Notes under the pieces: generated by a model | The model's database searches: none | Seen by the model: only the letters and a program-made list of their open reading frames with translations | Told to the model about the DNA's origin: nothing | DNA from: Lachnospiraceae bacterium | GTDB lineage: Bacteria > Bacillota > Clostridia > Lachnospirales > Lachnospiraceae | Assembly (NCBI GenBank): GCA_017557525.1 | Contig: JAFYYN010000111.1 | Span: 62,001 to 126,000, forward strand | Direction of reading: 5' to 3' | Length of the DNA stretch: 64,000 bases | Made by a program: the position numbers and the translations under genes | Shown: positions 1 through 64,000 of the stretch, piece after piece | How positions within the stretch are numbered: position 1 is the first letter of the stretch | Layout: the number at the start of each line of letters is the position of its first letter

Positions 1-256
1 TCAATAATTCCCTGATATTTACCTGATGTTTTTTTACACAGGATTCTTCACACGGAGCATCACAGGCTTCACATGGATTATTTTCAGGAAATTTATCTGC
101 AATGTATTTTTCATTGTCAAACCAGATACTTCTAAGTATCCCTGCAGGATCTAATTTCCCACACGCCTTACTGCACGGTGCATCATGGCATAATACACAC
201 ATAAGCATATCTGACCTGTTAATCTGTCTTGTAAACCCATTTCCAATCTGACTCAT
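1..256 (-). CDS. Iron-sulfur oxidoreductase, N-terminal part (runs off left edge)
   Basis: The minus strand reads from an ATG at 254-256 through 85 open codons to the window edge, with a GGGGTGGG-type ribosome site just upstream. Two cysteine clusters are visible: C-x2-C-x4-C-x3-C near residues 20-33 and C-x2-C-x3-C-x3-C near residues 62-73. Such paired clusters are typical of the N-terminal ferredoxin-like domain of dihydropyrimidine dehydrogenase/GltD-type flavoproteins. Only this domain is present, so the catalytic part and substrate cannot be read. It is divergent from the GH3 gene and shares a control region with it. PreA-like dihydropyrimidine dehydrogenase is my best guess. Confidence 0.6.
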   Translation of the reverse strand, partial: MSQIGNGFTRQINRSDMLMCVLCHDAPCSKACGKLDPAGILRSIWFDNEKYIADKFPENNPCEACDAPCEESCVKKHQVNIRELL

Positions 257-434
257 AATGCCCACCCCTTTTCTTTTAGATAATTCTATAAAAAGATTAT
301 ACTATATAGTCCAATAAATGTCCAAGAAATTAAATATAAACTTTCTGTGTTTTTGAAATTATTGGACATTTATTGGACTGGGTAGTTTAAAATATGCAGA
401 AGATATAAAAAATATCAAAGATGGAGAACTTATT
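257..434. promoter_or_regulatory. Divergent control region with 18-bp inverted repeat
   Basis: This gap separates two divergent genes. It holds a perfect 18-bp inverted repeat: AGTCCAATAAATGTCCAA at 308-325 and its reverse complement at 362-379, separated by 36 bp. Each arm contains TTGGAC twice, 11 bp apart, that is one helical turn. Seventeen of the 18 bases recur at 2561-2577 upstream of the next operon. This arrangement suggests operators for a dimeric regulator acting on both genes. No good -35/-10 pair was found, so the promoters are unassigned. Confidence 0.55.
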
Positions 435-2510
435 ATGAAAAAATGTGCTTATTGTATTGTTATTGCTTTAGTAATAGGTTTACTTGGCGGATGTGCAAAG
501 ACAGAGGATTCAGCACCGGTCACGACCGAGACACCTACACAAGAGGAAAATCCGGAAGTTACTCAGAATGAGGAGAAAGTTACTCCGACGGATGATGTTA
601 CTTTAGTTCCGACTGAAGAAGTAACACCGACTGAGGAAATAAAAGAGGATAAAGCTAAAACTGTAGATGAAATCCTGGCTGAAATGAGTCTTACCGAAAA
701 AGTAGAGCAGATGCTTATGCCCAATTTCAGATATTGGGGAGCAGACGAAGATGGAAATGATCTTGGCTTACAGGAAATGCCCGACGAAGTAACAGAATTC
801 CTGAAAAACCATCATTTTGGCGGGATAATATTATTTGCAGACAATATAAATACTATTGAGCAGACAGTGAAGCTTGTGGACTCTATGCAGACTGCAAACG
901 CAGATGGCGGAAAGACCGGTCTGTTTATGGCGTTAGACCAGGAAGGCGGTCTCATAATACGTTTGACCATGGGCACACGTCTTTGCGGAAATATGGCTTT
1001 AGGAGCTGCAGCATCCGATGAGCTTACTGAAAGAGCCGCTGAGCTTATAGGAAACGAAGTAAAAGCGATGGGCTTTAATACAGATTTTGCTCCGGTAATT
1101 GACGTAAACAGCAATCCATCAAACCCTATAATAGGTGTAAGATCCTTTTCCGATGACCCTGAGCTTGTTGGAAGAATGGGCGTTGCATACCTTAAAGGCT
1201 TGACTAATACAGGAGTTGTTACAACAGTTAAGCATTTCCCGGGTCACGGGGATACGGCTACTGACAGCCATACCGGCCTACCTCTTGTAGATAAGAGTCT
1301 TGAGGAACTTATGAATAATGAGCTTATTCCTTATCAGACAGTAGCTGACAGCAATGTTGATATGATAATGACAGCCCATATTGTATTCCCACAGATTGAG
1401 AAAGAAACATATATCTCAAAAGAGGATGGTGCAGAGATCTGTCTCCCGGCAACACTTTCACATACCATAATAACGGATATTTTAAGAAAAGATATGGGAT
1501 ATGACGGTGTAGTTATCACAGACGCTATGGTAATGGATGCCATCGATAAAAATTTTGAACCGATGGACTCAGCAAGATTAGCTATAAATGCCGGCGTGGA
1601 TATGATACTGATACCTAAGGAGCCTAAGGGACCGGAGGATCTTGAGGAACTCGCAGCTTATATTTTGGGAGTAGTAAAGCTTGTAGAAGCGGGTGAAATA
1701 TCTGAAGACAGGATTAACGAATCAGTAAGACGTATACTCAAGCTAAAAGAAAAATACGGACTTCTTAACCCCATAAATCCTACTGAAGATGAAACAACCG
1801 ATCATGTAAAAGATGCTTTGACACTTGTTGGCTCAAAGGCAAATCATGAACTTGAATCAGAAATAACATCTAAAACAGTTACACTTGTAAAGAATGACGG
1901 AGTTTTACCGTTAAATACCGATCAGAAAATAGTTATAGCCTGCTGGTATAATTCTCAGCTAAAGGCATTGGAATATGCGGTTAAACAGCTCAAAAAAGAT
2001 GGTATTATACCTGAAGATGCAGACATAACCTGCTTTAGCTATGATGAACAACCGGTAAGCTTCGCTTTAGAACAGGTTGAGGGTGCTGATTGTGTGATAG
2101 CGGTTACAATACTCAGTGCGGAAAAATATCTTAATCCCTTTGATTGTAATAATGACGGAGAGCCGGATGAAACTAACTGGGCAGCCTGTGTAGACGCCAT
2201 GATGGATTATGTACAGGGTAAGGGTGGAAAATTTGTGCATATTAGCTCCAGACTTCCGTATGATATAGCACGTTACAGCTATGCCAATGCAACACTTTGC
2301 TGCTATAATAATACAGGTATGTCAAAGGATCCGGGTGATTTCTCAGAACCAGTACCAGCATATGGACCTAATATAATAGAGGCTATATATGCAGTATTTG
2401 GTAAATTCTCACCTTCCGGTAAACTTCCCGTAGATGTACCATTTATAAACGAAGAGTACCATTATACAGATGAAGTTATGTACACGAGAGGTACAGGCCT
2501 GGTTTATTAG
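435..2510 (+). CDS. GH3 family beta-N-acetylhexosaminidase-like lipoprotein
   Basis: A glycoside hydrolase family 3 enzyme of the NagZ type, probably removing N-acetylglucosamine or a related sugar at the cell surface. The signal peptide ends in the lipobox LLGGC with Cys20, so a lipid anchor is likely. Residues 21-75 form a Thr/Pro/Glu-rich linker. The NagZ signature KHFPGHGDT lies at 266-274 with the following DSH at 277-279, and ITDAM carries the presumed nucleophile Asp363. About 250 further residues form a GH3 C-terminal domain. The ATG at 435 has GGAG at 423-426. The gene ends at a strong terminator and appears monocistronic. Exact sugar specificity is inferred; a beta-glucosidase role is less likely given the KHFPGHGDT motif. 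Confidence 0.85.
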   Translation: MKKCAYCIVIALVIGLLGGCAKTEDSAPVTTETPTQEENPEVTQNEEKVTPTDDVTLVPTEEVTPTEEIKEDKAKTVDEILAEMSLTEKVEQMLMPNFRYWGADEDGNDLGLQEMPDEVTEFLKNHHFGGIILFADNINTIEQTVKLVDSMQTANADGGKTGLFMALDQEGGLIIRLTMGTRLCGNMALGAAASDELTERAAELIGNEVKAMGFNTDFAPVIDVNSNPSNPIIGVRSFSDDPELVGRMGVAYLKGLTNTGVVTTVKHFPGHGDTATDSHTGLPLVDKSLEELMNNELIPYQTVADSNVDMIMTAHIVFPQIEKETYISKEDGAEICLPATLSHTIITDILRKDMGYDGVVITDAMVMDAIDKNFEPMDSARLAINAGVDMILIPKEPKGPEDLEELAAYILGVVKLVEAGEISEDRINESVRRILKLKEKYGLLNPINPTEDETTDHVKDALTLVGSKANHELESEITSKTVTLVKNDGVLPLNTDQKIVIACWYNSQLKALEYAVKQLKKDGIIPEDADITCFSYDEQPVSFALEQVEGADCVIAVTILSAEKYLNPFDCNNDGEPDETNWAACVDAMMDYVQGKGGKFVHISSRLPYDIARYSYANATLCCYNNTGMSKDPGDFSEPVPAYGPNIIEAIYAVFGKFSPSGKLPVDVPFINEEYHYTDEVMYTRGTGLVY

Positions 2511-2530
2511 GTAAATAACGATATTTTTAT

Positions 2531-2562
2531 AAAAAAATGAGCCGGAACCGGCTCATTTTTTT
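2531..2562 (+). terminator. Rho-independent terminator after GH3 gene
   Basis: A perfect 15-bp stem (arms 2531-2545 and 2548-2562) with an AA loop. The GC-rich core GAGCCGG/CCGGCTC is flanked by A and T runs, so it should work in both directions. Confidence 0.9.
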
Positions 2563-2577
2563 GGACATTTATTGGAC
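2561..2577 (+). repeat. Third copy of TTGGAC-type operator-like repeat
   Basis: TTGGACATTTATTGGAC matches 17 of the 18 bases of the inverted repeat at 308-325/362-379. It begins inside the T tract of the preceding terminator and lies about 70 bp before the ABC transporter operon. A shared regulator for the GH3 gene and this operon is an inference. Confidence 0.6.
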
Positions 2578-2649
2578 AGGAAGTAGTAGAATATTAACAA
2601 TATTGAGATTAGAAAAATATATACAAAAGGTTCCAAATTTGGAGGACTC

Positions 2650-5016
2650 ATGATGAAAGAGTTGAAAAAAGCCGACTATATCATAATATTATGTATATTG
2701 CTTATTATAGGCGGTATCGTACTGGCTGTATGCATGCCAAAGGATGGTGAAGCGGCTTTGTCAAATACCGGTAATAAAGCATCTTCAAATGCAGTATCGG
2801 ACCCTAAGGCTTTAGACGGGAGAATAATGGGTATCTGGGTTGGTACAAGCTTTGAAAAGCCCACATTGGAAATTTTCCCTAACAGCGAATACTTATATTT
2901 TGATAATGATACTGATATGATATTGGCCCTGGACACCGGTAAGATAGACGGTTTTATTATCGACGAACCTATAGCCAGGATGGCGTCTAAGGAAAATTCT
3001 AATTTATCATATTTTAAAGAGCCTCTTGTTGAAGACAATTACTGTTTTGGTTTTGAAAAAGACAGTGAAAGAAGTGCAACTCTGGTTTCTCAGTTTAATG
3101 AGATGATAAATGAACTCTGGAATAATGGTGAAGCCGATAAACTTATAGCCAAGTGGGTGGATGGTCCTGAAAATGAAAAGGTTATAGATAAGACCGGACT
3201 TTCAGGAGAGAATGGAAATATACGTGTCTGCATCTTAAGTGATAATCCTCCCTTCTCATATTATCTTAATAATGAGCTTACAGGCTATGCAATGGAACTG
3301 ACATACATGTTTGGCCGCAGGTACGGATATAGTGTGGATTTTGAAGAAACTACCATTACAGCAGCTTTAGCAGGAGTAGCATCCGGAAAATATGATATGG
3401 GTGCCATGGGCTTTTCCCCTACTGAGGAGAGAAAGAAGTCCATGCAGTTTAGTGATACCTTCTATCATGGCGGACTGGTTTTTATGGGACGTAAAGCAGA
3501 TATCGAATCCGGAACTATTGACACCCATAATGTAGCAGAGCCTGATTATACCGAATATATAGGTAAAAGGATCGGAATACAGACCGGTTCGGCCAGTGAG
3601 GACGTAACTCTTGAAAAACTGCCGAACAGTGAATATGTTTATTTTGAAAATATATCGGATCTTTTGCTTGCGCTTCAACAGAATAAAATTGATGCCTTTG
3701 TTGATGATGAGCCTGTTGCAAGGGAGATAGAAAAAGAAAATCATGAGATTACATATCTAAAGAAAATCCTTGTTAAAGACGATTACTGCCTTGGATTCCA
3801 GAAGGGGACGGAAACTTCGGAAATTTACAGAAAACAGTTTAATGAAATGCTGAGTGAGATGCGGGCTAATGGGGAGATAGACAGGCTTATAAACAAATGG
3901 TTTGCGGGAAATGATGATGAGAAAACCATTGACAGAAGTGGACTGACAGGTGAAAACGGTGCATTGAAGCTGGCTGCAAGATCAAATAAGCCGCCGTTCT
4001 CATATTTTGAAAACGGCGAGTTTACCGGATATGCAGTTGAACTTGTAACAATGTTTGCCCGCAGATATGGATATTCCCTGGAATTTGAAGATGCAAACCT
4101 TTCAGCCATGCTGGCTGGTCTTTCTGCAAATAAGTATGACATAGGCGTTTCATGCTGGTCAGTTACGGAAGAACGTAAAAGCAGTATAGATTTCAGTGAT
4201 CCATTCTACAACGGCGGAATGGTCCTTATAATCCGTAGTGAAGATTTAAAATCTTCAGGTACGGATTTAACCTCTGCAGTTTCAAATACAGAAGAGAAAA
4301 AGAGCTTCCTAAAGTCAGTAGCAGACAGCTTTGAGAAAAATTTTGTAAAAGAAGACAGATGGAAGCTGATACTGCAGGGTATCGGAACAACCTGTGCAAT
4401 AACGGTACTTACCGTATTATTTGGTTCGATACTGGCTTTCCTTATATGTATGTTTAGGAGGGTTGACAGTGTACTTGCAGGAAAAATCTGCAACATATAT
4501 GTAAAGCTGCTTCAGGGTACTCCGATGGTAGTGCTTTTGATGATCCTTTATTATGTGGTATTCGGCAAATCAAGCTTTGATGCCATATGGGTAGCCGTAA
4601 TAGGATTTTCACTTAACTTTGGAGCATATGGCTCGGAAATCATGCGCTCAGGTATAGAGAGTATCAACAACGGACAGCGTGAGGCTGCACTGGCTCTCGG
4701 ATTTACTGAAAACCAGGGATTTTTCAAGTTTATATTTCCTCAGGCAGCGGTAAGATTTTTGCCTGTATACAGGGGTGAAATAATATCCTTACTGAAAAAC
4801 ACCTCCATAGTTGGTTATATTGCAATACAGGATCTGACCAAGATGAGTGATATCATTAGAAGCCGTACGTTTGAGGCTTTCTTCCCGCTCATTGCAACAG
4901 CAATCATCTACTTTATCCTTGCATGGGTCATTTCCTTTGCTCTGGCTAAAGTATTAAAGGTGGTAGATCCTAAACAGAACAAGAAAAAGACTGTGAAAGG
5001 AGTGACAATGAAATGA
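2650..5016 (+). CDS. Fused amino-acid binding protein (permuted duplicate) and ABC permease
   Basis: One polypeptide joins family-3 solute-binding segments to a HisM/GlnP-type permease. After a membrane anchor (about 10-28) two units of roughly 230 residues follow, near 56-287 and 304-532. Each unit starts with lobe 2 and the closing helix, then continues with the N-terminal lobe-1 sequence (NPPFSYY at 199 and KPPFSYF at 447). The protein therefore reads half domain, whole domain, half domain. The permease (about 575-775) has several membrane segments and an EAA-like loop (REAALALGF). Two ATGs occur at 2650 and 2653; GGAGG at 2641-2645 is better spaced for the second. The stop overlaps the ATPase gene. 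Polar amino acid uptake is inferred from family. Confidence 0.85.
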   Translation: MMKELKKADYIIILCILLIIGGIVLAVCMPKDGEAALSNTGNKASSNAVSDPKALDGRIMGIWVGTSFEKPTLEIFPNSEYLYFDNDTDMILALDTGKIDGFIIDEPIARMASKENSNLSYFKEPLVEDNYCFGFEKDSERSATLVSQFNEMINELWNNGEADKLIAKWVDGPENEKVIDKTGLSGENGNIRVCILSDNPPFSYYLNNELTGYAMELTYMFGRRYGYSVDFEETTITAALAGVASGKYDMGAMGFSPTEERKKSMQFSDTFYHGGLVFMGRKADIESGTIDTHNVAEPDYTEYIGKRIGIQTGSASEDVTLEKLPNSEYVYFENISDLLLALQQNKIDAFVDDEPVAREIEKENHEITYLKKILVKDDYCLGFQKGTETSEIYRKQFNEMLSEMRANGEIDRLINKWFAGNDDEKTIDRSGLTGENGALKLAARSNKPPFSYFENGEFTGYAVELVTMFARRYGYSLEFEDANLSAMLAGLSANKYDIGVSCWSVTEERKSSIDFSDPFYNGGMVLIIRSEDLKSSGTDLTSAVSNTEEKKSFLKSVADSFEKNFVKEDRWKLILQGIGTTCAITVLTVLFGSILAFLICMFRRVDSVLAGKICNIYVKLLQGTPMVVLLMILYYVVFGKSSFDAIWVAVIGFSLNFGAYGSEIMRSGIESINNGQREAALALGFTENQGFFKFIFPQAAVRFLPVYRGEIISLLKNTSIVGYIAIQDLTKMSDIIRSRTFEAFFPLIATAIIYFILAWVISFALAKVLKVVDPKQNKKKTVKGVTMK

Positions 5017-6119
5017 GTATGATTAAAATTGAACATTTAAGAAAAGAATACCCTAATGTTACTCCTTTAAAGGATGTAAGTGCAGAGATAAATAAGGGAG
5101 ATGTTATTTCCATCATTGGACCTTCCGGTACCGGTAAATCAACACTTCTTAGATGCCTTAACCAGCTGGAAACTCCGACATCCGGTAAGGTTACCTTTGA
5201 CGGAGAGGTTATCACCGATCCTAAATGCAAGATGAACAAGGTTAGACAGAAAATGGGTATGGTTTTCCAGTCCTTTAATCTGTTTGACAACCTTAATATC
5301 ATAGAGAATATAATGGCAGGTCCTATAAAACTCCTCGGAAAATCCAGACAGGAGGCCTACGATGAAGGTATGCAGCTTTTAAGACGTGTTGGTCTTGCTG
5401 AAAAGGCAATGAACCTGCCAAGCGAGCTTTCCGGTGGCCAGAAGCAGCGTGTGGCTATTGCCAGAGCCATAGCCATGAAGCCTGAAATGCTGCTTTTTGA
5501 TGAGCCTACATCAGCACTCGACCCTACCATGGTAGGTGAAGTTCTCCAGGTTATCAGGAAGCTTGCAAACGAGGGTATGACTATGATGATAGTTACCCAC
5601 GAAATGAAATTTGCCCGTGACGTCTGCAACCGTGTATTTTATATGGATGAGGGCGGTATTTACGAAGAGGGTAGTCCTAAGCAGATTTTCTATAATCCGC
5701 AGAGGGAAAAGACAAGGATTTTCATTAAGCGATTAAAGCAGCTTAATCTTGAAATCGGAAACCAGGATTATGATTTTATCGGATTTACATCTGAGCTTGA
5801 CAGATTTTCAAGAGAGCTTATGCTTTCAGATAAGCTTGTCAGAAATATACAGCTCGTATTTGAGGAGATTGTTTCACAGAATCTGGTGCCTTATTCGGAG
5901 GCTTACTACAATGTATATCCTATAAACGTAGTTGCGGAATATTCCGATTCTGATGAATCTTTATGGATGAATATTACATACCGCGGCATGCAGTATAATC
6001 CTATCGATGGCAAAGAGGAGCTGTCGGCAGTCATAGTAAAGAAAATTGCGCAGGATATAAAATATAAATATGAAAAAGACCTTAACAGTCTTGATATATT
6101 AATTAAAAAGCCTGAATAA
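5013..6119 (+). CDS. Amino-acid ABC transporter ATPase with RsbW-like C-terminal domain
   Basis: The first ~245 residues are a GlnQ/HisP-type ATPase with Walker A GPSGTGKS, signature LSGGQKQR and Walker B LLFDEPTSALD, pairing with the upstream permease. GlnQ proteins usually stop near 240-250 residues; this one continues for about 120 more. The tail resembles an RsbW/SpoIIAB-type GHKL fold: an N-box-like IQLVFEEIV, a YNP segment near the G1 position, and a closing beta-strand. Conserved Asn and Gly residues are degenerate, so kinase activity is doubtful. The start overlaps the preceding stop (ATGA), giving coupling. Within the same operon lie a PP2C phosphatase and a free RsbW-like protein, which makes a regulatory role for the tail plausible. 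Confidence 0.85.
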   Translation: MSMIKIEHLRKEYPNVTPLKDVSAEINKGDVISIIGPSGTGKSTLLRCLNQLETPTSGKVTFDGEVITDPKCKMNKVRQKMGMVFQSFNLFDNLNIIENIMAGPIKLLGKSRQEAYDEGMQLLRRVGLAEKAMNLPSELSGGQKQRVAIARAIAMKPEMLLFDEPTSALDPTMVGEVLQVIRKLANEGMTMMIVTHEMKFARDVCNRVFYMDEGGIYEEGSPKQIFYNPQREKTRIFIKRLKQLNLEIGNQDYDFIGFTSELDRFSRELMLSDKLVRNIQLVFEEIVSQNLVPYSEAYYNVYPINVVAEYSDSDESLWMNITYRGMQYNPIDGKEELSAVIVKKIAQDIKYKYEKDLNSLDILIKKPE

Positions 6120-6147
6120 ATGGAAATTTTGAGGATAAGGATAGTTT

Positions 6148-9100
6148 ATGTTTGAGCTTATAAGGGATAACCAACTGAATATAATGCTTGGATTGTCATG
6201 TATAAGCGGATTTGTAGCTTTCTGTGTAAGCGTTACTACCTGGCTTTCTAAAAAAAGGAAATTGGCGCTTGTACTGATCGAGCTTGCTGCAACACTGCTC
6301 CTTGTTTTTGACAGATTCGCATATATTTACAGGGGTGATGAAAGCACAACAGGTTTTTATATGGTACGTATAAGTAACTTTGTAGTGTTTTTTATGACTC
6401 TCTTTGTCCTTGATGCCTTTAACCTCTATCTGCGGGATGTTTTTTCAAATGAAGGCGGCATGGAAAGGTCGTCAAGACTCCTTGCTCTTTCCGATATACT
6501 GGTGGGTGTAGGTATTTTACTACTTATTATTTCACAGTTTACGGGTATGTATTATACCTTTGATGATAAGAATGTTTATCAGAGAGCACCTTTATATATC
6601 ATTAGCTACATTATTCCTTCACTGGTGCTGGTGATAGAGCTTATCTCGATATTTAAATACTGCAAAAAGGTTACAAAGGGTGTAAGATTTTCCTTATTCC
6701 TATTCGCTACGGGTCCTCTTTTAGCATCGATAGTTCAGCTGTTTTCGTATGGGCTGTCGCTGATCAATATAGCAATAGTCGTGTTGGCCATTTCACTTTT
6801 TGTATTTGCTCTTATTGACATGAATGAGACAGTACAAAAGGCTGCAGGCATGGAAATCGAATATTTCAAGGAGCAGCAGAAGAGCATGCAGAGGCTGTTT
6901 GAACAGACTGCTACAGCACTTGTAAACTCAATAGATGCGAAGGATAAGTACACTCACGGACATTCTTCACGTGTGGCGGAGTATTCAAGAAAAATTGCCG
7001 AGATGTACGGTAAAAATGAGAAGGAGTGTTATGAAGTCTATTATGCTGCCCTTCTTCACGATGTAGGAAAGATCGGTATAAAGGATACTATAATAAACAA
7101 GGACGGACGTCTGGATGATGATGAGTATGAGCAGATTAAAATGCATCCTTCCATAGGACAGGGGATCCTTTCGGGTATAAGCGAATTCCAGTATTTGAGT
7201 ATCGGTGCCAATTATCATCATGAAAGATATGACGGAAAAGGATATCCGGAAAAGCTTAAAGGAGAGGATATACCGGAAATCGCAAGGATTGTTGCCGTTG
7301 CAGATGCATATGATGCAATGTCATCAAAGAGAAGCTACAGGGATCCTATCCCTCAGCAGAAAATACGTGAAGAGTTTGTAAAGGGTTCCGGTACTCAGTT
7401 TGATCCAAAGTTTGCCAAGATCATGATACATCTGATCGATCTAGACTCGGAATACGAGATGCAGGAGAAAGAAGAAGTTAAGGAGCTTTCCGGCAGAAAT
7501 GAGCTTGACTGCAAGGAATACAGAAGCGATATATCTGAGGGCATTGTATTGCTTGATAACCTGACTTCGATACATCTGCGTACTAATCCGACTTCGGAAA
7601 CAAAAGCTGATACAAATATACCATCCATAGTCCTTTTTGACTCCTTGGATGGCCGTGTATATACCGATGAAAAGATGAAAAAGGATATGGTATATTGCGA
7701 GTACGGCGAGATCCGTTTTGATGGCAGGACAGTTCTTGGCGCTGCCAGAAAGATGAAGGTTGAGAAGAAGGAAAATCCTGTAGGCGAAAAGCTGTTGTCA
7801 AATATTTCTCGGGATGAGAATGAAAAGGTATTTTTGGTTGAAGGCGTAAAGCTGTCCGATCATGTACTCATTAAGATCGTAAGCGCAGTACAGACCCTTG
7901 AGATAACTGTTGCTTTGCCTGACAGTACAAGATATTGCTATATCGGTCTTACAGGTGAGCACTGCAATATCAGGGACGTTGTGATCGATAAAGAAGAAAA
8001 AGCAGTTAGTGAAGGTTATATAACACGTATAGCTGAAAAGGTAAGCTTTATCAACGGACCGGAAGGTGATCTGCCCAATGTTCAGGTTGATGGTTTCCGC
8101 TCGGCATCAACTGTAGGTACTCCGATAAATGACGGTATGAGCGTATCGTTCCATGGTATGAGCCTGCCGACTGCAAGGCTTGTATGGCATACACCGTTCA
8201 TAGTACTCTTTTATGCGGATGACGGGCTGGTAAACGGTAAAAATTACAGGGAATTTTCACTTATAAGACTTGACGGCGAAAATTGGGAAACCGGAGGCTT
8301 TGCCGAAAATAAGATCGTTGTAAATAAAAATGACAGCTTTAGCGGCTGGGATGACTGGAAAGAGTTTAACCAAAAGGGCTTTGACGCAACAGTCAGATTT
8401 GAGAAAACCGGAAATACTGTTACTACCTATACGGAAAATGACGGAATACTTATCAAGAATATCACCAAGGTTAACGGAAGGGCCGGTAAGATATACATGG
8501 CTCTTACCGGTGATCAGGTAGTTATTACCAATATCAGACTGCATAATGTGCATGATGATATTGTATCTGATGATCAAAAGGATAACAGTAATTCAGAGGG
8601 TCATTCCGACAGAGTAAGGTCAAGTATTGTAAATGTTTCAAGCTCGGGTAAGGGCGCAGATGAAGCACTGGCCATGACTGAGCGTCTGTCAACTGACAGC
8701 GGGCTTGATAAAAAGGACAAGCTCCATTTGAGACTGATAAATGAGGAACTGATAGGTCTGCTGCAGTCTATAAAGGGTGATGTAAATGCAGAATACTATC
8801 TTGAGGTTTCAGGCCGGGAATATGAGCTTCATCTGAATGCTGAAGTAGAGCTGACGCCTGAAATGAAGAACAAATTTATAGCTTCCTGGTCAAAGGAAAA
8901 TACTGAGTCAAAAGGATTTGCGGGGAGACTGAAAGAAGTGATCGGTTCTGCTCTTATATCCAGGAAAGACCCGGTTTTATACTGGTCAATGGGTGATTAT
9001 AAGGAAGAAATAGAACGAAAAGCAAGGTTTAAGGACAATGGTTCATCAAATGCCATGGATGAACTTGAGAGATCGATAATTGCTAATTTAGCAGACGATA

Positions 9101-9159
9101 TCAGCATCAAAATTGAAGGCAACAGAGTGGAAATAGTTGTTTACAAAAAGTTTGGTTAA
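6148..9159 (+). CDS. Membrane HD-GYP domain protein with C-terminal RsbW-like region
   Basis: Residues 1-225 contain about seven membrane segments. A complete HD-GYP domain follows at about 255-431, with HD at 304-305 and HHExxDGxGYP at 357-367, the residues expected for a working cyclic-di-GMP phosphodiesterase. Residues 480-820 are unusual: beta-rich sequence ending in ITNIRLHNV, reminiscent of lectin or ConA-like sandwiches, but predicted cytoplasmic. The last ~170 residues (KDKLHLRLINEELIG onward) resemble the N-terminal half of an RsbW-like ATPase and lack obvious ATP-lid motifs. It lies 28 bp after the ABC ATPase and is probably cotranscribed. The catalytic call is firm; the C-terminal calls are tentative. 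Confidence 0.82.
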   Translation: MFELIRDNQLNIMLGLSCISGFVAFCVSVTTWLSKKRKLALVLIELAATLLLVFDRFAYIYRGDESTTGFYMVRISNFVVFFMTLFVLDAFNLYLRDVFSNEGGMERSSRLLALSDILVGVGILLLIISQFTGMYYTFDDKNVYQRAPLYIISYIIPSLVLVIELISIFKYCKKVTKGVRFSLFLFATGPLLASIVQLFSYGLSLINIAIVVLAISLFVFALIDMNETVQKAAGMEIEYFKEQQKSMQRLFEQTATALVNSIDAKDKYTHGHSSRVAEYSRKIAEMYGKNEKECYEVYYAALLHDVGKIGIKDTIINKDGRLDDDEYEQIKMHPSIGQGILSGISEFQYLSIGANYHHERYDGKGYPEKLKGEDIPEIARIVAVADAYDAMSSKRSYRDPIPQQKIREEFVKGSGTQFDPKFAKIMIHLIDLDSEYEMQEKEEVKELSGRNELDCKEYRSDISEGIVLLDNLTSIHLRTNPTSETKADTNIPSIVLFDSLDGRVYTDEKMKKDMVYCEYGEIRFDGRTVLGAARKMKVEKKENPVGEKLLSNISRDENEKVFLVEGVKLSDHVLIKIVSAVQTLEITVALPDSTRYCYIGLTGEHCNIRDVVIDKEEKAVSEGYITRIAEKVSFINGPEGDLPNVQVDGFRSASTVGTPINDGMSVSFHGMSLPTARLVWHTPFIVLFYADDGLVNGKNYREFSLIRLDGENWETGGFAENKIVVNKNDSFSGWDDWKEFNQKGFDATVRFEKTGNTVTTYTENDGILIKNITKVNGRAGKIYMALTGDQVVITNIRLHNVHDDIVSDDQKDNSNSEGHSDRVRSSIVNVSSSGKGADEALAMTERLSTDSGLDKKDKLHLRLINEELIGLLQSIKGDVNAEYYLEVSGREYELHLNAEVELTPEMKNKFIASWSKENTESKGFAGRLKEVIGSALISRKDPVLYWSMGDYKEEIERKARFKDNGSSNAMDELERSIIANLADDISIKIEGNRVEIVVYKKFG

Positions 9160-9179
9160 GCAGGAGAGGTGGAAAGTAT

Positions 9180-9392
9180 ATGGATGTAAAATATTCGCCG
9201 GGTCCCTATAAGGAAGAAGCAAAGACTTTTTTCAGAAACTGTGTGGGGGACGATATATACTTTAAGGCCATGAGCACCGAAGCGGGAAGCCGGCATCATT
9301 ATGTAGCTGCCCGTGTATATTTAAGTGAGCCTGACTGGGAAAGATTCTGTTATATAGAACAGCATGGATCACTGAACGGATGTCCCGTGTAA
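9180..9392 (+). CDS. Small conserved-looking protein in signalling operon
   Basis: A 70-residue soluble protein that I do not recognise. It starts 20 bp after the HD-GYP gene behind an AGGAGAGG site and ends 22 bp before the phosphatase gene, so it is part of the operon. It has aromatic and acidic residues, no membrane segment and two cysteines (positions 21 and 60 approximately). Position and spacing argue that it is real. A linker or antagonist role in the neighbouring partner-switch is possible but unsupported, and it shows no STAS-domain signature. Confidence 0.6.
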   Translation: MDVKYSPGPYKEEAKTFFRNCVGDDIYFKAMSTEAGSRHHYVAARVYLSEPDWERFCYIEQHGSLNGCPV

Positions 9393-9414
9393 ACTATACT
9401 CACAAGGGGGAATT

Positions 9415-11592
9415 ATGAGACAATTTGGCAGATTAATAATTGGCGGAATTGAAAATAAGATATTTAACCTGGTTTTAGTTACGGCATTTATTATAGTTAT
9501 TGTTATAGGAGCAGTAACATATTATCAGTCGGATAAGCTGACAAAACTTACCGAGGAAACAAATGCAAAGCAGCAGGAATCAATGGTGGGCATAGCAAAT
9601 CAGACGATGTCTACCGTGATCAATAATACAATGACTGAGTCTACTTTGCTGAAGGCTTATATAGCTGATGACCTGTTTTCAGAACTTGAAACTCAGGTAA
9701 GAATGCTGGGGGATTATGCTTATAAGTTTTTAAAAGATCCGGACTGTTTTCCACAAATAGATGTGAAGGTGGCAAATCAAAAGAATGAAGGTATTGTTAC
9801 AGCCCAGCTCATGTATGCAAAAGGCGTTAACATAACTGATCAGGATACAGTGAATAAAATAGGTGTCCTTGGTAATCTTTCGGATATGATGTGCTCAATG
9901 TATCAGAGTGCAAATCTCAATTCAGCCTTTATATCAACAAATGACGGTATAACGATCATTGCGGATGACAGGCCATCTTCGAAATATGGCAGTGACGGCA
10001 AGCCGATAAGGATAGATCCGACGGAAAGACCATGGTATATCGGTGCAGCAGAAAAAGGAGACATTTATTTTTCTGATATAGAGACTGATTCATTTACCGG
10101 TAAATCCGGTATCGTATGTGCCCTTCCCGTATATGTTAATGACGAGTTGGCAGCAGTTGTTGGTGCTGATCTTTTTCTTGATAATATGGAGGTAGCGGTA
10201 GATAATTCAAAGGAAACATCAGGCTTCCTTTTTGTCGTTAACAGTGACGGACATATAGTATTTTCTCCGGAAAAAACAGGTATATTTGCCGTTAGAAGCA
10301 TAGAACAGGCAACTGATTTAAGGAAAAACGAAAATACTGAATTTGCTACCTTTATACAGGATGCACTGAAAGGAAATACAGATGTAAGACTCATAAATGT
10401 TGACGGGAAAGACTGCTATTTATGCGGATCTTCAATGAACACAGTTGGTTGGGCGGTTATTTCCGTAGTTGATAAGGAGGTTACAGATTCTCCTGCCAAA
10501 AACATGGAGGAGAGTTATAAAAAGATACTGGGTGAGGCAGTGGATTCTTATACCGAATCCCTTGATAAATCCAAGTTAACGGTTACAATACTGCTTATTG
10601 TGGTGTTGCTTTTAGCAATAGTCAATGCTATTGTCCTTGCTAAAAAGATAGTTAAGCCGATAAATGTTATGGCTGAAAAGGTTTCTGAAATAAATGGAGA
10701 TAACCTTGATTTTGAAATGGAAAAGGTTTACAAGACCGGTGATGAGATTGAAGTTTTAGCTGAAAGTTTTTCTGCACTTTCGTTAAAGACCAAGGAGTAT
10801 ATCAAGGAAATAACGAGAGTTACTGCTGAAAAGGAGAGGATAGGAGCTGAGCTTAATGTAGCTACCCAGATCCAGGCGGATATGCTGCCCAGAATATTCC
10901 CTCCGTTCCCTGACAGAAAGGAATTTGATCTTTTTGCCTCTATGAATCCGGCAAAGGAGGTTGGCGGTGACTTCTATGATTACTTCCTTGTAGATGATGA
11001 TCACATTGCACTGATCATGGCGGATGTTTCCGGTAAGGGTGTTCCGGCAGCGCTGTTTATGGTCATTACAAAGACTCTTATAAAGAACAGGGCTCAGATG
11101 GGAGGATCTGTATCAGAAATACTTTCAGAGGTCAACAACCAGCTCTGTGAAGGTAACGAGGCTGAAATGTTCGTTACGGTATGGATGGCGATAATTGAGA
11201 TATCTACAGGAAAGGGTGTTGCTGCCAATGCAGGACATGAGCATCCGTCCATCAGGCATAAGGGCGGAGCCTTTGAACTTGCGGAGTACAGGCATTCTCC
11301 GGCTCTGGCTGTTATGGAAGGCATACCGTTCAGACAGCATGAATTTGAGCTAAAACCCGGGGATACATTATTTGTTTATACCGATGGTGTCGCAGAGGCA
11401 ACAGACTCTAAAAATGAGCTGTTTGGTGCTGAAAGAATGCTTAAGAGCCTTAATCGTGAACCCGATGCAGAGCCTAAGAAGATACTCGAAAATGTTATGG
11501 CTTCTATTGAGGACTTTGTTGAGGATGCACCACAGTTTGATGATATTACGATGCTATGTTTCAAGTATTATGGGAAGGAGCAGGAAGTATGA
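9415..11592 (+). CDS. Cache-HAMP sensor with SpoIIE/RsbU-type PP2C phosphatase
   Basis: A membrane sensor phosphatase. One membrane segment lies at about 20-38, a large extracytoplasmic dCache-like region at about 45-385, and a second segment at about 388-410. A HAMP domain follows, then a PP2C/SpoIIE phosphatase at about 490-725. Phosphatase motifs visible are VGGDFYDYF, DVSGKGVPAALFM, FVYTDGVAEA and DDITMLCF, which hold the metal-binding aspartates. Family members dephosphorylate STAS-domain anti-sigma antagonists. The stop overlaps the downstream RsbW-like gene (ATGA), the classical partner arrangement. A small extracellular ligand is expected to bind the Cache domain; its identity cannot be read. 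Confidence 0.9.
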   Translation: MRQFGRLIIGGIENKIFNLVLVTAFIIVIVIGAVTYYQSDKLTKLTEETNAKQQESMVGIANQTMSTVINNTMTESTLLKAYIADDLFSELETQVRMLGDYAYKFLKDPDCFPQIDVKVANQKNEGIVTAQLMYAKGVNITDQDTVNKIGVLGNLSDMMCSMYQSANLNSAFISTNDGITIIADDRPSSKYGSDGKPIRIDPTERPWYIGAAEKGDIYFSDIETDSFTGKSGIVCALPVYVNDELAAVVGADLFLDNMEVAVDNSKETSGFLFVVNSDGHIVFSPEKTGIFAVRSIEQATDLRKNENTEFATFIQDALKGNTDVRLINVDGKDCYLCGSSMNTVGWAVISVVDKEVTDSPAKNMEESYKKILGEAVDSYTESLDKSKLTVTILLIVVLLLAIVNAIVLAKKIVKPINVMAEKVSEINGDNLDFEMEKVYKTGDEIEVLAESFSALSLKTKEYIKEITRVTAEKERIGAELNVATQIQADMLPRIFPPFPDRKEFDLFASMNPAKEVGGDFYDYFLVDDDHIALIMADVSGKGVPAALFMVITKTLIKNRAQMGGSVSEILSEVNNQLCEGNEAEMFVTVWMAIIEISTGKGVAANAGHEHPSIRHKGGAFELAEYRHSPALAVMEGIPFRQHEFELKPGDTLFVYTDGVAEATDSKNELFGAERMLKSLNREPDAEPKKILENVMASIEDFVEDAPQFDDITMLCFKYYGKEQEV

Positions 11593-11996
11593 AGGAATTA
11601 AAACTGGAAGCAAAAACCGAAAACCTGCAGGATGTTCTGGATTTTATAGACGGAGCGCTCGAGAGTGTTGATTGCCCGATGAAGATACAGATGCAGATAG
11701 ATGTGGCTGTTGAGGAGATGTATGTTAATGTTGCCCATTATGCTTATGCTCCGGAAACAGGCGAGGTGACAATTACCATAGATGTTGAGAGTACACCCGG
11801 TAAGGCTGTGATCACTCTGACAGACCGTGGAGTACCGTTTGACCCCACAGCCAAAGAAGACCCTGATGTAACGCTTTCTGCGGCTGAACGTCAGATAGGC
11901 GGTTTGGGCATATATATGGTAAAGAAGAGCATGGACTCCCTGGAATATGCTTACGAAAATGACTCAAATATTGTGACTCTGACGAAAACTCTGTAA
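11589..11996 (+). CDS. RsbW-like anti-sigma factor / GHKL serine kinase
   Basis: A 135-residue GHKL ATPase of the RsbW/SpoIIAB type. The N-box VEEMYVNVAHYAY, G1-like DRGVPFDP and G2-like GGLGIYMVKK are all present, so ATP binding looks intact. An upstream in-frame start at 11556 would extend it, but the ATG at 11589 overlaps the phosphatase stop and follows GGAAG. Family members bind a sigma factor or phosphorylate a STAS protein. Neither a STAS antagonist nor a sigma factor gene lies nearby, so the partner must be elsewhere or non-canonical. It ends the operon that starts at the ABC transporter. Confidence 0.88.
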   Translation: MKELKLEAKTENLQDVLDFIDGALESVDCPMKIQMQIDVAVEEMYVNVAHYAYAPETGEVTITIDVESTPGKAVITLTDRGVPFDPTAKEDPDVTLSAAERQIGGLGIYMVKKSMDSLEYAYENDSNIVTLTKTL

Positions 11997-12156
11997 TAAA
12001 ACCTTGTAATCAAAAATCACTAATGCTACTTAAAGGGTACATTATTTAAAGCATAAAATTCAGCAATACTTGAATGATTATAGCAAAATGTAGTTAGTAA
12101 TAAATCGTTTTATCTGTTATGATTATGTTACTATAAATTACAGGAGGGGTAGTGTA

Positions 12157-13794
12157 ATGGCTATGATGGAAAGACCGTCTGTAACCGTTATGACAGACGG
12201 AGGCAAGTATTGGGAGCACGAGTTTGAAAAGTTCTATCTTAAGGTTTTTGTACCTAAGACGGAAATTGACGGAGAGGTTGTAAATTACAGCTTTAGAGCA
12301 CCGTTATTACTCGTTTTTGAGGAAAACAGAAAGTCAATGGATGAGGCAATAGAGTTTGCTAAGACAAGCGGACTTGCAGATATTGCTTCAGCAGTTGATT
12401 CAAGCGTACTTTTTGTATATCCTACATGCGAGGGCGGATGGAAGAATGCTGACCAGGATCTTTATGTTTCGCTTATCGGCGAGATAAAGATGAATCCTTA
12501 CTATAAGGACGGCATCATCGAGATCACCGATTTCTTTACAAGAGAATTTAAGGGCTTCTTTGTAAAAGGAGCTATATTTAGGGCTGATATATACAGCTAC
12601 GGCGCTTCAGCAGATTATGTAGCAAAGAATCTTATAAAGACAATACAGGGTGAGTACCTGTGGGGACCCGGAGAGATCACTCCGGCATGTCTTTCTATGG
12701 AAAACTTAAGTGTAATGCCTGAGGTAGAACGTAAAGACATCGCTATTTTAAGCGTTGGTAATTCAGATGAAATTAATGCTGCATTCTTAAAGGCAAAGAA
12801 TCCGGAAAAGGGACCTGACTTTGAGAGTGATGGATGCCAGTATCTCCTTGTTAAGGATAAAGCTGATTATAAAGCTGATTTCAAGGCATTTGTACGTAAA
12901 TTCAAGATGTGGTGCGGTAATGTAGAGATAGAGCCTGATTTTGATGAGCTTAATATGACTGAAGAAGCAGGCTTTACTCTGGTTAATACTTCATCCGATA
13001 ACAGAGGCAGGTACAAGGATCAAAAGGAACACAAGGTAGGTTATTTTGCATACTATAATAATGATCTCTTTGACAAAGGGCCTGTACCGTTGCTTATTGG
13101 ATTCCATGGTGGCGGAGACTCCACAATGTATCTGACATTTGTATCCGGCTGGTGGGAGATTGCCCATAGATACGGATTCCTTTATGTAGCTATTGAAAAC
13201 CATCAGGATGTAACGGCTACCGAGGTTATAGAGGTACTGAACGATCTTAAGAAGAAATATAGTATTGATGAGCATCGTATTTACTGCTCAGGCTTCTCAA
13301 TGGGCAGTGGCAAGACCTGGGATATGTATCAGGAATACCCTCAAGTTTTTGCAGGCATGGCACCTCAGTGTGCATTGTTCCCTGTAAGAAATAATCCTTT
13401 TGGAAAAGACCTTGGGGACAAGCTTAATACAACAGTTGCAGTGCCTCTGTTTTATGCAGGCGGAGAGAAATCACATCTGCCCGAACTTCCTTTCCAGGCA
13501 GAGTCAGGTATGGAGAGAATACAGTATGCCGCAGATGTCCAGAAGTTAAAGAAGAAGTTTGACGTCAGCTACACTGATAAGGATAACTGGGCAGACAAGA
13601 TCTGGGGAGTTCCCGGTGACAGGGTTGAGGTAGTACATGATGACTCACGAGACGCAAACCTTACTATCAATTACTATACAAGCGAGGACGGTGTATGCCG
13701 TACCGCATTTGCAAGTATAGACAATCAGGTACACGAGTGCAGGCATCATACTAACGAGCAGGCATGGAAGTTTATATCTCAGTTTACAAGGTAA
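12157..13794 (+). CDS. Alpha/beta-hydrolase (esterase, PHB-depolymerase-like)
   Basis: A 545-residue protein whose second half is an alpha/beta-hydrolase: LLIGFHGGG forms the oxyanion-hole segment and GFSMGSG holds the nucleophile Ser, with a late His in the HECRHH stretch near the C-terminus. It resembles feruloyl-esterase and polyhydroxybutyrate-depolymerase-like enzymes. The first ~300 residues are not recognised. There is no signal peptide, so it should act in the cytoplasm, which is unusual for this esterase type. AGGAGGGG precedes the start. It appears monocistronic after a 160-bp gap. The substrate is unknown. Confidence 0.7.
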   Translation: MAMMERPSVTVMTDGGKYWEHEFEKFYLKVFVPKTEIDGEVVNYSFRAPLLLVFEENRKSMDEAIEFAKTSGLADIASAVDSSVLFVYPTCEGGWKNADQDLYVSLIGEIKMNPYYKDGIIEITDFFTREFKGFFVKGAIFRADIYSYGASADYVAKNLIKTIQGEYLWGPGEITPACLSMENLSVMPEVERKDIAILSVGNSDEINAAFLKAKNPEKGPDFESDGCQYLLVKDKADYKADFKAFVRKFKMWCGNVEIEPDFDELNMTEEAGFTLVNTSSDNRGRYKDQKEHKVGYFAYYNNDLFDKGPVPLLIGFHGGGDSTMYLTFVSGWWEIAHRYGFLYVAIENHQDVTATEVIEVLNDLKKKYSIDEHRIYCSGFSMGSGKTWDMYQEYPQVFAGMAPQCALFPVRNNPFGKDLGDKLNTTVAVPLFYAGGEKSHLPELPFQAESGMERIQYAADVQKLKKKFDVSYTDKDNWADKIWGVPGDRVEVVHDDSRDANLTINYYTSEDGVCRTAFASIDNQVHECRHHTNEQAWKFISQFTR

Positions 13795-13817
13795 AAATAT
13801 AGTTATATAAATAATGT

Positions 13818-14504
13818 ATGATAGTGATAAAAAATGAGAAGATAAAAAGAATATTCCGCATAATAATCCCGCTTGTTCTTATACCAGCAGTGGCAGTAGG
13901 TGGTTCACTCTTATTTGATGAACAGAAGCATATCTTTGTATCTTTGGTAGTGGCTATTTTTTCGCTTATACTTTTTATCACAGGTTTCGAGAAGAAGGTT
14001 ACCGGAACCAGAAGACTTGTGCTTGTTGCAGTAATGACAGCAATAAGTGTGCTCGGTCGGTTTATCCCATTCTTTAAGCCGATAACAGCTATAACTGTAA
14101 TTACTGCAATGTACCTTGGTGGAGAATCAGGGTTTCTGGTTGGTTCTTTATCCGCTTTGCTGTCAAACTTTTACTTTGGACAGGGACCTTGGACAGCATT
14201 TCAGATGCTGGCATGGGGCCTGATCGGTTTTGTGGCAGGTCTTATGGCTGAATCGCTAAAGAAGAACAGAGTGCTATTACTTATATATGGAGTCTTGTCC
14301 GGTGTCGCATTTTCTTTTATCATGGATGTTTGGACCGTGCTCTGGTATAGTGCCGGTTTTGACTTGGAGTTATACAAGGCCTCGATAATTGCAGCAATAC
14401 CACATACTATATTATATGCTGTATCAAATTTTGTTTTTCTGTTAATCCTAGCTAAACCGTTTGGGGATAAAATGGAGCGTATAAAAATAAAATATGGAGT
14501 TTAA
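13818..14504 (+). CDS. ECF transporter S component
   Basis: A hydrophobic 228-residue protein with about six membrane segments. The stretch around GPWTAFQMLAWGLIG followed by FVAGL is typical of substrate-binding S components of energy-coupling factor vitamin transporters. The partner EcfA/EcfT genes are not in the window, consistent with a group II ECF system that shares one energy module. The start at 13818 has no clear ribosome site. The gene converges on the CorC-like gene across a long palindrome. Substrate is unassigned. Confidence 0.75.
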   Translation: MIVIKNEKIKRIFRIIIPLVLIPAVAVGGSLLFDEQKHIFVSLVVAIFSLILFITGFEKKVTGTRRLVLVAVMTAISVLGRFIPFFKPITAITVITAMYLGGESGFLVGSLSALLSNFYFGQGPWTAFQMLAWGLIGFVAGLMAESLKKNRVLLLIYGVLSGVAFSFIMDVWTVLWYSAGFDLELYKASIIAAIPHTILYAVSNFVFLLILAKPFGDKMERIKIKYGV

Positions 14505-14508
14505 CTAA

Positions 14509-14699
14509 GGGACGGACGAGGTGTGTTTTCCGGACACTGTCCGCTTGCGCAGACTTTTTTGCGATCTTATCGATAAAAAGAGGGAGTGGTACATCTTTTT
14601 AGTACCACTCCCGAATTTTTATTGATGCAAAAAGGTCTGGAAGGATTTTGCAACGCAAAATCCGCTTTCTGTGTCCGGAAAATATACCTCGTCCGTCCC
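14509..14699. repeat. 190-bp nested palindrome between convergent genes
   Basis: Outer arms at 14509-14537 and 14671-14699 are complementary over 29 bp with two mismatches. Inside, CAGACTTTTTTGC pairs with GCAAAAAGGTCTG, and a perfect central hairpin GGGAGTGGTAC/GTACCACTCCC lies at 14582-14592 and 14602-14612. The right half adds another hairpin, GGATTTTGC/GCAAAATCC at 14643-14663. It fills the whole gap between two convergent genes. It could act as a two-way terminator, but its length and mismatched arms look more like a MITE-type or REP-type insertion. No target duplication was recognised. Confidence 0.65.
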
Positions 14700-14703
14700 G
14701 AGC

Positions 14704-15969
14704 CTAACTCTGTAACACCTCAATTTTTACCTTGGTAACACGATTTTTAACGGTAGAAAGTACAGTATACCTCACATTGTCCCACTCGATTGATTCACCG
14801 GGAGTAGGCAGATGGTTAAGCAGATTTATGACATGTCCGGCAATTGAGTCATAATCGTCGGAAGCCAGCTCCAGCCCACAGGCTTTGTTTACGTCGTCGA
14901 GCGGAGCGGAACCTGCAGCTTCAAATGTTGTATCATTAATCTTTCTTACACTGTCAACCTCATCGGTGTCAGTTTCATCGCGGATTTCTCCGACAATTTC
15001 CTCTAACAGATCCTCAATTGTAAGCAATCCGGCAGTAATGCCGTATTCATCGAGCACGATAGCCATGGACTTATATTTGTCTTTTAGCTCGCTCATAAGC
15101 TCAGAAGTCTTTTTGGTCTCAAAGGTAAAGAAGGGTTCACGCATATAGTCGGTAACCTTAAACTCCTTAGAGGCGTCATATTTTACCAGCAGATCCTTTG
15201 CCCAGATGATACCAACAACATTATCATGGGTTTCGTGGTAGACCGGCATACGGGAATACTGGTCCTTGCGGAAAATCTCGATAAGGTCGTCATAGGAAAT
15301 CGTATCTTCAACACAGGTCATGTTTATGGCAGGTACCATAACATCCTTAGCTTTTGTATCACCAAAATCCACAACGTTTGTGATCATCTCATGTTCATCC
15401 TTTTCGATGACTCCGTCCTCGGCGCTGGCTTCAACTATGGTCAACAGTTCATTTTCGGTCATATGCGGTCCTGATTTATTAGGATCAATGCGGAGGATGA
15501 ACATAACTCCTTTAGCGAGACCTGTTACCAAAAAGGTAAGAGGAGTGAAAAGGATCATCAGCAGCTTGACAAAGGGTGCATAAAAAAAGGCCATTTTCTC
15601 GGCATGTATGGAAGCCATTGTTTTGGGAGTAATCTCGCCGAAAATAAGAACGAGCAGTGTAAGGATACCGGTAGCAATACCTATAGCAGTGCTGCCGAAG
15701 TAGTCCATTGCAAATGTTGTAGTAAGGGCAGAAGCAGCTATGTTAACGATGTTGTTACCTATTAAAATAGTGCTTAAGAATTTAGCATTCTGATCTATAA
15801 GGGACAAAACAAGAACGGCTCTTTTTGATCCCTCATCAGCCAAAGACTTGATCTTTAGACGGTTAAGCGAAGTAAAAGCAGTCTCGGCGGACGAGAAAAA
15901 GCCTGAAAGAATCAATAATATGATTAAAACTATTAAGCGTGCCGCGGCACCGGGTTCCAAAAAAATCAC
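14704..15969 (-). CDS. CorC/HlyC-family transporter with CNNM and CBS domains
   Basis: A 421-residue membrane protein with an N-terminal CNNM/DUF21 domain of about four membrane segments (1-190), two CBS domains (about 200-330) and a C-terminal CorC_HlyC domain. The family is linked to magnesium or cobalt efflux and was historically called hemolysin. An Mg transporter gene (mgtE) lies on the opposite strand 297 bp away, so the pair may balance Mg export and import. AGGAG precedes the start. It is convergent with the ECF gene. Confidence 0.88.
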   Translation of the reverse strand: MIFLEPGAAARLIVLIILLILSGFFSSAETAFTSLNRLKIKSLADEGSKRAVLVLSLIDQNAKFLSTILIGNNIVNIAASALTTTFAMDYFGSTAIGIATGILTLLVLIFGEITPKTMASIHAEKMAFFYAPFVKLLMILFTPLTFLVTGLAKGVMFILRIDPNKSGPHMTENELLTIVEASAEDGVIEKDEHEMITNVVDFGDTKAKDVMVPAINMTCVEDTISYDDLIEIFRKDQYSRMPVYHETHDNVVGIIWAKDLLVKYDASKEFKVTDYMREPFFTFETKKTSELMSELKDKYKSMAIVLDEYGITAGLLTIEDLLEEIVGEIRDETDTDEVDSVRKINDTTFEAAGSAPLDDVNKACGLELASDDYDSIAGHVINLLNHLPTPGESIEWDNVRYTVLSTVKNRVTKVKIEVLQS

Positions 15970-16076
15970 TCTCCTTTGAAATTACAGAGAAAACCGTTTG
16001 CAGACATGTGGTTTACTCATGGATTATTGTACTATAGTATAAAAAATATATCCTTAAAAGTCAATACAAATTTTTG

Positions 16077-16105
16077 TTGTAAAATCCTGTGAATGAGAGT
16101 ATAAT
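16077..16105 (+). promoter_or_regulatory. Promoter for mgtE leader
   Basis: TTGTAA at 16077-16082, a 17-bp spacer and a perfect TATAAT at 16100-16105. It predicts a transcript with about 155 nt before mgtE. Confidence 0.6.
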
Positions 16106-16157
16106 ATAAATTTGTATCGGCTTGATTTGATGTTAAGTCATGAAAGGAGGTGGTTTT

Positions 16158-16304
16158 ATGAGTACAGATGGTAATTCTGACAGTTGCAGACGATGCGAGA
16201 CTGTTACAGGGCTTGACGTGCCCCCTCGATTATGTACCATAAAACTGAATAAGGAGGACTCTTTTTATGACCGATTTAGAAGAGAAGGACATCTTAAAGG
16301 ATGA
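16158..16304 (+). CDS. Candidate leader peptide overlapping mgtE start
   Basis: A 48-codon ORF starts at ATG 16158 behind AAAGGAGGTGG, the strongest ribosome site in this leader, and ends at 16304 inside mgtE (38-bp overlap, different frame). The peptide contains CRRC, two consecutive prolines (VPPR) and several acidic residues. It carries the mgtE Shine-Dalgarno inside its own coding sequence, so its translation must affect mgtE initiation. Leader peptides controlling Mg transporters are known in enterobacteria (MgtL type). This one is not recognisably related, and its role is inferred from layout. Confidence 0.5.
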   Translation: MSTDGNSDSCRRCETVTGLDVPPRLCTIKLNKEDSFYDRFRREGHLKG

Positions 16305-17853
16305 TGTAATGCCCGAGATTCAGGATGAGCCTGCAACTGATTCCGCGGTGAACACCGAGCCGGAGCCGGATTCAAAGCTTGAAGAAAGTATGGAAGAGCT
16401 TCCGCCCGAGGTAGAAGAGCAGATCATGAACGCTACTTCTGCTCTTGTTTTGGAAGCAGATGCGAACAGAGCTCAGGACCAGGAAGTAGGCGAGGAACCT
16501 GACGACGAGGAATCTCCGGTAGACATCATGAAATCTGTCATTGAACGGAAAGACTATAAGGAATTCCGCAGGATGGCTACAGAAATGAATGAGGCCGATG
16601 TGGCTTCTGTATTGGAAGATCTTGAAGAAGCGGATCTTTTGAAGTTTTTCAGAGTACTGCCAAAGAATATTGCTGCCGATGTATTCGCGTACCTGCCCAT
16701 CGATCTTCAGCAGAGCATGATCCTTATGCTTACTGAAGGTGAGGCTACAAACATCATTGAAAACATGTACGTGGATGATGCTGCCGACCTTTTTGATGAA
16801 ATGCCGGCTAACGTAGTTACAAGGCTTTTGGCAAAAACAAGTGCTGAAACAAGAAGGACTATCAATCAGCTGTTAAAATATCCCGATGATTCTGCGGGCA
16901 GCCTGATGACCACCGAGTATGAGGCATTAAAGCTTCATCTTACGGTTTCTGAGGCTCTTGAGAAGATCAAAAATGACGGCATTGATAAGGAAACTATTAA
17001 TACCTGTTATGTTATAGACAGAAACAGAAAGCTTTTGGGAACGGTTACTTTAAGAAGCCTGCTTTTTGCTGATCGTGATACAGAGGTTGGCGACATTATG
17101 ACTGAGAATGTCATTTCAGTTACCACCCTTACCGACCAGGAGGATGTTGCCAGAGATTTCCAGAAGTACGACTTTTCTGTTATGCCGGTAGTTGATATTG
17201 AAGACAGATTAGTTGGCATTATCACGGTCGATGATATCGTCGATATCCTGCAGCAGGAGGCTACGGAGGATATCGAAAAGATGGCAGCTATCAGTCCTAC
17301 CGATGCTCCGTATATTAAAACAGGTGTATTTGAAACCTGGAAGAAGCGTATCCCGTGGCTTTTATTGCTGATGATTTCAGCAACATTTACAGGAATGATT
17401 ATCGCACACTTTGAGGACGCGTTAAGCAGATTTACCGTGCTTACTTCATTTATCCCCATGCTTATGGATACGGGCGGAAATGCGGGAAGTCAGGCCTCGG
17501 TATCGATTATCCGTGCGCTTTCACTTGATGAGCTAAGCTTCAGTGACCTGCCCAAAACCGCTTGGAAGGAAGCCAGAGTATCAATGCTCATCGGCGCGAC
17601 ACTTGCGTGCACCAATTTTGTTAAGCTTATGGTAATTGACAGAGTTACACCCACAGTGGCTGCAGTTGTATGTCTTACCCTTGTAGTTACAGTATTTGTA
17701 GCTAAGCTTGTAGGCTGCTCGCTTCCTATGTTTGCCAAAAAGCTCGGTTTCGACCCTGCGGTAATGGCATCACCGTTCATTACGACGATTGTTGATGCGC
17801 TTTCATTGCTTATTTATTTTGAGTTTGCAACCCTGATTTTAGGTATCGGGTGA
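16267..17853 (+). CDS. mgtE: Magnesium transporter MgtE
   Basis: An Mg2+ channel of the MgtE family. A poorly structured acidic extension (about 1-85) precedes the MgtE N superhelix (about 90-190), a CBS pair (about 195-330) and five C-terminal membrane segments (about 350-528). The pore region contains MDTGGNAGSQAS, which carries the conserved Gly-Asn and Asp residues of the family. The family gates on cytosolic Mg2+ through its N and CBS domains. The ATG at 16267 has AAGGAGGA upstream. The acidic N-terminal extension is longer than usual. Regulation may involve the overlapping leader ORF; no M-box is seen. Confidence 0.92.
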   Translation: MTDLEEKDILKDDVMPEIQDEPATDSAVNTEPEPDSKLEESMEELPPEVEEQIMNATSALVLEADANRAQDQEVGEEPDDEESPVDIMKSVIERKDYKEFRRMATEMNEADVASVLEDLEEADLLKFFRVLPKNIAADVFAYLPIDLQQSMILMLTEGEATNIIENMYVDDAADLFDEMPANVVTRLLAKTSAETRRTINQLLKYPDDSAGSLMTTEYEALKLHLTVSEALEKIKNDGIDKETINTCYVIDRNRKLLGTVTLRSLLFADRDTEVGDIMTENVISVTTLTDQEDVARDFQKYDFSVMPVVDIEDRLVGIITVDDIVDILQQEATEDIEKMAAISPTDAPYIKTGVFETWKKRIPWLLLLMISATFTGMIIAHFEDALSRFTVLTSFIPMLMDTGGNAGSQASVSIIRALSLDELSFSDLPKTAWKEARVSMLIGATLACTNFVKLMVIDRVTPTVAAVVCLTLVVTVFVAKLVGCSLPMFAKKLGFDPAVMASPFITTIVDALSLLIYFEFATLILGIG

Positions 17854-17857
17854 TATT

Positions 17858-17884
17858 AAGGCTTCCCCTCAAGGGGAAGGCTTT
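17858..17884 (+). terminator. Terminator after mgtE
   Basis: AAGGCTTCCCC and GGGGAAGGCTTT form a stem with a TCAA loop and one bulge. The T run is short. The argS promoter starts at its end. Confidence 0.6.
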
Positions 17885-17912
17885 GAGATAAGTTAAAAAT
17901 TTTGGATATAAT
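17883..17912 (+). promoter_or_regulatory. Promoter for argS
   Basis: TTGAGA at 17883-17888, an 18-bp spacer and TATAAT at 17907-17912. A short AGAAGATATA direct repeat follows before the ribosome site. Confidence 0.5.
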
Positions 17913-17970
17913 AAGTTACATGAAGGTGTAAGAAGATATAAGAAGATATAAGAAAGGTTTATTTAAAAAT

Positions 17971-19767
17971 ATGAAACAGTTATTAGAGATTTTATCAGAG
18001 AAATTCAGCGCCGCCTTTGAAAAGGCCGGTTACAGTGCAGAATACGGAAGGTGTGTGGTTTCCAACCGTCCCGATCTGTGTGAGTTTCAGTGTAACGGAG
18101 CTATGGCGGCTGCAAAGGCATATAAGAAAGCACCTATAATGATAGCTAATGAGGTTGTTGCCAACCTTCCGGATGACGGAACTTTTAAGAGTGTTGAGGC
18201 TGTAGCTCCCGGCTTCATTAATATTATTATCAGTGAAAAGACACTTAATGCTTACCTTAATGAGATGGCAGTATCCGAAAAAAACGGATTTGAGCCTAAG
18301 AGTGTAGGTAAGACTGCTGTTATCGATTACGGCGGAGCTAATGTGGCAAAGCCTCTGCACGTTGGACATCTGCGTCCTGCGATCATCGGTGAGAGCGTAA
18401 AGAGATTATTGGGATTTGACGGTTACAAGACTATAGGCGATGCACATCTTGGAGACTGGGGCACACCTATCGGGCTTATATTCACTGAGATGCAGGTAAG
18501 AAAACCCGACCTAGTATTTTTTGATGAAAATTATACAGGTGAGTATCCCACTGAATGTCCTGTTACATTAAAAGAGCTTGAAGAAATCTATCCTTTTGCC
18601 AGTGCAAAGTCCAAAGAGGATGAGGAGTACAGGGCAAAAGCAAGGCAGGCTGTTTTTGAGCTTCAGCAGGGCAGACGCGGATACAGGGCTCTTTGGGAAA
18701 GGATAATGGAAATCTCAAGGGAGGACCTTAAGAAAAACTATGATAACCTGAATGTTCACTTTGAGCTCTGGTATGGTGAAAGCGATGCCGATCCTTATAT
18801 CATGCCCATGATAGAGGATATGAAAAACAAGGGTATTGCAAAGATCAGCGAAGGCGCACTTGTAGTTGATGTTAAGGAGGAAACAGACAACAAGGAGATG
18901 CCTCCCTGCATGCTGTTAAAATCTGACGGGGCAGTGGGCTATGATTCTACAGACCTTGCAACGATAGTTCAGAGGCAGAAGGACTTTGCTCCTAACAAGA
19001 TCATATATGTTGTAGATAAGAGGCAGGGGCTTCATTTTGAGCAGGTATTCCGTGCAGTAAGAAAAGCAGGTATCGTTGGTGATGATACAGACCTTATATT
19101 CTTAGGTAACGGTACCATGAACGGAAAAGACGGCAAGCCCTTTAAGACACGTGACGGCGGAGTATTAAGACTTGAGGCACTAGTGCAGGATGTCAGGGAT
19201 CATGTGGCTGAAAAGATGGCTGATAGAGACCTTTCTGACAAAGAAAAGGATGAGATAGCTAGGAAAGTAGGACTTGCAGCTTTGAAGTACGGCGATCTTT
19301 CCAATGCCGCTACCAAGGATTACATCTTTGATATTGATAAGTTCACATCCTTTGAGGGAAATACAGGACCTTATATCCTTTATACCATGGTACGTATCAA
19401 GTCAATACTTGAGAAGTATTCGTTAGTTACAGGGATCAGTGCCAATGACGTACTGGATAAGGTTTCAAAGGGCAAGATAAAGCTGTCCCAGATAGAGGGC
19501 AATGACTCGGAAAAGAAGCTTAAGCTCCAGATGTCACTGTTTTCGGAGTATTTTGCACAGGCAGTGGCTGAGATTGCTCCTCATAAGGTTTGCTCATATC
19601 TGTTTGAGCTCAGCAACTTCTTTAATTCCTTCTACCATGAAAACAAGATAGTTTCCGAGGAGAACGAAGAAAAGCGTAACGGCTTCATAGCTATTATCTG
19701 TCTTACTCTGAAGCTGCTTGAAACGGGAATTGACCTTTTGGGAATAGAGGCTCCCGAAAAAATGTAA
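17971..19767 (+). CDS. argS: Arginyl-tRNA synthetase
   Basis: Charges tRNA-Arg with arginine in the cytosol. The class I HIGH motif is HVGH at 130-133 within KPLHVGHLRP, and the second ATP-binding motif appears as PFKTRDGG, the form seen in many bacterial ArgS proteins. The 598-residue length fits the longer clostridial type. An N-terminal Add-1 domain (about 1-100) and a C-terminal anticodon-binding domain are present. No T-box is visible in the 58-bp leader after the promoter. It stands alone, with argH 1.3 kb downstream on the other strand. Confidence 0.95.
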   Translation: MKQLLEILSEKFSAAFEKAGYSAEYGRCVVSNRPDLCEFQCNGAMAAAKAYKKAPIMIANEVVANLPDDGTFKSVEAVAPGFINIIISEKTLNAYLNEMAVSEKNGFEPKSVGKTAVIDYGGANVAKPLHVGHLRPAIIGESVKRLLGFDGYKTIGDAHLGDWGTPIGLIFTEMQVRKPDLVFFDENYTGEYPTECPVTLKELEEIYPFASAKSKEDEEYRAKARQAVFELQQGRRGYRALWERIMEISREDLKKNYDNLNVHFELWYGESDADPYIMPMIEDMKNKGIAKISEGALVVDVKEETDNKEMPPCMLLKSDGAVGYDSTDLATIVQRQKDFAPNKIIYVVDKRQGLHFEQVFRAVRKAGIVGDDTDLIFLGNGTMNGKDGKPFKTRDGGVLRLEALVQDVRDHVAEKMADRDLSDKEKDEIARKVGLAALKYGDLSNAATKDYIFDIDKFTSFEGNTGPYILYTMVRIKSILEKYSLVTGISANDVLDKVSKGKIKLSQIEGNDSEKKLKLQMSLFSEYFAQAVAEIAPHKVCSYLFELSNFFNSFYHENKIVSEENEEKRNGFIAIICLTLKLLETGIDLLGIEAPEKM

Positions 19768-19779
19768 ACTGAATTATGA

Positions 19780-19808
19780 TTGACTTTTCTGAAAATTTTT
19801 AGTATAAT
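19780..19808 (+). promoter_or_regulatory. Promoter for SH3-domain protein gene
   Basis: TTGACT at 19780-19785, a 17-bp spacer and TATAAT at 19803-19808, 76 bp before the start. Confidence 0.7.
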
Positions 19809-19884
19809 ACAGAGTGATATATTTTGAAGACAAGTGATCGGGCGTTTAAAGCAGGACTGCTTGTTCGGGAAATGAGGAAATGAA

Positions 19885-20946
19885 ATGTTTAGAAATAAGT
19901 TGACCATATTTAAAGGATTAATACTTGCCGTTATGGCCTCAATTTTAATAGGGTTTGCGGCAAGCGTAGATACACATGCTGAGGAAGGCGATGACTGGGT
20001 ACATTACGAAGGTACCGTAACTGTTTCAAGTGCACTTAACGTAAGAACGGGTGCCGGTACCGGTTTTGATCAGTTAAAGGATGAGTCAGGTTCGATCATC
20101 CAGTTAAAGCCCCAGGAAAAGGTTATAATTCTTGAAGATGCAGTAACAGATGACGGAAAAGCATGGTTCAAGGTTCAGTTTGAGCGTGACGGTAAGACCT
20201 ATGAAGGTTTTGCATCAGGGCAGTATATAGCTAAGAATGAGGAGGCTAAGATTACTCCTTCACCGCTTCCTACACCTACCGCAACTCCGTTACCTACACC
20301 TACTCAGATTGAAACAGCTACAAAGGCTCCCAATACTCCTACTCCTAAGCTTTCCGATAATACGGACAGCGCACAGCCTATAGAGAGCGGAAATTCAAAA
20401 TCAGCGATCCTGTTTGTTATATTTGCGGTTATAGCTGTTGCAGTTGTATTCTTCGGACTTTTCGTTGTAATGGGTCTTATCAAGCAGAACAAGCGTAAGA
20501 ACCGTATACGTAACGCTCGTAAGGTCGACAGGATGAGGTCAAACGAACAGGAAAATTCAGGCGGAAAGCGCAGACCTGAGATAAGACGTTCGGATGATGA
20601 CGGTGCGTATGTACGTGAGGTTCGCCAGAGCGTTTACTACACCAATCCTGAGGATGAGGATGAGCTTTACGGTATCAAGACCGAGACAGATGATAAGAAG
20701 AGCTTGAGGGCTGCAGTTGACAGACTTCAGCAGCATGACATCATTAATCACAAGGTTTATGGTGAGGGTGAGGTTTATGATAACTCCGATGTCAAGCTTA
20801 TGGAGGTTCGTTTCGGTAATGACGTACGTTTCTTAAATAAGGATTCCATCGTAGCAAAGAAGCTTATCGAGATCATTGATGATGAGGATCAGGCTAACGC
20901 AAGACGCAGAAACAAGAGAAACAGAAATAAGAGAAATGATTATTGA
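19885..20946 (+). CDS. Exported SH3 protein with transmembrane anchor and cytoplasmic Tudor-like tail
   Basis: A 353-residue bitopic protein. A signal peptide (1-31, ending THA-EE) is followed by a bacterial SH3 domain (about 40-118, ALNVRTGAGTGFD), a Thr/Pro linker (about 124-165) and one membrane segment (about 172-197). The rest is a basic cytoplasmic region. Residues about 275-330 (NHKVYGEGEVYDNS and following) resemble the Tudor-like C-terminal tail that binds RNA polymerase in PcrA/UvrD helicases. SH3 domains of this type bind cell-wall peptides. A wall sensor linked to an intracellular partner is an inference. It has its own promoter and terminator. Confidence 0.75.
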   Translation: MFRNKLTIFKGLILAVMASILIGFAASVDTHAEEGDDWVHYEGTVTVSSALNVRTGAGTGFDQLKDESGSIIQLKPQEKVIILEDAVTDDGKAWFKVQFERDGKTYEGFASGQYIAKNEEAKITPSPLPTPTATPLPTPTQIETATKAPNTPTPKLSDNTDSAQPIESGNSKSAILFVIFAVIAVAVVFFGLFVVMGLIKQNKRKNRIRNARKVDRMRSNEQENSGGKRRPEIRRSDDDGAYVREVRQSVYYTNPEDEDELYGIKTETDDKKSLRAAVDRLQQHDIINHKVYGEGEVYDNSDVKLMEVRFGNDVRFLNKDSIVAKKLIEIIDDEDQANARRRNKRNRNKRNDY

Positions 20947-20956
20947 TCACTAATTT

Positions 20957-20991
20957 AAACCTCGTGGGATTTGCTTCCACGAGGTTTTTTT
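20957..20991 (+). terminator. Terminator after SH3-domain gene
   Basis: Perfect stem AAACCTCGTGG (20957-20967) / CCACGAGGTTT (20977-20987) followed by a T run. Confidence 0.9.
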
Positions 20992-21020
20992 ATTTCCAGA
21001 TATATGTTTTTAGAATAAAA

Positions 21021-21049
21021 AGAACATATGCCTAGGTTGCATATGTTCT
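21021..21049 (-). terminator. Terminator after argH
   Basis: AGAACATATGC (21021-21031) and GCATATGTTCT (21039-21049) form a perfect 11-bp stem. On the minus strand it is followed by TTTTTA, so it terminates argH. Confidence 0.8.
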
Positions 21050-21082
21050 AATGTAAAAGCTATAAGGTAAAAGTAAGAAGTA

Positions 21083-22456
21083 TTAAGAATTAAGTACTTC
21101 CTCACAGTGTGCGATCATCCTCTCGATAGCTGTGGTACCGGGAGCTCCGATAGTATTACGTTTCTCAACACAGGTCTTAAGAGAGATCGCATCGTATATA
21201 TCTTCGCCAAAGGCGGGAGAGAACTGTTTAAACTCGTCTATGGTCAGATCATCAAGTGCTTTGTTCTTATCTATACAGTAAAGCACAAGCCTGCCGATTA
21301 TACCGTGAGCATCACGGAATGGTATGCCGTTGTTTACAAGATAATCAGCGGCATCAGTGGCATTTGTAAAGCCATTCTTTGCACTTTGAGCCATGATGTC
21401 CTTGTTAAACTTAAGAGTAGCAAGCATACCGTCAAATAATGTGATGGAATCTGAAACTGTATCCAGTGCGTCAAAGAAAGCCTCTTTGTCTTCCTGCAGA
21501 TCCTTATTATATGCCAAAGGCAGACCCTTTAAAGCAGTAAGTAATGTAATGAGTGAGCCGTAAACTCGTCCGGTCTTACCTCTTACAAGCTCAGCGATAT
21601 CAGGGTTTTTCTTCTGAGGCATAATGCTTGAGCCGGTGGAATAAGCATCGTCGATCTCGATGAAGCGGTACTCGTTTGTATTCCAGATGATTATCTCTTC
21701 GCTGAAACGGGAAAGATGCATCATGATCATTGAAAAGTCTGAAAGCAGCTCTATAAGATAATCCCTGTCCGATACGCCGTCCATTGAGTTTTCTGTGGGT
21801 CCGGCAAAATCGAGTACTTTAGATGTCATTTCCCTGTCAAGAGGATATGTGGTACCTGCTAAAGCGCCTGACCCCAAAGGAGAATAATTTAATCTGTTAC
21901 AGGTATCCTTAAGTCTTGCACGGTCACGGGAAAACATCTCAAAATATGCACCGAGGTGATGAGCTAGTGTCACAGGCTGTGCCTTTTGGAGATGGGTAAA
22001 GCCCGGCATATAGGTTTCTTTGTTTTCCTTCATGATGGAAAGGATGGTGGTAAGCAGCTTCTTAAGGAGCTTGCTTATTTCCTTGGCGGAAGACCTTGCG
22101 TACATCCTCATATCAAGAGCAACCTGGTCGTTCCTGCTCCTGCCTGTATGCAGTTTTTTACCTGCCTCGCCGATACGCTCGGTAAGCACTGACTCAACAA
22201 AGCTGTGAATATCCTCAGCTTCCATATCGATAGAAAGCTTACCGCTTTCAATATCGTTATATATATCTATCAGACCTTTATGTATCTGGTCAGCCTCTTC
22301 GTGTGAGATGATACCCTGATTTCCAAGCATAAGAGCATGCGCCATGCTGCCTTTTATATCTTCACGCCAGAATCGGCTGTCAAATGAGATCGAAGAATTA
22401 TATTTGTTAACAAGCTCATTTGTTTCGCCTGTAAAACGGCCGCCCCAAAGTTTCAT
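21083..22456 (-). CDS. argH: Argininosuccinate lyase
   Basis: Last step of arginine synthesis: cleaves argininosuccinate to arginine and fumarate. The fumarase/aspartase superfamily signature [12 protein letters not shown] is present, with the catalytic Ser in this loop, and [13 protein letters not shown] near the N-terminus. The 457-residue length is normal. CGGAGG precedes the ATG. It is monocistronic here with its own promoter; argG is not in the window. It diverges from zapA. Confidence 0.96.
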
Positions 22457-22543
22457 AATAACCTCCGGAAAATACAGTAGATTGCCACCATAAGACTATC
22501 GGTAGCTCGGTCGTAAGGGTTTGTGCCTTGCGATATAAGAGTT

Positions 22544-22572
22544 ATTATAATTATATTTTGAAATATAGTCAA
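22544..22572 (-). promoter_or_regulatory. Promoter for argH
   Basis: On the minus strand TTGACT (22567-22572), a 17-bp spacer and TATAAT (22544-22549). Its -35 box lies 9 bp from that of zapA, so the two divergent promoters may interfere. About 80 nt of argH leader follow. Confidence 0.8.
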
Positions 22573-22581
22573 TAGTGATAG

Positions 22582-22610
22582 TTGACAAAACGGAAAAAAA
22601 ACTTTATTAT
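22582..22610 (+). promoter_or_regulatory. Promoter for zapA
   Basis: Perfect TTGACA at 22582-22587, a 17-bp spacer and TATTAT at 22605-22610. Confidence 0.75.
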
Positions 22611-22649
22611 ATAAGTAGTTTTTAAAGATACTTTCGGGGGATTACTGAT

Positions 22650-23078
22650 ATGGGAAGAAAGAATGATACTGAAGTTATTATCAAAAACAAGAGATACAGG
22701 CTTTCAGGCTTTGAAAATGAGGAGTATCTTCAAAGGATCGCAGGTTTCCTTAACAACAAGTTTGCAGAGATAAAAAAGCAGGATACTTATAAAAACCTCG
22801 ATAATGAGATGAAGGCTATCTTCCTTGAGATCAACCTTGTAGATGAGTATTTCAAGATGAAGAACAAATATGAGGAGTCCGAGGCAGACAGTGAGTCTAA
22901 GAGTAATGAGATATACTCGATGAAGCACGAGATCATGACTCTTCAGTCGAAACTTGAAATAGCTCAGAATGAGATTGAAAAACAGAAGGCTTTAAATATC
23001 GAGGAACAGAAGAAAAATATCAAGCTTGAGACAGAGCTTTCCTCTGAAAGAAAGAACAGAAAGATTGTTAATGAATGA
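22650..23078 (+). CDS. zapA: Cell division protein ZapA
   Basis: A 142-residue ZapA-family protein that promotes FtsZ bundling at the division site. The N-terminal globular part (about 1-60, with IIKNKRYRLSGFENEEYLQRIA) matches the family, and a long coiled coil fills residues 60-142, longer than in Escherichia coli. A GGGGG-type site precedes the ATG. It is followed by the U32 peptidase gene, a common pairing in Clostridia. Confidence 0.85.
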   Translation: MGRKNDTEVIIKNKRYRLSGFENEEYLQRIAGFLNNKFAEIKKQDTYKNLDNEMKAIFLEINLVDEYFKMKNKYEESEADSESKSNEIYSMKHEIMTLQSKLEIAQNEIEKQKALNIEEQKKNIKLETELSSERKNRKIVNE

Positions 23079-23089
23079 TAATATTCTTG

Positions 23090-23121
23090 GCGGATCGGTC
23101 AGAAAGATCGGTCCGCTATTT
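23090..23121 (+). terminator. Weak hairpin between zapA and U32 gene
   Basis: An 11-bp imperfect stem (23090-23100 / 23106-23116) with an AGAAA loop, followed by the T-containing stretch TATTTGATT. It could reduce rather than stop read-through. Confidence 0.4.
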
Positions 23122-23139
23122 GATTAAAGGAGTCGTTTA

Positions 23140-25641
23140 ATGGATAGGGAGCTATATAAGAAACCCGAACTTTTGGCACCTGCAGGTTCATTTGACAGCA
23201 TGAGGGCTGCGATAAATGCCGGAGCTGATGCGGTATATATGGGCGGCAGCAGGTTTGGCGCAAGAGCATATGCTGAAAACCCTGATGAAAGCGGTATGCT
23301 CAAGGCTATAGAGTTCTGCCATTTAAGAAACAGAAAAATTTATCTAACCGTAAATACACTGTTAAAGGAGCAGGAGCTAAAGGTTGAATTATATAATTAC
23401 TTAAAGCCTCTGTATGAAGCAGGTATTGATGCTGTCATAGTCCAGGACTTAGGAGTTATGGAGTTTATTGGTACAAATTTTCCGGGACTTGATATACATG
23501 TAAGTACTCAGGCGAGCCTCACCATGGCTGAAGGTATCAGTGGCATAACGGGACTTTTGAGCAACCCAGAAAGCATAACAAGGGTGGTACCTGCGAGAGA
23601 ATTAAGTCTTTTAGAGCTAAAACAAATAAGACAAAATACGGACTTAGAGCTTGAGGTATTCATACATGGGGCACTATGCTGCTGTTACTCCGGGCAGTGC
23701 CTTATGAGCTCGCTTGCAGGCGGCAGGAGCGGAAACAGGGGCAGGTGCGCCCAGCCATGCAGGAGACTGTACAATACTAAGATAGATGAGAAAGAGTATA
23801 AGGGTTACTACCTGTCACCCAAGGATATGTGTACATTGGATATCTTAGGTGATCTGATAGACTGCGGCATTGATTCCTTTAAAATCGAGGGCAGGATGAA
23901 GTCGCAGGAGTATGCGGCGGGGGTAGTTTCTGTTTACAGGGATTTTATAGATAAATACATCGAAAGTAAGGGTAGCACGATAGAGCTTTCAAAAGAAAAC
24001 GCAGCAGATAAAAAGGTTTTAAGTGAGATTTATAACCGTGGCGGTTTTAATGAGGGTTATCTTAATGCTCATAACGGGCAGGAGATGATGAGCACCTTCC
24101 GTCCTGGACATAACGGAGTAAAAGCAGGAGAAGTTATAAAGACGGAGGGCAGAAAAGCCTTTATAAAGACTTGCGAAGAGCTGAATAAGGGAGATGTGCT
24201 CGAAATAAGGGATATTGCAGGCGGTAAAGCTATTTATGAGTTTACTGTTGGAGAGCATATTGACAGGGGAGATCTTTTAAGTATACTCACCATGAAGGAC
24301 AGGCTCGCTTTAAAGGGTGAGGAGGTATTTAGGACTAAGAACGAACAGTTGCTTAACGGTATCAGAAGTGAATATATCGAAAAAGACATAAAGGTGCCTG
24401 TAAACATAACTGTTTCTGCAATTAAAGATGAGCCTCTTAGTATAAGATTTGAAACTGCTTCAGGGAAGACTAATGCAGAGGTAAAGGGGCAGGCGGTACA
24501 GCAGGCGATAAACTCTGAGGTTAGCGGAGATTACCTGAAAGAGCAGGTTTCAAAACTTGGGAATACTGATTTCTATGCTGCTGATATAAAAGTATTGGCA
24601 GATGAGGGCATATTTGTCTCTGGAGGAGAGATAAAAAAGCTCAAAAGAGAATGTGCCGAGCAGCTGAGAGTTAAAATATTGCAAAGTAAGTACAGGAAGA
24701 TACCCTGTAGACTTATAGATCCTGATGAAGTATCGTGTGATAAAGTCGGTAATTCTACTAATAATACGGTAAATAGTAATATAAAGATGCCCCTTGAAAG
24801 TAATTTTTCTTCAGTGCAAAATCGTGATTCCTGTTATTTTATAGCATCTGTAAGGACGATAGAGCAGTTAAAGAGTATCATGGATACAGACAAAGCAGAT
24901 ATTGTAAAAGACATATATCTTGATATAGCACAACTAACAGATGATAATTTAGAAATACCTGAAATCTTAAAGCTTACGGAAGATTTCGGCAGAAAGCTGT
25001 ATTTTAAACTGCCAAGGATCCTCAGATATTCATACTTTAAGGAAACTAAGGACTTCTGCGTGAAATATAAAGACAGAGCCGGATTTATTGCAACAAATTA
25101 TGAGGCTGTTACTTTGCTAAAGGACATTGGAGCAGATTACAGGACGGATCATAACCTGTACTGCTTTAACAATACTGCTAAAAATAGATTTGAGACAGAT
25201 TATACACTACCCGTAGAGCTTAATGAGGGAGAATTGGGGCAGGTTGCAGATACAAAGGGAGAGCTGATAATATACGGACTGTTACCTGTGATGGTTTCTG
25301 CCCAGTGTGCATATAAGACGGTAACGGGCAAATGCGGACCACATAAGGATATTATATTATGTGATGAGAAAGGGTATTTCTTTAGGGCACATTCAGAGTG
25401 TAAATACTGCTACAATCTGATTTATAATTCAGCTGTCCAGTGCCTTTTACACAGATTTGAGGCTGTGAAAAAGACCGGAGCGGGCAGATTCAGGCTCGAT
25501 TTTACCTTTGAGGATGCAGCGGAAACATCCCTTATCATAAGAGAACTGATCAGGGTAACTGAGGGGCATGCCTGCGGGCTCCCGATCGAACTTATGGGAC
25601 TGTCTCTCACCAACGGACATTTTAATCGCGGAGTTGAGTAA
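23140..25641 (+). CDS. Peptidase U32 family protein (RlhA/TrhP type)
   Basis: An 833-residue U32 protein. The N-terminus KPELLAPAGSFDSMRAAINA and the cysteine-rich signature CCYSGQCLMSS followed by GRCAQPCR are diagnostic. Characterised relatives do not act as simple proteases but hydroxylate RNA: RlhA on 23S rRNA C2501 and TrhP on tRNA U34. The length, with a large C-terminal extension of DUF3656 type, fits the RlhA-like branch. Two further Cys residues near the C-terminus (CKYC) may join the cluster. AAAGGAG precedes the start. Substrate is inferred. Confidence 0.85.
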   Translation: MDRELYKKPELLAPAGSFDSMRAAINAGADAVYMGGSRFGARAYAENPDESGMLKAIEFCHLRNRKIYLTVNTLLKEQELKVELYNYLKPLYEAGIDAVIVQDLGVMEFIGTNFPGLDIHVSTQASLTMAEGISGITGLLSNPESITRVVPARELSLLELKQIRQNTDLELEVFIHGALCCCYSGQCLMSSLAGGRSGNRGRCAQPCRRLYNTKIDEKEYKGYYLSPKDMCTLDILGDLIDCGIDSFKIEGRMKSQEYAAGVVSVYRDFIDKYIESKGSTIELSKENAADKKVLSEIYNRGGFNEGYLNAHNGQEMMSTFRPGHNGVKAGEVIKTEGRKAFIKTCEELNKGDVLEIRDIAGGKAIYEFTVGEHIDRGDLLSILTMKDRLALKGEEVFRTKNEQLLNGIRSEYIEKDIKVPVNITVSAIKDEPLSIRFETASGKTNAEVKGQAVQQAINSEVSGDYLKEQVSKLGNTDFYAADIKVLADEGIFVSGGEIKKLKRECAEQLRVKILQSKYRKIPCRLIDPDEVSCDKVGNSTNNTVNSNIKMPLESNFSSVQNRDSCYFIASVRTIEQLKSIMDTDKADIVKDIYLDIAQLTDDNLEIPEILKLTEDFGRKLYFKLPRILRYSYFKETKDFCVKYKDRAGFIATNYEAVTLLKDIGADYRTDHNLYCFNNTAKNRFETDYTLPVELNEGELGQVADTKGELIIYGLLPVMVSAQCAYKTVTGKCGPHKDIILCDEKGYFFRAHSECKYCYNLIYNSAVQCLLHRFEAVKKTGAGRFRLDFTFEDAAETSLIIRELIRVTEGHACGLPIELMGLSLTNGHFNRGVE

Positions 25642-25690
25642 AAAATGCCTAAAATACGCATTGTTTTGGCAGTTCAAGAGTAATTTTTGC

Positions 25691-25719
25691 TTGAAATTTT
25701 TTACATTTTGGTATATAAT
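25691..25719 (+). promoter_or_regulatory. Promoter for Nudix-GtrA-methyltransferase operon
   Basis: TTGAAA at 25691-25696, a 17-bp spacer and TATAAT at 25714-25719, 45 bp before the Nudix start. Confidence 0.8.
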
Positions 25720-25763
25720 AGTTACCAAATATCGATAACGCACCAAAAAGCAGGAGGCGGAAT

Positions 25764-26216
25764 ATGGTTGAAGCGACAAGCTGTGGCGGTGTTGTTATTT
25801 TCAGAGGGAAGATTTTGTTGTTATATAAGAATTATAAGAACAAATATGAAGGTTGGGTGCTTCCCAAAGGAACGGTGGAAAAAGGAGAGGAGCATAACGA
25901 GACAGCTCTTCGCGAGGTAAAGGAAGAAACGGGTGTTTCCGCACAGATCATAAAGTATGTCGGAAAGAGCCGTTATACCTTTAATACTCCTCAGAATGTT
26001 GTTGAAAAAGAGGTTCACTGGTTCCTTATGATGTCTGATAGCTATTACAGCAAGCCACAGAGAGAGGAGTATTTTTGCGATTCCGGTTATTACAAGTATC
26101 ATGAGGCATATCATCTGCTTAAGTTTGCCAATGAAAAGCAGATTTTAGAGCAGGCCTATAATGAGTACCTGGAGCTCAAAAAGAGCAATCTATGGGGTAG
26201 CAAAAAGTACTACTAA
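25764..26216 (+). CDS. Nudix hydrolase
   Basis: A 150-residue Nudix enzyme. The Nudix box is complete: G-x5-E-x7-REVKEETG in the segment starting KGTVEKGEE. It hydrolyses a nucleoside diphosphate linked to another group; Ap4A hydrolase-like or MutT-like use is possible, but the sequence does not decide. AGGAGG precedes the ATG. It heads an operon with GtrA-like and rRNA methyltransferase genes, with 1-bp spacing to the first. Confidence 0.88.
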   Translation: MVEATSCGGVVIFRGKILLLYKNYKNKYEGWVLPKGTVEKGEEHNETALREVKEETGVSAQIIKYVGKSRYTFNTPQNVVEKEVHWFLMMSDSYYSKPQREEYFCDSGYYKYHEAYHLLKFANEKQILEQAYNEYLELKKSNLWGSKKYY

Positions 26217-26217
26217 A

Positions 26218-26757
26218 ATGGAAGAAAACACTAAGGTAACCGAGGAAAAGAAGAAAGAGGGTAAAAGCTTAAAGGAAAAACTTTTTAACCGTGAGGTCAT
26301 AACCTATGTTATAGCCGGCGTACTGACTACACTGGTAAATCTCATAGCCAAGTTTATCTTCTTAAACCTTCTGGGTATCAACGAGAATGTGACCACTGCC
26401 CTGGCGTGGGTAGTGGCTGTTGCATTCGCTTATGTTATCAACAATTACTGGGTATTTCTTAAGGGTAATGAGGGAGCAGGAGCAGAGGCAGTTAAGATCA
26501 CAAAGTTTACTATAGGCAGGATAGCCACCTATATTATTGAGGCTGCCGGCATTTATTTCTTTATCACAAAAGACGGGATACATTATGTACTTGATATTTT
26601 CCCTTCACTTGCTGAAAAGATATATGCTTCACCTAATTGTGATTCCATCAAATTCTGGATCGTGCAGCTTCCCATGCAGTTCCTGGTAATAGTTCTTAAC
26701 TATCTGTTTAGTAAATTGTTTGTTTTTGTCAGTAAAAAGAATCACGACGAGCGTTAA
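26218..26757 (+). CDS. GtrA family membrane protein
   Basis: A membrane protein of about 179 residues with four segments (from VITYVIAGVLTTLVNL to LPMQFLVIVLNYLF), matching the GtrA/DPMS family implicated in moving polyprenyl-linked sugars across the membrane. The reading frame is open from 26161, but the ATG at 26218 lies one base after the Nudix stop and gives the usual short charged N-terminus. No strong ribosome site is seen for either start, so translational coupling is likely. The stop overlaps the next start (TAATG). Confidence 0.8.
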   Translation: MEENTKVTEEKKKEGKSLKEKLFNREVITYVIAGVLTTLVNLIAKFIFLNLLGINENVTTALAWVVAVAFAYVINNYWVFLKGNEGAGAEAVKITKFTIGRIATYIIEAAGIYFFITKDGIHYVLDIFPSLAEKIYASPNCDSIKFWIVQLPMQFLVIVLNYLFSKLFVFVSKKNHDER

Positions 26758-27965
26758 TGGAAAACAGCATAAAACTTAAAAAAGGTGAAGGCCGTACGAT
26801 AAAAAGAGGCGGCCTTTGGATATTTGACAACGAGATTGCCGAGGAGAACATAAAAACCGAAAACGGTGATATTGCCGATGTATATGATTTTGACGGTTAC
26901 TTTCTCGGAAACGGGTTTGTTAATACAAATTCTCATATAAGAGTCAGGATGCTTACCAGACGTACAAGGATAGGTGAGGGTATCTCTCTTGATGAGCTTT
27001 TAAGAGAAAGAGTCAGGGCAGCATGGGAATACAGAAAGACGGTTACGGATACTTCGAGCTGCCGCCTGATATTCGGTGAGGCAGATTTTTTGCCGGGACT
27101 TGTTGTCGATAAGTTCGAGGATGTGTTAGTGGTTGAGTCCTTGGCACTTGGCATAGATAAGCTTAAACCTAGAATCCTCGAGGAAATAAAAAAAGTACTT
27201 GCACAGGACGGTATAAGCATCAGGGGCATTTACGAGAGAAGTGACGCAAAGGTCCGTCTCGAGGAAGGGCTTGAACGATACAAGGGCTTTATCGGACCGG
27301 AGTTTGATACCAAGGTCCAGATAATCGAAAATGGCGTAAAGTATTATGTAGATGTATGTGACGGCCAGAAGACCGGTTTCTTTCTTGACCAGAAATATAA
27401 CCGCCTGGCTGTTTCAAAGATTTGTAAGGACAAGAAGGTACTTGACTGTTTTACCCATACCGGCTCATTTGCATTAAATGCCGTTAAGGGCGGAGCAGTC
27501 CATGTTACTGCAGTTGATATTTCTGATACCGGTATAAAGCAGGCAATTGAAAATGCCGCTTTAAACGGGTTTGAGCCTAAGATGGATTTTGTATGCAGGG
27601 ATGTGTTTGATTATCTCCCTGAGCTTTACAATTCCGGGGAAAAGTTTGATGTGATCATACTTGACCCTCCCGCTTTTACAAAATCCAGAGATTCTGTTAA
27701 AAATGCTTCTAAGGGGTATAAGGAGATTAACCTTAGGGCTATGAAGATACTTAAAGATGGCGGATATCTCGCAACCTGTTCATGTTCTCATTTCATGACT
27801 GAGGAGCTGTTCTTTAACGCAGTTAAGGCTGCTGCCAAGGACGCTCACAAGAGGATAAGGCAGGTAGAGTACCGTACTCAGGGCCCGGATCATCCCGTAC
27901 TTTGGGATTCGGACAGTTCATTCTATCTTAAGTTCTTTATTCTGCAGATTTGTGATGAATTATAA
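26757..27965 (+). CDS. Class I SAM-dependent rRNA methyltransferase (RlmI-like)
   Basis: A 402-residue protein with an N-terminal PUA domain (about 1-75) and a Rossmann methyltransferase. Visible motifs are LDCFTHTGSFALNA (SAM binding), VDIS, LDPPAFTKS (catalytic DPP) and a Cys-containing CSCSHFM. Its closest characterised relative would be RlmI, which makes m5C1962 in 23S rRNA. The start codon overlaps the GtrA stop. The call of 23S rRNA as target is from family. Confidence 0.88.
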   Translation: MENSIKLKKGEGRTIKRGGLWIFDNEIAEENIKTENGDIADVYDFDGYFLGNGFVNTNSHIRVRMLTRRTRIGEGISLDELLRERVRAAWEYRKTVTDTSSCRLIFGEADFLPGLVVDKFEDVLVVESLALGIDKLKPRILEEIKKVLAQDGISIRGIYERSDAKVRLEEGLERYKGFIGPEFDTKVQIIENGVKYYVDVCDGQKTGFFLDQKYNRLAVSKICKDKKVLDCFTHTGSFALNAVKGGAVHVTAVDISDTGIKQAIENAALNGFEPKMDFVCRDVFDYLPELYNSGEKFDVIILDPPAFTKSRDSVKNASKGYKEINLRAMKILKDGGYLATCSCSHFMTEELFFNAVKAAAKDAHKRIRQVEYRTQGPDHPVLWDSDSSFYLKFFILQICDEL

Positions 27966-27994
27966 TCCAGTCTGAAAATCATGGAGGAATTATA

Positions 27995-29671
27995 GTGCTT
28001 AGATTTCATGCAGGTAGAAAGAAGAGAATCGTTTTGATAGTTATAGCTGTGATCCTTACCATGGTCTTAGCTTTATTATCAAGATATGTAGAGTCTCACC
28101 GTGACCTTCAATTCGGAATAGGAAGAATCATATTGCCCGCAAGCAGTTTCCTCGGCGTTGTGCAGGCAATGAAGGGTCTTTTGTGTATTATTATATGTGT
28201 GCTTGACTATAAAAGGGGACGGATACTCACGTATGTTTATATGGGTTGTTCCATTTTTTTCATGCTCATTGGTATTATTTCAAAGGGAGAAATGAGTTCG
28301 CTTCCGGGTATTTATAATTCCATCATTTCAATTATTTCCGTAGCGATCATTTCCACTGGCCTTGCTAAAGCGGATAAGCGTGCAGTTACGGATTTCCTCA
28401 CAGGTCTTAAGAACAGACGAGGCTTCAGTGATCTGCTGGAGAAAGCGATCAGGGAAAAGAAGCCTTTCCATGTAGTATATTTTGAAATAGAGAATTTCAG
28501 GACTATCAATGATAACCTTGGACATAAGTACGGCGATGTGGCTTTAAAGGCAGTCGCTGAAAAGCTTAAGGAAAAAGAGGATGATGATAAGGTCTATGTA
28601 AGCCGTATCGGCGGAGCTGAGTTTGCTGCAGTTGTGTTCGGAAAGATCGATCCCAAGCCTTTTGCCGAGTGCATAATGGAGAGGATAGGAACAAGTGTTA
28701 CCAACGTGGACGAAGGCTTTGATATTAATATAGCTCTTTCAGTTTACTCTGGTATTTCCTCATTCCCCAAGGATGCAGATAATACAGATGACCTGCTTAA
28801 GTATGCTGACATAGCTGTATACAATGCAAGAATCCAGAATAATAAAGAGAGGATCTGTTTCTTTAATTCTGATATGAAGGACAGATTCTTCAGACAGATA
28901 GAGCTTGAAAAGATAGTAAAGGAAAGCCTGGCTAGGGATTATTTCTATCTGGTTTATCAGCCGCAGTTTAAGATCGAAGGGAAAAAGCTCAGAGGCTTTG
29001 AGACCCTGCTCAGATTAAAACAGCCCGATGGTACAATGGTAAGTCCCGGTGAGTTTATACCGGTAGTTGAGAAATCTGAGCTTATACTTAAGGTTGACAG
29101 CTATGTTTTAAGGCGGGCCTTGAAAGAAGCCAAGAACCTGGTAGATTCGACAGACGGAGATATTGTTGTTTCCGTAAATGTTTCAGCTAAGAATATCTCT
29201 TCACCTGGTTTTGTTGAAGAGGTTAAGAGTGTGCTGGCAGCTACGTCATTTCCTCCTCAGTGCCTTGAAATTGAGATCACTGAGTATTCCTTCGCCGAAT
29301 CAAGAGAGATTACGATTGAGAACGTTAAACGCTTAAGAGAGCTTGGTATCCAGATAGCACTTGATGATTTTGGAACAGGCTACACATCTCTTTCACAGGT
29401 TATGCATCTGCCGATCAGTCTGCTTAAGATAGACAAGAGCCTTATCGATGATATTGAGAATAATAAGATGAACAAGGAATTTGTAGATGCTATCATATAT
29501 ATGGGGCATCTTATGGAATGTGAGGTTATATCAGAGGGCGTTGAATCCAATGAGCAGCTTAAACTCCTAAAGGACCACGAGTGTGATTTTGTACAGGGGT
29601 ATGTATGGAGTAAGCCGTTAGAGTATGACAGTGCTTTGGAGCTTTGTAAAAATCAGACCGCTATGGCTTGA
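27995..29671 (+). CDS. Cyclic-di-GMP phosphodiesterase: membrane, degenerate GGDEF, EAL
   Basis: Four membrane segments (about 10-122) precede a GGDEF domain (about 130-285) whose active-site motif is GGAEF at 206-210, so synthesis of cyclic-di-GMP is unlikely. The EAL domain (about 305-555) has ETL at 336-338 in place of EAL but keeps the metal Glu, DDFGTGYTSL, the Lys in LKIDKS and EGVES, so hydrolysis should work. The degenerate GGDEF may bind GTP as a regulator. The start is GTG at 27995 with GGAGG eight bases upstream. It is the second cyclic-di-GMP hydrolase in the window. Confidence 0.88.
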   Translation: MLRFHAGRKKRIVLIVIAVILTMVLALLSRYVESHRDLQFGIGRIILPASSFLGVVQAMKGLLCIIICVLDYKRGRILTYVYMGCSIFFMLIGIISKGEMSSLPGIYNSIISIISVAIISTGLAKADKRAVTDFLTGLKNRRGFSDLLEKAIREKKPFHVVYFEIENFRTINDNLGHKYGDVALKAVAEKLKEKEDDDKVYVSRIGGAEFAAVVFGKIDPKPFAECIMERIGTSVTNVDEGFDINIALSVYSGISSFPKDADNTDDLLKYADIAVYNARIQNNKERICFFNSDMKDRFFRQIELEKIVKESLARDYFYLVYQPQFKIEGKKLRGFETLLRLKQPDGTMVSPGEFIPVVEKSELILKVDSYVLRRALKEAKNLVDSTDGDIVVSVNVSAKNISSPGFVEEVKSVLAATSFPPQCLEIEITEYSFAESREITIENVKRLRELGIQIALDDFGTGYTSLSQVMHLPISLLKIDKSLIDDIENNKMNKEFVDAIIYMGHLMECEVISEGVESNEQLKLLKDHECDFVQGYVWSKPLEYDSALELCKNQTAMA

Positions 29672-29713
29672 TTACAGAGAGGAGGTACCGTGCTTTAAGG
29701 TACGGTATATATC

Positions 29714-29917
29714 ATGAAAAAAGAATATTCACCTGTATTACCGTTTGATGCAACTCAGACAGATAAATTCTTAATTTATGATGAACAGACATATACCTGC
29801 AAGATAGAACGTTATCAGACAGAGAAGCCGATAAAGCTCCATCATCAGGCTATGGTGAAATATTATAGCTGCAATTATGAGCAGAAACCCGTGCGTTTAG
29901 GCGGGGATATGGGCTAA
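29714..29917 (+). CDS. Small protein of unknown function
   Basis: A 67-residue polar protein with many Tyr, Lys and Gln residues and no membrane segment. I do not recognise it. The GAGGAGG at about 29680 is 27 nt from the ATG; a hairpin between them (ACCGT at 29688, ACGGT at 29701) would bring the ribosome site close when folded. An alternative hairpin GTACC/GGTAC overlaps it. It follows the EAL gene by 42 bp and may be cotranscribed. Confidence 0.45.
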   Translation: MKKEYSPVLPFDATQTDKFLIYDEQTYTCKIERYQTEKPIKLHHQAMVKYYSCNYEQKPVRLGGDMG

Positions 29918-30078
29918 AACAGTAATAAAGTTTACCATTTATATAAAAATTAAGCAAAAATTACAAAAAAAGTGGTATTTTATTACGAAATATAGTAGAA
30001 TATACACAGTGTTTAAGGATATTTAAGGGTTCTTAATATCCATGAACATAAATACAGGACCGAAAGGGGTTTAATTCT

Positions 30079-30384
30079 ATGAACAAATCAGAACTTGTAG
30101 CAGCAGTAGCAGAGAAGACCGCCCTTACAAAGAAGGACGCAGCAGCAGCAATCGAGGCAGTATTTGCTAGTATCGGTGATGCATTACAGAAGAAGGAAAA
30201 AGTTCAGCTTATCGGCTTCGGAACATTCCAGACAAGTGAGAGAAAAGCTCGTACAGGAAAGAATCCTCGTACAGGTGAGGCTGTTAAGATCGCAGCTAGC
30301 ACAGTTCCCGCATTCAAGGCTGGAAAGGGTCTTAAGGAGAAGGTTAACACCAAGCCCGCTAAGAAGGCTGCAAAGAAGAAATAA
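30079..30384 (+). CDS. hup: HU family DNA-binding protein
   Basis: A 101-residue nucleoid protein. [21 protein letters not shown] and the DNA-binding arm with [12 protein letters not shown] are characteristic of HU. The extra C-terminal Lys/Ala-rich tail ([11 protein letters not shown]) exceeds the usual ~90 residues and resembles histone H1-like tails seen in some clostridial HU proteins. Codons are highly biased, as expected for an abundant protein. A strong terminator follows. Confidence 0.95.
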
Positions 30385-30402
30385 TCTTAAAAAGTCATGT
30401 AT

Positions 30403-30445
30403 AAAAAATACAGCTATAAGGCTTAGTCTTATGGCTGTATTTTTT
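30403..30445 (+). terminator. Terminator after hup
   Basis: AAAAAATACAGCTATAAG pairs with CTTATGGCTGTATTTTTT around a seven-base loop (one G-T pair). Confidence 0.9.
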
Positions 30446-30446
30446 A

Positions 30447-30475
30447 TTGAAATGATAAGGATAATGAGATATAAT
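30447..30475 (+). promoter_or_regulatory. Promoter for CE2-like esterase gene
   Basis: TTGAAA at 30447-30452, a 17-bp spacer and TATAAT at 30470-30475, directly after the hup terminator. Confidence 0.75.
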
Positions 30476-30563
30476 AAACAAAGTGATGGGTTTGTAAAGG
30501 GTAAGAAGAAAAGCAGATCACGGTTATTGTTTTGATAATAAGTATGTGGGGGAAACGACAGAT

Positions 30564-31625
30564 ATGGAACTGATAAAACTTAAGGATACCGATAAGTATG
30601 TAACATTTGGCAGGACAATTACCGATCAAGAGGGCACAGCACTTTTCTGGACAGGGAGCGGAGTGGAGTTTAATATCCTTTCTAAAAACCTGTATGTAAA
30701 TATAGAATGTGGATATGACAATATTGAGATAATGCTTGATATCATACTTGATGGGGAAAGGACGCAGAAGCTGGTTCTGGATAAAGGGCTTAAGAGATAT
30801 CAGGTATTTAGTGGCATGTATGGTGAAAAGCCTGTAAATGTCAGGATAATCAGGGATACCCAGAATATGCCCGAAGAAACAAACAGTTTCCTGATCATTA
30901 AGAGCTTTGAGACTGACGGAAATCTGGTTGATCCACCTGTATATACCAGTAATATTGAATTTATCGGTGACAGTCTTACTTCCGGTGAGGGATGCGGCCT
31001 TACAAAAAGGATAGAGTGGATACCTGTAATCTTTGATGCTGTGGAAAGCTACACATATAAAACCGCCAAACTGCTTAATGCAAGATACAGTGTGCTTTCA
31101 CAGAGCGGCTGGGGTCTGTATGCTTCATGGGACAATAATCTGAAGAACGTACTACCTGATTACTATGAGGATATCTGCGGTACATCATCATGCAAGAAAT
31201 GCATTGAGCTTGGTGCACATGATGCATGGGATTTCTCATCCAATGAAATTGACACTGTTGTCATTAATCTTGGAACTAATGACATGAATGCAATAAAAAC
31301 AGAAAACGTAAATAAGGAAGAGTTTATAGAGGGCTTTAAAACAAAGGCAGTAGAGTTTCTTAAAAATGTCAGGATAAATAATGAAGCCTGCAACATAGTC
31401 TGGGCATATGGCATGCTTGGAGATGAGATGGAACCCTATATAAAGGAAGCAATTGAAGATTATAAAAGACAGACAGGGGACAGCAGGGTAGAGTATTTAA
31501 AGCTGCCGGAGTGTAAGGGTGAAGATGTAGGCGTAAGATTCCATCCTACACCGGCTGCTCACGAGAAGGTTGCTAAGTACCTTGCAGAGCATCTGCAGTC
31601 ATACCAGGCCTTTATGCTGAGATAG
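30564..31625 (+). CDS. SGNH-type carbohydrate esterase (CE2-like acetylesterase)
   Basis: A 353-residue esterase. An N-terminal beta-sandwich (about 10-120) precedes an SGNH domain with FIGDSLTSGEG (nucleophile Ser), INLGTNDMN (oxyanion Asn) and FHPTPAAH (catalytic His). The usual Asp two residues before His is Arg here (RFHP), matching CE2 enzymes that use a Ser-His dyad. CE2 members deacetylate xylan or glucomannan sugars. No signal peptide is present, so it would act on imported oligosaccharides. The ATG at 30564 with GGGGGA upstream is preferred over an in-frame GTG at 30546. Confidence 0.82.
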   Translation: MELIKLKDTDKYVTFGRTITDQEGTALFWTGSGVEFNILSKNLYVNIECGYDNIEIMLDIILDGERTQKLVLDKGLKRYQVFSGMYGEKPVNVRIIRDTQNMPEETNSFLIIKSFETDGNLVDPPVYTSNIEFIGDSLTSGEGCGLTKRIEWIPVIFDAVESYTYKTAKLLNARYSVLSQSGWGLYASWDNNLKNVLPDYYEDICGTSSCKKCIELGAHDAWDFSSNEIDTVVINLGTNDMNAIKTENVNKEEFIEGFKTKAVEFLKNVRINNEACNIVWAYGMLGDEMEPYIKEAIEDYKRQTGDSRVEYLKLPECKGEDVGVRFHPTPAAHEKVAKYLAEHLQSYQAFMLR

Positions 31626-31737
31626 CAGATTGGCTTAGGCAATCTGTACGGTTTGACGGTTAACCGATTAAGGAATAGTAAGGTGTATTGAAAGCTAAAC
31701 ATTTAAGATATCGGCATAATGTAAAATATTAGGCATG

Positions 31738-31769
31738 AAAAAAGGGACTCAAAACAACATGAGTCCCTT
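31738..31769 (-). terminator. Terminator after rpsT
   Basis: On the minus strand AAGGGACTC and GAGTCCCTTTTTT form a stem with a ten-base loop and a T tail. Confidence 0.88.
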
Positions 31770-31789
31770 CACTAATTCTTTGCAAAAAA

Positions 31790-32053
31790 TCAGTTAAGTG
31801 AGTTAACAGCCTTCTGAAGATTTGAAATCTTATGAGCTACTGTATTTTTATGATATACGCCCTTAGCACCTGTCTTAGCAAGATATGATGCAGCCTCTTT
31901 GAATGAGGTAGCAGCAAGCTCCTTGTCGCCGGCAGCCACAGCAGCAAGAACCTTCTTTGATAATGTCTTAGCCTTGGACTTGATCATCTTATTTCTGAGA
32001 GTCTTTGTCTCGATAACCTTGATTCTTTTCTTTGCAGACTTAATATTTGCCAA
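31790..32053 (-). CDS. rpsT: 30S ribosomal protein bS20 (TTG start)
   Basis: An 87-residue bS20 starting MANIKSAKKR, a standard N-terminus. The start is TTG at 32051-32053, placed eight bases after AGGAGG. An in-frame GTG nine bases upstream overlaps that ribosome site and cannot be the start. A UUG start is also used by Escherichia coli rpsT, where it is tied to feedback control; whether it is regulated here is inference. It has its own promoter and terminator, and 110 nt of leader. Confidence 0.93.
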   Translation of the reverse strand: MANIKSAKKRIKVIETKTLRNKMIKSKAKTLSKKVLAAVAAGDKELAATSFKEAASYLAKTGAKGVYHKNTVAHKISNLQKAVNSLN

Positions 32054-32169
32054 TGTTCTCACCTCCTATTACACATTAATTGATCATAAACCTCTTAAGC
32101 GATTTATGAATGTGATGACATTGCCGATGAATCCGGACACGGACGTTTCATCGAACACATACGCAATAG

Positions 32170-32197
32170 ATTATAGCAAACAAAATGAAAAAGTCAA
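32170..32197 (-). promoter_or_regulatory. Promoter for rpsT
   Basis: On the minus strand TTGACT (32192-32197), a 16-bp spacer and TATAAT (32170-32175). Confidence 0.75.
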
Positions 32198-32227
32198 TAA
32201 CTTTTTTGAAAAAAATCCGATTTTTTG

Positions 32228-32354
32228 CTGACAAATCATATCTGTTGTGGTATATATGTGAGATGGGGCATGTATACTAATACATCAAAATATTTAAAAG
32301 GCTTTTCCTTTAGGTACATCATACGTAGGAGCCTGTGAAGTAGGAAGAGGCCTT
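32228..32354 (+). promoter_or_regulatory. folC promoter and hairpin leader
   Basis: The 395-bp gap between rpsT and folC holds the rpsT promoter and this region. CTGACA (32228-32233), a 17-bp spacer and TATATA (32251-32256) form a plausible folC promoter, leaving about 190 nt of leader. In the leader AAGGCTTTTCCT (32298-32309) pairs with AGGAAGAG-G-CCTT (32342-32354), one bulge, around a 32-nt loop. I cannot match it to a known riboswitch. I see nothing else between 32355 and 32448. Confidence 0.45.
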
Positions 32355-32448
32355 GTGACAATTAGCTGGTTTTGAAGCAGACAGACGAGTTTATGCAAAA
32401 AAAGAAGGTATAAGATAGATACTGTATATATAGAAATGAGGAATAATC

Positions 32449-33888
32449 ATGGATTACAACAGTTGTTTAGAATATATAAATAAAATCCCGTGGACTGCTA
32501 GGAAAGTTGGTCTGCACAGGATAAAGGCTTTGCTTGAAGTTCTGGGCAGACCCGATAAGGATCTAAGGTTTATCCATGTTGCAGGGACTAACGGCAAAGG
32601 CTCTGTATGCGCAATGCTTGAATCGGTACTGAGGGCTGCAGGATACAGGACAGGACTTTTTACATCGCCACATCTGTTAAGGTACAATGAGAGGATGAAG
32701 GTGGATAACAGGGATATCTCTGATGACGAGTTTGCCGAAGTGATCTCCAGGGTTGCAGCGACAGTTGATAAAATTGAACAAAAACTTAATAATACCGGAG
32801 ATTTAGAAAGCGGGAAGGATTCCGGGGGAAAAAATAAAAAGAGACATATAGATAAAGAAACCTGGGAGTCGCCATCAGAATTTGAGATATTAACAGCTGC
32901 CGGCATACTCTGGTTTAAAGAAAAGAAATGCGACATAGTCATACTTGAGGTTGGACTCGGCGGTGAATTTGACAGTACAAACGCAATAGAAAAGAAAGAG
33001 CTCGCAGTTATAACTCCTATAGGCTTTGACCATACAGCTATACTGGGAAATACTCTGAGAGAGATAGCCTCAGCAAAGGCAGGTATAATAACAGAGGTTT
33101 CAGACGTTGTGGTTTCAAGACAGGGCAGGGAAGGCCTTATAGCTAATGAATATCCGTTAAAGGAAGTCTTGACTGACAAAATGTCAATACTTAATGTTTT
33201 TTCAAGCAGATGTATAGAGAAAAAGGCTAAGTTGCATATACCCGACACATTTGGATTTAAGCTGATTTCAAAAGATATTGACGGACAGGTATTTAAATCA
33301 AGATATTATGATGAGCCATTGAGACTAAGCCTTGTAGGTGAGTATCAGCTGCTTAATGCATTGACCGTATTAGAAAGCATAAGAGTATTAAACAAAAAAG
33401 GGTATAAGATAAGTAAACAAGCGGTTGAACAGGGGCTTAAAACTGTAAGATGGGCGGCCAGGTTTGAGGTTTTAAACAGAAACCCGATATTTATCCTTGA
33501 CGGAGCCCATAATGAGCATGGTATTGATGCAGCGGTTGACGCACTTAGATGGCTGTTTGGGGATAGGAAAATTACCTATATACTTGGTATTTTAAGTGAT
33601 AAGAATATTGACGCCATGCTAAATAAGCTGTATACCAATGCAAAGAGCTTTATAACACTTACCCCTGAGTCTACGCGTGCACTTGCCGGAGAGAAACTTG
33701 CAGAACGTCTTAGAGGTGCAGGCTTTGAGGCGGTTAACTTTGATACACCGCAAGAAGCAGTTGGTTACGCAATGGAAAAGGCTGAGCAGTCTTTAGGCAC
33801 GGATGAAGTGATCTGCTCACTCGGATCGTTATATCTCGCGGGAGATATCCGGAGCTGCTTTGCAAATATAAAGAAAAAGAACGAATAA
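32449..33888 (+). CDS. folC: Folylpolyglutamate synthase / dihydrofolate synthase
   Basis: Adds glutamates to folates (and glutamate to dihydropteroate) using ATP. The Mur-ligase P-loop GTNGKGS and the second signature around LGGEFDSTN are present. The 479-residue length is slightly long because of a charged insert near residues 115-145 (GDLESGKDSGGKNKK). A weak AGGA site lies before the ATG. It begins the folate one-carbon group continuing with fhs, fchA and the cyclo-ligase. Confidence 0.92.
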   Translation: MDYNSCLEYINKIPWTARKVGLHRIKALLEVLGRPDKDLRFIHVAGTNGKGSVCAMLESVLRAAGYRTGLFTSPHLLRYNERMKVDNRDISDDEFAEVISRVAATVDKIEQKLNNTGDLESGKDSGGKNKKRHIDKETWESPSEFEILTAAGILWFKEKKCDIVILEVGLGGEFDSTNAIEKKELAVITPIGFDHTAILGNTLREIASAKAGIITEVSDVVVSRQGREGLIANEYPLKEVLTDKMSILNVFSSRCIEKKAKLHIPDTFGFKLISKDIDGQVFKSRYYDEPLRLSLVGEYQLLNALTVLESIRVLNKKGYKISKQAVEQGLKTVRWAARFEVLNRNPIFILDGAHNEHGIDAAVDALRWLFGDRKITYILGILSDKNIDAMLNKLYTNAKSFITLTPESTRALAGEKLAERLRGAGFEAVNFDTPQEAVGYAMEKAEQSLGTDEVICSLGSLYLAGDIRSCFANIKKKNE

Positions 33889-33937
33889 GAATCATTCAAA
33901 GAAAAGATAACTACCATTTTTTGCATATAAAAATACA

Positions 33938-33966
33938 TTGAAACAAAATTTAAGATGTGATAGAAT
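33938..33966 (+). promoter_or_regulatory. Promoter for fhs
   Basis: TTGAAA at 33938-33943, a 17-bp spacer and TAGAAT at 33961-33966. Confidence 0.7.
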
Positions 33967-34012
33967 GGTAAAAGCTAAAAATATAAAAAATTAACAAGGA
34001 AGGTGTAAAAGC

Positions 34013-35707
34013 ATGTATAAGTCAGACATTGAAATCGCACAGGAAAACGAGATGCTGCCGATAGATGAAATAGCAGCAAAAGCCGGTATTGATGAGAAAT
34101 ATGTAGAGCATTAAGGAAAATATAAGGCAAAAATCGATCTGAGCCTGCTCAAAGAGAGCAAAAGACCTGATGGAAAACTGATACTTGTTACAGCTATCAC
34201 ACCTACACCTGCAGGTGAAGGAAAGACCACCACTACAGTGGGTCTGGCTGACGGTCTCCAAAAGATCGGAAAGAACGTTGTTGTAGCTCTGCGTGAGCCC
34301 TCTTTAGGCCCTGTTTTCGGTATTAAGGGCGGTGCAGCCGGCGGCGGATATGCCCAGGTAGTACCCATGGAGGATATAAACCTTCACTTTACAGGAGATA
34401 TGCATGCTATAGGTGCTGCAAACAACCTGCTTGCAGCTATGCTTGATAACCATATTTATCAGGGAAATGCCTTAAGGATCGACCCAAGACGTATCACCTG
34501 GAGACGCTGCGTTGATATGAACGACAGACAGCTCCGTTTTGTTGTTGACGGACTTGGCGGAAAAGTAAACGGAACTCCCCGTGAGGATGGATATGATATA
34601 ACGGTTGCTTCAGAAATCATGGCAGTTCTCTGCCTTGCTTCTGATATAGTTGACTTAAAGAAGAGGATCGCAAGGATCATCGTAGGCTATAACTATGATG
34701 GTGAGCCTGTTACAGCCGGTGAGCTTCATGCTGAAGGTGCCATGACAGCACTGCTCAAGGATGCATTAAAGCCCAACCTTGTACAGACATTAGAGCATTG
34801 CCCTTCATTTGTACATGGCGGACCTTTCGCAAACATAGCTCATGGATGTAACTCAGTAGTAGCTACACGTATGGCCTTAAAACTTGGCGATTATGTAGTA
34901 ACAGAGGCTGGCTTCGGTGCAGATCTTGGCGCAGAGAAGTTCCTTGACATCAAGTGCCGTTTTGCTGGTCTTAAGCCTAACGCAGTTGTAGTTGTAGCAA
35001 CAGTTCGTGCACTTAAGAATCATGGCGGAGTACCTAAGACCGAGCTTAACGCAGAAAATCTTGAGGCATTAGAGAAGGGTATGCCTAACCTCTTACAGCA
35101 CGTTGAGAACATTACAAAGGTTTATAAGCTTCCCTGCGTAGTTGCAATAAACGCATTCCCTACAGATACAGAGGCTGAACTAGAGCTTGTAAGAAAGAAG
35201 TGTAGTGAACTTGGATGTAACGTAGCACTTTCCAAGGTATGGGAAAAGGGCGGCGAAGGCGGTATAGAGCTTGCTGAAGAAGTTGTTAGACTCTGTAATG
35301 CAACTGATGCAAACGGCGAGCCTTTGAACAAAGACTTCTCCTTCAGTTACGAGCTAGATCAGACTATAGAAGAAAAACTCGAAAACATCGCAAAGAAGGT
35401 ATATCACGCTGACGGTGTTGTATTTACCGCTCAGGCAAAGAAGGATATTGCTACACTTAACCAGATCGGTTTTGGTAATGTACCTATCTGCGTAGCTAAG
35501 ACCCAGTACAGCTTCTCTGATGACGCTAAACTCCTCGGAGCACCTAAGGGCTTTGAGATCACCGTACGTTCGCTTAAAGTTTCAGCAGGTGCAGGCTTTA
35601 TCGTAGCTCTTACCGGTGACATCATGACCATGCCCGGATTACCTAAGGTACCTGCAGCTGAGAAGATTGATGTTGATGAAAATGGTAAGATATCAGGACT
35701 CTTCTGA
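34013..35707 (+). pseudogene. fhs: Formate-tetrahydrofolate ligase with in-frame stop at codon 34
   Basis: Encodes 10-formyl-THF synthetase, which joins formate to THF with ATP. Reading from the ATG at 34013 (AAGGAAGG upstream) gives a normal N-terminus through KYVEH, then TAA at 34112-34114, then [11 protein letters not shown] in the same frame and an uninterrupted remainder to 35707. Homologs have Tyr at this point (-YGKYKAKI), so a TAT or TAC has become TAA. The P-loop [13 protein letters not shown] lies after the stop, and no ATG, GTG or TTG occurs between the stop and GTG 34238, which is beyond the P-loop. A restart product of 489 residues would lack ATP binding. Everything else is intact: either a very recent nonsense mutation, a sequencing error, or suppression. 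Confidence 0.88.
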
Positions 35708-35787
35708 TACTTCATTCTAGGTGGAAGATGTCAGCTCAGATGTGTGATCGACGAGAATGGTGGAGCAAATAACAGGAGTATTAAATT

Positions 35788-36426
35788 ATGGCTATGTTAG
35801 ATGGAAACCTTACAATAAACGAATTTATAGAAAAGCTTGGCAGCAAGGATGCGGTACCCGGTGGTGGCGGAGCAGCAGCTCTCACCGCATCCCTTGGTAT
35901 TTCCCTTTGCAAGATGGCTGCAAATCTTACAGTCGGCAAAAAGAAATTTGCTGATGTTGAAGAAGAAATGTATGCCATAATAGCTGAGTGTGACAAGCTG
36001 GCAGAAGAGTTTGTAGGTCTTATTCAAAAGGATGCAGATGGGTTCCTGCCTCTTTCAAAGGCATACGGGCTTCCTACAGAGACCGAAGAACAGAAAAAGT
36101 TTAAGGAAGAAACCTTAGAACGTGAGCTTGTACATGCTGCTGCAGTACCCTTCGAGATCATGGAAAAGTGCGCCAGAGCCATAGAGCTTTCTTCAATCGT
36201 TGCCGAAAAAGGCTCAAAGCTCGTAGTAAGTGATGCTGCATGCGCGATAAATACATGTATGTCGGCTTTAAAGTGTGCTTCTCTTAATGTTTATATAAAT
36301 ACCAAGTACATGAAGGATAAAGAAATAGCCGCTGAGATGAATCTTAAGGCAGACAAGCTTATAGCTGACAGCAGTGTGATTGCAGAAAAAGTATTTGATG
36401 AGGTTCTTAACAATCTTAAGGCTTGA
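35788..36426 (+). CDS. fchA: Methenyl-THF cyclohydrolase / cyclodeaminase family FchA
   Basis: A 212-residue helical protein of the formiminotransferase-cyclodeaminase family. VPGGGGAAALTASLG near residues 24-38 is the family signature. In folate-using anaerobes FchA converts 5,10-methenyl-THF and 10-formyl-THF, working with Fhs and FolD. AGGAG precedes the ATG by ten bases. It lies 80 bp after fhs. Confidence 0.88.
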   Translation: MAMLDGNLTINEFIEKLGSKDAVPGGGGAAALTASLGISLCKMAANLTVGKKKFADVEEEMYAIIAECDKLAEEFVGLIQKDADGFLPLSKAYGLPTETEEQKKFKEETLERELVHAAAVPFEIMEKCARAIELSSIVAEKGSKLVVSDAACAINTCMSALKCASLNVYINTKYMKDKEIAAEMNLKADKLIADSSVIAEKVFDEVLNNLKA

Positions 36427-36487
36427 AATGTTATAAAATAGCAATCTTATTGAACATAGATAAGAGTTGGTTTAGGATATCTTAATT

Positions 36488-37057
36488 ATGGATAAGAAAA
36501 TCTTAAGAAAACAGAAAATGCAGGAAAGAGACAGCCTGAGTGCAGAAGCACTTCAGGCTCTTTCTGATATAATAACCCGTAAAGTGGTTAGGTTAAAAGA
36601 GTATAAAGCATCTGAAAAAATCCTTTGTTATGTGTCCTGCAGAAGTGAGGTTAAGACTTTAAACTTAATAGAAAGCGCCTTAAAAGCAGGGAAAACAGTC
36701 GGAGTCCCCAAGGTTTATGATAACAAAATGCAATTTTACAAGATAGACAGTCTGTTCGACCTGGAATCCGGATATTTTGGCATCTTGGAGCCTAAAAACA
36801 ACATTACAAAGGAAGAAAATGTACTAAATCCTGATAGCAGCCTGATCATCGTACCGGGACTTGCGTTTGATACCTCTTTAAACAGGATAGGTTACGGTAA
36901 AGGTTTTTATGACCGGTATTTTAGCGAAAACGAAAGTGCAAGCTTTATAAAGTGCGGTATTGCTTTTGAACTGCAGCTTTGCGAAAAAATAGAGGCCGAT
37001 GCAAATGATCAGCCTCTTGATATGCTTGTAACCGAAAAAGATATAATTTTCAAATGA
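36488..37057 (+). CDS. 5-formyltetrahydrofolate cyclo-ligase
   Basis: A 189-residue enzyme that turns 5-formyl-THF back to 5,10-methenyl-THF using ATP. GYGKGFYDRYF is the conserved nucleotide/folate signature, preceded by VPGLAFD. The ribosome site is weak. The TGA stop abuts the convergent chemoreceptor stop with no gap. It completes the folate run from folC. Confidence 0.92.
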   Translation: MDKKILRKQKMQERDSLSAEALQALSDIITRKVVRLKEYKASEKILCYVSCRSEVKTLNLIESALKAGKTVGVPKVYDNKMQFYKIDSLFDLESGYFGILEPKNNITKEENVLNPDSSLIIVPGLAFDTSLNRIGYGKGFYDRYFSENESASFIKCGIAFELQLCEKIEADANDQPLDMLVTEKDIIFK

Positions 37058-38758
37058 TCAGTAACTAAACTTATGTATAATAGAATTTAACTTCTCAGAA
37101 TCCTTAGTATTCTTGTCCAAAAGGTCATCAGAAAGAGTGGTGGCCTTTACGATGTCTGTGGTCTTATCAGAAATATCCGAAATCCTCTCGGTAGCATTCC
37201 CGATATTATTATTTATACCGTCAATTGCAATTACGATCTCATCGATAGAAACGGAAAGATCTTTTGCCAGATGACTTATTGCATTCATCTTGACACCAAA
37301 GGTATTGGCATCATTAGCATACTGGGTACCGATATTAGAAAGCTCGGTGTATGAAGGAATGACATTTTGATCTATGAATGAGATCATATGGTTCATACTC
37401 TCAGTCATATTCTTAACGGACTTGCTAACCTCGGCTACAATGGTATTGATGCTGTTTACAGCCTCAGTGGACTGGTTTGCGAGCTCGCCGATCTCACTTG
37501 CAACAACTGCAAAGCCGCGGCCCTGGTCACCTGCACGTGCTGCCTCTATAGCGGCATTGAGAGAGAGCATCGAGGTCTGCGTTGATATAGCTCTTATGGA
37601 GTTGGTAAATGCCTGGATCTTGTCAACGGCTTTTGCCTCCTGAAGAGCAGCAGTTGTCTGCTCACGGATTTCGGTATAGATCCTTCTGGTTTCTGTTACC
37701 GATGAATCAGATGTATCTTTAAGATCTCCGGCACGCTTGATGATTTCCTGGATCAGCTCTGAGCCTTTAGCGGACATTTCCTCAATATCCGAGGTCTTAC
37801 CCTTGATACATGAGATAGTGGACTCAATCTGATCTGTAGAGGTTGCGGTAACCTGCATGTTTGCTTCCAACTCTTTAGTAGATACGGAATTACCGGTGGA
37901 CTGCTTTGTAATCTGTCTTGAAAGATCTTTTATCTTAACAGAACTGTCCTGTACGGCACTTGAAACCTCGGAAAGCTCAAAGACAACCTCGGAGATTTCT
38001 TTTCTAAGACCCGTTAATGCTTTTGCAATGGCTCCGCATTCATCATTTCTGGAAGCAAGCTTTTGCAGGTTTGAGTCGTCATTTAGATCAAGACCACGCA
38101 GCTTTTCGGATGCTTCAACCAGCTTCTTATAGGGCTTGGTTATGAAAAGCAGTATGATCAGTATTATTAAAATGAATGTAAGGCTGATAAAAGCTGCGGA
38201 AAAAAGGAAGGATAGTCTTTGATCCCTGATGGTTTTTGAAATTTCTTCCTTGTCAAGTGTAACAACCAGGATTGATCTGTCAACCTCTGAAATATGGAAT
38301 GCAGCAAATTTCCTTTCACCCTTGTAAAGATACTCTATAACATCGGGCACACGGTAGAAGCCGCTGCCAATATCTGCAACGATGGACTGGACTACGGTAT
38401 TTTCAACCGGGTTGCCGATCCTTTCTGATTTCGGGTGATAGAGGATAATACCTGAACTGTCTGTAAGATAACAATAACCTGATGAATATCCGTTTACCGA
38501 AACATTTGACAGGATATCGCTGTATTCACTTGTACTGAGCTGTGCACCTAAGTTATCGCTAAGCTCCTCGTCGATTATCTGCCCATAGGAGGTAGCAAGA
38601 TTAAGCATGTTATTGGAGATGGAATCAGTATACAGATCGTTCATCTTATTAGATGCGACAAAACTTAATCCAATAGCCGTAATTATGATCGAACAGGCAG
38701 CAAATATAAAAAGTTTTATTGTAAGGCCGAATCTACGGCTGCCTTTACCTATTTTCAT
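37058..38758 (-). CDS. Methyl-accepting chemotaxis protein with single Cache sensor
   Basis: A 566-residue receptor: membrane segment (about 10-30), extracytoplasmic sCache-type domain of ~140 residues (about 35-180), second membrane segment (about 185-208), HAMP, then an MCP signalling domain. The hairpin tip region reads AIEAARAGDQGRGFAVVASEI with the conserved glutamate residues for contact with CheA/CheW. It senses a small extracellular ligand and signals to the flagellar motor or another Che pathway. No che or fli genes lie in the window. A GGAGG site precedes the ATG. Confidence 0.92.
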   Translation of the reverse strand: MKIGKGSRRFGLTIKLFIFAACSIIITAIGLSFVASNKMNDLYTDSISNNMLNLATSYGQIIDEELSDNLGAQLSTSEYSDILSNVSVNGYSSGYCYLTDSSGIILYHPKSERIGNPVENTVVQSIVADIGSGFYRVPDVIEYLYKGERKFAAFHISEVDRSILVVTLDKEEISKTIRDQRLSFLFSAAFISLTFILIILIILLFITKPYKKLVEASEKLRGLDLNDDSNLQKLASRNDECGAIAKALTGLRKEISEVVFELSEVSSAVQDSSVKIKDLSRQITKQSTGNSVSTKELEANMQVTATSTDQIESTISCIKGKTSDIEEMSAKGSELIQEIIKRAGDLKDTSDSSVTETRRIYTEIREQTTAALQEAKAVDKIQAFTNSIRAISTQTSMLSLNAAIEAARAGDQGRGFAVVASEIGELANQSTEAVNSINTIVAEVSKSVKNMTESMNHMISFIDQNVIPSYTELSNIGTQYANDANTFGVKMNAISHLAKDLSVSIDEIVIAIDGINNNIGNATERISDISDKTTDIVKATTLSDDLLDKNTKDSEKLNSIIHKFSY

Positions 38759-38886
38759 GATGTTCCGGTGCCTCCTTGTTGTGTTTTTGCAAGGAATACG
38801 AAGCGAAAAACATACTGGGTATACCTAATAAATTATTTTATCATACTTGCGTTTATTATACAAGAAAATATTTTATCAATGTTTAG

Positions 38887-38915
38887 TTGAATATTATTTG
38901 AAATAATGCTATAAT
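38887..38915 (+). promoter_or_regulatory. Promoter for folD
   Basis: TTGAAT at 38887-38892, a 17-bp spacer and TATAAT at 38910-38915. The ~100-nt leader includes a pseudoknot motif. Confidence 0.75.
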
Positions 38916-38963
38916 AAATTGATTATGCGTATAGGAAAGTCTGAGAAAGAGCTTTAAGACTTC

Positions 38964-39009
38964 CATCGGTGTATAAGGCAGGCACATCACCGGTGCGTAA
39001 GCATGCCTG
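38964..39009 (+). ncRNA. Pseudoknot leader motif, copy 1 (folD)
   Basis: Stem CATCGGTG (38964-38971) / CACCGGTG (38988-38995). Loop bases CAGGCA (38979-38984) pair with TGCCTG (39004-39009). Eight bases separate the stem from the second pairing strand. The folD ribosome site AGGA begins five bases later, so folding should hide the start region. Confidence 0.6.
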
Positions 39010-39025
39010 CAACAGGATATGAAGT

Positions 39026-39886
39026 ATGGCACAGATAGTAAAGGGAGCGGATGTTGCCGCGAAACTAAGAGAGAATATAAAGGAGCGTCTGGAAGCGCTG
39101 AGAGCTAAAGGCAGGGATGCAAAGCTTTCAGTACTTAGCGTTGGGGATGACCCGGCCAATGCTTCATATGAACGCGGGATAATAAAGGTTTTTACAACTC
39201 TTGGGATTGCCTATGAAAAGGTAGTACTTGAAGGTAATTGCACTCAAGCTGAGTTTGATAAGAAGTTTACTGAGATAAATGAAGATCCTTCAGTTACCGG
39301 CATACTGGTATTCAGACCCCTGCCCAAGCCTTTAAGCGTAGAGTTTGCGGCAAGGACAATTGACCCCGACAAGGATATTGACTGCATGGGCTATTACAAC
39401 CAGGCATCTACCGCTATGGGTAGCAAAGACTGCTTTTACCCCTGTACAGCCGAGGCAGTGCTAAAGTTTATAGAATTTGAAGAGATAGACCTTGCTTTTA
39501 AGAATGTGGTAGTTATAGGCAGAAGTACGGTAGTTGGCAGACCCCTTGTTTCCATGCTGATCTCAAGAAACGCAACTGTAACCTGCTGTCATACAAAGAC
39601 TGCTGATATCACTGACAGGATAAGCAATGCAGATATCGTGGTTACCGCTGCCGGCTCGAGAGGTTTGTTAAAGGGCGACATGATGAAAAATGCTAAGAAG
39701 GACTGTTTCTGCATAGATGTCGGCATAAATATGCGTGAGGATGGTCAGGGCATTTGCGGAGATATTGAGTTTGAGAGCGTAGAGCCTTTAGCAGGAAAGA
39801 TAACAACAGTACCCGGAGGCGTAGGGTCGGTAACAAGCACGCTTCTTGCAGAGCATGTAGTAAGGGGCGCTGAGCTGAAGCTTTAA
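39026..39886 (+). CDS. folD: Methylene-THF dehydrogenase / methenyl-THF cyclohydrolase
   Basis: Bifunctional enzyme interconverting 5,10-methylene-, methenyl- and 10-formyl-THF with NADP. Motifs seen include the catalytic Tyr/Lys region (ASYERGIIK; Lys replaced by a shifted context typical of clostridial FolD) and the Rossmann segment VVVIGRSTVVGRPL, the family signature. PGGVGSVT lies near the C-terminus. The 286-residue length is standard. It carries its own promoter and a pseudoknot leader, separated from the other folate genes by the chemoreceptor. Confidence 0.93.
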   Translation: MAQIVKGADVAAKLRENIKERLEALRAKGRDAKLSVLSVGDDPANASYERGIIKVFTTLGIAYEKVVLEGNCTQAEFDKKFTEINEDPSVTGILVFRPLPKPLSVEFAARTIDPDKDIDCMGYYNQASTAMGSKDCFYPCTAEAVLKFIEFEEIDLAFKNVVVIGRSTVVGRPLVSMLISRNATVTCCHTKTADITDRISNADIVVTAAGSRGLLKGDMMKNAKKDCFCIDVGINMREDGQGICGDIEFESVEPLAGKITTVPGGVGSVTSTLLAEHVVRGAELKL

Positions 39887-39923
39887 AATTGATTTTTTAG
39901 TTAATAAATGATGCTCTTGTGCA

Positions 39924-39932
39924 TGGTATAAT
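39924..39932 (+). promoter_or_regulatory. Extended -10 promoter for LEA-like gene
   Basis: TGGTATAAT, an extended -10 element with the perfect TATAAT at 39927-39932; no convincing -35. Confidence 0.45.
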
Positions 39933-39968
39933 GAGTGAGGGCACATATTTATAAAGGAGGATTCATAG

Positions 39969-41621
39969 ATGAGTATTGATGAATTCAAGCAGAAAGCCAA
40001 TGAAATAAAGGAGAATCTTGAGCCTAAGGTCAAAGAAACAGCTAAGAAGGCCGGCAAGAAGGTAAAGTCCGCCGGTGAAAAGGTTTCCGAGTTTGCTTCA
40101 GAGCATTTCTCAAAGAAGGATGACGCAAAGGACCTTGACGGGAAGGACATAGTTGAGGCTGAGTACAGGGATATTACCGATGAGTTAGAAGAAACTGCCG
40201 AGGCTGTGGATGAGGCTGTAGAGGAGACTGCTTCCGAAACAGAAGAAAAAACAGGTAAAGAGAAGAAGCAGGATAAGAAAAATAAAAAGAAGGACAATAA
40301 GCGCAACAAGAAGAATAAAAAGGATGCCGAAGAGCCTGTAAAAGAGGCAGAGGTTAATGAGACTCCTGAAGTAGATAATGCAGAAAGCGATGTTTCGATA
40401 GATGACCTCTTTGTAGACAGTACAACGGATGAAACCGGTGCTGAGGCTGATGAAACAGAAACTGAGACAGCAGATGCTTCTGATGAGGATGCAGATACAG
40501 AAGATAAGACCACTGACGATGAGGACGGGGAAGCATCAGAAGAAAAACATGAATCTGAGATAGAGCGTATCGAGGGTGTTGTAGTCGGTACGATGAAGGA
40601 TAAATTTGAGCAGTTTAAGACCAATGTACTTCCTAAGGTAAAGGATGTTGCCGTTAATGTAGGTGAAAAGGTTAAGGATACTGCTCAGGAGCTTGCACCT
40701 AAAGCAAAAGAAACCATACAGGATTTAGGTCCTAAAGCAAAGGAGACCATACAGGACTTGGGCCCTAAGGCTAAGGATACTGTACAGAATATCGGTAGCA
40801 AGATAAAGGAAACAGCACAGAGCTTCGGACCTAAGGTTAAAGATACCGTACAGGATTTTGCACCAAAAGCCAGGGATACGGTAGTTGATACCGCTAAGCA
40901 GGTAGGCCCCAAGATGTACGAGGGCGCAAAGAAAGCCGGCGAGACAATCAGCTTCCAGGGCTATAGACTTCGTAAGTCCATAGGAAAGAAGATGAAAAAT
41001 TCCATAAGAAAGAAACTTGGGCTTGGTGAAGACCCGAGTGATACCGATGGGATAAAATACTATGAGCTTAAGCGTAAGAAAACCAACAGATTAGTTGCAC
41101 ATGCAAGAACGGTCATCACTCATAAGAACCTTGTGTTTAAGCACTGCGTAAAGGCCGGCATCCCGGTACAGGGTATTACTCATGACCTTTCTAAGTTTTC
41201 TCCTACCGAGTTCTTTAACGGAGTAAAATTCTACAGGGGAGACAAGAGCCCTAACGAAGGCGAGCGCGAGGATCACGGTTTCTCATATGCATGGATGCAT
41301 CACAAGGGCAGGAACAAGCATCATTTCGAGTACTGGAATGATTATAATTTAGAGGCTAACAAGGCATTGCCTGTTAAGATGCCTTTAAAGTACGTCATTG
41401 AGATGTTCTGTGACAGAGTTGCAGCCAGCAAGGTTTACCTTAAGGATAAATACACAAATAAGAGTCCTTATGAGTATTTCGACAAGGGCAGGTCACGCAG
41501 GACCATCCATCAGGAAACAAGCGATTTCCTTGAGAAACTGCTCAAGATGCTTGCAGAAAAAGGCGAGCCTTATACATTTATGTATATAAGATGGTATAAG
41601 AAACACCATAAAGATTACTAA
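39969..41621 (+). CDS. LEA-like 11-mer repeat protein fused to DUF5662-like domain
   Basis: A 550-residue soluble protein of three parts. Residues 1-40 and about 220-320 are amphipathic Lys/Glu helices; the latter is a run of nine 11-residue repeats on the pattern PKAKETIQDLG, as in group 3 LEA or apolipoprotein-like proteins. Residues 60-200 are extremely acidic and low complexity. The last ~190 residues (YYELKRKKTNRLVAHARTV onward) resemble DUF5662, with conserved HDLSKFSPTEF and several His that could bind a metal. AGGAGG precedes the ATG. LEA-type helices usually protect membranes or proteins in stress; coupling to a putative metal-enzyme domain is new to me. Confidence 0.7.
   Translation: MSIDEFKQKANEIKENLEPKVKETAKKAGKKVKSAGEKVSEFASEHFSKKDDAKDLDGKDIVEAEYRDITDELEETAEAVDEAVEETASETEEKTGKEKKQDKKNKKKDNKRNKKNKKDAEEPVKEAEVNETPEVDNAESDVSIDDLFVDSTTDETGAEADETETETADASDEDADTEDKTTDDEDGEASEEKHESEIERIEGVVVGTMKDKFEQFKTNVLPKVKDVAVNVGEKVKDTAQELAPKAKETIQDLGPKAKETIQDLGPKAKDTVQNIGSKIKETAQSFGPKVKDTVQDFAPKARDTVVDTAKQVGPKMYEGAKKAGETISFQGYRLRKSIGKKMKNSIRKKLGLGEDPSDTDGIKYYELKRKKTNRLVAHARTVITHKNLVFKHCVKAGIPVQGITHDLSKFSPTEFFNGVKFYRGDKSPNEGEREDHGFSYAWMHHKGRNKHHFEYWNDYNLEANKALPVKMPLKYVIEMFCDRVAASKVYLKDKYTNKSPYEYFDKGRSRRTIHQETSDFLEKLLKMLAEKGEPYTFMYIRWYKKHHKDY
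40632..40928 (+). repeat. Nine 33-bp tandem coding repeats
   Basis: Nine units of 33 bp each encode an 11-residue helix. Units at 40698-40730 and 40731-40763 are nearly identical at DNA level; outer units are more diverged, as expected if expansion occurred in the centre. Not a CRISPR: no unique spacers. Confidence 0.85.
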
Positions 41622-41625
41622 ACGT

Positions 41626-41690
41626 CATAAAGAGGGACCCACGAAGTGGGAAGATGTCTTATGATACGGCTCCATCGTGAAACGATGGAG
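41626..41690 (+). promoter_or_regulatory. Two hairpins in aconitase leader
   Basis: Hairpin one is CCCAC-GAA-GTGGG (41638-41650), enclosed by CATAA-a-GA / TCTTATG (41626-41633 / 41657-41663). Hairpin two is a perfect nine-base stem CTCCATCGT / ACGATGGAG with a GAA loop (41670-41690). No T run follows, so they are not typical terminators. They may protect or regulate the aconitase mRNA. Confidence 0.5.
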
Positions 41691-41735
41691 TGAAGGCGTA
41701 GAGATGTAAGAAAATGAAAGGATAAGAAATTTAAA

Positions 41736-44072
41736 ATGGATCTGATTAAATCACAAGTGTATCTCGTAAACGGAGAGCTTTTAGGAGCTGAGGAAGCAAA
41801 GGCTAAGGGAGTGGATGTAACAGATGCTTCCTTAAGGAACAATACCATTAGCTTTGGTATTATGAACAAGCATAACACATCAGGTGACCCTGAAAAGATG
41901 AAGATCAAGTTTGACAAGATCACATCTCACGATATCACCTATGTTGGTATTATCCAGACAGCCCGTGCCAGTGGACTTGAAAAGTTCCCCATACCCTATG
42001 TGCTTACAAACTGCCATAACTCATTATGTGCAGTTGGCGGAACTATAAATGAGGATGACCATATGTTTGGCCTTACCGCCACAAAGAAATACGGCGGAGT
42101 TTATGTACCACCTCATCAGGCAGTTATTCACCAGTTTGCAAGAGAAATGCTTGCAGGCTGCGGTGATATGATACTTGGTTCCGACTCACATACAAGATAC
42201 GGTGCACTCGGTACCATGGCTATCGGTGAAGGCGGCGGAGAGCTTGCAAAGCAGCTGCTCGGCAGGACCTATGATGTTAACAGACCCGAGGTTATTTGTA
42301 TCTATCTTACAGGAAAGCCTAATTTCGGCGTAGGCCCTCACGATGTTGCACTTGCACTTGTAGGCGCTACCTTTGATTCAGGTTTTGTAAAGAACAAGGT
42401 GCTTGAGTTTGTAGGCCCCGGAATAAAGAATTTAAGCGTTGATTTCCGTATCGGTATAGATGTTATGACAACCGAGACCACATGTCTTTCATCAATCTGG
42501 GAGACAGATGATCAGGTTGAGGAGTGGTTAGGCATCCATGGCAGAAAGAATGCGTACAAGCCTTTAAGCACAAACGGAGTTGCATGCTACGACGGTGCTG
42601 TTGTTATCGATCTTTCAACGATCAAGCCTATGATCGCTATGCCTTTCCATCCTTCAAAGGCATATGCAATCGCAGATGTTAAGGCAAACCTTAAGGATTA
42701 CCTGCATGAGTGCGAGGAGAGAGCTAAGGTAAGCTTTGGCGATAAGTGCGAATATTCACTGATGGATAAGATAATAGACGGCAAGCTCTATGTTGAGCAG
42801 GGAATCATTGCCGGATGTGCAGGCGGTGGATTTGAGAATATCTGCGAGGCAGCAGATATCTTAGGTAACGCTGATATCGGAAACGGTAAGTTCTCACTTA
42901 GCGTTTACCCTGCTTCAATGCCTGTTTATATGGAGCTTGTTAAGAACGGAGCCGCTGCTAAGCTTATTGAAGCCGGTGCAGTTATTAAGACAGCTTTCTG
43001 CGGTCCCTGCTTTGGTGCAGGAGATACACCCGCAAACAATGCGTTCAGTATCCGTCACAGCACACGTAACTTCCCGAACAGAGAGGGTTCAAAGATCCAG
43101 AACGGTCAGATTTCTTCAGTTGCTCTTATGGATGCAAGGTCCATCGCAGCTACCGCAGCAAACAAGGGCTTCCTTACTGCTGCTGATGAGCTTGAAGGTA
43201 TCGAGATCAATAAATATAAGTATTTCTTTGATAAGACCATCTATGACAGAAGAGTACTTGACTGCGTAGGCAAGGCTGATACAAAGGCAGAGATCCACTT
43301 TGGCCCCAATATCAAGGACTGGCCTAAGATGAATGAGCTTGCAGACAATCTTCTTATAAAGTGTGTAAGCGAGATCCATGATCCTGTTACCACAACTGAT
43401 GAGCTTATCCCTTCAGGTGAGACATCTTCATACAGATCCAATCCTTTAGGACTTGCTGAGTTTGCGCTTTCTCGCCGTGATCCTGATTACGTCGGTGAGT
43501 CAAAGAAGGTTAGAGCAGTTGAAAAGGAAAGACAGATCAGGATGAACAGGGCAGCAGGCTTAAGTACTCCTGAGAATGAGATTGATCAGTACGGCTTTGC
43601 TAAAGACGCCGGTGAGCTTAAATCTGAATATGAGTCAGTTTTAAAGAAGGTTACCGATGCATTTAAGGCAGAGGAAAAGGATATTTGTCTTGGCAGTACC
43701 ATTTTCTGCACTAAGCCCGGTGACGGCTCTGCACGTGAGCAGGCTGCTTCCTGTCAGAAGGTACTTGGAGCCTGGGCAAATATCGCGGGCGAGTATGCTA
43801 CCAAGCGTTATCGTTCAAATCTTATCAACTGGGGTATGCTTCCTTTCCTTTATGCAGGTAATGAGATACATAAGGGAGATTATGTATTCGTTCCCGATGT
43901 AAGAAAAGCACTTACAGATAAGATTGATGAGATAAAGGCTTATGTATTAAGCAAACAAGCTGACGGCACATTTGCTGATGCTAAGGAAGTTATCTTTACT
44001 CTTGGCTCATTAAGCGATGACGAGAGACAGATAATACTTGACGGCTGTCTGATCAATTTCTACAGGAATTAA
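41736..44072 (+). CDS. Aconitase-family hydratase (YbhJ-like)
   Basis: A 778-residue aconitase-superfamily protein. Fe-S cluster cysteines are probably those in TNCHNSL, IAGCAGGG and FCGPCFGAGDTP; GSDSHTRYGALG is the conserved substrate loop and a C-terminal swivel domain is present. It belongs to the YbhJ-like branch that many Clostridia use. Being 700 bp from an NADP isocitrate dehydrogenase gene argues that it does the citrate-to-isocitrate step. GGATAAG-type spacing precedes the ATG. It ends without a clear terminator, consistent with read-through to icd. Confidence 0.85.
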   Translation: MDLIKSQVYLVNGELLGAEEAKAKGVDVTDASLRNNTISFGIMNKHNTSGDPEKMKIKFDKITSHDITYVGIIQTARASGLEKFPIPYVLTNCHNSLCAVGGTINEDDHMFGLTATKKYGGVYVPPHQAVIHQFAREMLAGCGDMILGSDSHTRYGALGTMAIGEGGGELAKQLLGRTYDVNRPEVICIYLTGKPNFGVGPHDVALALVGATFDSGFVKNKVLEFVGPGIKNLSVDFRIGIDVMTTETTCLSSIWETDDQVEEWLGIHGRKNAYKPLSTNGVACYDGAVVIDLSTIKPMIAMPFHPSKAYAIADVKANLKDYLHECEERAKVSFGDKCEYSLMDKIIDGKLYVEQGIIAGCAGGGFENICEAADILGNADIGNGKFSLSVYPASMPVYMELVKNGAAAKLIEAGAVIKTAFCGPCFGAGDTPANNAFSIRHSTRNFPNREGSKIQNGQISSVALMDARSIAATAANKGFLTAADELEGIEINKYKYFFDKTIYDRRVLDCVGKADTKAEIHFGPNIKDWPKMNELADNLLIKCVSEIHDPVTTTDELIPSGETSSYRSNPLGLAEFALSRRDPDYVGESKKVRAVEKERQIRMNRAAGLSTPENEIDQYGFAKDAGELKSEYESVLKKVTDAFKAEEKDICLGSTIFCTKPGDGSAREQAASCQKVLGAWANIAGEYATKRYRSNLINWGMLPFLYAGNEIHKGDYVFVPDVRKALTDKIDEIKAYVLSKQADGTFADAKEVIFTLGSLSDDERQIILDGCLINFYRN

Positions 44073-44097
44073 GCTTGAAATTATATTTTCAAACTTC

Positions 44098-44142
44098 CAT
44101 CGGTGCCGCGACAGGTACTGCATCGATGTGTAAGCATGCCTG
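44098..44142 (+). ncRNA. Pseudoknot leader motif, copy 2 (C39-like gene)
   Basis: Stem CATCGGTG (44098-44105) / CATCGATG (44121-44128, one G-T pair). Loop CAGGTA (44112-44117) pairs with TGCCTG (44137-44142, one T-G pair). Eight bases separate the elements. GAGG overlaps the 3' end and lies eight bases before ATG 44154. It is nearly the same sequence as the hisB copy. Confidence 0.6.
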
Positions 44143-44153
44143 AGGCATGATAT

Positions 44154-44738
44154 ATGATTAAAATCAGATTAAAAAACAGGCCATATGGGTTTATATATTC
44201 GGATTCCCTGCCGCAGAGCGGATATACAGAGGTGAAGATACCTGCGGCAGCAGATCGTGTTGCAATAACGGGGGATTATTTCGAGATAGCGGATAATCAC
44301 TGTGCAGCCATTTGTACGATGAATACGATGCTGCTTATGAGACAGCACGGTAAGGGAGATATAAGGAGACACCGTTTCGGAAATGATTTCCTTGAAATAT
44401 TTAAGGATATCCACAAGATTGTTGGAAACGGCCCCATCATATTTTATAAACCAAAGTTCAACAGATATTTTAAGTCTAAGGGCTCAAAGGTTCATGCTGT
44501 GCCGATCTCAAGATTTGAGGACATAGAAAATGCCATACGTGAGAAAACACCTGTACCGATGATGGTCAATGCGGGGATTTCCCATTGGCACTGGATACTG
44601 GTAATCGGCATCAGAAAGTATATGGACGGAAGTATTTACTTAAACATCCTTGACGGCTGGAATAAGAGGACCGACAGATATCTGAGATATAATGGAAGAG
44701 AAACGTTTATCAGAGCTTTAAAACCCACCTTCCCATAG
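44154..44738 (+). CDS. C39-peptidase-like papain-fold protein
   Basis: A 194-residue protein with a papain-like triad in order: Cys in NHCAAICTMNT (about residue 44-48), His in SHWHWILVIG (about 146) and Asp in NILDGWN (about 165). This matches the C39-like family of cysteine peptidase folds. No ABC domain, signal peptide or leader-peptide substrate is next to it, so classic bacteriocin processing is not supported. It sits between the aconitase and icd genes and is probably cotranscribed, with a pseudoknot before its start. Function is unknown. Confidence 0.6.
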   Translation: MIKIRLKNRPYGFIYSDSLPQSGYTEVKIPAAADRVAITGDYFEIADNHCAAICTMNTMLLMRQHGKGDIRRHRFGNDFLEIFKDIHKIVGNGPIIFYKPKFNRYFKSKGSKVHAVPISRFEDIENAIREKTPVPMMVNAGISHWHWILVIGIRKYMDGSIYLNILDGWNKRTDRYLRYNGRETFIRALKPTFP

Positions 44739-44771
44739 AGGTGAAGGCATATAATAGGAGGAAAATGGAAA

Positions 44772-45980
44772 ATGGACAAGATCAGAATGACAACACCCCT
44801 CGTTGAGATGGATGGGGATGAGATGACAAGGATCATCTGGAAAATGATAAAGGATGAATTACTCTGTCCTTATATCGATTTAAAGACAGAGTATTATGAT
44901 TTGGGACTTAAGTACAGGGACGAGACTGATGACCAGGTAACTGTTGATTCGGCAAACGCCATCAAGAAATACGGCGTAGGTGTTAAGTGTGCAACCATTA
45001 CACCCAATGCTGCAAGAGTTAAGGAATATAACTTAAAGCAGATGTGGAAGAGTCCCAATGGTACAATACGTGCCATACTTGACGGAACAGTTTTCAGAGC
45101 TCCTATCATTGTTAAGGGTATTGATGCATACGTTCCTCATTGGAAAAAGCCTATCACAATTGCGCGTCATGCATACGGTGACATTTACAAGGCTACCGAG
45201 ATGAAGATCGATAAGCCCGGAAAGGCTGAGCTCGTATTTACCGATGCGGATGGTAACGAGACAAGAGAGCTTATCCATGATTTCAAGGCACCCGGCATAA
45301 TCCAGGGTGTACATAACCTTGATGCCTCAATCGAAGGCTTTGCAAGGAGCTGCTTTAATTTCGCACTTGACACAAAGCAGGATCTCTGGTTTGCAAGCAA
45401 GGATACAATTTCAAAGAAATATGATCATAACTTTAAGGATATTTTTGCTGACCTTTATGAGAATGAATATAAGGCAAAATTTGAGGCAGAGGGTATCACA
45501 TATTTCTATACACTGATAGATGATGTTGTAGCCCGTGTTATCAAGTCTGAGGGCGGTTTTATCTGGGCATGCAAAAACTATGACGGTGATGTAATGAGCG
45601 ATCTGCTTGCTACAGCATTCGGTTCACTTGGTATGATGACCTCAGTGCTTGTTTCTCCTGACGGAAATTATGAGTATGAGGCTGCTCATGGTACAGTACA
45701 GCGTCACTACTACAAGTATCTTGACGGACAGCCCACATCGACAAACTCTGTTGCTACCATCTTTGCATGGACAGGTGCTTTAAAGAAGCGTGGCGAATTA
45801 GACAATATCGCAGAGCTTTCCGCATTTGCAGAGAAGCTTGAAAAGGCTACGATCGCAACAATAGAGGGCGGCACAATGACAGGGGACCTTGCTCTTATCA
45901 GCAAGCTTCCCAATGTAAATAAGGTTAACACCTTAGAGTTTATACAGGCAATCAGGGCAGAACTTGAGAAAATGTTATAA
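44772..45980 (+). CDS. icd: NADP-dependent isocitrate dehydrogenase (eukaryotic-like type)
   Basis: Oxidative decarboxylation of isocitrate to 2-oxoglutarate with [18 protein letters not shown] and the substrate loop SPNGTIR are typical of the homodimeric type II IDH shared with eukaryotes, not the E. coli type. The 402-residue length fits. AGGAGG precedes the start by nine bases. With the aconitase it makes the oxidative half-branch leading to glutamate. No citrate synthase gene is in the window. Confidence 0.95.
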
Positions 45981-46029
45981 TGCAACATTAATCCTAACTT
46001 AAAGACATTTAATAAACAAGAGGTAAATT

Positions 46030-46194
46030 ATGTTTGACGTTGTACAGGAAATGTTTTCAATGAATCCCGGAGTGGTAGTAGCGATAGTTGCGTTTTTTAT
46101 AATGGTACTTATAGCTATAATTGCAGCTGTTGTCGCAGCTGTAGCTACAACAGTAGGTGTTGAGACAAGGGACAAAGAGGGTACTAACGAATAG
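46030..46194 (+). CDS. Small single-pass membrane protein (54 aa)
   Basis: ATG 46030 follows AAGAGG; 54 codons end at TAG 46192-46194. The peptide has one long membrane segment at about 15-42 (VVVAIVAFFIMVLIAI onward, Val/Ala-rich), a short N-terminus and a charged tail ETRDKEGTNE. I do not recognise it. It lies directly before the pseudoknot and cNMP-NhaC gene, so a small accessory subunit of that transporter is possible. Too short for homology inference here. Confidence 0.5.
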   Translation: MFDVVQEMFSMNPGVVVAIVAFFIMVLIAIIAAVVAAVATTVGVETRDKEGTNE

Positions 46195-46201
46195 CACCCT
46201 T

Positions 46202-46245
46202 ACGGTTTGTGGAGCAGGCAGCACAGACCGTGAAAAACATGCCTG
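46202..46245 (+). ncRNA. Pseudoknot leader motif, copy 3 (cNMP-NhaC gene)
   Basis: A ten-base stem ACGGTTTGTG (46202-46211) / CACAGACCGT (46222-46231) differs completely in sequence from copies 1 and 2. Loop CAGGCA (46215-46220) pairs with TGCCTG (46240-46245). Eight bases separate stem and second strand, as elsewhere. ATG 46260 is 14 bases on. Confidence 0.6.
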
Positions 46246-46259
46246 ATTAAGACAAAAAT

Positions 46260-48191
46260 ATGTCCGAAAGACAGATAGACGAAAAATATATATGTGATTT
46301 CTTTGGGATATCTGACAGTCCTTCAGGCAAAAAGGAGCTTGAGGAAATCCGAAAGAAGCTTATAAAGGTCACATTTGAGAACGGTAAGGATATTTGCAGG
46401 GTAAATGAAGAAGCAGACGGGATGTATTTCCTGGAATCGGGGACCTGTGAGGTACTGAATGCCGATGGCGAACAGATAAATATTATGCATGAAGGGCAGT
46501 ATTTCGGTGAATACGGAGTACTGTCCGGGCAGAACCGTCTTTCAACGGTAAGGTCATTGGGTAAAACAGTACTCTACAAGCTGGAAAGTAAGGATATGAT
46601 GAAAATCATATCCCGACATCCTGACATTTACGGAAAACTGATGAAAAAGGTATATGGGGAGGTTAGTAATAAGCATTCCCAGATACTGGCGCTTTCCGGT
46701 ATGAGAAAGGGTATACTTCAGCATCCGTCGAACCAGGTACCTATGAGTAAGCGACAGATGCTTATTCAGTACGGCAGCCTTGCTTTGATATATATCTTGG
46801 CAGGAATATTTATCCCTAAAGATTCGGTATGGCCTTTATTTTTATTGCCTCTTGCTTTGATGCTGGTACATGTGCTTATAACAAAACGTACAATAGAGTC
46901 GCTGATCGTTGCAGGTCTCTTAGAGGTTATACTGATATTCCGTACAGAACCTGCGTCCGGATATGCTATTTCTCTAGTAGAAACCATGTCATCGGTGGAT
47001 AACGCCTTTACGGTACTGGTCATGGCACTAATGGGCGGCATGGTAAATCTGATCGCAGCATCAGGAGGAGTTACAGCATTTAAAAAGTTTTCGGACAGGA
47101 CCTGTACAACCAGCAGGAAGGTGTTTTTTACGTCACTGGGGATAATGGCAGTTACATCTATAGATGACGGCCTTAATATGATGTGCGCTTCAACAGCCAC
47201 CTATAAGTCTGCCAGAGAAAACGGGATAGTTAGAGAAAAGCTTGGACTGTTTTACAGTATGCTCCCTACAGTGCTTTCATCGTTCCTGCCAATGTCATTA
47301 TGGGGTATCTTTGTAATAGGTACCATGACTGTTTCGACAGGTGATGAGACCATCGGACTTTTCTGTAAGTCAATACCGTTTAATTTCTTTTCCATAATTA
47401 CAGTTATATTTATGTTTTTGCTGGGTTTAAGAAAGTTGCCGAGAAACAAACAGCTAAAGGCTGCAGAGGAGAGATATAAAAACGGCGGTAAGCTATGGCC
47501 CAAGGGCTCTGAGAAATACCTGAATGTCAACGAGCCTGAGGTTTGGGGTAAGGTTTTTAATGTAATAATACCTATAATAGTACTTGCAGTTGCATCACTC
47601 CTGCTCAGGAGCCTTTTTGACGGGAGCTTCGTATTGGACAGCTCAGTAGGTCTCGTAGCAGCACTTATCGTGATGTTTATCATGTACTGTGCCCAGGGAC
47701 TTATGTCACCCGAACAGTTTATGGAGCATCTGATTACCGGTATAGCAAACTCAGCATTACCTATTATAATGTATCTGCTAACGATGTGTTTCTCATCGCT
47801 ACTTGAGACATTGTCGATAGATACATATTTATCGGATACTTTTGGACTTTTTAAGGAGATGGCACCCGTAATGCCGGCAGTATTGTTTATCATATCGGTA
47901 CTGCTTACGATGGCACTGGGTTCATCCTGGTCGATGTATGCGATCATTTTCCCGATAACCGTAAATCTTGTCAATGCAATGGGGCTTTATCCGGCATTAT
48001 GCATTGGCGCTGTAGCAGGAGCGGGTATTGCCGGGGAAAAGATATGTATGTTTACGGCGGATGCCTTAAATGTGGGTACGTCCATCGGCTGTAACCCCGA
48101 TGAAATCTGCAGGGTCAGAGTATTTTACAGTATGGTTATAGCAGGTATAGCCGCTGTCGGCTATCTTGTAGCAGGGATAATTACATATTAG
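46260..48191 (+). CDS. Cyclic-nucleotide-binding domain fused to NhaC-type Na+/H+ antiporter
   Basis: Residues about 35-145 are a cNMP-binding (CAP-like) domain with the phosphate-cassette-like GQYFGEYGVLSGQNR. From about 165 to the end a ~450-residue NhaC-superfamily transporter with ten or more membrane segments follows, containing the GSSWSMYAI and SIDDGLN conserved loops. NhaC proteins exchange Na+ for H+ or organic ions. The cNMP domain lacks the exact Arg-Thr/Ala pair of classical cAMP receptors, so the ligand is uncertain. Fusion suggests ligand gating. Start at ATG 46260 with a weak ribosome site behind a pseudoknot. Confidence 0.85.
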   Translation: MSERQIDEKYICDFFGISDSPSGKKELEEIRKKLIKVTFENGKDICRVNEEADGMYFLESGTCEVLNADGEQINIMHEGQYFGEYGVLSGQNRLSTVRSLGKTVLYKLESKDMMKIISRHPDIYGKLMKKVYGEVSNKHSQILALSGMRKGILQHPSNQVPMSKRQMLIQYGSLALIYILAGIFIPKDSVWPLFLLPLALMLVHVLITKRTIESLIVAGLLEVILIFRTEPASGYAISLVETMSSVDNAFTVLVMALMGGMVNLIAASGGVTAFKKFSDRTCTTSRKVFFTSLGIMAVTSIDDGLNMMCASTATYKSARENGIVREKLGLFYSMLPTVLSSFLPMSLWGIFVIGTMTVSTGDETIGLFCKSIPFNFFSIITVIFMFLLGLRKLPRNKQLKAAEERYKNGGKLWPKGSEKYLNVNEPEVWGKVFNVIIPIIVLAVASLLLRSLFDGSFVLDSSVGLVAALIVMFIMYCAQGLMSPEQFMEHLITGIANSALPIIMYLLTMCFSSLLETLSIDTYLSDTFGLFKEMAPVMPAVLFIISVLLTMALGSSWSMYAIIFPITVNLVNAMGLYPALCIGAVAGAGIAGEKICMFTADALNVGTSIGCNPDEICRVRVFYSMVIAGIAAVGYLVAGIITY

Positions 48192-48243
48192 AATACAAAT
48201 GTGCGTTACAGCCGTACATTTTTAAGGTTTTTTCAAAATCTAC

Positions 48244-48273
48244 TTGACAAGAGGGCTGTATCTTCGTTATAAT
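48244..48273 (+). promoter_or_regulatory. Promoter for the his genes
   Basis: Perfect TTGACA (48244-48249), an 18-bp spacer and perfect TATAAT (48268-48273). The ~70-nt leader is too short for a T-box; it holds the palindrome CACTTTAAAGTG before hisZ. Confidence 0.85.
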
Positions 48274-48350
48274 ACGAACAATTCAATTTGCTAATTTGAT
48301 AATTTGGTAGCACTTTAAAGTGATAAAGTATTGGAAGGCATGGTATATGT

Positions 48351-49463
48351 ATGAATAAGAGGTTGTTCACAACTCCTGAAGGAGTAAGAGATATCTATGA
48401 CGGTGAATGTAAACGTAAGCTTGACTTAGAGACAAAGCTGAGAGCTAAGCTGCATCTATACGGATTTGAAGATATCGAGACACCGACATTTGAATATTTT
48501 GAGGTCTTTAGTGAGGAACGTGGTACCGTAAAAGCAAGGGATATGTATAAATTCTTTGACAGAGACGGAAATACGCTTGTCTTAAGGCCTGATATGACCC
48601 CTTCGATAGCAAGGTGTGCGGCAAAGTATTTTAAGGATGAAAAAGGACCGGTAAGATTCTGTTACTGTGGACATACATTTATAAATAATTCTGAATATCA
48701 GGGAAAGCAGAAGGAAACGACACAGCTCGGATGTGAGCTGATCAATGATTCTTCAGTTATTGCAGATGCAGAGATGCTTGCTGCAACGATTGACTGTCTG
48801 CTTGAAGCAGGACTTAAAGATTTCAGGATCGATATAGGAGATGTAAGATTCTTTAAGGCACTGATCGCTGAGTCCGACCTTGATGAAGAAAGGATCAGGA
48901 TATTAAAGAATTTCATAGTAGACAAAAACAGCTTTGGTATCAAGGACTTACTAAAGGATGAAAATATAAGCGAAGAGCTTAAAAATATCCTGACAAATCT
49001 TCCCCAGTTTTTCGGGGGCGTTGACTGTCTTGATAAAGTAAGCTCCATGACCGGTAATAAGGATGCGCTGCTGGTATTCGATCACCTAAAGGCCCTGTAT
49101 GAACTTATGAAGGTTTACGGCTTTGAGAAATATATCGGCTTTGATCTTGGCATGATCAGTAAGTACGAATATTATACCGGTATCATATTCCATGCGTTTA
49201 CCTATGATGTCGGAGAGCCCATAGCTTCGGGCGGAAGATACGATAATCTTGTAGGACAGTATGGTAAAAAGGCAGCGGCTATCGGTATGACGATCGTAAC
49301 AGATAAGTTGCTGCTGGCGCTTTCCAGACAGGGACTATTATCAAAGGATACCGATAAGCCTGTAGAGATAATAAGTTCAGAAAGATCACAGAGCGATGCT
49401 GTTAAGAGGGCTGTCGAGCTGAGACGCGAAGGTAAGAGCTGCACGATTACCTATAATAATTGA
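48351..49463 (+). CDS. hisZ: ATP phosphoribosyltransferase regulatory subunit
   Basis: A 370-residue HisRS-like protein lacking the anticodon-binding domain. TPEGVRDI and class II synthetase-like motif LRPDMTPSIAR are present, as is ASGGRYDNL. It partners the short-form HisG downstream to form an octameric ATP phosphoribosyltransferase. The start codon is preceded by a weak AAGG. Full-length tRNA synthetase HisS is excluded by the length and missing C-terminal domain. Confidence 0.9.
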   Translation: MNKRLFTTPEGVRDIYDGECKRKLDLETKLRAKLHLYGFEDIETPTFEYFEVFSEERGTVKARDMYKFFDRDGNTLVLRPDMTPSIARCAAKYFKDEKGPVRFCYCGHTFINNSEYQGKQKETTQLGCELINDSSVIADAEMLAATIDCLLEAGLKDFRIDIGDVRFFKALIAESDLDEERIRILKNFIVDKNSFGIKDLLKDENISEELKNILTNLPQFFGGVDCLDKVSSMTGNKDALLVFDHLKALYELMKVYGFEKYIGFDLGMISKYEYYTGIIFHAFTYDVGEPIASGGRYDNLVGQYGKKAAAIGMTIVTDKLLLALSRQGLLSKDTDKPVEIISSERSQSDAVKRAVELRREGKSCTITYNN

Positions 49464-49559
49464 TCATTATGCTTGTATAACCGATAGCCTGTATAAATGC
49501 TGTTGATTGATGTAAATATTTGAAATTTGATAAGTCTGATAGAGATAGGAATTTAGTAT

Positions 49560-50198
49560 ATGAGATATATTACGATAGCCCTGGCAAAGGGCAGACTGGC
49601 AAAGCAGTCGATGAAAATACTTAATCAGCTGGGTATCAGATGTGATGAAATGAATGATCCGGATACCAGAAAGCTGATATTTGAAGATCAGGAGCACGGC
49701 TTCAGATTTTTCCTTGCAAAAGCAAACGATGTACCGACTTATGTTGAGTATGGTGCAGCAGATATCGGAATAGTTGGAAAGGATACCATAGTTGAAGAGG
49801 GCAGAAGCCTTTACGAGGTATTAGACCTTAACTTAGGTAAATGCAGGATGTGTGTTGCGGGACCTGCAAGTGCCAAGGAGAGTTTAAATAATGGTTCTCT
49901 TATCAGGGTAGCTACAAAGTATCCTAAGATTGCCAAGGATTATTTCAACAACACAAAGCACCAGACTGTAGAGATAATAAAGCTCAACGGATCAATAGAG
50001 CTTGCACCGATTGTTGGTCTTTCAGAGGTAATCGTTGATATTGTAGAAACCGGCTCAACACTTAGGGAAAACGGTCTAGAGGTTTTGGAAGAAATTCTTC
50101 CACTTTCTGCAAGAGTTGTCGTAAATAAAGTAAGCATGAAGATGGAGCAGGAACGTATTACTAAGCTCATAAACGATATGAGTGCTATTGTTTCATAA
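49560..50198 (+). CDS. hisG: ATP phosphoribosyltransferase catalytic subunit, short form
   Basis: First step of histidine synthesis: ATP plus PRPP to phosphoribosyl-ATP. MRYITIALAKGRL at the start and the PRPP-binding loop EIVDIVETGSTLREN are the family marks (here VIVDIVETGSTL). The 212-residue length is the HisZ-dependent short form, without the C-terminal histidine-binding domain. A TAGGA site precedes the ATG. Confidence 0.95.
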   Translation: MRYITIALAKGRLAKQSMKILNQLGIRCDEMNDPDTRKLIFEDQEHGFRFFLAKANDVPTYVEYGAADIGIVGKDTIVEEGRSLYEVLDLNLGKCRMCVAGPASAKESLNNGSLIRVATKYPKIAKDYFNNTKHQTVEIIKLNGSIELAPIVGLSEVIVDIVETGSTLRENGLEVLEEILPLSARVVVNKVSMKMEQERITKLINDMSAIVS

Positions 50199-50276
50199 AA
50201 GCGACCAATTGTATTTTTTTAGTCAAACAAAGGCTTCCCCTTGTAATGAAATATTATGATTTTGGGATAATCCCTG

Positions 50277-50322
50277 CATCTTAGACGGAGCAGACGCGTC
50301 GAAAGATGAAAGTTCTGTCTGC
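50277..50322 (+). ncRNA. Pseudoknot leader motif, copy 4 (hisD)
   Basis: Stem CATCTT-a-GACG (50277-50287) / CGTC-ga-AAGATG (50297-50308) shares no sequence with copies 1-3. Loop GCAGAC (50290-50295) pairs with GTCTGC (50317-50322). The eight-base spacer is kept. AAGGA begins three bases on, before ATG 50340. Both helices are fully changed yet still complementary. Confidence 0.55.
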
Positions 50323-50339
50323 AGTAAGGAATCGGAGTT

Positions 50340-51629
50340 ATGAAAATTGTTAAGTTAGATGCAAGTTCAAAGAATGATTTACTGGTTAAGTTACTTAAAA
50401 GAAGCCCTTCACAGTATACCGAGTTTGAAAACAAGGTAGCTCAGATCATTGAGAATATCAGAGCAGGCAAGGACAGAGCACTTTTTGATTATACAAAACA
50501 GTTTGATAAGTGTGAACTAAATGAAAAGAATATCGAGGTAACCGAGGGAGAGTTTAAGGAAGCTTATGATACAATTGACCCTGAGTTACTCGAGACTATC
50601 AGAAAGTCAGCTGCAAACGTAAAGAAATTCCATGAAAAGCAGAAGCAGAGAAGCTGGTTTGACACTGAAGAAAACGGTATTTTCCTAGGACAGAAGATTA
50701 CCGCTATCGAAAAAGTTGGTGTTTATGTACCCGGTGGTAAGGCTGCTCTTGCTTCTTCCGTACTTATGAATATTATCCCTGCTAAGGTAGCGGGAGTTTC
50801 AAGCATAAATATGTGTACACCTCCCAATGCAGAGGGCAAGGTTAACAATGCAATACTTGTTGCTGCAAAGGAGGCAGGTGCAGACAGAGTATTTAAGGCA
50901 GGCGGAGCACAGGCAATAGCTGCTATGGCTTATGGTACAGAGTCAATCCCCAAGGTTGACAAGGTTGTAGGCCCCGGAAACATCTATGTAGCGTTAGCAA
51001 AGAAGAGAGTATATGGAAATGTCGGCATCGATTCAATTGCCGGCCCCAGCGAGATACTTGTACTTGCAGACGAGACAGCTAATCCTAAATTCGTTGCGGC
51101 AGATTTACTCAGCCAGGCAGAACATGATGAGCTTGCTTCAGCGATACTTATTACTACCAGTCAGGAGCTGGCTGAAATGGTATCTGATGAAGTAAAGGCA
51201 TTTACAGAAAAGCTTTCACGTAAAGAGATCATTGAAAAATCACTCGAGAACTATGGCTATATCCTTGTGGCAGATACAATGGATGAGGCTATAGATGCAG
51301 TTAACGAGATAGCTTCCGAGCACTTAGAGGTGCTTACAAAGGATCCTTTTGTAACACTTTCAAAGATCAAAAATGCCGGTGCTATATTCCTTGGATCATA
51401 TTCAAGCGAGCCTTTGGGAGACTATTTCGCAGGTCCTAACCACATACTTCCTACAAACGGAACCGCAAGATTTTTCTCAGCACTTTCAGTTGACGACTTT
51501 ATCAAGAAATCAAGCGTTATTGCTTATTCAAAGGAAGCGCTTGAGGCAATACACATTGATATCGAGAGATTCGCAAAGGCAGAGGGTCTTACAGCACACG
51601 CAAATTCTGTAGCGGTTCGTTTCGAGTAA
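50340..51629 (+). CDS. hisD: Histidinol dehydrogenase
   Basis: Last two steps of histidine synthesis: histidinol to histidine with NAD. The family signature around VGVYVPGG, the zinc-binding LLSQAEHDE stretch, and GPNHILPT are present. The 429-residue length is standard. Start ATG 50340 lies behind a pseudoknot whose 3' strand abuts the ribosome site. Confidence 0.95.
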   Translation: MKIVKLDASSKNDLLVKLLKRSPSQYTEFENKVAQIIENIRAGKDRALFDYTKQFDKCELNEKNIEVTEGEFKEAYDTIDPELLETIRKSAANVKKFHEKQKQRSWFDTEENGIFLGQKITAIEKVGVYVPGGKAALASSVLMNIIPAKVAGVSSINMCTPPNAEGKVNNAILVAAKEAGADRVFKAGGAQAIAAMAYGTESIPKVDKVVGPGNIYVALAKKRVYGNVGIDSIAGPSEILVLADETANPKFVAADLLSQAEHDELASAILITTSQELAEMVSDEVKAFTEKLSRKEIIEKSLENYGYILVADTMDEAIDAVNEIASEHLEVLTKDPFVTLSKIKNAGAIFLGSYSSEPLGDYFAGPNHILPTNGTARFFSALSVDDFIKKSSVIAYSKEALEAIHIDIERFAKAEGLTAHANSVAVRFE

Positions 51630-51660
51630 TTCAATCAGAGGGACGCTTCTCTTGATTGAA
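51630..51660 (+). repeat. Dispersed hairpin repeat, copy at hisD end
   Basis: TTCAATCAGAG (51630-51640) and CTC-T-TGATTGAA (51649-51660) form a stem around GGACGCTT. A near-identical copy lies at the end of trmD (60433-60462). No T run follows, so it is not a clear terminator. Confidence 0.65.
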
Positions 51661-51730
51661 TCCAAAATTAGGGAAGGTGTCAAAGAAAACGACGGATGAG
51701 TGTAAGTTTGAGGCTGGATTTTCAAACTTC

Positions 51731-51775
51731 CATCGGTGCCGCAACAGGCACGTCACCGATGTGTAAGTATGCCTG
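51731..51775 (+). ncRNA. Pseudoknot leader motif, copy 5 (hisB)
   Basis: Stem CATCGGTG (51731-51738) / CACCGATG (51754-51761); loop CAGGCA (51745-51750) pairs with TGCCTG (51770-51775); eight-base spacer. About 70 bp around it nearly match copy 2. ATG 51792 follows by 16 bases, with only a degenerate GTGG as ribosome site. Confidence 0.6.
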
Positions 51776-51791
51776 TGGCATGATACGAAAT

Positions 51792-52376
51792 ATGAGAACA
51801 GCAGAAGTAAGCAGAAAAACTAAAGAAACAGACATATATATAAAGATCAACCTTGATGGTACAGGCAAATCTGATATAAGCACAGGCATCGGATTTTTCG
51901 ACCATATGCTTATAAGCTTTGCAAAACATAGCTTTATCGATCTTGAGGTTAAGGTAAAGGGTGATCTGCAGGTAGACGGACATCATACAGTTGAGGATAC
52001 CGGCATTGTTCTGGGTGAGGCTTTAAAGCAGGCATTAGGAGACAAGGCAGGCATAAAGAGATACGGATCAAGCATACTTCCCATGGATGAGACACTTGTA
52101 CTTGCTGCTGTTGACTTCTGTGGCAGACCTTATCTCAACTACAATCTTACTTTTACGATGCCAAGGATAGGGGAGCTTGACAGCGAGCTGATCAGAGAAT
52201 TTTTCTATGCAGTTTCCTATTCAGCAGCCATGAACCTGCATATCAAACAGCTTGACGGCACAAACTGTCACCACATTGCAGAGGCTGCATTTAAGGCATT
52301 TGCAAAGGCTGTTGATGAGGCAAAGACAGTGGATCCGAGAGTATCAGGTACACTTTCGACTAAGGGAAGCTTATAA
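51792..52376 (+). CDS. hisB: Imidazoleglycerol-phosphate dehydratase
   Basis: Dehydrates imidazole glycerol phosphate to imidazole acetol phosphate using Mn2+. The His-rich signatures DGHHTVEDTG and NCHHIAEAAFKA plus GFFDHML are all present. The open frame extends upstream to 51696, but residues before MRTAEVSRKT match nothing and overlap the pseudoknot, so ATG 51792 is chosen, giving the normal 194 residues. No strong ribosome site is seen. A terminator closes the unit. Confidence 0.93.
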   Translation: MRTAEVSRKTKETDIYIKINLDGTGKSDISTGIGFFDHMLISFAKHSFIDLEVKVKGDLQVDGHHTVEDTGIVLGEALKQALGDKAGIKRYGSSILPMDETLVLAAVDFCGRPYLNYNLTFTMPRIGELDSELIREFFYAVSYSAAMNLHIKQLDGTNCHHIAEAAFKAFAKAVDEAKTVDPRVSGTLSTKGSL

Positions 52377-52387
52377 AAATACAATAA

Positions 52388-52420
52388 ATAAGACAGAGGT
52401 TCGTTCTCTGTCTTATTTTT
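52388..52420. terminator. Terminator after hisB, shared with convergent tmcAL
   Basis: AAGACAGAG pairs with CTCTGTCTT around GTTCGTT, followed by ATTTTT. The A-rich left flank supports use from the minus strand too. Confidence 0.85.
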
Positions 52421-52465
52421 CTAAGAAATATTTTTAGAAAATAGGCTTGGGACCAGGATTTTATT

Positions 52466-53746
52466 TTAGAACATAATAGGCCCGGATTTAAGCTCCTCCG
52501 AAAATTTGGAGTTATATTTATTAGAACAAACCTGCTCGTAAAGGTTTGACGCATATATATCGAGCTTATATGAAGGGTCGGACAAAGGACCGTCAGCAGG
52601 CTTAGTAACAATATTTATCAGTTCAGAATTCCTTAGATTTCTTAAAAATTCCGAGCAGATTTTATTAAAACCAAGCAGCCTTAAATATGGTTTTTCATTA
52701 TCAGTCTGCTTTATCGCATCTAAATACAAAGGACAAAGCAGTATCCTGAAAATTGCCCTGCTTATTGCGGTATAGGTAAAGCATTTAGATTTAAGGCTCA
52801 TGATCAGGTCTGAAATACAAATGTACTTTCCTCTGAAATCTATAAGCTTGTGGATCAGGTCAGGATTGATATCAGGTATTGCGAAAAGCTCATCATCTGA
52901 CATTGTATTCAGACGCATATAAAGCATATTACTGAAATCATCTTCAGTAACAGGCAGAAGACGGTTTTTGTTATCGGATAAAATCTTATAGGCTTCTGAT
53001 GGCAAGGTGCCTGATAATTCCTGCAGATCATCATTATTTATAATATAATCACGTATTGCAGTAGCTGATGAATATTTGGTTATCTCAGTATCAAAATGTT
53101 CAGATCCGTTTCTGTGGATGGCTAAGGGTGTAGGATAATGCAAGTTGATTTCAGAATTATCCACGGATTTCCGGTCATTTTCTAAAGTGTTAGGATAAAG
53201 CTTTAGGCTTTTAAGTCTGGACAAGGCTTTTAAATACTCAATCCCTAAAAGGTTATTTGGAGAATAGAGCAGGGACTGAAGATTACCAAGCGTATCACCT
53301 AAAGCCTTTGAAAAAGCAGATGGATATGAGACCCCGTTTTTGATATATGATGAGAGCTCGTCTTTGAAAGCGGGGGTTGAAGTATAATCCTCAATGATGG
53401 ATGCACATTTTATCAGGGCATCTGTATCCCCTGATTCGCTGCCGAAGCACAGATAATCAATCTGACCGGTAAAGGTGAGCAGAGTAACAGCGCCCTCAGC
53501 AAATAATTCAGCACTCCCCAATGCATAAACAGCCGGTAATTCAAAAACGATGTCCGCACCGCTTTTAAGAGCCATCTCGGTACGCAGATATTTATTGCAT
53601 ATTGCAGGAGCACCGCGCTGTACAAAATCACCGCTCATTATGACAACACAGCAGTCAGCACCTGTTTTGGCTTTTGCCTGTTCTATCAGGTACTTATGGC
53701 CGTTGTGGAATGGATTAAATTCTGCGATGATTCCTACAGTTTTCAT
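52466..53746 (-). CDS. tmcAL: tRNA(Met) cytidine acetate ligase
   Basis: A 426-residue HIGH-superfamily nucleotidyltransferase (YlbM family). FNPFHNGHKYL contains the HNGH motif for ATP binding and MSGDFVQRG follows, as in TmcAL. It activates acetate with ATP to make N4-acetylcytidine at tRNA-Met C34. It sits inside the his gene group on the opposite strand and splits hisB from hisA. GGAG precedes the ATG. Confidence 0.9.
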   Translation of the reverse strand: MKTVGIIAEFNPFHNGHKYLIEQAKAKTGADCCVVIMSGDFVQRGAPAICNKYLRTEMALKSGADIVFELPAVYALGSAELFAEGAVTLLTFTGQIDYLCFGSESGDTDALIKCASIIEDYTSTPAFKDELSSYIKNGVSYPSAFSKALGDTLGNLQSLLYSPNNLLGIEYLKALSRLKSLKLYPNTLENDRKSVDNSEINLHYPTPLAIHRNGSEHFDTEITKYSSATAIRDYIINNDDLQELSGTLPSEAYKILSDNKNRLLPVTEDDFSNMLYMRLNTMSDDELFAIPDINPDLIHKLIDFRGKYICISDLIMSLKSKCFTYTAISRAIFRILLCPLYLDAIKQTDNEKPYLRLLGFNKICSEFLRNLRNSELINIVTKPADGPLSDPSYKLDIYASNLYEQVCSNKYNSKFSEELKSGPIMF

Positions 53747-53975
53747 ACATACTCCTTAATTTATGGTGGTTTTTAAATTGTTCCTGTTATGTATATATTG
53801 TCTGCATAAAAGTATTGGTTTGAGCTACGGGAAATAATTTCATTTCTCCATAGATTTAGTATAGCATTTAAGAATAGAATTGTATAGACTTCTGTATAAA
53901 TTTTCCTTGATTATTATAGTAGTATTATGATATTATAATCTCCGTGAAGAAGATGATTAGAAAGGGAAACATAAA

Positions 53976-54710
53976 ATGAGGATTTATCCCGCTATAGATA
54001 TACGTGGCGGCAAGTGTGTAAGACTTCGCCAGGGCGTATTCGCAGATATGACAGTATATAATGACGATCCGGTTAAGGTTGCGCTTGGCTTTAAGGAAAA
54101 AGGTGCCGAGTACATACATGTTGTTGACCTTGACGGTGCGCTTGAGGGCTACAGCGTTAATGCGCAGGTTATTTCTGACATCGCTAAAGAAACAGGACTC
54201 CCTGTCCAGACCGGCGGCGGTATCAGAAGTCTTGAAAACATAGAAAAAAAGCTTGATGCCGGAGTTGCCAGAGTGATAATAGGAACAAAAGCAGTTAAAG
54301 AGCCTGAATTTGTTCGCCTGGCTATAGAAACCTTTGGCGCTGAGCACATAGTTGCCGGTCTTGACGGGCGAAATGGAAAAGCGGCAGTAGCAGGCTGGGA
54401 AAAGGAAAGCGAGTCTGATATAATAGAGCTTGCATTAAGATTTAAGGACTATGGCTTAAGGACTGTAGTTTATACCGATATCTCCAGAGACGGAATGCTG
54501 ACCGGTCCTGATTTTGATTATACTACCAGACTTGTTAATGAAACAGGGCTTGATATCATCGCATCAGGTGGAGTCGGCTCTGAAGAGGATATCGACAGGA
54601 TAGCCGAAAAGGGCGTTGAAGGAGTTATCACCGGTAAGGCTATCTATGAAGGAAAGATTGATCTTGCGAGAGTACTTTCCAAGTATAATAGTAGAAATAA
54701 TATAAATTGA
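53976..54710 (+). CDS. hisA: ProFAR isomerase HisA
   Basis: Isomerises ProFAR to PRFAR. The barrel begins [20 protein letters not shown], with catalytic Asp8, and has VVDLDGA and a late [10 protein letters not shown] with the second catalytic Asp. 244 residues. AAGGGAA precedes the ATG. A TATAAT at 53934-53939 suggests its own promoter, but no well-spaced -35 was found. The 229-bp gap upstream otherwise shows nothing I can name. The hisIE start lies 11 bases after the stop. Confidence 0.94.
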
Positions 54711-54721
54711 GGAACAAGTTT

Positions 54722-56035
54722 ATGAAGAAAATAATCACATATATAAATTGCGAAAATGAGACCATAGAAAACTGCGTCAATACCTGCAGGGAATATGAAA
54801 ACAACGGAGCTGATGAGCTGTATATTTATAGTGCGGCAGAATCTGAGGAGGAGCATGAAAATCTTCTTGCTCTTGTCAAGGAAGTAGTCAGACGCGTTGA
54901 TATCCCTGTAATGATCGGTATCAGGGTGAAAAGATTTGAGGATATCAAGAAAGCTTTCTATACAGGTGCAAAAAATGTAGTCCTCCGATACAGTGATATT
55001 CAGGGAAATGACCTGATCAAACAGGGCTGTGAGCGTTTTGGCAAGGACAGCATAATCATTGAGATCAATATGGATCCCGAAACAGCAACCGATGTCTTTG
55101 CATATAAAGATATCTTTGATTCTGACTTTTATGGCGGCGTGCTGTTTAAGCATGTAGTAATCTCTGAGAAGCTGAAGAAAACAATAAAGGATATGAAGGT
55201 GCCTGTTATCATCAGAGACAGCTTAGTGAGAAACGATATTCTTTCGCTTATTTCTTTGGAAAATGTTTCGGGCGTTGCAACAAACTTTTATGCATCAAAG
55301 TCCCTTCCTTCAGAGGTCCCTTTTGTTGACGGACCGAGCACCCAGGCCGGATCGGGTATTATGCAGGTTAAGCGCAGTCTTAAAGAGGATGGAATAGAGG
55401 TAAATACCTTTGACAGTAAGCTTAAATACTCTGATTTAAAGAAAAACAGCGATGGTATGGTACCTGTTATAGTTCAGGATTATCGTAATAACGAGGTGCT
55501 GATGCTTGCATATATGAATGAGGAAGCATTTAACAAGACCGTTGAGACCGGTATCATGACATATTTCTCAAGATCAAGACAGGAGCTTTGGATCAAGGGT
55601 CTTACATCAGGTCATTATCAGTATGTTAAGGAGCTGATCGCTGATTGTGATAATGATACACTGCTTGCAAAGGTAGAGCAGATCGGTGCAGCCTGCCATA
55701 CAGGAAATCGTTCATGCTTCTTTAATGAGATGCTTAAGCACGAGTATGAAGAAAAGAATGCTTATGCAGTACTTAAGAATCTTTATGATGTAATAGTTGA
55801 CAGAAAGATACATCCTAAGGAGGGCTCATATACCAACTACCTTTTTGATAAGGGTATTGACAAGATCCTTAAAAAATGCGGTGAAGAGGCTACCGAGATA
55901 GTTATAGCTGCAAAGAATCCCAATGCGGAAGAACTTAAATATGAGATTGCGGATTTCCTCTATCATGTTTCTGTGCTTATGGTTGAATGTAAGGTTGACT
56001 GGGAAGATATCGTAGAGGAGCTTTCCAAGAGATAA
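54722..56035 (+). CDS. hisIE: HisIE with N-terminal degenerate HisF/HisA-like barrel
   Basis: Residues about 225-330 are HisI (PR-AMP cyclohydrolase; [23 protein letters not shown], and zinc ligands in [19 protein letters not shown]). Residues about 345-437 are HisE (PR-ATP pyrophosphatase; [16 protein letters not shown]). The first ~215 residues resemble a HisF-type TIM barrel, but the catalytic N-terminal Asp is Asn (YINCENET) and phosphate loops are poor, so the barrel should be inactive. An in-frame TTG at 54707 is rejected; ATG 54722 follows TTGAGGAA. True hisF, hisH and hisC are not in the window. Confidence 0.88.
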
Positions 56036-56045
56036 GGAGGTCTAT

Positions 56046-56234
56046 ATGGAAGAAGGCTTAAAACCCTGCCCATTCTGTGGTTCTGAGGATATACACCTCA
56101 TAGACAGAATTGACTGCTCAAACGGTCTACAGAACTATTACCATACAAAATGTAAGGCCTGCGGAGCTTCCACGGATGAATTTGGCTGCAAATTTGATGC
56201 ACTGGTTGCGTGGAACAGGAGAGTTGAGAAGTAA
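56046..56234 (+). CDS. Small zinc-ribbon protein (Lar-like)
   Basis: A 62-residue protein with two CxxC pairs (PCPFCGS and CKACGA) and the C-terminal AWNRR typical of the Lar restriction-alleviation-like zinc ribbon family. Named members come from prophages, but chromosomal relatives of unknown role are common. It starts 10 bp after hisIE with AAGGAGG, so it is cotranscribed. No phage genes are nearby. Confidence 0.7.
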   Translation: MEEGLKPCPFCGSEDIHLIDRIDCSNGLQNYYHTKCKACGASTDEFGCKFDALVAWNRRVEK

Positions 56235-56254
56235 AACTTAATATTTTTAAATTG

Positions 56255-56279
56255 CCGGACATGTTTTGTCCGGTTTTTT
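56255..56279 (+). terminator. Terminator after Lar-like gene
   Basis: CCGGACA / TGTCCGG stem followed by TTTTTT. Confidence 0.92.
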
Positions 56280-56297
56280 GCTTTTTAAAAAAAGTAG

Positions 56298-56360
56298 TTG
56301 ACAAAAAGCTTTATTCGTATTATACTACCCAAGGTGTAAAGAAAAAAACTTTACACTTTG
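56298..56360 (+). promoter_or_regulatory. Promoter and 5'-end hairpin for ylxM-ffh
   Basis: TTGACA (56298-56303), a 17-bp spacer and TATACT (56321-56326). The expected transcript start falls in a 12-base stem-loop, CAAGGTGTAAAG (56330-56341) / CTTTACACTTTG (56349-56360) with seven As in the loop. The 28 nt to the YlxM start follow it. It could be an mRNA-stabilising 5' stem or an inverted-repeat operator. Confidence 0.7.
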
Positions 56361-56388
56361 AAACTCCTGTAATGGAAAGAGTGATGAT

Positions 56389-56730
56389 ATGAGCCAGGCA
56401 AATGCAGATGAGGCTTTAAAGGAGATAGTAGAGCTTACAAGGCTCTATGATGTATACGGACCGCTCCTTAGTGACCACAAGAAAGAAATATTTGAAAGCT
56501 ATGTGCTTGACAATTACTCTTTAGCTGAGATAGCCGAGCAGGTTGGTCTGAGCCGCCAGGGAGTAAGGGATATTGTAAGACGATGTTCAAAGGAACTTCA
56601 GGAAGCCGAAGAAAAGCTTGGTTTCCTAAAGAAAATGGACAGGCTTACAGAAAGACTGGAAAAAATAAAGGTTAAATCACGGGATTCAGAAATATCGGAA
56701 ATGCTTGAAAAAATTGTATCGGATATCTAA
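56389..56730 (+). CDS. ylxM: YlxM/p13-like HTH protein
   Basis: A 113-residue helix-turn-helix protein of the sigma-70 region-4-like family that precedes ffh in many Firmicutes. YSLAEIAEQVGLSRQGVRDIV is the predicted HTH (shown here only in part as NYSLAEIAEQVGLSRQ). It is thought to act with the signal recognition particle. The start has AATGGAAAGAG-type upstream sequence. Confidence 0.88.
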   Translation: MSQANADEALKEIVELTRLYDVYGPLLSDHKKEIFESYVLDNYSLAEIAEQVGLSRQGVRDIVRRCSKELQEAEEKLGFLKKMDRLTERLEKIKVKSRDSEISEMLEKIVSDI

Positions 56731-56873
56731 TCGAAATCAATTATATGACAGACAAAGTGTTTGATATCGGATATAGCTTATGATATTTTTATAAGTAAAG
56801 ATACTAAGTAACGAATCTAAGTGTTTGAATATAGTCACATTATTGTATTAGTGATTTATAGAAGGGAATACAG

Positions 56874-58244
56874 ATGGCATTTGAGTCATTAAGTCAAAAA
56901 TTACAGAATGTCTTTAAAAACCTGAGGGGTAAGGGCAGGCTCTCGGAGGCAGATGTAAAGACCGCCATGAGAGAGGTAAAGATGGCACTCTTAGAGGCTG
57001 ACGTAAGCTTTAAGGTAGTAAAAAGCTTTATTAACAGCGTAACCGAGCGTGCCATTGGTCAGGACGTGCTTAACTCACTGACACCCGGTCAGATGGTTAT
57101 AAAGATTGTTAACGAAGAGCTTACAGCCCTCATGGGTAGTGAGACCACCGAGATAGAGCTTAAACCCGGAAATGAGATAACCACTATCATGATGTGTGGT
57201 CTTCAGGGTGCCGGTAAAACAACTATGGCTGCCAAGCTGGCAGGAAAGTTTAAATCAAAGGGCAGAAAGCCTCTGCTTGTAGCCTGCGATATATACAGAC
57301 CCGCAGCTATTGACCAGTTGAGGATCAATGCAGGAAAGGTTGGCGTTGATTTCTTTGAGATGGGTACTAGCCATGCTCCGGTAAGCATAGTAAAAGCAGC
57401 TTTAGAGCATGCAAAGAGCAATAACGAAAATGTAGTTATCATAGATACTGCCGGTCGTCTCCATATTGACGAGGAGATGATGGAAGAGCTGATTACCGTA
57501 AAGAATGAGGTCAATATTGACCATACAGTACTTACGGTTGACGCCATGACAGGTCAGGATGCGGTAAACGTAGCGGAGACCTTTAATTCAAAGCTTGAGA
57601 TAACAGGCGTTATCCTTACAAAGCTTGATGGCGATACTCGTGGCGGTGCTGCACTTTCAATCAAGCATGTAACAGGAAAACCGATACTTTACATAGGTAC
57701 AGGCGAAAAGCTTACCGATGTTGAGCAGTTTTATCCCGACAGAATGGCTTCAAGAATCCTTGGTATGGGTGATATTCTTACACTCATCGACAGAGCTGAG
57801 GCTTTAGTGGATGAGGAAAAGACCAAGGAGCTTGAAAAGAAGCTGCGTAAGGCAGAATTTGATTTCAACGATTATCTTGACCAGATAGCTTCAATGAAGA
57901 AGATGGGTGGTCTTTCAAAGATAATGGAAATGCTTCCCGGTATGGGAATGAATGTTGGCAATGTTCAGGATGCCGATATGAGTGGTGGCGAGGCTGCTTT
58001 AAAGCAGGCAGAAACCATTATAGGTTCAATGACAAAGGCTGAAAGAGCTAACCCCGATCTTTTAAATGTTTCAAGAAAGAACAGGATCGCAAGAGGATCA
58101 GGCGTTGATATTGCTGAGGTAAACCGCTTTATCAAGCAGTTTAATGAGACCAAGAAGGTCATGAAGCAGTTCTCCGGAGCTATGAAGCCCGGAAAGAAAG
58201 GCTTCAAAATGCCGTTCTTCGGCGGCAAGAACAAGTTGTTTTAA
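56874..58244 (+). CDS. ffh: Signal recognition particle protein Ffh
   Basis: The SRP54 GTPase that targets nascent membrane and secreted proteins. The NG domain holds GLQGAGKTT, DTAGR and TKLDGDTRGG, and the Met-rich M domain (KKMGGLSKIMEMLPGMGMN) binds the SRP RNA and signal sequences. 456 residues. GAAGGGAA precedes the ATG. No SRP RNA gene is seen here. Confidence 0.97.
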   Translation: MAFESLSQKLQNVFKNLRGKGRLSEADVKTAMREVKMALLEADVSFKVVKSFINSVTERAIGQDVLNSLTPGQMVIKIVNEELTALMGSETTEIELKPGNEITTIMMCGLQGAGKTTMAAKLAGKFKSKGRKPLLVACDIYRPAAIDQLRINAGKVGVDFFEMGTSHAPVSIVKAALEHAKSNNENVVIIDTAGRLHIDEEMMEELITVKNEVNIDHTVLTVDAMTGQDAVNVAETFNSKLEITGVILTKLDGDTRGGAALSIKHVTGKPILYIGTGEKLTDVEQFYPDRMASRILGMGDILTLIDRAEALVDEEKTKELEKKLRKAEFDFNDYLDQIASMKKMGGLSKIMEMLPGMGMNVGNVQDADMSGGEAALKQAETIIGSMTKAERANPDLLNVSRKNRIARGSGVDIAEVNRFIKQFNETKKVMKQFSGAMKPGKKGFKMPFFGGKNKLF

Positions 58245-58368
58245 AATGTATTCCAATCTGAGTCCGTGTATCTTGTCATAAGTATAGCGGGAAGTTTCGC
58301 TTTTAAATTGGTGAGAGAAAAGACATGTCAGGTTTGAGATAGAAAATAAAATAGGAGGTGAATATACA

Positions 58369-58614
58369 ATGGCAGTAAAGATCAGATTAAGAAGAATGGG
58401 TGCTAAGAAGAACCCTATCTATCGTATTATCGTAGCTGATGAGAGATCACCCAGAGATGGTAGATTTATCGCAGAGATCGGTACATATGATCCTAACCAG
58501 GAGCCTGCATCATTCAAAATTGATGAGGATGCAGCTAAGCAGTGGTTAAATAATGGTGCACAGCCTACTGACATCGTTGGAAAGCTTTTCAAGAAGGCCG
58601 GAATCGAAAAATAA
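58369..58614 (+). CDS. rpsP: 30S ribosomal protein bS16
   Basis: An 81-residue bS16 beginning [28 protein letters not shown] precedes the ATG. It is followed by khpA 16 bases on. A weak hairpin with TTTTA lies in the leader near 58289-58306. Confidence 0.97.
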
Positions 58615-58630
58615 TTGAGAGGTGATAGCA

Positions 58631-58861
58631 GTGAAGGAATTAGTCAGAATTATTGCTACATCACTGGTAGATCATCCGGAACAGGTAGAGGTAACCGAGA
58701 CAGAGACCGAGGAACAGATTACGGTTTCGTTAAAGGTTGCGCCGGAGGATATGGGAAAGGTCATAGGAAAACAGGGCCGTATTGCTAAGTCCATACGTAC
58801 GGTTGTTAGGGCTGCCGCTGCTGCAAAGGATGACAGAAAAGTTGTAGTAGATATTGTGTGA
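58631..58861 (+). CDS. khpA: KH-domain RNA-binding protein KhpA
   Basis: A 76-residue KH protein; the RNA-contacting GxxG loop is GKQG in GKVIGKQGRIAKSIR. KhpA forms dimers with KhpB/Jag and binds mRNAs affecting cell size and division. The start GTG 58631 (MKELVRIIATSLVDHPE) has GAGAGG seven bases upstream; a GTG at 58622 overlaps that site and is rejected. Confidence 0.9.
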   Translation: MKELVRIIATSLVDHPEQVEVTETETEEQITVSLKVAPEDMGKVIGKQGRIAKSIRTVVRAAAAAKDDRKVVVDIV

Positions 58862-58874
58862 GCTACACAGAATG

Positions 58875-58937
58875 ACAGGACATTGAGAGTCCTGTTTGCT
58901 AAAGGGCATGTCTGTAAAAGGACATGCCTATATTTTT
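58875..58937 (+). terminator. Hairpin pair with terminator after khpA
   Basis: ACAGGAC/GTCCTGT (58875-58881/58889-58895) then GGCATGTC/GACATGCC (58905-58912/58921-58928) followed by TATATTTTTT. The second hairpin looks like an intrinsic terminator separating khpA from rimM. Confidence 0.75.
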
Positions 58938-59037
58938 TGGAAATTTCTCTTAATGAAAAACTGTTTGTGTAGCAGACCGATAGTAAAGTATAGCGACTGA
59001 GATAGTTGAGGTTTGAGTAGAAAGAGCAAAAGATTTC

Positions 59038-59547
59038 ATGGAAAACGACGACAGATTAAGAGTGGGTGTCATCACTTCACCTCATGGAATACACGGTGAA
59101 GTAAATGTATTTCCTACAACGGATGACCCGCAAAGATTTAAAAAGCTGAAGAAAGTATATATTAATAAGAAGAAAGATACGCTTGAATGTGAAATAGAGA
59201 GCGTAAAGTTCTTTAAAAACATGGTTATCCTTAAGTTTTCCGGGATGGATGACCGCAATGAGATGGAAAAATACAGGCAATGTGACCTGATGATAGATAG
59301 AGAAGATGCGGAGCCTTTAGGTGAGGATGAGTATTTCATCTGTGACCTTATTGGTCTTGATATCATCGATGAAGCAAATAATAAAATCGGTACTTTAAAA
59401 GATGTTATGACATCTGCTGCAAATGATGTCTATGTAGTCGAGAAAAATGACGGTAAGGAGCTTTTGATACCAGCCATAAGAGACTGCATACTTGAAACTG
59501 ATCTTGAGAAAAAGACAATTAAGGTACACCTGTTGCCCGGACTATGA
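59038..59547 (+). CDS. rimM: Ribosome maturation factor RimM
   Basis: A 169-residue 16S rRNA processing factor that binds the 30S head near protein S19. RVGVITSPHGIHGEVNVFP is the N-terminal RimM domain signature; a PRC-barrel follows (about 95-169, ending VHLLPG). The ribosome site is weak. It heads the trmD group. Confidence 0.92.
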   Translation: MENDDRLRVGVITSPHGIHGEVNVFPTTDDPQRFKKLKKVYINKKKDTLECEIESVKFFKNMVILKFSGMDDRNEMEKYRQCDLMIDREDAEPLGEDEYFICDLIGLDIIDEANNKIGTLKDVMTSAANDVYVVEKNDGKELLIPAIRDCILETDLEKKTIKVHLLPGL

Positions 59548-59648
59548 TCTGCAGATTATAAAATACTTAATAACATGCTTATTCGATAGGATATGAGCAA
59601 TTATTCTTAAGGACGATTATTAACTGGATTTAAGAGAGAAGCTGGAAG

Positions 59649-60461
59649 ATGAATTTTGTAGTACTTACGTTATTTAAGGATATGGTTGAGTCTGCCATGA
59701 ATACAAGCATCATGGGACGCGCTATAGAAAAAGGTCTGATAAATCTGGATGTTATAGATATCCGTGATTTCGCCTTCAACAAGCATAACAGGGTTGATGA
59801 TTACCCGTACGGCGGTGGAGCAGGTATGGTTATGCAGGCTGAACCGGTATATAAGGCATGCGAGGCTGCAAGGAAACGTATAAGCGATATGACGGATATA
59901 GCTGACCTAGCTTCGCCAGATAACGGTGATACAAAAGCCTTAGAGGAAAAAGGACGAACTCGCCTGATATATCTTTCTCCGATAGGAAGAACCTTTACCC
60001 AGGAAGTAGCAAAGGAGCTGGCCCAGGAAGAGAATCTCATATTCCTTTGCGGTCATTATGAAGGTATAGATGAGAGAGTGCTTGAGATGGAGGTCGATGA
60101 CTATATCTCACTTGGGGATTTTGTACTTACAGGTGGGGAGCTTCCTGCAATATGCATCATGGATGCAGTTGCCAGGCTCGTACCGGGTGTATTGAATAAT
60201 GATGATTCAGCTTCAGATGAGAGCTTTGAGGGAAACACCTTGGAGTATCCTCAATATACAAGACCTGAGGAGTTTATGGGAAAGAGAGTGCCGGATGTCC
60301 TGCTTTCAGGTCACCATGCCAATATAGCACGCTGGAGGAGAGAGCAGTCACTGGTAAGAACTATGGAAAGACGGCCTGACCTCATGGAAAAAGTGGAGCT
60401 GGATAAAAAGGATATTAAGTTTTTGAAGGAAATTCAATCAGAGGGACGGTTCTCTGATTGA
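59649..60461 (+). CDS. trmD: tRNA (guanine37-N1)-methyltransferase
   Basis: SPOUT-class enzyme making m1G37 in tRNA. FNKHNRVDDYPYGGGAGMV, LCGHYEGIDERV and the knot segment SLGDFVLTGGELP are present. An insertion of ~25 residues near 75-105 (AARKRISDMTDIADLASPD) makes it 270 residues rather than ~245. The last codons overlap a dispersed hairpin repeat. Confidence 0.95.
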   Translation: MNFVVLTLFKDMVESAMNTSIMGRAIEKGLINLDVIDIRDFAFNKHNRVDDYPYGGGAGMVMQAEPVYKACEAARKRISDMTDIADLASPDNGDTKALEEKGRTRLIYLSPIGRTFTQEVAKELAQEENLIFLCGHYEGIDERVLEMEVDDYISLGDFVLTGGELPAICIMDAVARLVPGVLNNDDSASDESFEGNTLEYPQYTRPEEFMGKRVPDVLLSGHHANIARWRREQSLVRTMERRPDLMEKVELDKKDIKFLKEIQSEGRFSD

Positions 60462-60462
60462 A
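60433..60462 (+). repeat. Dispersed hairpin repeat, copy at trmD end
   Basis: TTCAATCAGAG / CTCTGATTGAA around GGACGGTT, overlapping the trmD stop. Matches 51630-51660 (after hisD) except for two positions. Confidence 0.7.
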
Positions 60463-60535
60463 GACCATGAAAATCGGATTTTAATTGTAAAAAGAGCAAT
60501 AGTAAAAAGAAGGAATAAAAATATAAAAAGTGCTT

Positions 60536-60673
60536 GCAATTATTTCAAGATTATGTTATAAGTATTATTTGTGAATAATTGGTGTTCCTCTGTACAGAGT
60601 CTGAATTTCAATGGGTGCGCTAAAAGCGGTTTATACAACGTAGTAAGAACATCAAAATATCAGGAGGTTCAAA
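60536..60673 (+). promoter_or_regulatory. rplS promoter and leader
   Basis: TTGCAA (60536-60541), a 17-bp spacer and TATAAG (60559-60564). The ~100-nt leader before AGGAGG may be an L19-type ribosomal protein leader, which is known in Firmicutes, but I could not confirm a structure by eye. Confidence 0.5.
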
Positions 60674-61021
60674 ATGAACGATATTATCAAACAGATTGAA
60701 GATGCTCAGCTTAAAAGCGAAATTACCGATTTCAGAGTAGGTGATACCGTTAAGGTTTCTTCACTCGTTAAGGAAGGTAACCGTGAGAGACAGCAGGTCT
60801 TCGAAGGCGTAGTAACCAAGAGGCAGAACGGCGGTGCCAGAGAAACCTTCACCGTCAGAAAGATTTCTAACGGCGTAGGCGTTGAAAAGACTTGGCCTTT
60901 ACATTCACCCATTGTTGTAAAGATCGAAGTTGTTAGACATGGTAAGGTTAGACGTGCAAAGCTTAACTACCTTCGTCAGAGAACAGGTAAGGCTGCTAAG
61001 GTTAAGGAAGTTATCCGTTAA
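60674..61021 (+). CDS. rplS: 50S ribosomal protein bL19
   Basis: A 115-residue bL19 with [16 protein letters not shown] and a basic C-terminus ([20 protein letters not shown]). AGGAGG precedes the ATG. It ends the ylxM-to-rplS block with its own promoter and terminator. Confidence 0.97.
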
Positions 61022-61048
61022 TTTCTATACCAGATACGCTACTTACGG

Positions 61049-61078
61049 GCGCAGGTGCAATGTGCATCTGCGCTTGTT
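61049..61078 (+). terminator. Terminator after rplS
   Basis: GCGCAGGTGCA / TGCATCTGCGC (one G-T pair) followed by TTGTTT. Confidence 0.85.
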
Positions 61079-61185
61079 TCATATTTGGACATAAAAACTG
61101 CAATATTCAGGTATTGGCAGTGAAAACTTAAATCTGATAACGAATAGCAAAAAGAGATCATAAAGATAAATTTAGGGAGAATTGT

Positions 61186-62055
61186 ATGGGAAAGAATACA
61201 AAACTCGGTCTTGTTATGGAGGGAGGCTCCATGCGTGGCATGTTTACTGCCGGAGTGACCGACGTAATGATGGAAAATAATATAGAGTTTGATGGAGCTA
61301 TCGGAGTTTCTGCGGGAGCCTGCTTTGGGGTAAACTACAAATCAAGACAGCCGGGCCGCGCATTAAGATACAATATGCGTTTCTGTAACGATAAGAGATA
61401 TGCCGGTATCGGAAATCTGATCAAGGAAGGTAATATTTTCAGTACTAAGTTCTGTTACCGTACTGTACCAAACGAGCTCGATGTGTTTGACAGAAAAGCC
61501 TTTAAGGAAAACCCAATGGAGTTTTATGTCGTTGCCACAGATGTTGAAAAGGGCTGCGAGGTTTACTACAGACTGGAGACGGGAGATGATGAGGATCTGG
61601 ATCTCATTAGGGCTTCAGCTTCGATGCCATTACTCTCAAAGATGGTTGAGGTTGATAAAACAAAGCTTCTTGACGGCGGTATAGCTGATTCCATACCTCT
61701 AAAAGGCTTTGAGAAGCTTGGATATCTGAAAAATGTTGTGATACTTACTCAGCCTTTAGGCTTTGTCAAGGAAAAGAATAAGCATATGAAACTTATTAAG
61801 ATCAAATATCACAAATATCCAAATCTTGTCGGAGCATTGGCGGACAGGCATATAAAGTATAATGCTGAAACACTGTATGTTTCAAGGCAGGAGCAGGCAG
61901 GGAATGCTTTTGTGATCCGTCCACCGGAGCCTTTAAATATCGCCGGTATAATAAGAGACCCCAAAGAGCTTGAAAGGGTGTACAATATCGGCCGGAAGGT
62001 AATGACGGAAAGGCTGGATGAACTAAAGGAATTTATAAAGAAAGTGAAAGAATAA
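61186..62055 (+). CDS. Patatin-like phospholipase
   Basis: A 289-residue patatin-family hydrolase. GGSMRGMFTAGV forms the oxyanion loop, GVSAG carries the catalytic Ser (about residue 42-46) and DGGIAD the catalytic Asp (about 164). No signal peptide or membrane segment, so cytoplasmic. Close relatives in Firmicutes are of unknown substrate. AGGGAGA precedes the ATG. Terminated by a strong hairpin. Confidence 0.9.
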   Translation: MGKNTKLGLVMEGGSMRGMFTAGVTDVMMENNIEFDGAIGVSAGACFGVNYKSRQPGRALRYNMRFCNDKRYAGIGNLIKEGNIFSTKFCYRTVPNELDVFDRKAFKENPMEFYVVATDVEKGCEVYYRLETGDDEDLDLIRASASMPLLSKMVEVDKTKLLDGGIADSIPLKGFEKLGYLKNVVILTQPLGFVKEKNKHMKLIKIKYHKYPNLVGALADRHIKYNAETLYVSRQEQAGNAFVIRPPEPLNIAGIIRDPKELERVYNIGRKVMTERLDELKEFIKKVKE

Positions 62056-62059
62056 AAGA

Positions 62060-62085
62060 AACCCTCAGCTCGCGCTGAGGGTTTT
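62060..62085 (+). terminator. Terminator after patatin gene
   Basis: ACCCTCAGC / GCTGAGGGT with a TCGC loop, followed by TTT. Confidence 0.85.
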
Positions 62086-62097
62086 GTATGACGTGTT

Positions 62098-62285
62098 CCA
62101 ACAAATTTGCTGCGCAAATTTGTCGCCGTATTGATGAAAATCCTACGCTTTGCTTCGGATTTTCTTTGAATTACCGCGCCAAGCGTCGCGCGGACCGACT
62201 GTCGAACGTGCTTCGCACTTTCGACGGATTACCAACAAATTTGCTGCGCAAATTTGTCGCCGTGTCACACCCCTGCGGGGTATGA
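62098..62285. repeat. REP-like cluster with exact 32-bp duplication
   Basis: The gap between two convergent genes holds a perfect 32-bp repeat at 62098-62129 and 62232-62263, each with the palindrome ACAAATTTGC-TG-CGCAAATTTGT. Between them lie further hairpins (AAAATCC...GGATTTT, GTCGAACGTGC...GCACTTTCGAC). It resembles REP/BIME-type repeats; no gene is visible. Confidence 0.7.
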
Positions 62286-62289
62286 CGTA

Positions 62290-63354
62290 TTACATAGCAT
62301 TTACAATCATCTTCTGTAAGGTTGCGGGGTCGGATGAAACCTTAAGAGCCTCTGTCCTGGTTACGATACCGTAATGAACAAGGTTAGCAAGGTCATCATT
62401 CATAGTATGCATACCGAGCTGCTTACCGGACTGGATCATTGAAGGAATCTGAATTGTCTTAGATTCACGAATAAGGTTTGCGATACCGGTTGTAGCAACA
62501 AGAACCTCAGTAGCAAGTACACGGCCGGTGCCATCAGCTCTGGGAAGCAGCTGCTGAGTAAATACACCACGGATAACGTTTGCAAACTGAGCACGGATCT
62601 GATTCTGACCTTCAAGAGGGCAGGCATCAATGATACGCTCAACTGTCTGTGAAGCTGAAGTGGTATGCAGTGTAGAAAGAACCAGGTGACCGGTTTCTGC
62701 TGCGGTGATAGCTGCTGAAATTGTCTCAAAGTCACGCATTTCACCAACGAGGATGATATCAGGGTCCTCACGGAGGGCAGAACGAAGAGCGCCTGAGAAG
62801 GTCTCAACATCCTTACCAACCTCACGCTGGTGGATCATAGCTTTGTTATGAGGATAAACGTACTCTATAGGATCCTCGATTGTCATGATATGACGAGCCT
62901 CTGTGCTGTTGATGTAATCAACGATAGAAGCAAGGGTAGTAGACTTACCACTACCGGTAGGACCTGTAACGAGGATCAGACCACGAGGTGTTCTGGCCAG
63001 ATCATGAACTGCACTGGGAAGACCAAGCTCTTCAAATGTAGGGATCTTGTTCTGGAAGAGACGGATGCTGGCTGCCAGATTGTTTCTCTGATGGTAGATG
63101 TTTGCACGGATACGGTTTCCGCCGGGAAGCATAACGCCGACGTCAAGGTCTTTTCCGCCGCTAACATACTTACGCTGCTGCTCATCAAGGATTGAGAAGA
63201 TCATTTCACGTGACTCATCAGCAGTAGGAACGTCATCGAGTATCATAAGTGTACCAAATCGTCTGATTGCAAGATTGGTACCAACGGTAATATGAATGTC
63301 TGAGCATTCATTATCTCTGGCATACTTTACCAGTTGTTCAAATGTCATTGCCAT
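62290..63354 (-). CDS. pilT: PilT-type twitching motility ATPase
   Basis: A 354-residue secretion ATPase of the PilT type. Walker A GPTGSGKSTT, the Asp box (IEDPIEYVYPH), HQREVG and the Walker B region LREDPDIILVGEMRD are all present. PilT disassembles type IV pili for retraction. No other pilus genes are here. GGAGG precedes the ATG by ten bases. It diverges from the signal peptidase gene. Confidence 0.93.
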   Translation of the reverse strand: MAMTFEQLVKYARDNECSDIHITVGTNLAIRRFGTLMILDDVPTADESREMIFSILDEQQRKYVSGGKDLDVGVMLPGGNRIRANIYHQRNNLAASIRLFQNKIPTFEELGLPSAVHDLARTPRGLILVTGPTGSGKSTTLASIVDYINSTEARHIMTIEDPIEYVYPHNKAMIHQREVGKDVETFSGALRSALREDPDIILVGEMRDFETISAAITAAETGHLVLSTLHTTSASQTVERIIDACPLEGQNQIRAQFANVIRGVFTQQLLPRADGTGRVLATEVLVATTGIANLIRESKTIQIPSMIQSGKQLGMHTMNDDLANLVHYGIVTRTEALKVSSDPATLQKMIVNAM

Positions 63355-63486
63355 AGAATAAAAACCTCCATAGTTTTTGCTAAAATACCTAACTTCATTT
63401 ATTATAACATAATTTACAGAAAAATTAAACTATTTTTTAGATTTTTTTTACATTCATTTTTATTTGTATTTTCTGAATATTTATAT

Positions 63487-63611
63487 TATAATATAAAGTG
63501 GGCGTGTAGTGGACGTAACCTTATGACCTGATATCATCGTATAACGGTGATACCGGCTTTACCGGGAAAAATATGGACACGCTATAGATTTTGAGAGGAA
63601 TTATTATATAT
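63487..63611 (+). promoter_or_regulatory. Promoter and structured leader of signal peptidase gene
   Basis: TATAAT at 63487-63492 with only a weak -35. The transcript would start near GGGCGTGT. GCGTGT (63502-63507) pairs with ACACGC (63577-63582), enclosing hairpins TATCATCG/CGGTGATA (63532-63552) and CCGG/CCGG (63553-63565): a three-way junction of ~80 nt. No known riboswitch matches by eye. GAGAGGA follows before ATG 63612. Confidence 0.5.
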
Positions 63612-64000
63612 ATGAACTTCGACTTTAGTTATGATCTTGACTATGATCGCAAAGAGCATAGGAGCAGGATTATAAAAACTATATTCAGGCTGTTTTTCTG
63701 GCTTGTACTTGTAGCAGGTGCGATAGTTGGCGGATGGGCAGTTACCAGGTACTGTGTTGAAAAGACAAAGATGGTCGGGAAATCCATGGAAGGAGCCTTG
63801 AATGACGGTGACAGTATTCTCATCAATATGTTAAGCTACAATGATGAGGACATCCCGGAAAGATTTGATGTTATAGTGTTTGAAAAAAACGGTAAGGAGC
63901 ATAGCTACTACGGTATAAGACGTGTTATCGGCCTGCCCGGAGAAACAGTACAGATCAAAAACGGTTTTGTATATATCAATGGTGAAAGGCTGGAAGAACC
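63612..64000 (+). CDS. Signal peptidase I-like protein, N-terminal part (runs off right edge)
   Basis: 130 codons are visible. A membrane segment (about 22-45) precedes the S26 signature GKSMEG, with the nucleophile Ser at about residue 57, then NDGDSILIN. At the second signature, where signal peptidases usually read K-R-V-I-G-L-P-G, this protein has RRVIGLPGE: the general-base Lys is Arg. The rest is outside the window. Activity is therefore uncertain, although the fold assignment is firm. Confidence 0.85.
   Translation, partial: MNFDFSYDLDYDRKEHRSRIIKTIFRLFFWLVLVAGAIVGGWAVTRYCVEKTKMVGKSMEGALNDGDSILINMLSYNDEDIPERFDVIVFEKNGKEHSYYGIRRVIGLPGETVQIKNGFVYINGERLEE

What the first reader, a model, noticed from the sequence alone, without database searches (positions are those of the whole stretch)
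38964..51775. Five pseudoknot RNAs of conserved geometry before unrelated start codons
Seen directly: before folD, the C39-like gene, cNMP-NhaC, hisD and hisB a stem is followed by a second helix formed by a six-base loop segment and a downstream strand. In all five the spacer from stem to second strand is exactly eight bases, and the second strand ends 11-17 nt before the start codon. Stems differ wholly (CATCGGTG, ACGGTTTGTG, CATCTT plus GACG) while staying complementary; the second helix also changes (CAGGCA/TGCCTG versus GCAGAC/GTCTGC) and one copy uses wobble pairs. Such co-variation supports structure over sequence repeat. Inferred: folding hides the ribosome site, so ligand, temperature, protein or translation of the upstream gene could control it. 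Sequence does not match SAM-II, preQ1, ZTP or THF classes as I know them. Two copies (44098, 51731) are also near-identical over ~70 bp, suggesting spread by duplication.
Basis: partly seen in the sequence, partly recalled or inferred. Interest (0 to 1): 0.85.

Follow-up and report, generated by a model that had tools for sequence, protein, structure and literature searches.

The report
Start-codon pseudoknots scattered through a genome
In bacteria of the Lachnospiraceae a short folded RNA element, apparently inserted between the ribosome-binding site and the start codon, sits in front of dozens of unrelated genes, which suggests a mobile piece of DNA that takes over how translation starts.

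Summary
The five pseudoknots are there and are the only convincing copies in the window. They belong to an RNA family that Rfam 15 did not match: 79 model matches in this genome, matches in 13 of 24 genomes of the genus and, after reading, in five other genera of a family sample. Both helices covary: 8 of the 9 highest mutual-information column pairs of 1801 are S1/S2 pairs. In 110 of 130 filtered copies S2 ends 14-16 nt before the AUG.

The element is present gene by gene: hisB in 1 of 23 genomes, dnaB 1 of 23, ileS 2 of 17, rsmE 2 of 22. Of 81 element-free orthologous leaders 78 have a good Shine-Dalgarno (SD); of six filled ones two reach the same limit, barely. In filled ileS and dnaB an SD-like stretch lies before P0. 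Downstream genes are functionally mixed.

Best reading: a mobile-like leader cassette that separates SD from AUG and takes over initiation. Structure and insertion history are well supported; translational mechanism and any signal are inferred. No experiment, transposase or ligand was identified.

The parts
38937..39028 (+). Copy 1 before folD: P0 hairpin 38937-38962; S1 38964-38971 with 38988-38995; S2 38978-38984 with 39004-39010; L3 38996-39003; 15-nt tail; ATG 39026
   Evidence: 64.0 bits, E 2e-20
44071..44156 (+). Copy 2 before the C39-like gene: P0 44071-44096, beginning inside the stop codon (44070-44072) of the upstream aconitase-family gene; S1 44098-44106 with 44120-44128; S2 44112-44117 with 44137-44142; 11-nt tail; ATG 44154
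   Evidence: (57.8 bits)
46178..46262 (+). Copy 3 before the cNMP-binding/Na+:H+ antiporter gene: P0 about 46178-46200, with the stop codon (46192-46194) of a 54-codon upstream ORF in its loop; S1 46202-46211 with 46222-46231; S2 46215-46220 with 46240-46245; 14-nt tail; ATG 46260. Type-B stem
   Evidence: (31.3 bits, E 9e-9)
50264..50342 (+). Copy 4 before hisD: P0 GGGATAATCCC 50264-50274; S1 50277-50282+50284-50287 with 50297-50300+50303-50308; S2 50290-50295 with 50317-50322; 17-nt tail; ATG 50340
   Evidence: 36.7 bits, E 1e-10
51704..51794 (+). Copy 5 before hisB: P0 51704-51729; S1 51731-51741 with 51751-51761 (one mismatch); S2 51744-51750 with 51770-51776; 15-nt tail; ATG 51792 (in-frame ATG also at 51780). 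Not found before hisB of 22 other genomes of the genus
   Evidence: (81.3 bits, E 2e-26)

Best explanation
A dispersed, mobile-like family of about 90-nt structured leader elements. Each copy is a 5' hairpin (P0, lost or weak in about a third of copies), then an H-type pseudoknot (S1 about 8-12 bp, S2 6-8 bp mostly GCAGGCA/TGCCTGC, junction loop mostly 0-1 nt, L3 about 8 nt), then a tail of about 15 nt that ends at the AUG. Copies are gained gene by gene by insertion between the gene's Shine-Dalgarno and its AUG, which moves the old SD about 90 nt upstream. Initiation then has to run from the element itself: the pseudoknot sits just outside the mRNA channel of the 30S subunit, about 15 nt before the AUG, followed by a weak AAGG or almost no SD. 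I think most likely that the pseudoknot helps place or load the 30S (a start module), possibly tuned by a host factor. Shown: covariation of both helices, register to the AUG, multi-copy state, element-free orthologs with good SD, SD-like sequence upstream of P0. Inferred: direction of change (gain rather than repeated loss), mobility mechanism, effect on translation, any signal.
For: Family: 70 (R1, E <= 0.1) and 79 (R2, E <= 0.001) matches in the own genome. Covariation: 88.0% of cells paired against 78.8% in shuffles, 144 double-change cells against 44.8, 0 of 500 shuffles as high, slid registers at most 40.2% paired; without assuming a structure, S1/S2 pairs take ranks 2-9 of 1801 column pairs and 13 of 18 are in the top 25. 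Register: S2 end to ATG 14-16 nt in 110 of 130. Gain: element in hisB of 1 of 23 genomes, dnaB 1 of 23, ileS 2 of 17, rsmE 2 of 22. SD complementarity of -5 kcal/mol or better within 22 nt of the ATG: 78 of 81 element-free leaders of these four genes (hisB 21/22, ileS 16/16, dnaB 21/22, rsmE 20/21) against 2 of 6 filled ones (both ileS, -5.2). Junctions: ileS without element AGAAGGAGGAAAAAAGATT-ATG (G010), with element GAGAGGAGGAAA-[AAGATT...]-ATG (G000); dnaB without TAAAGGAGCATCAAC-ATG (G001), with TAAGGGGTAC-[AAGTTTG...]-ATG (G000). In the 89 of 130 copies with P0 of at least 6 bp, complementarity of -7 or better lies directly before P0 in 24% against 3, 2 and 9% in three windows further upstream (Mann-Whitney p 2e-6); the S2-to-ATG stretch has 4%. 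Similar copies stand before different genes in one genome, and close ones before hpt and a kinase-like gene in another genus.
Against: No transposase, target duplication or insertion motif was found (by eye; 9 fetched Y1-transposase loci hold no copy, best E 0.39). The 41 copies without P0 show no SD excess upstream; in G000 alone the excess is weak (p 0.024, 44 copies). Only four genes were checked for element-free orthologs; hisB in G000 has no clear old SD before P0. In 11 pairs before homologous genes, stem changes were 6 compensatory, 8 one-sided and 15 breaking, and in one pair (glnA) proteins are 95% but elements only 55% identical, so selection on structure after insertion is shown only weakly and some pairs may be separate insertions. 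Both models contain the ATG, and the 130 counted copies were filtered for pseudoknot energy and S2 sequence (24 of 154 dropped), which favours regular copies. No expression data.
Confidence: 0.5

Rival explanations
1. A classical cis-regulatory regulon: an old leader RNA, responsive to a metabolite or an RNA-binding protein, that represses or activates translation of its genes; patchy presence is loss.
For: Structure and register are those of a translational leader. 11 cross-genome pairs of copies precede homologous genes, ileS in G000 and G008 with 3 compensatory stem changes and 1 break. Nucleotide-metabolism genes recur: purF, purE, pyrD, carA, purA, purD, pyrG, hpt by eye.
Against: Functions are very mixed (tRNA synthetase, DnaB, Der, glycosidases, chemotaxis, two-component, transporters). 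Presence in 1-2 genomes with good SDs in 78 of 81 element-free leaders fits gain better than loss. Where an SD-like AAGG exists it is not inside S1 or S2.
Confidence: 0.22
2. A selfish miniature element: the structure serves its mobility (for example as folded single-stranded DNA) and the effect on the host gene is incidental.
For: Many similar copies, no coding capacity seen, element-free orthologs, P0 weaker in divergent copies. Strong IS200-like Y1 transposase hits occur in 6 of 24 genomes, all six among the 13 with elements, though genome size and kinship confound this. Stem-breaking changes outnumber compensatory ones in the 11 pairs.
Against: A purely selfish element should also sit away from starts; of 21 hits of a pattern without tail or ATG (at most 1 mismatch), 19 precede an ATG and the other 2 lack the stem and look like chance matches. 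That divergent copies keep S1, S2 and register while P0 weakens points the same way, but those copies had been filtered for S1 and S2.
Confidence: 0.18
3. A split ribosome-binding site: the fold between SD and AUG brings the displaced SD back near the AUG, as in T4 genes 25 and 38, so insertion is tolerated.
For: Complementarity of -5 kcal/mol or better directly upstream of P0 in 48% of 89 P0-bearing copies against 15, 24 and 30% in control windows; it weakens with divergence together with P0 (window includes part of P0); precedent in PMC3014915 (passages read).
Against: About 15 nt of tail plus linkers remain outside the fold, more than the 5 and 11 nt of the T4 cases, and an H-type pseudoknot puts its 5' and 3' ends at opposite ends of the stack (geometry from general knowledge). 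About half of the P0-bearing copies lack such an upstream SD.
Confidence: 0.1

Closest known systems
Pneumococcal BOX, RUP and SPRITE repeats (PMC3049150; passages read)
   Same: Small interspersed repeats that can be transcribed with neighbouring genes and form RNA structure
   Different: Those lie at many intergenic places and are over-represented between convergent genes; here copies keep a register to an AUG and have a covarying pseudoknot
TAACTGA direct repeats of marine Beggiatoaceae (PMC4679880; abstract and section headings read)
   Same: Many copies a few nucleotides upstream of start codons of functionally mixed, partly essential genes; a heading says canonical RBS are rare there; translational role proposed
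   Different: Heptamer direct repeats, not an insertable folded cassette
T4 gene 25 and 38 split ribosome-binding sites (PMC3014915; passages read)
   Same: RNA structure between SD and AUG
   Different: Single-gene phage cases with 11 and 5 nt residual spacing; not described there as multi-copy or mobile
H-type pseudoknot leaders: SAM-II, preQ1-II, NAD+-II riboswitches (architecture recalled), rpsO/S15 and T4 gene 32 (passages)
   Same: Pseudoknot in the leader before the translation start
   Different: No Rfam match, no ligand known, far more target genes; SD not inside the pseudoknot
IGR IRES active in bacteria (PMC9458429; start of abstract in a listing only)
   Same: RNA with pseudoknots reported to drive translation in E. 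coli
   Different: Viral and larger (recalled); no relation tested

Membership tests
Any Rfam 15 family | Match at the family's gathering score | tested here: not met
   0 matches in the window and in 20 loci with diverse copies; with a loose threshold 3 unrelated matches far below cut-off, none on the five elements
Structured cis-acting RNA | Covariation of the proposed helices beyond shuffled and slid controls | tested here: met
   subset of 42 rows with R1 >= 45 bits: S1 91.7% paired and 44 double-change cells against 81.0% and 10.9 shuffled
Structured cis-acting RNA | Formation of the structure in RNA, change of gene expression | not testable with these tools
   needs probing and reporters
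Miniature mobile element (MITE-like) | Many short non-coding copies at unrelated sites | tested here: met
Miniature mobile element (MITE-like) | Element-free sites in close relatives | tested here: met
   hisB, dnaB, ileS, rsmE; four genes only
Miniature mobile element (MITE-like) | Terminal inverted repeats and target-site duplication | tested here: inconclusive
   P0 is a hairpin at the 5' end; flanks read by eye showed no duplication; no systematic test
REP/RAYT or IS200-IS605 derivative | Linked Y1 transposase that carries the same ends | tested here: inconclusive
   Y1 genes in 12 of 24 genomes, 25 matches; 9 fetched Y1 loci hold no copy (best E 0.39)
Metabolite riboswitch | Downstream genes share a pathway | tested here: not met
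   mixed functions in 65 of 69 own-genome proteins scanned; enrichment not tested formally
T4-type split RBS | SD upstream of a structure whose folding leaves 5-11 nt to the AUG | tested here: inconclusive
   SD-like sequence upstream in part of the copies; residual tail 14-16 nt in 110 of 130

The most novel reading that the evidence does not exclude
A mobile translation-start module: a bacterial element that inserts between SD and AUG and, through a pseudoknot docked at the mRNA exit side of the 30S, replaces SD-led initiation (an IRES-like start in bacterial genomes), thereby rewiring expression of dozens of genes, probably essential ones included.
Probability: 0.3. Interest if true: 0.92.

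Novelty: new variant of a known kind. Interest (0 to 1): 0.8.

Why it matters
If right, insertion of a folded RNA cassette into the narrow SD-AUG interval is a way to rewire translation gene by gene, and natural filled/empty ortholog pairs give a ready experiment on whether structure can replace an SD. It would also add a structured-RNA family with dozens of copies per genome to the Lachnospiraceae, and a possible portable translation-control part.

Tried and rejected
Rfam at gathering and loose thresholds gave nothing relevant. A generic pseudoknot descriptor hardly separates the window from shuffles. A local hairpin CATGCC/GGCATG that would compete with S2 looked like a switch in type-A copies, but has no covariation support over the family (270 of 500 shuffles as high in pairing); energy folding of single copies without pseudoknots does predict it in some, so it may still matter in type-A copies. 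Four of the ten genomes with an R2 match in the order sample (392 searched) lie outside the family; their hits were read by eye as coding sequence or a terminator-like stem. In the family sample G093, G169, G112, G032, G218 and G402 were not accepted, G076 and G183 are left open; G690 was not accepted. The single pattern hit in Haladaptatus has no S1 or S2 around it. IS200-like Y1 loci as autonomous partner: no element within the nine fetched. No match to the hisB copy in plasmids or phages and none of one exact pattern in viral contigs. Literature: searches (listings) and passages of two surveys of new bacterial RNAs (PMC11109978, PMC8632094) gave no description of this element; the library holds only open-licence PMC papers, so absence from print is not established.
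Full report
What is in the window. Reading the sequence confirms all five pseudoknots. A scan with the second covariance model and no filters puts exactly these five on top; the sixth hit falls to 12.9 bits. P0 begins inside the stop codon of the aconitase-family gene in copy 2 and holds the stop codon of a 54-codon ORF in its loop in copy 3. Single pseudoknots of this size are not rare by chance; the argument rests on the family.

The family in this genome. The pattern TGTGTAAGNATGCCTG, which contains neither S1's 5' strand nor the tail, has 36 matches with up to 2 mismatches against 3 backwards. Of the 21 with at most 1 mismatch, 19 lie just before an ATG that opens a frame; the other two lack the stem (frames). 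Two of the 19 (L010, L020) have no S1 5' strand. Model R1 (22 copies, P0 and S1 paired) finds 70 matches at E <= 0.1, R2 (88 diverse copies, S1 to ATG) 79 at E <= 0.001. Of 71 distinct own-genome matches read, weak ones included, 69 have an ATG opening a frame of at least 30 codons at the 3' end; the models contain that ATG, so this count is biased, the pattern count is not.

Structure. The best pseudoknot of 140 of 154 distinct copies beats all 20 mononucleotide shuffles of the same stretch. In 130 filtered copies S1 is 8-12 bp in 120, S2 6-8 bp in 122, the junction loop 0-1 nt in 101, L3 7-9 nt in 95, and S2 ends 14-16 nt before the ATG in 110. On alignment A5 (88 rows) 17 of 18 pairs have double changes; 144 double-change cells stand against 44.8 in shuffles, and sliding the register drops pairing from 88.0% to at most 40.2%. 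A5 rows had been chosen partly for pairing, so I repeated the count on the 42 rows with R1 >= 45 bits, which I expect to be detectable without S1: S1 91.7% paired and 44 double-change cells against 81.0% and 10.9; S2 94.2% paired and 7 against 91.8% and 1.5. Mutual information without any assumed structure puts S1/S2 pairs at ranks 2-9 of 1801 and 13 of 18 in the top 25; five pairs rank low (183, 267, 1057, 1465, 1602), and the top rank (columns 8-12) is not a structure pair and may reflect subtypes. A competing local hairpin is not supported by covariation.

Distribution. 13 of 24 genomes of the genus match R2 at E <= 0.001: 79, 29, 29, 18, 12, 6, 3, 3, 3 and four with one, two of these four weak (1e-4, 5e-4). 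In a family sample of 397 genomes, scored strictly (13 candidates each), 14 match at 1e-4; reading 17 loci I accept the own genome and five others in different genera, with copies before hpt, a guanylate-kinase-like gene, thiC, pgi, nrdR and others in the same register (gene names by eye). In an order sample of 392, ten match; thiC of a second genome in one genus and an rlmH-like start in another genus of the family were added, nothing believable outside the family. Named matches of one pattern are ten stretches from four MAGs titled Lachnospiraceae bacterium (water buffalo rumen, goat omasum, and one RUG isolate) and one chance-like stretch from Haladaptatus. Presence inside the genus is patchy: 11 of 24 genomes have no match, four of them at least 90% complete and at most 5% contaminated.

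Gain at single genes. R2 over ortholog loci of four genes finds the element in hisB of 1 of 23 genomes, dnaB 1 of 23, ileS 2 of 17 (18 loci with the N-terminus) and rsmE 2 of 22 (23 loci); all loci have at least 120 nt of leader. Element-free leaders of these genes have a good SD (-5 kcal/mol or better) in 78 of 81, with medians of -8.6, -10.2, -7.2 and -6.4 (hisB, ileS, dnaB, rsmE); the six filled ones have -2.8 (hisB), -5.2 and -5.2 (ileS), -1.7 (dnaB), -2.1 and -1.7 (rsmE). HisB of G008 is 98% identical but its leader is a plain AAAAAGGAGTTTGA-ATG. Several element-free ileS leaders read AGGAGGAA(N)-ATG, and in G000 and G008 the SD-like stretch is followed by P0 and the rest of the element before the ATG. 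dnaB in G001 runs stop codon-AGGAGCATCAAC-ATG, in G000 stop codon-GGGGTAC-element-ATG. Over copies with P0 of at least 6 bp (89 of 130), strong SD complementarity is enriched immediately upstream of P0 (24% against 3, 2, 9%; p 2e-6; G000 alone p 0.024) and rare between S2 and ATG (4%), where 23 element-free window ORFs that I picked have 43%. The 41 copies without P0 show no upstream excess. With growing divergence of the 3' part, P0 and the upstream SD weaken (Spearman 0.36 and -0.36, p about 3e-5), S1 weakens less (-18.2 to -15.9 kcal/mol, p 0.002), the mean register stays at 14.5-15.2 but its spread grows from 0.7 to 1.9 nt. The upstream window includes part of P0, the divergence measure includes the tail and the copies were filtered for S1 and S2, so this trend is indicative only.

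Function of the genes. Pfam was run on 65 of 69 own-genome proteins (60, five); 11 of the 60 had no family at 1e-5. The rest cover ABC transporter, cyclophilin, histidine kinase, short-chain dehydrogenase, PurF, D-Tyr-tRNA deacylase, CheW, rhomboid, BlaR1, Pth, PyrD, CarA, GdpP, AroE, Der, class I tRNA synthetase (ileS by eye), a FliI-like ATPase, glutamine synthetase, DnaB, MutS domain V, ProC, GH94, GH67, PriA, TrmK, RelA/SpoT, RsmE, HPr kinase, RnfC, thioredoxin, PurE and others. Purine and pyrimidine genes recur, but no theme covers the set. That argues against one metabolite and for something general. Genes such as ileS, dnaB, der and pth are essential in most bacteria (general knowledge), so the element must at least permit translation.

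Mechanism. I commit to a start module that inserts between SD and AUG and then carries initiation. The distance of about 15 nt places the pseudoknot where the mRNA leaves the 30S (general knowledge), so it can dock or act as a fixed neighbour without being melted. A split site like T4 genes 25 and 38 is possible for some copies but the residual spacing is long. Against any strong claim of selection after insertion: in 11 pairs before homologous genes stem changes were 6 compensatory, 8 one-sided, 15 breaking, with 152 unchanged; the ileS pair gives three compensatory changes and one break; the glnA pair has 95% protein but 55% element identity.

Mobility. No transposase was found in association. 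Y1 transposases occur in 12 of 24 genomes; the strong IS200-like ones occur in six, all with at least one element, but weaker, longer (RAYT-like, by eye) ones also in element-free genomes, and nine of 25 Y1 matches, fetched with flanks, hold no element. 'Mobile-like' is therefore an inference from copy number, similarity and element-free orthologs.

Verdict. A real RNA family, not matched by Rfam and not found in my literature searches, with an unusual place of insertion. It resembles small interspersed repeats on one side and pseudoknot leaders on the other, and fits neither fully; hence new variant of a known kind, with a bolder reading kept open.

Noticed in passing
L182 501-601, L167 501-580, L172 (- strand, match 1301-1397), L199 501-595: Sister elements: P0-like hairpin, a CTCTGTGCC/GGCACAGAG-type S1 and TGYAAACG, but a local hairpin (GTGCC TTNC GGCAC) instead of the S2 pseudoknot; L199 precedes an aldolase-like gene. 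Possibly a second, related family.
   Followed up: partly
window 51664-51703 and leaders in L126, L275, L277: Another repeat of the type GGGGAAGGTGTC...GACGGATGAGGTG lies in several element-bearing or element-free leaders (hisB, dtd, dnaB).
   Followed up: no
window 51630-51663: Inverted repeat TTCAATCA...TGATTGAA right after the hisD stop codon.
   Followed up: no
G000:C34:54327-54653 (beside rsmE at C34:54729-55511), also G020:C15 and G010:C57: A Y1-transposase-domain gene of about 250 codons sits next to rsmE in three genomes, possibly a RAYT-like domesticated transposase.
   Followed up: no
copies with GCATGATACGAAAT-ATG tails, e.g. window 51780-51794: These tails contain an extra ATG 12 nt upstream and in frame with the start codon; which of the two is used is open.
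   Followed up: no
L114, L149, L090 leaders: GG(G)GACGGTTCTC-type repeats overlap or adjoin P0 in three copies.
   Followed up: no
window 41620-41735: Leader of the aconitase-family gene holds two imperfect inverted repeats (CCCACGAAGTGGG, CTCCATCGTGAAACGATGGAG).
   Followed up: no
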